From contig JAKLHH010000056.1 of the NCBI GenBank assembly GCA_022710245.1, positions 1 through 14,653 on the forward strand: 14,653 nt of DNA, in the 5' to 3' direction. Shown here piece after piece: positions 1 through 14,653 of this stretch (positions are counted from its first letter, which is position 1; every line of letters begins with the position of its first letter). The translations under genes and the position numbers were made by a program. The notes beneath the pieces are model-generated. The model searched no databases, was not told the origin of the DNA, and saw only the letters and a list, made by a program, of their open reading frames with translations. The stretch comes from Myxococcota bacterium (GTDB lineage: Bacteria > Myxococcota > Polyangia > GCA-2747355 > JAKLHH01).

Positions 1-555
1 CACTGGCTCTCCTACGTGGCGGTGGCGAGCGTCGACGAGGCGGTGCCCCGCGCGGAGCGGCTCGGCGCCACCGCGTTGATGCCCGCCATCGACCTCGGCG
101 ACGTGGGCCGCAGCGCGGTGCTCCGCGACCCGACCGGCGCCGTCTTCGCCCTCTGGCAGGCGCGGCGGCCGATGCCGCCCACGCCGGAGGTGGTGCCTGG
201 CGGGCGCTGCTGGGTCGAGCTGCAGAGCGGCAACATCGACCGCGCGGGGACCTTCTATGGTCAGCTCTTCGGCTGGCGAGTGGTCCCGACCCGCATCGGC
301 GCGCTGCCCTACACGCTCTTCCTGCAGGGCGAGGAGCAGCTCGGCGGCATGTTGGCGGCCTCACGCGAGTGGGGCGGCGCCTCGCCGAACTGGGTCGTCT
401 ACTTCTTCGTCGAGGACTGCGCGCGGGCGCTGGCGCTGACCCGCGAGCGGGGCGGCGAGGTGCGGATGCCGCCCCGCGACCTCGAGCAGATCGGGCGCGT
501 CGCCATCATCGCCGACCCGCAGGGCGCCGTGGTCGGCGTGGTGCAGCCACGCTGA
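1..555 (+). CDS. VOC family (glyoxalase/bleomycin-resistance-like) protein, 5' truncated
   Basis: The reading frame is open from base 1 (first visible residues HWLSYVAVAS) to TGA at 553-555, so the start lies left of the window and 184 residues are visible. Two VOC-type units can be seen. The first ends near residue 58 with the typical LRDPTGAVFALWQ strand. The second runs from CWVELQSGNIDRAGTFYGQL through WVVYFFVEDCARAL to IADPQGAVVGVVQ. Tandem VOC modules of this type are usually annotated as glyoxalase-like or bleomycin-resistance-like proteins, and the true substrate cannot be predicted from family membership. The D-P-x-G-A-x-x pattern at the end of both halves is the clearest family mark. 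A valine stands where metal-binding members often carry Glu in the last strand of the second unit, so metal-dependent catalysis is uncertain. The next plus-strand feature is a broken gene remnant, so no operon partner is visible. Confidence 0.85.
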   Translation, partial: HWLSYVAVASVDEAVPRAERLGATALMPAIDLGDVGRSAVLRDPTGAVFALWQARRPMPPTPEVVPGGRCWVELQSGNIDRAGTFYGQLFGWRVVPTRIGALPYTLFLQGEEQLGGMLAASREWGGASPNWVVYFFVEDCARALALTRERGGEVRMPPRDLEQIGRVAIIADPQGAVVGVVQPR

Positions 556-668
556 CGAGGCGTCCGCCGGCCCACCGCCCGCTTCGCACCTGCGGCCGTG
601 ACGCGCAGGCGTTGCGCCGGAGCAGCGAGGCGGCCGGGGGCCTCCCTGCCGAGCGCGGCTTCGTCGCC

Positions 669-846
669 GTGAAGGCCGACGCCGACTGCGCGGCGCTCAA
701 GCCGACCGTCTCCATGTACTGCTCGCCGGCCATGGGACCTGCGCGCTCGCCTGCACCAAAAGACGGGCGACTGCCCGAGCGGCTTCACCTGCGCGAACGA
801 CTCGAACGGGAAGAAGGGCTGCGCGCCGAACAGCCTGCTCAACTAG
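669..846 (+). pseudogene. Frame-broken 3' end of a cysteine-rich protein gene
   Basis: No single frame covers this stretch, but three successive frames read as one cysteine-rich C-terminus. Frame 3 gives VKADADCAALKPTVSMYCSP from 669. Frame 2 gives GTCALACTK at 734-760. Frame 1 gives GDCPSGFTCANDSNGKKGCA up to TAG at 844-846. The three breaks needed are one G missing from the GGG run at 734-736, one extra A in AAAA at 758-761 and one extra G in GGG at 765-767. All lie in homopolymer runs. The repaired C-terminus matches the style of the two lipoproteins at 6809-7897 and 8144-9148 (CPTGYTC, CPSGYNC followed by a final Cys) and the D-x-D-C-A module of the 11297 gene. No convincing start or N-terminal part is seen between 556 and 668. 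It is either a decayed gene or a gene hit by assembly indels. Its stop overlaps the convergent kinase gene by 8 bases. Confidence 0.5.
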
Positions 847-2725
847 CGCGCCCCTGGTCGCCCGCGTCGCCGCGACCCTCGACGAGCCCCCGCACCGCCT
901 CCTGCAGCTCACCGTAAGAGAACGGCTTCGCCAGGCACCGCTGCCCCTCGAGGCCGGCCAGCCGCCGCTCCATCTCGCTGCGGCTGCAGCCGCTGGTGAG
1001 GAGCACCGGGAGCCCGGGGCGCTCGGCGTGCGCCGCGCGCGCGACCGCCTCGCCGCCCTGCTCGGGCATCGCCAGATCGCAGATGATGAGCGCCAGCGCG
1101 CCGGCGCGCCGCAGGAGCGCGATCCCCTCCTCTCCGCCCGCTGCCTCGAGGACCTCGAAGCCCATCCGCCGCAGCATCAGCGCGATCACCTCGCGCACCG
1201 AGCGCTCGTCGTCGATGAGCAGCACGAGCCCGCGCCCCCGCCAGCTCTCCCGCGCCACCCGGCGCGCCGCTCGCGACGCGACCGGCCGGTGCGGCAGCCC
1301 GACCGTCACCTCGGTGCCCGCTCCTCGCCGGCTCTCGACGCGGATCAGCCCCCGGTGCTCGCTGACGATGCCGATCACCGCCGAGAGCCCGAGCCCGCGG
1401 CCGGCGAACTTGGTGGAGAAGAACGGATCGAAGATCTTCTCCAGCGTCCCCTGGTCCATGCCGCAGCCGTCGTCGGCGACCTTGAAGAAGACGTACGGGC
1501 CCTGCGGCCGATCGCTCGCCCACTGCAGCCGCGCCACGGCCGGGTCGAGCGCAGGCTCCTCGAAGGTCGTCACCCCGGTCGAGACGCGGACCTCGCCGCC
1601 GTCCTCGCCGAGCGCCTCGCCGGCGTTGATGAGGAGGTTCATCACCAGCTGGCGCAGCTGCCCCGCGTCTCCCTCGACGAGCGGCAGGTCCGGCGCGAGC
1701 TCGTAGCGGAGCCGGGCGCCCTTCGGGATCGCCGCCCCGAGGAGATCCGGGAGCTCGCGGATGAGCTGGTTGAGGTCGAGCGCGACGAGGGTGGCGGGGC
1801 AGCGCCCTGCGTAGGTGAGCATCTGCTGGCAGAGCTTCGCCGCGCGTTGCGAGCCGTCGACGATCCTCGCCAGCGCCGTCCGCTGCGGCGAGCCCTCGGG
1901 GAGCTCCAGCGCGGTGACCTCGGCGTTGCCCATGATCCCGAGGAGGAGGTTGTTGAAGTCGTGGGCGACCCCGCCGGCGAGCAGGCCGAGGCTCTCCAGC
2001 TTCTGCGCCTGGCGCATCTTCTCCTCGAGCTTGCGCCGCTCCTCCGCCTCCCCCTCGATGCGCGCCACCGCGGCCGCGAGGCGTGCGCTGAAGTCGCTGT
2101 AGAGCCCGCGCAGCTTGGAGACCATCAGCAGGTAGGGCGGCAGCACGAGCGAGAAGTAGAGGATCTGCATGACCGCGAAGAGGACCAGGCTCCCCTGCGA
2201 CGACCCGTCCAGCCCCGACCAGCTCACCTCGGTCGTCAGCGGCCAGAGGCGGAGCTGCACCAGCAGCGCACCAGCGGGATAGCCGATCGCGAAGCAGCAC
2301 GCGCAGAGCGCCGAGGCGCGAATGCTGAGGAAGAGCCCCGCCGTCATCGCGCTGAGGAGCGGCACCACCACGATGGTGCTGTGGCTGAGGCCGCTCGACA
2401 TGAGGCCGACGATCTCCACCGCGATGTCGGTGACGAAGGAGGCGAGGAGCGCGCCGCGCAGCGCGCGTGGCGAGAGCGTGCGGAGGGCCAGCTCGAGGAG
2501 CACGGTCACCAGCAGGACCACGCCGTCCAGGGCCAGCATGCTGACCACGAAGGTGGTCGAGCAGCGCCAGACCAGGCTCAGCAGCAGCAGGATGGCCACG
2601 TTGCAGGCGAGGAAGAGCCAGCGCACCCGCACCAGCAGCCGCGCCGCCGCGGGGCTGCCGGGGCGCAGCATCAGCACCTCGACGATCTCCTCGATCCTCC
2701 GCCGCAGCCCGGCGCGCTCGAGCAT
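839..2725 (-). CDS. Membrane-bound hybrid histidine kinase with C-terminal receiver domain
   Basis: The predicted protein has 628 residues from ATG at 2723-2725, preceded by GAGGAG four bases upstream. The frame stays open upstream to 3238, but that extension has no domain and crosses the divergent gene. About six hydrophobic segments lie between residues 34 and 205 (for example 41-53, 57-80, 115-135, 181-202). A charged coiled-coil-like stretch (218-245) follows. The H-box is GGVAHDFNNLLLGIMGN with phospho-accepting His255, the N-box NLLINAGEAL is at 363-372, the G1 box DDGCGMD at 418-424, the F-box IFDPFFSTK at 431-439 and the G2 box GRGLGLS at 442-448. The receiver domain (about 500-620) has the acidic pair D505/D506, phospho-accepting Asp550 and Lys600. 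The AHDFNN-type H-box is typical of hybrid kinases. No PAS, GAF or periplasmic sensor domain is visible, so the signal is probably sensed by the membrane region. The target of the receiver cannot be predicted. The gene is divergent from the 2997 gene. Confidence 0.92.
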   Translation of the reverse strand: MLERAGLRRRIEEIVEVLMLRPGSPAAARLLVRVRWLFLACNVAILLLLSLVWRCSTTFVVSMLALDGVVLLVTVLLELALRTLSPRALRGALLASFVTDIAVEIVGLMSSGLSHSTIVVVPLLSAMTAGLFLSIRASALCACCFAIGYPAGALLVQLRLWPLTTEVSWSGLDGSSQGSLVLFAVMQILYFSLVLPPYLLMVSKLRGLYSDFSARLAAAVARIEGEAEERRKLEEKMRQAQKLESLGLLAGGVAHDFNNLLLGIMGNAEVTALELPEGSPQRTALARIVDGSQRAAKLCQQMLTYAGRCPATLVALDLNQLIRELPDLLGAAIPKGARLRYELAPDLPLVEGDAGQLRQLVMNLLINAGEALGEDGGEVRVSTGVTTFEEPALDPAVARLQWASDRPQGPYVFFKVADDGCGMDQGTLEKIFDPFFSTKFAGRGLGLSAVIGIVSEHRGLIRVESRRGAGTEVTVGLPHRPVASRAARRVARESWRGRGLVLLIDDERSVREVIALMLRRMGFEVLEAAGGEEGIALLRRAGALALIICDLAMPEQGGEAVARAAHAERPGLPVLLTSGCSRSEMERRLAGLEGQRCLAKPFSYGELQEAVRGLVEGRGDAGDQGRAS

Positions 2726-2982
2726 GGTTCTCCTCGCAGGCCACGATACCAGAGGTAGCCATCTGGGGTCGCGCCCTGGTGCAGGCCTGCTCCACCGTTT
2801 TCGGAGAGGTTGAGGCCGAGGAGCCCCAGTCGTGGGCCGCTGCCCTCGACGCGCCGCCCTCGACCGCCCCGTTCGCGTGGGGGTGGTGATGTCCACTTCG
2901 CCGCGGATCTGCTGCGCTTCGCGACGGGATCCCGGGGGGAGCGGAGCCAGGCACACTTGCTGCAACCGGGGAGCGCGGTAAG

Positions 2983-2988
2983 AGGAGG
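2983..2988 (+). promoter_or_regulatory. Shine-Dalgarno site that decides the start of the 2997 gene
   Basis: AGGAGG followed by TG is a near-perfect anti-16S complement. It lies 8 bases before the TTG at 2997-2999, which is ideal spacing. The in-frame GTG at 2988-2990 overlaps this site and therefore cannot use it, so TTG is the better start. Confidence 0.65.
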
Positions 2989-2996
2989 TGCTACCC

Positions 2997-4004
2997 TTGG
3001 CCAGACTGCCCTTCCGCGCCTTGACCCTGCTCGCCCCGCTCGCGCTCGCGCTCCCCTCCCCCGCCTCCGCGGCCCGCGCGCCCCGCGCCGCGGTGAGCGT
3101 CGTGGAGGCTCCGGAGGCGCTCCGCGACCAGCTCAAGGGCCTGCGCGCCGTGGTCGAGGAGGAGCTCGAGCAGCACGAGATCAAGGTGCTCCGCAAGCCC
3201 GTGGCCCCGCAGGGGAGCGGCGTCAAGAAGCTCGGCACCTTCGCCAGGGCCAGGCGCCTCGACCGCGTCTACGACGTGCGGCTGCTCCCCGAGGGCAAGA
3301 AGGTCGTCGTGGTGCTCACCGAGCGCAAGGCGCCCGCCATGAAGAGCACCTTCTCCGCCCGCCTGGCCGCCGTGAGCGCCGAGAAGGTCAAGGCGGTGCT
3401 GCCGAAGCTCGTCGGCGCCGTGGTCGCGCGCCAGGAGCCGGAGCCCGACCCGCAGCCCGCGGCGGCCGCCGCGCCTGCCGAGCCCGTGAGCCCGGCCCCG
3501 GAGACCGCCGTCCACGCCGCGGCGCCCGCGCCCGTGCGGCGCACCGAGTGGCTGGTCGGCGCCAGCGTCGAGCTCGGCTCTTACCTCAACGCGGCGGCCG
3601 GCATCTACGGCGCCAGCGGCCGCCTCATCTACCAGCGCGGCGCGCTCGGCGTCGGGCTCGAGCTGGGGGGCGGGGGAGGCGGCGGCACCGCGTTCCACGC
3701 GGGTCTGCGCGCCGACTACCTCTTCCTTTCCTCGGGGATCTCGCCCATCGTCGGCGCCGGGCTCGGCTACCTGCTGGCCAAGGCAGCGGACAAGGCCGAG
3801 GGCAGCGGCGGCTACTTCTCGGCCAGCGTCGGCGTGGAGTACGCGCGGCTACGCCCGGTCCGCTTCCGCCTCGAGGCGGAGGTCTACCTGCCCTTCTTCG
3901 AGGCCAAGCGGAGCGAGATCCAGAGCGTCAACGGGATCGTCGACCTCACCACCATCGGCTCGTACAGCCCCGCCGCCGTGATCAAGCTGGGGTGCCTCTA
4001 CTGA
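2997..4004 (+). CDS. Exported protein with N-terminal alpha/beta domain and predicted outer-membrane beta-barrel C-terminus
   Basis: The predicted protein has 335 residues from TTG at 2997 (GTG at 2988 is the alternative). Residues 1-25 form a signal peptide ending PSPASA before ARAP. Residues 33-145 form a mixed alpha/beta region with no motif I recognise (it includes VYDVRLLPEGKKVVVVLTER). Residues 147-182 are a Pro/Ala/Glu-rich linker. Residues 184-335 show alternating hydrophobic strands with glycines and aromatic residues (WLVGASVELGSYL, RADYLFLSSGISPIVGAGLG, YFSASVGVEYARL, FRLEAEVYLPFF), with a terminal Tyr. This looks like a small outer-membrane beta-barrel. An unusual run of eight glycines (224-231) sits in a loop. 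The linker-plus-barrel layout resembles many uncharacterised myxobacterial envelope proteins. A role in anchoring or sensing is possible, but nothing in the sequence proves one. It is divergent from the histidine kinase, with a 271-base gap. Confidence 0.75.
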   Translation: MARLPFRALTLLAPLALALPSPASAARAPRAAVSVVEAPEALRDQLKGLRAVVEEELEQHEIKVLRKPVAPQGSGVKKLGTFARARRLDRVYDVRLLPEGKKVVVVLTERKAPAMKSTFSARLAAVSAEKVKAVLPKLVGAVVARQEPEPDPQPAAAAAPAEPVSPAPETAVHAAAPAPVRRTEWLVGASVELGSYLNAAAGIYGASGRLIYQRGALGVGLELGGGGGGGTAFHAGLRADYLFLSSGISPIVGAGLGYLLAKAADKAEGSGGYFSASVGVEYARLRPVRFRLEAEVYLPFFEAKRSEIQSVNGIVDLTTIGSYSPAAVIKLGCLY

Positions 4005-4035
4005 CCTCAGGGTTCGTCCGGGCTGACCCCCCTCT

Positions 4036-4055
4036 TGCTGCGGACCTGCGCAGCA
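4036..4055 (+). other. Short intergenic hairpin between the 2997 gene and lon
   Basis: The arms TGCTGCG (4036-4042) and CGCAGCA (4049-4055) are perfect 7-base complements around a 6-base loop, 31 bases after the stop at 4004. No T-run follows, so it does not meet the intrinsic-terminator pattern. It might still help end transcription or mark the mRNA 3' end. Confidence 0.3.
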
Positions 4056-4101
4056 GCTCGCAGCACCACGCAGAGAAACCGCGAGAAACGGGGCCGGCAA
4101 G

Positions 4102-4130
4102 TTGGCCCCCTCCCACCCGGATGCTAAGAT
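4102..4130 (+). promoter_or_regulatory. Candidate sigma-70-type promoter of lon
   Basis: TTGGCC (4102-4107) is followed after 17 bases by TAAGAT (4125-4130). Each box matches the consensus at 4 of 6 positions. Transcription would begin near 4137, giving a leader of about 64 bases before ATG 4201. The same TAAGAT -10 hexamer occurs in the better promoter at 11261-11288. If this promoter is real, the TTG at 4102 cannot be the lon start codon. No heat-shock (sigma-32) or CIRCE-type element was recognised. Confidence 0.35.
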
Positions 4131-4200
4131 TGCGCCCCGAAGCGCGCGCCGCGAGGCGCGCCGACGACCCGCTCCCGAGGCACCCGAGGCACCGAAAACC

Positions 4201-6606
4201 ATGGATGAAGTCACTGCCCCCCGCGTCCTGCCGCTCCTCCCGCTCCGGGACATCATCATCTTCCCGCACATGGTCGTCCCGCTGCTGGTCGGACGCGAGC
4301 GCTCCGTCGCCGCGCTGGAGGCGGCGATGGCCGGGGAGAAGGAGATCGTGCTCGTGGCGCAGCGGCGCGCCAAGGTCAACGAGCCCGCGCCGGCCGAGAT
4401 GTACGAGCTCGGCACCCTCGGCACCATCGTCCAGCTGCTCCGCCTCCCCGACGGCACCCTCAAGGTGCTGGTCGAGGGCAAGCGCCGCGTCCGCGTCGCC
4501 GCCTACCGCGACGAGGCCGCCTACTTCCTGGTCGAGGCCGACGAGGTGGAGCGCCCCGAGGAGCTGACGGTGGAGATCGAGGCGCTGATGCGCTCGCTCA
4601 AGACCACCTTCGAGACGTACATCAAGCTCAACAAGCGCATCCCGCGCGAGATGCTGGTCTCGGTGGAGACCATCGACGAGCCCTCGCGCCTGGCGGACAC
4701 CATCGCCTCGCACCTCCAGCTCAAGCTGGAGGACAAGCAGCTCCTGATCGAGACCATCGCCTCGCAGCCCCGGATGGAGAAGCTCTTCGAGCTGATGCAG
4801 GGCGAGATCGAGATCCTGCAGGTGGAGAAGCGCATCCGCTCGCGGGTCAAGCGCCAGATGGAGCGCTCGCAGCGCGAGTACTACTTGAACGAGCAGATGC
4901 AGGCGATCCAGAAGGAGCTCGGCGAGCGCGACGAGTTCAAGAACGAGCTCAGCGAGCTCGAGGAGAAGATCCGCTCCAAGAAGATGTCCGAGGAGGCGGT
5001 CGACAAGCTGCAGAAGGAGCTGCGCAAGCTGAAGCTGATGGCGCCGCTCTCCGCCGAGGCGACGGTGGTGCGGAACTACATCGACTGGGTGCTCGGGCTC
5101 CCCTGGGACGTCAAGACCGAGGACCAGCTCGAGGTCAAGCGCGCCGAGGAGATCCTCGAGACCGACCACTACGGCCTGCAGAAGGTCAAGGAGCGGATCC
5201 TCGAGCACCTCGCGGTGCAGTCGCTGGTCGAGAAGATGAAGGGGCCCATCCTCTGCTTCGTCGGCCCCCCCGGCGTCGGCAAGACCTCGCTCGGCCGCTC
5301 CATCGCGCGGGCGACGGGGCGCGCCTTCGTGCGGCTCTCGCTCGGCGGCGTCCGCGACGAGGCGGAGATCCGCGGCCACCGCCGCACGTACATCGGCGCG
5401 CTGCCCGGCAAGATCGTCCAGTACATGAAGAAGGCGGGCAGCAACAACCCCGTCTTCCTGCTCGACGAGGTGGACAAGATGTCCACCGACTTCCGCGGCG
5501 ACCCCTCGGCGGCGCTCCTCGAGGTGCTCGACCCCGAGCAGAACCACGCCTTCAACGACCACTACCTCGACCTCGACTACGACCTCTCCGACGTGATGTT
5601 CATCACCACGGCGAATAACCTCCACTCGATCCCGCTGCCGCTGCAGGACCGCATGGAGATCATCCGCCTCCCCGGCTACACCGAGGAGGAGAAGCTGCAG
5701 ATCGCGCGGCGCTACCTGATCCCCAAGCAGAAGGAGGCGAACGGCCTCGGCGAGTGCGAGCTCGCCGTCTCCGACAACGCCGTGACCGGCATCATCCGCG
5801 ACTACACGAAGGAGGCGGGCGTCCGCAACCTGGAGCGCGAGCTGGCCTCCATCTGCCGCAAGATCGCCAAGGACGTCGTCGGGCAGGACAAGCCGCCCTC
5901 GTTCCGCGTCTCCACCGGTCACCTCGCCAAGTACCTCGGCGTGCCCAAGTTCCACACCTCGGTGCAGGAGGAGGTGGACGGCATCGGCCTCGCCAACGGC
6001 CTGGCGGTGACCCAGCACGGCGGCGAGCTCCTCGCCACCGAGGTCGCGGTGATGCCCGGCAAGGGCAAGCTGGTCCTCACCGGCAAGCTCGGCGACGTGA
6101 TGAAGGAGTCGGCGCAGGCGGCGCTCACCTACGTGCGCTCGCGCGCGGCGAGCTTCGGCCTCGACCCGCAGTTCTACCAGAAGGTCGACATCCACGTGCA
6201 CCTGCCCGAGGGCGCCATCCCCAAGGACGGCCCCTCGGCGGGGATCACCATCGTCACCGCCATGGTCTCCGCGCTGATGCACGTCCCCGTCCGCAAGGAC
6301 GTGGCGATGACGGGCGAGATCACGCTGCGCGGCCGCGTGCTCGCCATCGGCGGGCTGAAGGAGAAGATCCTCGCGGCGAGCCGCTACGCCATCAAGCGCG
6401 TGATCATCCCGACGGAGAACGAGAAGGACCTGAAGGAGATCCCGCCCGCGCTGCTGAAGGCGGTGGAGCTCTGCGTGGTGCCGCACATGGATCAGGTGCT
6501 GCGCCTCGCCCTCAGCCTCGAGGACCCCGAGAAGTTCCTGGTCCGCCCGTCGGAGGTGATCGACTGGCGAGTCTCGAGCGACTCACCCTCCCCCTCCTCG
6601 CACTAG
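4201..6606 (+). CDS. lon: ATP-dependent serine protease Lon (La)
   Basis: The predicted protein has 801 residues, usual for bacterial Lon. It degrades misfolded and regulatory proteins in the cytoplasm as a homohexamer. The N-terminal substrate-binding domain begins with [19 protein letters not shown] (11-29). A long charged coiled-coil region (about 200-280) precedes the AAA+ module with Walker A GPPGVGKT (355-362) and Walker B VFLLDEVD (418-425). The C-terminal protease domain contains PKDGPSAG with catalytic Ser679 and GGLKEKI with catalytic Lys722. Numbered from ATG 4201, these are exactly the residue numbers of the Ser-Lys dyad known in E. coli Lon, which supports this start over the upstream TTG at 4102 (it would add 33 low-complexity residues). 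The last 13 residues are a Ser/Pro-rich tail. The Shine-Dalgarno site is weak. Myxobacteria often have two Lon proteins (vegetative LonV and developmental LonD/BsgA); which one this is cannot be decided here. Confidence 0.97.
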
Positions 6607-6669
6607 ACTCCTGTCCCCAGCACAGCCCCTGTCGACCCGCGCTCCTGCGGGCGAGGTGTCGTGATCGGT

Positions 6670-6695
6670 CACGGGTGGGAGGGGCCTCCCAGGGT
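6670..6695 (+). promoter_or_regulatory. Dyad element upstream of the first lipoprotein promoter, candidate activator site
   Basis: The core TGGGAGGGGCCTCCCA (6676-6691) is a near-perfect inverted repeat. The whole 26-base stretch matches the element at 7987-8012 at 24 positions. It sits about 88-113 bases before the predicted transcription start at 6783, the usual place for a sigma-54 enhancer-binding protein. The run TTTTT at 6695-6699 lets it also pass as a terminator for lon, and the two roles are not exclusive. The second copy lacks a T-run but keeps the sequence, which favours protein binding. Confidence 0.45.
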
Positions 6696-6756
6696 TTTTC
6701 CCCAGGGGGCGCGGTCGATCCGGCGAGGATCACTCGGGCGACGCCGCGGCCGCGGG

Positions 6757-6772
6757 TGGCACCGGCCTTGCT
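6757..6772 (+). promoter_or_regulatory. Sigma-54 (RpoN) -24/-12 promoter of the first cysteine-rich lipoprotein
   Basis: TGGCACC-GGCC-TTGCT matches the sigma-54 consensus TGGCACG-N4-TTGCW at all but one position, with the obligatory 10 bases between the GG and GC pairs. Transcription would begin near 6783, giving a 26-base leader that contains GAGGAGGA before ATG 6809. The equivalent sequence in front of the paralog at 8096-8111 is almost identical. Sigma-54 promoters need an ATP-driven enhancer-binding protein; none is encoded in this window. Confidence 0.8.
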
Positions 6773-6808
6773 CTGTCCGGGCCCACCACCGACGACGAGG
6801 AGGAGAAG

Positions 6809-7897
6809 ATGCGCTCCCTGATCAGCCTGACCCTGGGCACGCTGCTCGTCCTGGCCGGCTGCGGCAGCACCGTCTCCGACGATCCGAGCGCGGTCACGCC
6901 CAGCGCGCCCGGCGCGGCCTGCACCGACCCGGTGAAGTGCTGCACGCAGGACAAGATGATCTGCACCGGCGACCCCGACGAGGGCCTCGTCTGCCACTGC
7001 TCCGGGCTCTGGGACTGCTCCAAGAACCCCGCCAAGTGCGAGCAGGCGATGCCCACGCCGACGGGCGGCGGCACCTGGACCTGCACCTGGGCCGCGAGCA
7101 GCTACACCTGCACGTCGAAGGGCAGCAAGAGCAGCCCGCCTGGTGGCAGCGGCTGGAGCTGCAGCTGGGTCGCCGCCTCGTCGAGCTGGAGCTGCACCGC
7201 GACCTTCCCGCCGAACCCGAGCAACTCGCCCGAGGGCGGCGCCTACTGGCAGTGCTCGGTGGACAACGAGTCCGACAAGGTGATCTGCGACAAGCAGGCC
7301 TCGCCCAGCCCGACCCCGACGCCGACGCCGCAGCCGGCGGCCGACGCGGGCGTGCCGCCGACCAAGCCCGCCGCCGACGCGGGCAAGTGGCCGACCAAGC
7401 CCAGCAGCGACGCGGGCACGCCGACCAAGCCCGCCAGCGACGCGGCGCCCGCCCCCACGCCCAAGCCGGGCCAGCAGTGCGTCCCCGGCCAGAAGAAGTG
7501 GTGCGACGGTGAGATCTACTGCGGCTGGGGCCAGACCACCTGCCTCTCGACGGGCAAGTGGGACCCGAAGTGCGTGGAGCAGAACGACGGGCGCGTTCCG
7601 AACACGGCCTGCGCCTGCTACCACTACTACTTCGAGCCCTCGTGCTGCGAGACCCCGGACTGCGTGATCCCCGCAGGCCAGAACGGACAGATCTGCTCCT
7701 ACGGCTCGGGCAAGCTCTGCGACCCCTGCAACCCCAACCAGCCGAACTGCACCGAGCCGGGCGGCAAGTGCATGGTGCTGGCGGGCGGCGCCTTCTGCAC
7801 CAAGGGCTGCACCGGCATGGGCCAGGGCACCTGCCCGACCGGGTACACCTGCATGATGAGTCAGTGCGTGCCGCAGACCTGGAGTTGCCAGCCCTGA
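6809..7897 (+). CDS. Cysteine-rich secreted lipoprotein, first tandem paralog
   Basis: The predicted protein has 362 residues, with ATG at 6809 behind GAGGAGGA. A lipoprotein signal peptide ends LLVLAGC with lipidated Cys18, so the product should be membrane-anchored and extracytoplasmic. I count 35 further cysteines, which suggests a disulfide-stabilised surface protein. Modules in order are: CTDPVKCCTQDKMICTGDPD to about residue 78; two short W-x-C-x-W repeats (89-130); a Trp/Cys segment to 160; an Ala/Asp/Pro/Thr-rich linker with 11-residue repeats (162-222); a CVPGQKKWCDGEIYCGWGQT module (224-256); and a C-terminal Cys domain with CCETPDC and CPTGYTC. I do not recognise a named function. 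Similar cysteine modules are common in uncharacterised myxobacterial lipoproteins. It closely matches the next gene outside the linker and signal peptide. Expression probably depends on the sigma-54 promoter at 6757-6772. Confidence 0.9.
   Translation: MRSLISLTLGTLLVLAGCGSTVSDDPSAVTPSAPGAACTDPVKCCTQDKMICTGDPDEGLVCHCSGLWDCSKNPAKCEQAMPTPTGGGTWTCTWAASSYTCTSKGSKSSPPGGSGWSCSWVAASSSWSCTATFPPNPSNSPEGGAYWQCSVDNESDKVICDKQASPSPTPTPTPQPAADAGVPPTKPAADAGKWPTKPSSDAGTPTKPASDAAPAPTPKPGQQCVPGQKKWCDGEIYCGWGQTTCLSTGKWDPKCVEQNDGRVPNTACACYHYYFEPSCCETPDCVIPAGQNGQICSYGSGKLCDPCNPNQPNCTEPGGKCMVLAGGAFCTKGCTGMGQGTCPTGYTCMMSQCVPQTWSCQP
7343..7446 (+). repeat. 33-base tandem repeat in the linker of the first lipoprotein
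   Basis: The word GACGCGGGC recurs at 7343, 7376 and 7409, exactly 33 bases apart, and decays to GACGCGGC at 7439. The units encode variations of D-A-G-x-x-P-T-K-P-[AS]-[AS]. The paralog has no trace of this repeat and instead carries Pro-Thr repeats at the same place, so the linker changes by repeat expansion. Confidence 0.8.
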
Positions 7898-7903
7898 TCC
7901 ACC

Positions 7904-7926
7904 CACCGGGCGACGCCTCCCAGGAT
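7904..7926 (+). promoter_or_regulatory. Possible third, degenerate copy of the dyad element
   Basis: GGGCGACGCCTCCCAGG resembles the right part of the element at 7987-8012 (about 16 of 20 aligned bases). It lies 83 bases further upstream, about 196-218 bases before the predicted transcription start at 8122. Paired sites at this distance are common for enhancer-binding proteins. The match is imperfect and may be chance in GC-rich DNA. Confidence 0.25.
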
Positions 7927-7969
7927 CGCTGCGTCGCAAGCCTCTGATAAGGCGGTGGCTTGCCAGCGA
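7926..7969 (+). other. Long bulged hairpin between the tandem lipoprotein genes
   Basis: TCGCTG (7926-7931) pairs with CAGCGA (7964-7969), and GCAAGCC (7936-7942) pairs with GGCTTGC (7957-7963). This gives 13 base pairs with one 4-base bulge and a 14-base loop, 28 bases after the stop at 7897. No T-run follows, so it may be a mRNA 3'-end structure rather than a classic terminator. Confidence 0.4.
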
Positions 7970-7986
7970 GCCCGTGACAGGCCGTC

Positions 7987-8012
7987 CACGGGTGGGCGCG
8001 GCCTCCCAGGGT
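7987..8012 (+). promoter_or_regulatory. Dyad element upstream of the second lipoprotein promoter, candidate activator site
   Basis: The sequence is identical at 24 of 26 positions to the element at 6670-6695, and lies about 110-135 bases before the predicted transcription start at 8122. Its core TGGGCGCGGCCTCCCA is a weaker dyad than the first copy. No T-run follows. The surrounding DNA is much less similar between the two intergenic regions, which suggests that the element has been kept by selection. Confidence 0.45.
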
Positions 8013-8095
8013 GCCGCCCCCCTGCGGCTCGCGCCGGGTTTCCCTCCGTGGACGTGATCTCGCACGGATCGGTGTCGTACTCCGGCCTCCGGTGC

Positions 8096-8111
8096 TGGCA
8101 CCGCGCTTGCT
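8096..8111 (+). promoter_or_regulatory. Sigma-54 (RpoN) -24/-12 promoter of the second cysteine-rich lipoprotein
   Basis: TGGCACC-GCGC-TTGCT has the same match and the same 10-base GG-to-GC spacing as the copy at 6757-6772. Predicted transcription start is near 8122, with AGGAGGA at 8134-8140 and ATG at 8144. The variable N4 spacer differs (GCGC versus GGCC) while the boxes are preserved, as expected for a functional site. Confidence 0.8.
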
Positions 8112-8143
8112 CAAGCTCCGGGGTGGACAACGCAGGAGGAGCC

Positions 8144-9148
8144 ATGCACTCGCGTATCGCGCTGGGAACCTTGCTGGTGATCATGTCCGGCTGCGGCGGC
8201 GAGGCGGGCGAGGACCCGACCAGCGGCAACACCCTGACGCCGGGCGAGGCCTGCACGGACCCCGTGAAGTGCTGCACCCAGGACAAGATGGTCTGCACCG
8301 GCGACCCCGACAAGGGCCTGGTCTGCCACTGCTCCGACCTCTGGGACTGCTCGAAGAACCCGGCCAAGTGCGAGCAGACGATGCCGACGCCGACGACGCC
8401 ATCGGGCGGCGGCAGCTGGAGCTGCACCTGGGCCGCGGGCAGCTACTCCTGCACGGCCAAGGGCAGCAAGAGCGCCCCGCCGGGAGGCAGCGGCTGGAGC
8501 TGCTCCTGGGTCGCTTCCTCGTCGAGCTGGAAGTGCACCTCGACCTTCCCGCCGAACCCGAGCAACACGCCCGAGGGCGGCGCCTACTGGCAGTGCTCCG
8601 TCGACAACGAGCTCGACAAGGTGGTCTGCGACAAGAAGGGCTCCACCAACCCCAACCCGGCGCCGACTCCGACCCCGACGCCCACGCCCACGCCGACCCC
8701 GACGCCGACGCCGAAGCCCGGCGACGAGTGCGTGCCCGGCCAGAAGAAGTGGTGCGACGGCGAGATCTACTGCGGCTGGGGCCAGACCACCTGCCTGCCG
8801 AGCGGCAAGTGGGACGAGAAGTGCGTCGAGCTCACGGACGGCAGCCGGCCGAACACCCCCTGCGCCTGCCACTTCTTCTACTTCAAGGAGAAGTGCTGCG
8901 AGACCCCGGACTGCATCGTGCCGACGGGGGCGAAGACCCAGATCTGCGACTTCTCCTCGGGCACGCTCTGCTCGCCCTGCAACCCGGATCAGCCGAGCTG
9001 CAGCGAGCAGGGCGGCAAGTGCGTGGTGCTGCAGGCCACCTACGAGTCCTTCTGCAGCAAGGGGTGCAGCTCCAGCGTCCCCTGCCCCTCCGGCTACAAC
9101 TGCCAGAAGAACCAGTGCGTCCCGCAGTCGGGCACCTGCGTGCCCTGA
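8144..9148 (+). CDS. Cysteine-rich secreted lipoprotein, second tandem paralog
   Basis: The predicted protein has 334 residues from ATG 8144, behind AGGAGGA. The frame is open further left to 7955, but that part precedes the predicted transcription start. The signal peptide ends VIMSGC with lipidated Cys17; Met at position -3 of the lipobox is less usual than the Leu of the paralog. It has 35 further cysteines, the same number as the 6809 gene and in the same order: CTDPVKCC module, two W-x-C-x-W repeats (91-131), Trp/Cys segment, linker, CVPGQKKWCDGEIYCGWGQT module, then a C-terminal domain with CCETPDC and CPSGYNC. The linker is eight Pro-Thr dipeptides (residues 174-189). The function is unknown. 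The product is predicted to be a surface or periplasmic lipoprotein co-regulated with its neighbour. The PT linker may be a flexible spacer or an O-glycosylation target; this is inference. Confidence 0.9.
   Translation: MHSRIALGTLLVIMSGCGGEAGEDPTSGNTLTPGEACTDPVKCCTQDKMVCTGDPDKGLVCHCSDLWDCSKNPAKCEQTMPTPTTPSGGGSWSCTWAAGSYSCTAKGSKSAPPGGSGWSCSWVASSSSWKCTSTFPPNPSNTPEGGAYWQCSVDNELDKVVCDKKGSTNPNPAPTPTPTPTPTPTPTPTPKPGDECVPGQKKWCDGEIYCGWGQTTCLPSGKWDEKCVELTDGSRPNTPCACHFFYFKEKCCETPDCIVPTGAKTQICDFSSGTLCSPCNPDQPSCSEQGGKCVVLQATYESFCSKGCSSSVPCPSGYNCQKNQCVPQSGTCVP
8663..8710 (+). repeat. Six-base (Pro-Thr) microsatellite in the second lipoprotein
   Basis: There are eight consecutive CC[GC]-AC[TCG] codon pairs, giving (PT)8. 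Third-base differences show that it is not a fresh pure repeat, but copy number could still change by slippage in 6-base steps without breaking the frame. Confidence 0.85.
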
Positions 9149-9166
9149 CACGACAGGGGCCCCCTC

Positions 9167-9182
9167 CGGCACGAGACAGGCT
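9167..9182 (+). promoter_or_regulatory. Degenerate sigma-54-like -24/-12 site upstream of the beta-propeller gene
   Basis: CGGCACG-AGAC-AGGCT matches 9 of 12 consensus positions and keeps the essential GG and GC pairs 10 bases apart. The predicted start at about 9193 would give an essentially leaderless transcript beginning at GTG 9194. The poor TT of the -12 box and the lack of a leader keep the confidence low. Confidence 0.25.
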
Positions 9183-9193
9183 ATCCTAGTGAG

Positions 9194-10405
9194 GTGCACC
9201 TCGCAGCTGCAGCCTGCCTGCTCCTCGCCCTGAGCGCCTCCGCGTGCACCCGCCTCGGCTTCCGGCCCATCCGGGGCGATGCAGCTCCGACGGACGGAGC
9301 GGGCCTCGCGGACGCCCGGACCGACGCAGGGGGCCTCCTGGACGCCCCGACTGACCGTCCACGCCCCGAGGGCCCCGTCGTCGATCGGCTGCAGGAGCGG
9401 CCCGCCGACGCCTCCCCTGCCGATCTGGCGCCCGTCGGCCTGACGCCGCTGAGCAGCCTGAGCGCGCCGTTTCCCGGGCTCGGCCAGGCGATCGCGCAGA
9501 GCGGCGACCTGGCTGTCCTGGGCACCGCCGACGGCAGCCCCGCCGTCGGGGTGACACTGTACTCACTCGCCTCAACGGCTGCCCCGGTGAAGCTCGGGAG
9601 CTTTCGCACGGACACTGGACCGGGCGCGCTCAACGGCTGGGGCAACGACGTCCTCGGCGTCACGCTCGCGGGTGGGCGCGCCTACCTGGCGACCTACTAC
9701 GGCGGCGTGGTCGTCCTCGACCTCGACGCCACGGCCGGCACGCTCAGCTTCGCCGGTGGGCTGCACCTCGCCAAGGAGTCGTGGACCGTCGCTGTCAGCG
9801 GAGCGCGAGCCTATGTGGCCAACACCGGCGGGCTCATCGTCCTCGACGTGAGCGGCGCCCAGCCGATCCAGGTCGGGAGCCTGCCGCTGGCGGGACAGCC
9901 CCACGACGTGCAGCTCGTCGGGACCACCGCCTACCTGGCCTCGATGAGCCACTTTCAGATCGTCAGCGTCGCCAGCCCCGCGAGCCCCACGCTGCTCGGC
10001 GAGCTCGACCTCACCAGCGTGGATCCGACAGCGACCATCTACGAGGCCTGGGTCGCCGGCGCCCACGCTTACCTGGTGGCGAAGGAGAGCGCGCGGCTCC
10101 TCGTCGTCGACGTGGCGAGCCCCGCGAAGCCGGCCCTGGTCTGGAGCAGCCCGACGGGCCCCGATCAGTACCGCGCGCTCGACGGCGACAGCGCCGCGGG
10201 CCAGCTGGTGATCGGCGTCGGCACCAACGGGACGGGCAGCGGCTCGCTGCGGCTCTACGATCTGAGCACCCCGACCGCGCCGGCGCTGCGCGCCGAGGCC
10301 CAGGTGGGGAGTCCGGTCTACGAGGTCACGGTGAGCGGCGGGCGCGTCGTCGCCAGCTGCCAGGACGGCGGAGCGCGCGTGCTGCAGATCACGACGGGCC
10401 CGTAG
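9194..10405 (+). CDS. Lipoprotein with LVIVD-type beta-propeller repeats
   Basis: The predicted protein has 403 residues from GTG at 9194. A hydrophobic signal (MHLAAAACLLLALSASAC) suggests lipidation at Cys18, though the lipobox SASAC is not ideal. Residues 27-80 are an Asp/Ala/Pro/Gly-rich linker (DARTDAGG, DAPTDRPRPEG) typical of myxobacterial lipoproteins. From about residue 85 there are at least five repeats with a hydrophobic x-[IVL]-x-D/S-V core: GVVVLDLDAT, GLIVLDVSGAQP, FQIVSVASPASP, ARLLVVDVASPAKP and SLRLYDLSTPTAP. This is the pattern of LVIVD repeat beta-propellers, usually extracellular with unknown ligands. There is no clear Shine-Dalgarno site, so translation may be leaderless or the start misplaced. 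It lies 45 bases after the paralog at 8144-9148 and could be reached by read-through or by the weak -24/-12-like site at 9167-9182. It is convergent with the next gene, separated by 2 bases. Confidence 0.85.
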   Translation: MHLAAAACLLLALSASACTRLGFRPIRGDAAPTDGAGLADARTDAGGLLDAPTDRPRPEGPVVDRLQERPADASPADLAPVGLTPLSSLSAPFPGLGQAIAQSGDLAVLGTADGSPAVGVTLYSLASTAAPVKLGSFRTDTGPGALNGWGNDVLGVTLAGGRAYLATYYGGVVVLDLDATAGTLSFAGGLHLAKESWTVAVSGARAYVANTGGLIVLDVSGAQPIQVGSLPLAGQPHDVQLVGTTAYLASMSHFQIVSVASPASPTLLGELDLTSVDPTATIYEAWVAGAHAYLVAKESARLLVVDVASPAKPALVWSSPTGPDQYRALDGDSAAGQLVIGVGTNGTGSGSLRLYDLSTPTAPALRAEAQVGSPVYEVTVSGGRVVASCQDGGARVLQITTGP

Positions 10406-10407
10406 CC

Positions 10408-11151
10408 CTACGCCGGGTAGACGAGCTCGAGCTTGACGTGGGCGCCGGGCCCGACGGTGACGGTCTGCTTGCGGCCGCCGAGCTTCTCGTGCCAGAGGCC
10501 GAGGGTGTAGCTCCCCGGCGGGACCTGCTCGAGCGCGAAGCGCCCCTCGGCGTCGCTGACGACGTGGTAAGGGTGGCCGAAGCAGACGATCCAGGCGACC
10601 TCCCAGGGGTGCACGTCGCAGAGCACCTTCACCAGCCCCTCGCGCCGGACGCGGCGCTGGAGCTTCTGCTTGTCGGGCATCCCGTCATTGAAGAGCGTAT
10701 TGCCGGTCGCCACCTCGATGGCGTGGAACGTGTTGAGCACCGGGTCCTGGTTCTCGATGGTGAGCTTGCCGGGCATCATGGTGAGGATGTGGGGGACGAA
10801 GGTACAGCGCAGCTCGGCCAGGGTCGGCGCCTGCGGCCCGGGCTCGCGGCCGCGCGTGAGGCCCTCGAGGAAGACCACCGCGTTCCTCAGCCCGCCCTTC
10901 GCCGACTGCAGGAGCTCCTCGGAGCGGAGGTCGAACTTCTGACAGTAGGCGCAGGAGCCGGTCAGCTTCAGCTTGGCCGGCCTCGGCGCGCGCCCGGCCC
11001 AGCGGACCACCCCGGAGATGCGGCCGGGGCTGGCGACCGCGCCGGGGAGGTAGGCGGCCCGCGCCGGGCCCTCCCCGAGGAGCGTGAGGCCGAGGCCGGC
11101 GGCGCCCGCCTGGAGCAGCTGGCGACGGGTGAGGCTGGGGGCGTCGTGCAT
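10408..11151 (-). CDS. Tat-exported cupredoxin-like protein with carboxypeptidase-regulatory-like fold
   Basis: The predicted protein has 247 residues, with ATG at 11149-11151 behind GAGGAG. The N-terminus carries a twin-arginine signal, TRRQLLQ (8-14), then a hydrophobic stretch ending about residue 32 (ARA before AYLPG). Residues 43-52 and 198-220 (DAEGRFALEQVPPGSYTLGL) resemble carboxypeptidase-regulatory-like beta folds. The middle has the plastocyanin-like pattern CTFVPHI (116-122), NTFHAIEV (140-147) and LCDVHPWEVAWI (177-188). Candidate copper ligands are His143, Cys178 and His181, plus a methionine. A CAYC motif (67-70) could bind metal or form a disulfide. Export by Tat fits a cofactor bound before export. 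Proteins of this architecture are common in environmental bacteria and are usually described as cupredoxin-like, with no proven reaction. It sits alone on the minus strand, divergent from the 11297 operon by 145 bases. Confidence 0.85.
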   Translation of the reverse strand: MHDAPSLTRRQLLQAGAAGLGLTLLGEGPARAAYLPGAVASPGRISGVVRWAGRAPRPAKLKLTGSCAYCQKFDLRSEELLQSAKGGLRNAVVFLEGLTRGREPGPQAPTLAELRCTFVPHILTMMPGKLTIENQDPVLNTFHAIEVATGNTLFNDGMPDKQKLQRRVRREGLVKVLCDVHPWEVAWIVCFGHPYHVVSDAEGRFALEQVPPGSYTLGLWHEKLGGRKQTVTVGPGAHVKLELVYPA

Positions 11152-11260
11152 GCGTCACTCCTCGGCTGGCGGCCGCTCCCCCGAGCCTACCAGGCCGCTC
11201 CTCGCCTGGGAAGGCGGCCCGGCGCCCAGCGCCGCCAGGTCCGAGCGGACCACAGGGCGT

Positions 11261-11288
11261 TTGACCGCAGAACAAAGCGCGATAAGAT
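11261..11288 (+). promoter_or_regulatory. Sigma-70-type promoter of the 11297 operon
   Basis: TTGACC (11261-11266, 5 of 6 consensus) and TAAGAT (11283-11288, 4 of 6) are separated by 16 bases. Transcription would begin at about 11294-11296, right at the ATG 11297. No Shine-Dalgarno site is present before this ATG, so both signals point to a leaderless mRNA. Confidence 0.55.
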
Positions 11289-11296
11289 GAACAGCC

Positions 11297-11944
11297 ATGA
11301 GCTCAAGACCATGCCTCGCACTCCCGGCGCTCCTCCTGGCCGCCTGCAGCGGCTCCTCGATCGCGGACCTGCAGGGCGGCTGGAGCGGCACCGTCACCTG
11401 CTTCGGCGACACCAGCGAGATCAGCCTCGGCATCCTGATCGAGAGCGAACACATCGGCGGCAGCGGCCAGATCCGCACCAAGGGGTCCAACGCGGACTTC
11501 GCGCTCGACGGCGGCCAGGTCGAGACCACCCGGGTCGCCGCCTGCAACGATCCCTTCTGCGACGCGGACGACGAGTGCGCCGCCAAGCTGCGCACCGTCG
11601 GGGTGCCGGGCACCTGCGTCGCCGAGGCCAAGAAGGTCTGCAAGCCCTGCTTCCAGTCGAACGACAACGGCCTCTTCGAGTGCACCGACCCCTCCTGCTC
11701 CACCGACAGCGACTGCGCCAAGAAGCTCACCAGCCGCTGCGTGCAGGGCACCTGCACGCCGTGCTACGAGGCGACGCGGTGGAAGCAGGTGACCATCACT
11801 CTGCGTGACAACAACTCCGCCATCCCGGACCCGGTGCTCACGCTCTGGCGCTACAGCGACCAGCGGATGGAGGGGACCATCACGAAGTTCTGCCCTGACG
11901 AGGACCGCCGGGTCCCCCAGGTGACCGTGGAGAAGACAAGATGA
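11297..11944 (+). CDS. Cysteine-rich lipoprotein with a split beta domain
   Basis: The predicted protein has 215 residues from ATG 11297. Its signal peptide ends LLLAAC, a classic lipobox with lipidated Cys17. Residues 25-80 look like the first strands of a small beta domain (LQGGWSGTVTCFGD, IGGSGQIRTKG, FALDGGQVETT). Two repeated cysteine modules of the form C-x-D-P-x-C-x-x-D-x-[DE]-C-A-x-K-L follow at about 83-120 and 128-156, each ending C-x-x-C-like (CKPC, CTPC). Residues 160-215 return to beta-type sequence (WKQVTITLRDN, MEGTITKFCPDE). The cysteine modules therefore seem inserted into the beta domain. The function is not recognised; the protein should be anchored outside the cytoplasm. 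It appears to be transcribed from the promoter at 11261-11288, possibly without a leader. Its stop overlaps the next start as ATGA, so the two genes are translationally coupled. Confidence 0.85.
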   Translation: MSSRPCLALPALLLAACSGSSIADLQGGWSGTVTCFGDTSEISLGILIESEHIGGSGQIRTKGSNADFALDGGQVETTRVAACNDPFCDADDECAAKLRTVGVPGTCVAEAKKVCKPCFQSNDNGLFECTDPSCSTDSDCAKKLTSRCVQGTCTPCYEATRWKQVTITLRDNNSAIPDPVLTLWRYSDQRMEGTITKFCPDEDRRVPQVTVEKTR

Positions 11945-12558
11945 CCATCACCTCCGAGCGTCAGGTCGAGACGACCAAGCTGGTGCGGGAGCTCCTCGGC
12001 GAGAGCTACACGCACCTCCGCGTCAAGCGCGTGATGATCGAGGAGGACCTCGAGCGCAAGACCAGCTCGGTGAGCTGCGAGGGCACCGACGAGTCAAACG
12101 GGAGCACCTTCATCATCGCGGGGCAGGGCGTCGGTCTGATCAACGCCTTCTTCCAGGGGATGGTGGACCGCTTCGCGACCGAGTACCCCTCGCTCAAGAC
12201 GATCACCTTCTCCTCCTTCTCGGTGCAGGCGCACCTGGACACCAAGCAGGAGCTCTCCGGCACCGACTCGGAGGGCGAGGTGACGCTGCAGGTCGCCAAC
12301 TCCGAGGGGAAGCTCTTCCGCTTCACGCACGTCTCGCGCAGCGTGATCTCCTCGGCGGTCATCGTCACCCTGCTCGGCGTCGAGTACTTCATCAACAGCG
12401 AGCGCGCCTTCGTCTCGGCCTACCACGCGCTGAAGGACGCCAAGGAGCGCAACCGCGCCGATCTGGTGCAGCGCTTCACGAACGTGATGGCGACGCTGGT
12501 GCAGAACACCTCCTACTCCGAGGTGACCAGCAAGATCCGGAGCGAGATCGGCCGCTAG
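11941..12558 (+). CDS. Stand-alone LeuA-type (2-isopropylmalate synthase) regulatory-domain protein
   Basis: The predicted protein has 205 residues, with no signal peptide or membrane segment, so it should be cytoplasmic. Residues 50-155 match the allosteric/dimerisation domain of 2-isopropylmalate and related synthases: GQGVGLINAFFQGM (61-74) corresponds to the family's G-x-G-P-V-D-A turn, FSVQAHL (93-99) to the following strand, TDSEGEVTLQV (108-118) to D-A-x-G-E-V-x-V, and RSVISSAVIVTLLGVEYFIN (133-152) to the terminal helix. The catalytic TIM barrel is absent, so it cannot make isopropylmalate by itself. In full-length enzymes this domain binds the end-product leucine or isoleucine. Here it may bind a small ligand or a partner protein; this is inference. 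The start overlaps the lipoprotein stop (ATGA) and a GGAG lies upstream. The cupin gene follows 26 bases later. Confidence 0.75.
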   Translation: MTITSERQVETTKLVRELLGESYTHLRVKRVMIEEDLERKTSSVSCEGTDESNGSTFIIAGQGVGLINAFFQGMVDRFATEYPSLKTITFSSFSVQAHLDTKQELSGTDSEGEVTLQVANSEGKLFRFTHVSRSVISSAVIVTLLGVEYFINSERAFVSAYHALKDAKERNRADLVQRFTNVMATLVQNTSYSEVTSKIRSEIGR

Positions 12559-12584
12559 CCGCGCTCACCGCGAGGAGGTCCACC

Positions 12585-12866
12585 GTGCCGTTGATCAAGG
12601 TCGAGAGGGCGACGCCGGAGCGGCTGAGGCAGCTCGGCGTCGAGGGCTGGAGCGCCTGGGAGTGCGGGCCAGAGACCTTCGACTGGGAGTACTCGAGCGA
12701 CGAGACCGCCTACGTGAAGGAGGGGCGGGTCAACGTGCGCGCCGAGGACGGCCAGGAGGTCAGCTTCGGCGCGGGCGACCTGGTGTTCTTTCCCCGCGGG
12801 CTGCGCTGCACCTGGACCGTGGTCGAGACGATCCGCAAGGTCTACACGTTCAACCGCCCCCTCTAG
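12585..12866 (+). CDS. Small single-domain cupin (DUF861/Cupin_3-like)
   Basis: The predicted protein has 93 residues from GTG 12585, preceded by GAGGAGG at 12573-12579. A single cupin fold is visible: FDWEYSSDETAYVKEG (32-47), RVNVRAEDGQEVSFGAGDLV (48-67), then FFPRGLRCTWTVVETIRKVY (68-87). The W-x-Y-x-x-D-E-x-x-Y-V-x-E-G and G-D-x-V-x-F-P-x-G motifs are typical of the DUF861/Cupin_3 group, which includes ureidoglycine aminohydrolase-related cupins. The catalytic histidines of classic cupins are missing, so a binding or sensor role is as likely as catalysis. It is probably the last gene of the 11297 operon. It converges with the von Willebrand factor gene, with 21 bases between the two stops. 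Confidence 0.85.
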   Translation: MPLIKVERATPERLRQLGVEGWSAWECGPETFDWEYSSDETAYVKEGRVNVRAEDGQEVSFGAGDLVFFPRGLRCTWTVVETIRKVYTFNRPL

Positions 12867-12887
12867 CGCGTCCCCCACACACCCCAG

Positions 12888-14653
12888 CTACTCGAGGGTC
12901 GCCTGCGCGACCCAGCGCCGGTACGACGCCACGACCTGGGCGCCCTTCGGGAACGGCACGCCGATGAAGACCAGCGAGTTCGACGAGGAGACGTAGTCGA
13001 ACCCGCTCACGCGGCTGCGCTGCAGCGTGGTCTGGTCCACGGCGACCGCGATCGAGGCGCTGATCGGCACGTAGCGCAGGATGGCCGGGCTCGCCGCGCC
13101 GGCGATGGCGTCGATCATCGTCTGCAGGGTGGCGCCGAGGTTCTTCTGGCAGATGTCGGCGGTCATGCCCTGCGTCGCCTTCACCACCTCGAAGTAGCCG
13201 TGCGCGATCTCCATGTCGCCGAGGTCGCACTGGTTGTTGCAGATCGACCCGATCAGGTGCACGACGGCCTTCGCCTGCGCGCCCCAGGCCGCGCTCTTGC
13301 CGGTGAAGAGGTCGATCTCGGGCTTGACCAGCGCGTCGGTCTGCGTCTGCACGGCCGCCGGCAGCGCGCAGGTCTGGTAGTAGTTCATGCTGTCGCTGAT
13401 CGTGTTCTCCCAGTTCTGATCGTTCTCGTCAGTGGCGACGATGATGACCAGCGTCGCGTCGGGACGGATCTTGGCCGGGTCGTTGGCCGTGCGCGGGAGG
13501 TGGTTCTCCACCGCCTTGCGCGCGTTGAGGAGCCCGTACTCGGAGCCGCCCTCGTAGTTGGGCGGGTTGATCGCGCAGGCGGAGAAGATCGTCTGCTCGC
13601 TCGGCAGCAGGAAGCGGTCGGTGCCGCCCGGGTCGGTGACGTTGGTCGCCAGGCTGCTGCAGAACTTCCCGTTGTGCGACTTGCCGACGCTGGTCACCGC
13701 GATGCGGAAGTCGAGGCCCGAGCTCACCGCGCGCGCGAAGAAGTCCACCGCGTTCTTGGCCACGTCCTGGCGGTTGTCGGACATGGAGCCCGACTCGTCG
13801 ATCACCCAGATGATGTCCGCGACCGGGTTCGAGGTGAGCAGGAAGGGGTCGCACTCGACGGTGTCAGTGTCGGCGTCGGTGGCGAGGCCGGTGCCGTTCG
13901 AGAGGTCGTCGAGGTGGAAGCCGGTGGCGTTCTTCGGGTCGGCCGCCATCTCGGTGGTCGCCACGCCGCCCATCACCAGCAGCCGCCCGTCCGTGCGCAG
14001 CAGCGTCTGCAGACGGACGGCGTAGCCGATCGAGGAGGGGCCGAACGGCGCCGGCACCTTGCTCACCTTCTTGCCGAGGAGCGCCTCGAAGATGGCGTTG
14101 CGCACCGCGCCCGGGTTCTGCGCCACGGTGAGCTGGAGCGCGAGCTCGGTGGAGCGCACGGTGGGGTACTTGTCGTGGCTCGTCCCCGGCGTGCCCGAGG
14201 AGACCTGGCTCAGCACCGACTTGCCCGGCAGCTTGTTGAGCCGGGTGATGATCGCCTCCGACGCCTTCACCACGTCCGGGTCCGGCGTCGGCATCGAGAC
14301 GATGAAGCCGGCGACCCCCGAGGCGGGGTCGTTCAGATCGAAGCTCGCGCCCGCCTCCAGCGCCGCCGCGCCGTCGACGCCGATCTCGCCGTAGCTGGAG
14401 CTCTTCTCCAGCGCGAGCTTCCACTTGCCCAGGCTCGACTTCTGGAACTGCAGCGGCTTGAGGCCCTTGTTCGAGGTCTCGTCGGGCTTGTGGCAGATGA
14501 AGGTGGGCAGGAGGTTGTCCGCCTTGCCGCCGGGGAAGGTCACCTTCTTCTTCGGATCGGTCTCGCCGGCCGAGCAGAGGAAGTCGACGGGCGGCGTGCA
14601 CTTGCCGCCGGAGCAGGTCTGGCCCTTGCCGCAGCCGCTCGCCTCGGCCTTGC
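12888..14653 (-). CDS. von Willebrand factor A domain protein with cysteine-rich N-terminus, 5' truncated
   Basis: The frame is open to the right edge, so the start lies outside; 588 residues are visible. The internal GTG at 14541-14543 is probably not the start because the preceding 36 residues continue a cysteine module (SGCGKGQTCSGGKCTP). Residues 37-260 of the visible part form a long region without a named domain. The vWA domain follows: ADIIWVIDESGSMSDNRQDV contains the MIDAS motif D-x-S-G-S (visible residues 285-289), and LVIIVATDENDQNW holds the later metal-site Asp. Several cysteines lie in this half (SACAINPP, TCALPAA, SICNNQCD). A final beta-type region closes the protein (VPISASIAVAV). 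The metal-dependent vWA domain usually mediates protein binding or adhesion. The cysteines suggest an extracytoplasmic location. The sequence resembles large vWA proteins seen often in Myxococcota, with unknown ligand. Confidence 0.9.
   Translation of the reverse strand, partial: KAEASGCGKGQTCSGGKCTPPVDFLCSAGETDPKKKVTFPGGKADNLLPTFICHKPDETSNKGLKPLQFQKSSLGKWKLALEKSSSYGEIGVDGAAALEAGASFDLNDPASGVAGFIVSMPTPDPDVVKASEAIITRLNKLPGKSVLSQVSSGTPGTSHDKYPTVRSTELALQLTVAQNPGAVRNAIFEALLGKKVSKVPAPFGPSSIGYAVRLQTLLRTDGRLLVMGGVATTEMAADPKNATGFHLDDLSNGTGLATDADTDTVECDPFLLTSNPVADIIWVIDESGSMSDNRQDVAKNAVDFFARAVSSGLDFRIAVTSVGKSHNGKFCSSLATNVTDPGGTDRFLLPSEQTIFSACAINPPNYEGGSEYGLLNARKAVENHLPRTANDPAKIRPDATLVIIVATDENDQNWENTISDSMNYYQTCALPAAVQTQTDALVKPEIDLFTGKSAAWGAQAKAVVHLIGSICNNQCDLGDMEIAHGYFEVVKATQGMTADICQKNLGATLQTMIDAIAGAASPAILRYVPISASIAVAVDQTTLQRSRVSGFDYVSSSNSLVFIGVPFPKGAQVVASYRRWVAQATLE

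Follow-up and report, generated by a model that had tools for sequence, protein, structure and literature searches.

In Myxococcus xanthus, sigma-54 promoters follow the consensus TGGCACG-N4-TTGC(T/A), 53 enhancer-binding proteins (EBPs) are reported, and the targets of Nla28 include the putative lipoprotein gene MXAN881 as well as cell-envelope genes, according to the portion of that report available to us (PMC9765219). The locus described here has the same -24/-12 consensus as the Nla28-target promoters, which likewise include one before a putative lipoprotein gene; its genes and lineage differ, however, and a 26-bp block upstream of its promoters contains no match to the Nla28 half-site, CT(C/G)CG(C/G)AG, better than three mismatches (PMC9765219, in part). 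More broadly, sigma-54 has been proposed to control the bacterial exterior, lipoproteins included (PMC3162934, as partly available). Our findings share the theme that sigma-54 targets concern the cell exterior, but that proposal, in its accessible part, is based on conserved genetic associations with the transport and biosynthesis of surface compounds, whereas here the genes for exported proteins themselves carry the sites, and constitute the majority of those read in two related genomes (G012 and G002). A 2025 cross-phylum survey likewise reports that COGs for cell wall and secretion are enriched in Myxococcia and Polyangia, together with high EBP counts in Myxococcota; the term "signal peptide" is absent from its main text, as far as the accessible version goes (PMC12316311). 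Being COG-based, the survey would presumably overlook any family that has no COG. Among the matches listed in our literature searches, which mostly do not cover subscription journals, there was no account of this lipoprotein family or of a signal-peptide bias of Myxococcota sigma-54 promoters. As far as these searches show, the mechanism is already known, and the new elements are a family with a conserved promoter, a locus in relatives that includes an activator, and how strongly the sites favour the secretome.

The window (the whole stretch of DNA analysed, 14,653 nt) encodes a tandem pair of lipoproteins, A and B, with lon upstream and a gene for an LVIVD-repeat protein downstream. The features relevant to the argument are as follows.

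839-3238, - strand: hybrid histidine kinase (HisKA, HATPase_c, receiver domain)
6670..6695, + strand: 26-bp block, copy A, with a perfect 16-bp palindrome at 6676-6691; candidate activator site or lon terminator
6757..6772, + strand: predicted -24/-12 (sigma-54) promoter of lipoprotein A, exact TGGCACN5TTGCT, conserved in the family
6809..7897, + strand: lipoprotein A, 362 aa, predicted lipobox LAGC at 15-18 (Cys 18), 36 Cys
7987..8012, + strand: 26-bp block, copy B, an imperfect palindrome with no T-run, upstream of promoter B
8096..8111, + strand: predicted -24/-12 (sigma-54) promoter of lipoprotein B, exact TGGCACN5TTGCT, conserved in the family
8144..9148, + strand: lipoprotein B, 334 aa, predicted lipobox MSGC at 14-17 (Cys 17), 36 Cys
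9194-10405, + strand: LVIVD-repeat protein, directly 3' of lipoprotein B, without an exact TGGCACN5TTGC site of its own

Both lipoproteins possess the features of a type II signal peptide (n-region, hydrophobic stretch and lipobox cysteine), as called by a crude pattern rather than a dedicated predictor, and the lipobox cysteine and 36 cysteines in each open reading frame bear out the tandem cysteine-rich lipoproteins described in the earlier note. The two are 70% identical in alignment; the ATG of lipoprotein B (8144) is internal to a longer open frame (7955-9148). Within the limits applied, lipoprotein A had no match in Pfam or NCBIfam, and the matches of lipoprotein B were weak and far under the cut-offs. 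AlphaFold2, run on 28 sequences, gave a model with a mean pLDDT of 70 and a pTM of 0.45, with which Foldseek returned no match at E <= 0.001 and no useful fold match. Elsewhere in the window, a small protein that begins with a lipobox-like sequence and contains 16 cysteines is encoded at 11297-11944 (+), and a gene at 12891-14543 (-) has a weak von Willebrand A match, under the cut-off.

The -24/-12 sites are TGGCACCGGCCTTGCT at 6757-6772 and TGGCACCGCGCTTGCT at 8096-8111, both with GG-N10-GC spacing (GG at -25/-24 and GC at -13/-12, 10 nt apart), exactly where the earlier note had placed two TGGCACC-N4-TTGCT sites. They are the only exact matches to TGGCACN5TTGC on either strand of the window (starting at 6757 and 8096), compared with 0.015 expected per window, and two such matches occurred in 0/1000 first-order Markov shuffles. 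When two mismatches are allowed, the window contains 10 matches against 12.2 expected, which is the level of chance, and thus the exact pair alone is informative. Each site departs from the M. xanthus consensus at one base (C for G), and each scores 14.5 out of a maximum of 15.5 using hand-set weights. The -12 element lies 37 nt (lipoprotein A) and 33 nt (lipoprotein B) from the ATG; the start codons, at 6809 and 8144, are each behind AGGAGG, and transcription is predicted to start at ~6783 and ~8122. The leader of 22-26 nt claimed previously has that length when counted from the predicted transcription start to the ATG, but the Shine-Dalgarno sequence lies inside it instead of after it.

We consider, with a probability of roughly 0.8, that both sites are genuine sigma-54 promoters, that the cysteine-rich lipoprotein family is under conserved sigma-54 control, and that in this lineage there is a large sigma-54 regulon mainly for exported proteins. 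At the level of sequence, sigma-54 control is well supported by the exact pair of sites, conservation of the site in the family, the excess of sites and their bias toward exported proteins in relatives, and the activator genes that neighbour certain family members. Counting against this reading are the three family genes without a site, the missing activator-type motif in the window, the small number of family loci with an intact activator gene, the failure of a clear regulon-wide activator motif to emerge, and the weaker export bias in two further genomes, all described below.

The 26-bp block is present upstream of both promoters, with copies A and B identical at 24/26 positions (score 42; the best of 500 shuffles reached 35). 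The palindromic parts of the block begin 81 nt (A) and 103 nt (B) upstream of the -24 element, which is a common distance for enhancer sites; the block may be bound by a sigma-54 activator. The earlier note had proposed shared control of A and B, and the two matching promoters together with this common block provide sequence support for it; a co-regulated, inducible surface system is likely. Upstream of the family gene at one locus in a relative (L064), there is a block that resembles copy B (1/300 shuffles, in one of 32 tests, uncorrected). An alternative is that the block terminates transcription (of lon and lipoprotein A) instead of binding an activator, to which we assign slightly less than even odds. 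Copy A is the sole terminator-like match in 6500-9400, where 0.8 would be expected in shuffles, and its stem is followed by the T-run GGGTTTTT; against this, copy B lacks a T-run, the RNA of both copies folds no more stably than shuffles to any clear degree (z -0.26 and -1.23), and the palindromic parts are at an enhancer-like distance.

The orientation of the genes raises a second alternative, in which lipoproteins A and B are transcribed mainly from another promoter, whether by read-through from lon or from A or by means of an ECF sigma factor, and sigma-54 provides a minor conditional input. The + strand carries lon, A, B, and the gene that follows (to 10405), and there is no terminator-like match behind lipoprotein A. 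We regard this alternative as unlikely given the terminator-like hairpin and T-run that intervene between lon and promoter A (6676-6691), the lack of any sigma-70-type promoter in 6500-9400 in a scan that does not extend to ECF promoters, and the conservation of the sigma-54 site across the family.

A protein search with lipoprotein A recovered 27 proteins including A (26 others), two of which bear an organism name, one being assigned to a Deltaproteobacteria and the other to an Acidobacteriota MAG. Genome contigs yielded five family loci, spread over three MAGs that carry the name Deltaproteobacteria or Myxococcales; the family members at these loci are 30-40% identical. In a scan of 289 genomes from the same class as G002 (a MAG named Myxococcales), with five candidates scored per genome, 87 genomes matched at E <= 0.001; according to a reading of the table, matches better than 1e-20 are found in nine genomes (G001, G002, G003, G007, G012, G182, G241, G243, and G249), and the weaker matches listed cover mostly the last ~80 positions. 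Loci L001, L002, and L004 are located in G001, G002, and G003. Among 59 genomes, the Lon protein of the window is nearest to that of G002 (73%) and G012 (72%), which supports a myxobacterial-type source, probably uncultured, and suggests that the window belongs to a rather distant member of the G002/G012 neighbourhood. The number of P-P-G-G-G-x-W-x-C modules varies within the family (alignment A3, columns 85-400), with fewer in the window pair than in the longer relatives.

Of the 21 family genes compared (the two of the window and 19 from the nine genomes), 18 have a site scoring at least 12.5/15.5 within 110 nt of the start, a test that omits the truncated L076 and weak, fragmentary or C-terminal-only matches (e.g., L013, L014, and L019); the three genes without a site are L069, L078, and L079. 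Of the non-window genes, 16/19 keep the site, at 13-53 nt from the start, versus 5/104 neighbouring genes (all five exported by a crude call), a comparison that favours the family because the starts of the 19 genes were hand-set after the sites had been seen and the control genes were called automatically. A further control, in which 5/246 genes from 20 stretches of G012 carry a site, is biased low since these stretches were hand-picked away from the listed consensus sites; adding the 116 sites genome-wide brings it to an estimated ~4%, similar to 5/104. By this sequence measure, 18/21 stays far above either control even after correction. Cysteine-rich open reading frames that share only the C-terminal module with the family lacked the site in 18/18 usable loci. 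Apart from the site, the upstream regions of the family have little in common, with local similarity exceeding that of shuffles in only 5/153 pairs. We regard the conservation of the site in the family as the best argument for its being functional. The promoters of A and B, which are paralogues with 70% identity, are not independent of each other, but it is very improbable that the matching promoters are a leftover of tandem duplication (or chance) and non-functional as sigma-54 promoters, because distant members only 30-40% identical at the five contig loci also retain the site.

Assuming genuine sigma-54 promoters in the window, sigma-54 RNA polymerase would sit at the -24/-12 elements in a closed state until an activated EBP acts; the EBP, bound upstream, would open the promoter with ATP. 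We propose that both lipoproteins would consequently be made only on signal. They are presumably outer-surface proteins of a cysteine-rich family with conserved sigma-54 control, and this family would form part of a large sigma-54 regulon of the lineage that serves mainly exported proteins. Because an FHA-type activator and a matrixin-like metalloprotease adjoin the family gene in some relatives, the most likely place of action of the family is the cell surface, close to secreted enzymes that degrade proteins or attack the cell wall; it might help to digest prey or polymers, or to remodel the coat of the cell itself. The sites, their conservation, the bias toward exported proteins in relatives, and the neighbouring genes are read directly from sequence; promoter activity, the signal, the activator of the window organism, and the function of the lipoproteins are inferred.

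At two loci, L064 (G002) and L066 (G012), the family gene is near a gene for a 451-452 aa protein with the architecture of an FHA-type EBP (FHA, sigma-54 AAA+ activation domain, and Fis-type HTH); PF00498 and PF00158 are above cut-off in both, and HTH_8 is slightly under (21.1 and 20.8 of 22 bits). The two activators are 82% identical and the two lipoproteins 49% identical, so that conservation is much stronger in the activator than in its likely target. Both loci also encode an N-acetylmuramoyl-L-alanine amidase (PF01510 in L064, with the L066 counterpart assigned by resemblance of the open reading frames), a further exported protein, and a matrixin-like protein (PF00413) whose two versions share 49% identity over 214 aa. 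A matrixin-like neighbour is present in five family loci, with PF00413 above cut-off in L064, L066, L070, and L072 and below it in L074 (Pfam was applied to some loci only, and several loci are incomplete). Judged by motif, the activator gene is intact in 2/20 family loci of relatives and split in a third, L063 (G001), which also has an amidase-like open reading frame similar to those of L064 and L066. The split activator of L063 (2129-3378) is of the FHA type and occupies two overlapping frames, reflecting either sequencing error or decay.

The window pair is without activator, amidase or matrixin-like neighbours, and no activator-type motif is present in the window in any frame. The hybrid histidine kinase (839-3238) is no sigma-54 activator. 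In relation to the myxosortase-dependent metalloproteases MXAN_2677/MXAN_2678 (NF041905; on myxosortase, see PMC11980579), the matrixin-like protein of L064 matches far below the curated cut-off (E 2.9e-13; 49.5 of 250 bits) and its MYXO-CTERM matches are weak and under cut-off; by these profile scores it falls outside that family and is called matrixin-like only. No such protease adjoins the window pair.

All nine family-carrying genomes have one rpoN match each (PF04552), and they contain 36-107 matches to the sigma-54 activator domain per genome, counts that are upper limits because the loose limit also matches all 14 control genomes, archaea included. The earlier designation of the sites as sigma-54 promoters thus finds support in the family genes, in rpoN, and in the many activator-domain matches of relatives. 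Matches to the consensus YGGCAYN5TTGCW number 116 in G012 and 132 in G002, compared with 10 and 15 for the reversed motif, and the consensus totals are the two highest counts among 144 genomes of the class. From 90 loci in G012 (taken from 100 listed of the 116 sites) and 30 loci in G002 (of the 132 sites), once duplicates had been merged and sites close to an end discarded, 119 distinct sites were read (91 in G012 and 28 in G002), with a gene called for 118, the exception being one site in G012. Of these genes, 89/118 look exported (53 type I and 36 lipoprotein), as called by a simple rule based on hydrophobicity, which produces visible false positives. For G012, in which 77 of the 90 genes start within 115 nt of the site, 60/77 targets are exported versus 63/290 non-targets (Fisher p ~1e-19); ordinary genes passed through the same pipeline gave 61/239, the exported share in the two controls thus being 22-25%. 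Lipoproteins account for 22/77 targets versus 22/290 non-targets. In G002, with no baseline of its own, 24/28 site-linked genes are exported, and the bias is weaker in G001 (15/25) and G072 (12/24). The earlier note had called for a genome search for sites beside cysteine-rich lipoproteins; run on the relatives, this search revealed an association with exported proteins generally, but not with cysteine-rich lipoproteins in particular (exported proteins with at least 10 Cys make up 8/77 targets versus 12/290 in the baseline). No clear regulon-wide activator motif emerged from 101 upstream regions.

These findings are compatible with a wider model, which we advance tentatively and rate as just short of an even bet. 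Sigma-54 would serve as the secretome sigma factor of this lineage, with most consensus promoters (more than 100 per genome in G002 and G012) driving exported proteins, and dedicated activators, some of them FHA-type and therefore perhaps tied to Ser/Thr-kinase signalling, would switch separate surface modules. The lipoprotein, the matrixin-like protease, and their own FHA activator would constitute one such module, of which the window would hold a duplicated, dispersed version.

Myxobacteria possess dozens of sigma-54 activators, many without known targets. In these relatives, the abundance of consensus sites, far above the reversed-motif control and mostly before genes for exported proteins, provides a map from which target genes can be read, and the locus that combines FHA activator, lipoprotein, and matrixin gives one activator a likely target. 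One can thereby test whether sigma-54 determines the make-up of the outer surface and of the secreted enzymes in this lineage. At two site loci of G072, another genome of the class (L250 and L260), the genes behind consensus sigma-54 sites resemble by eye recA and a CarD-type regulator.
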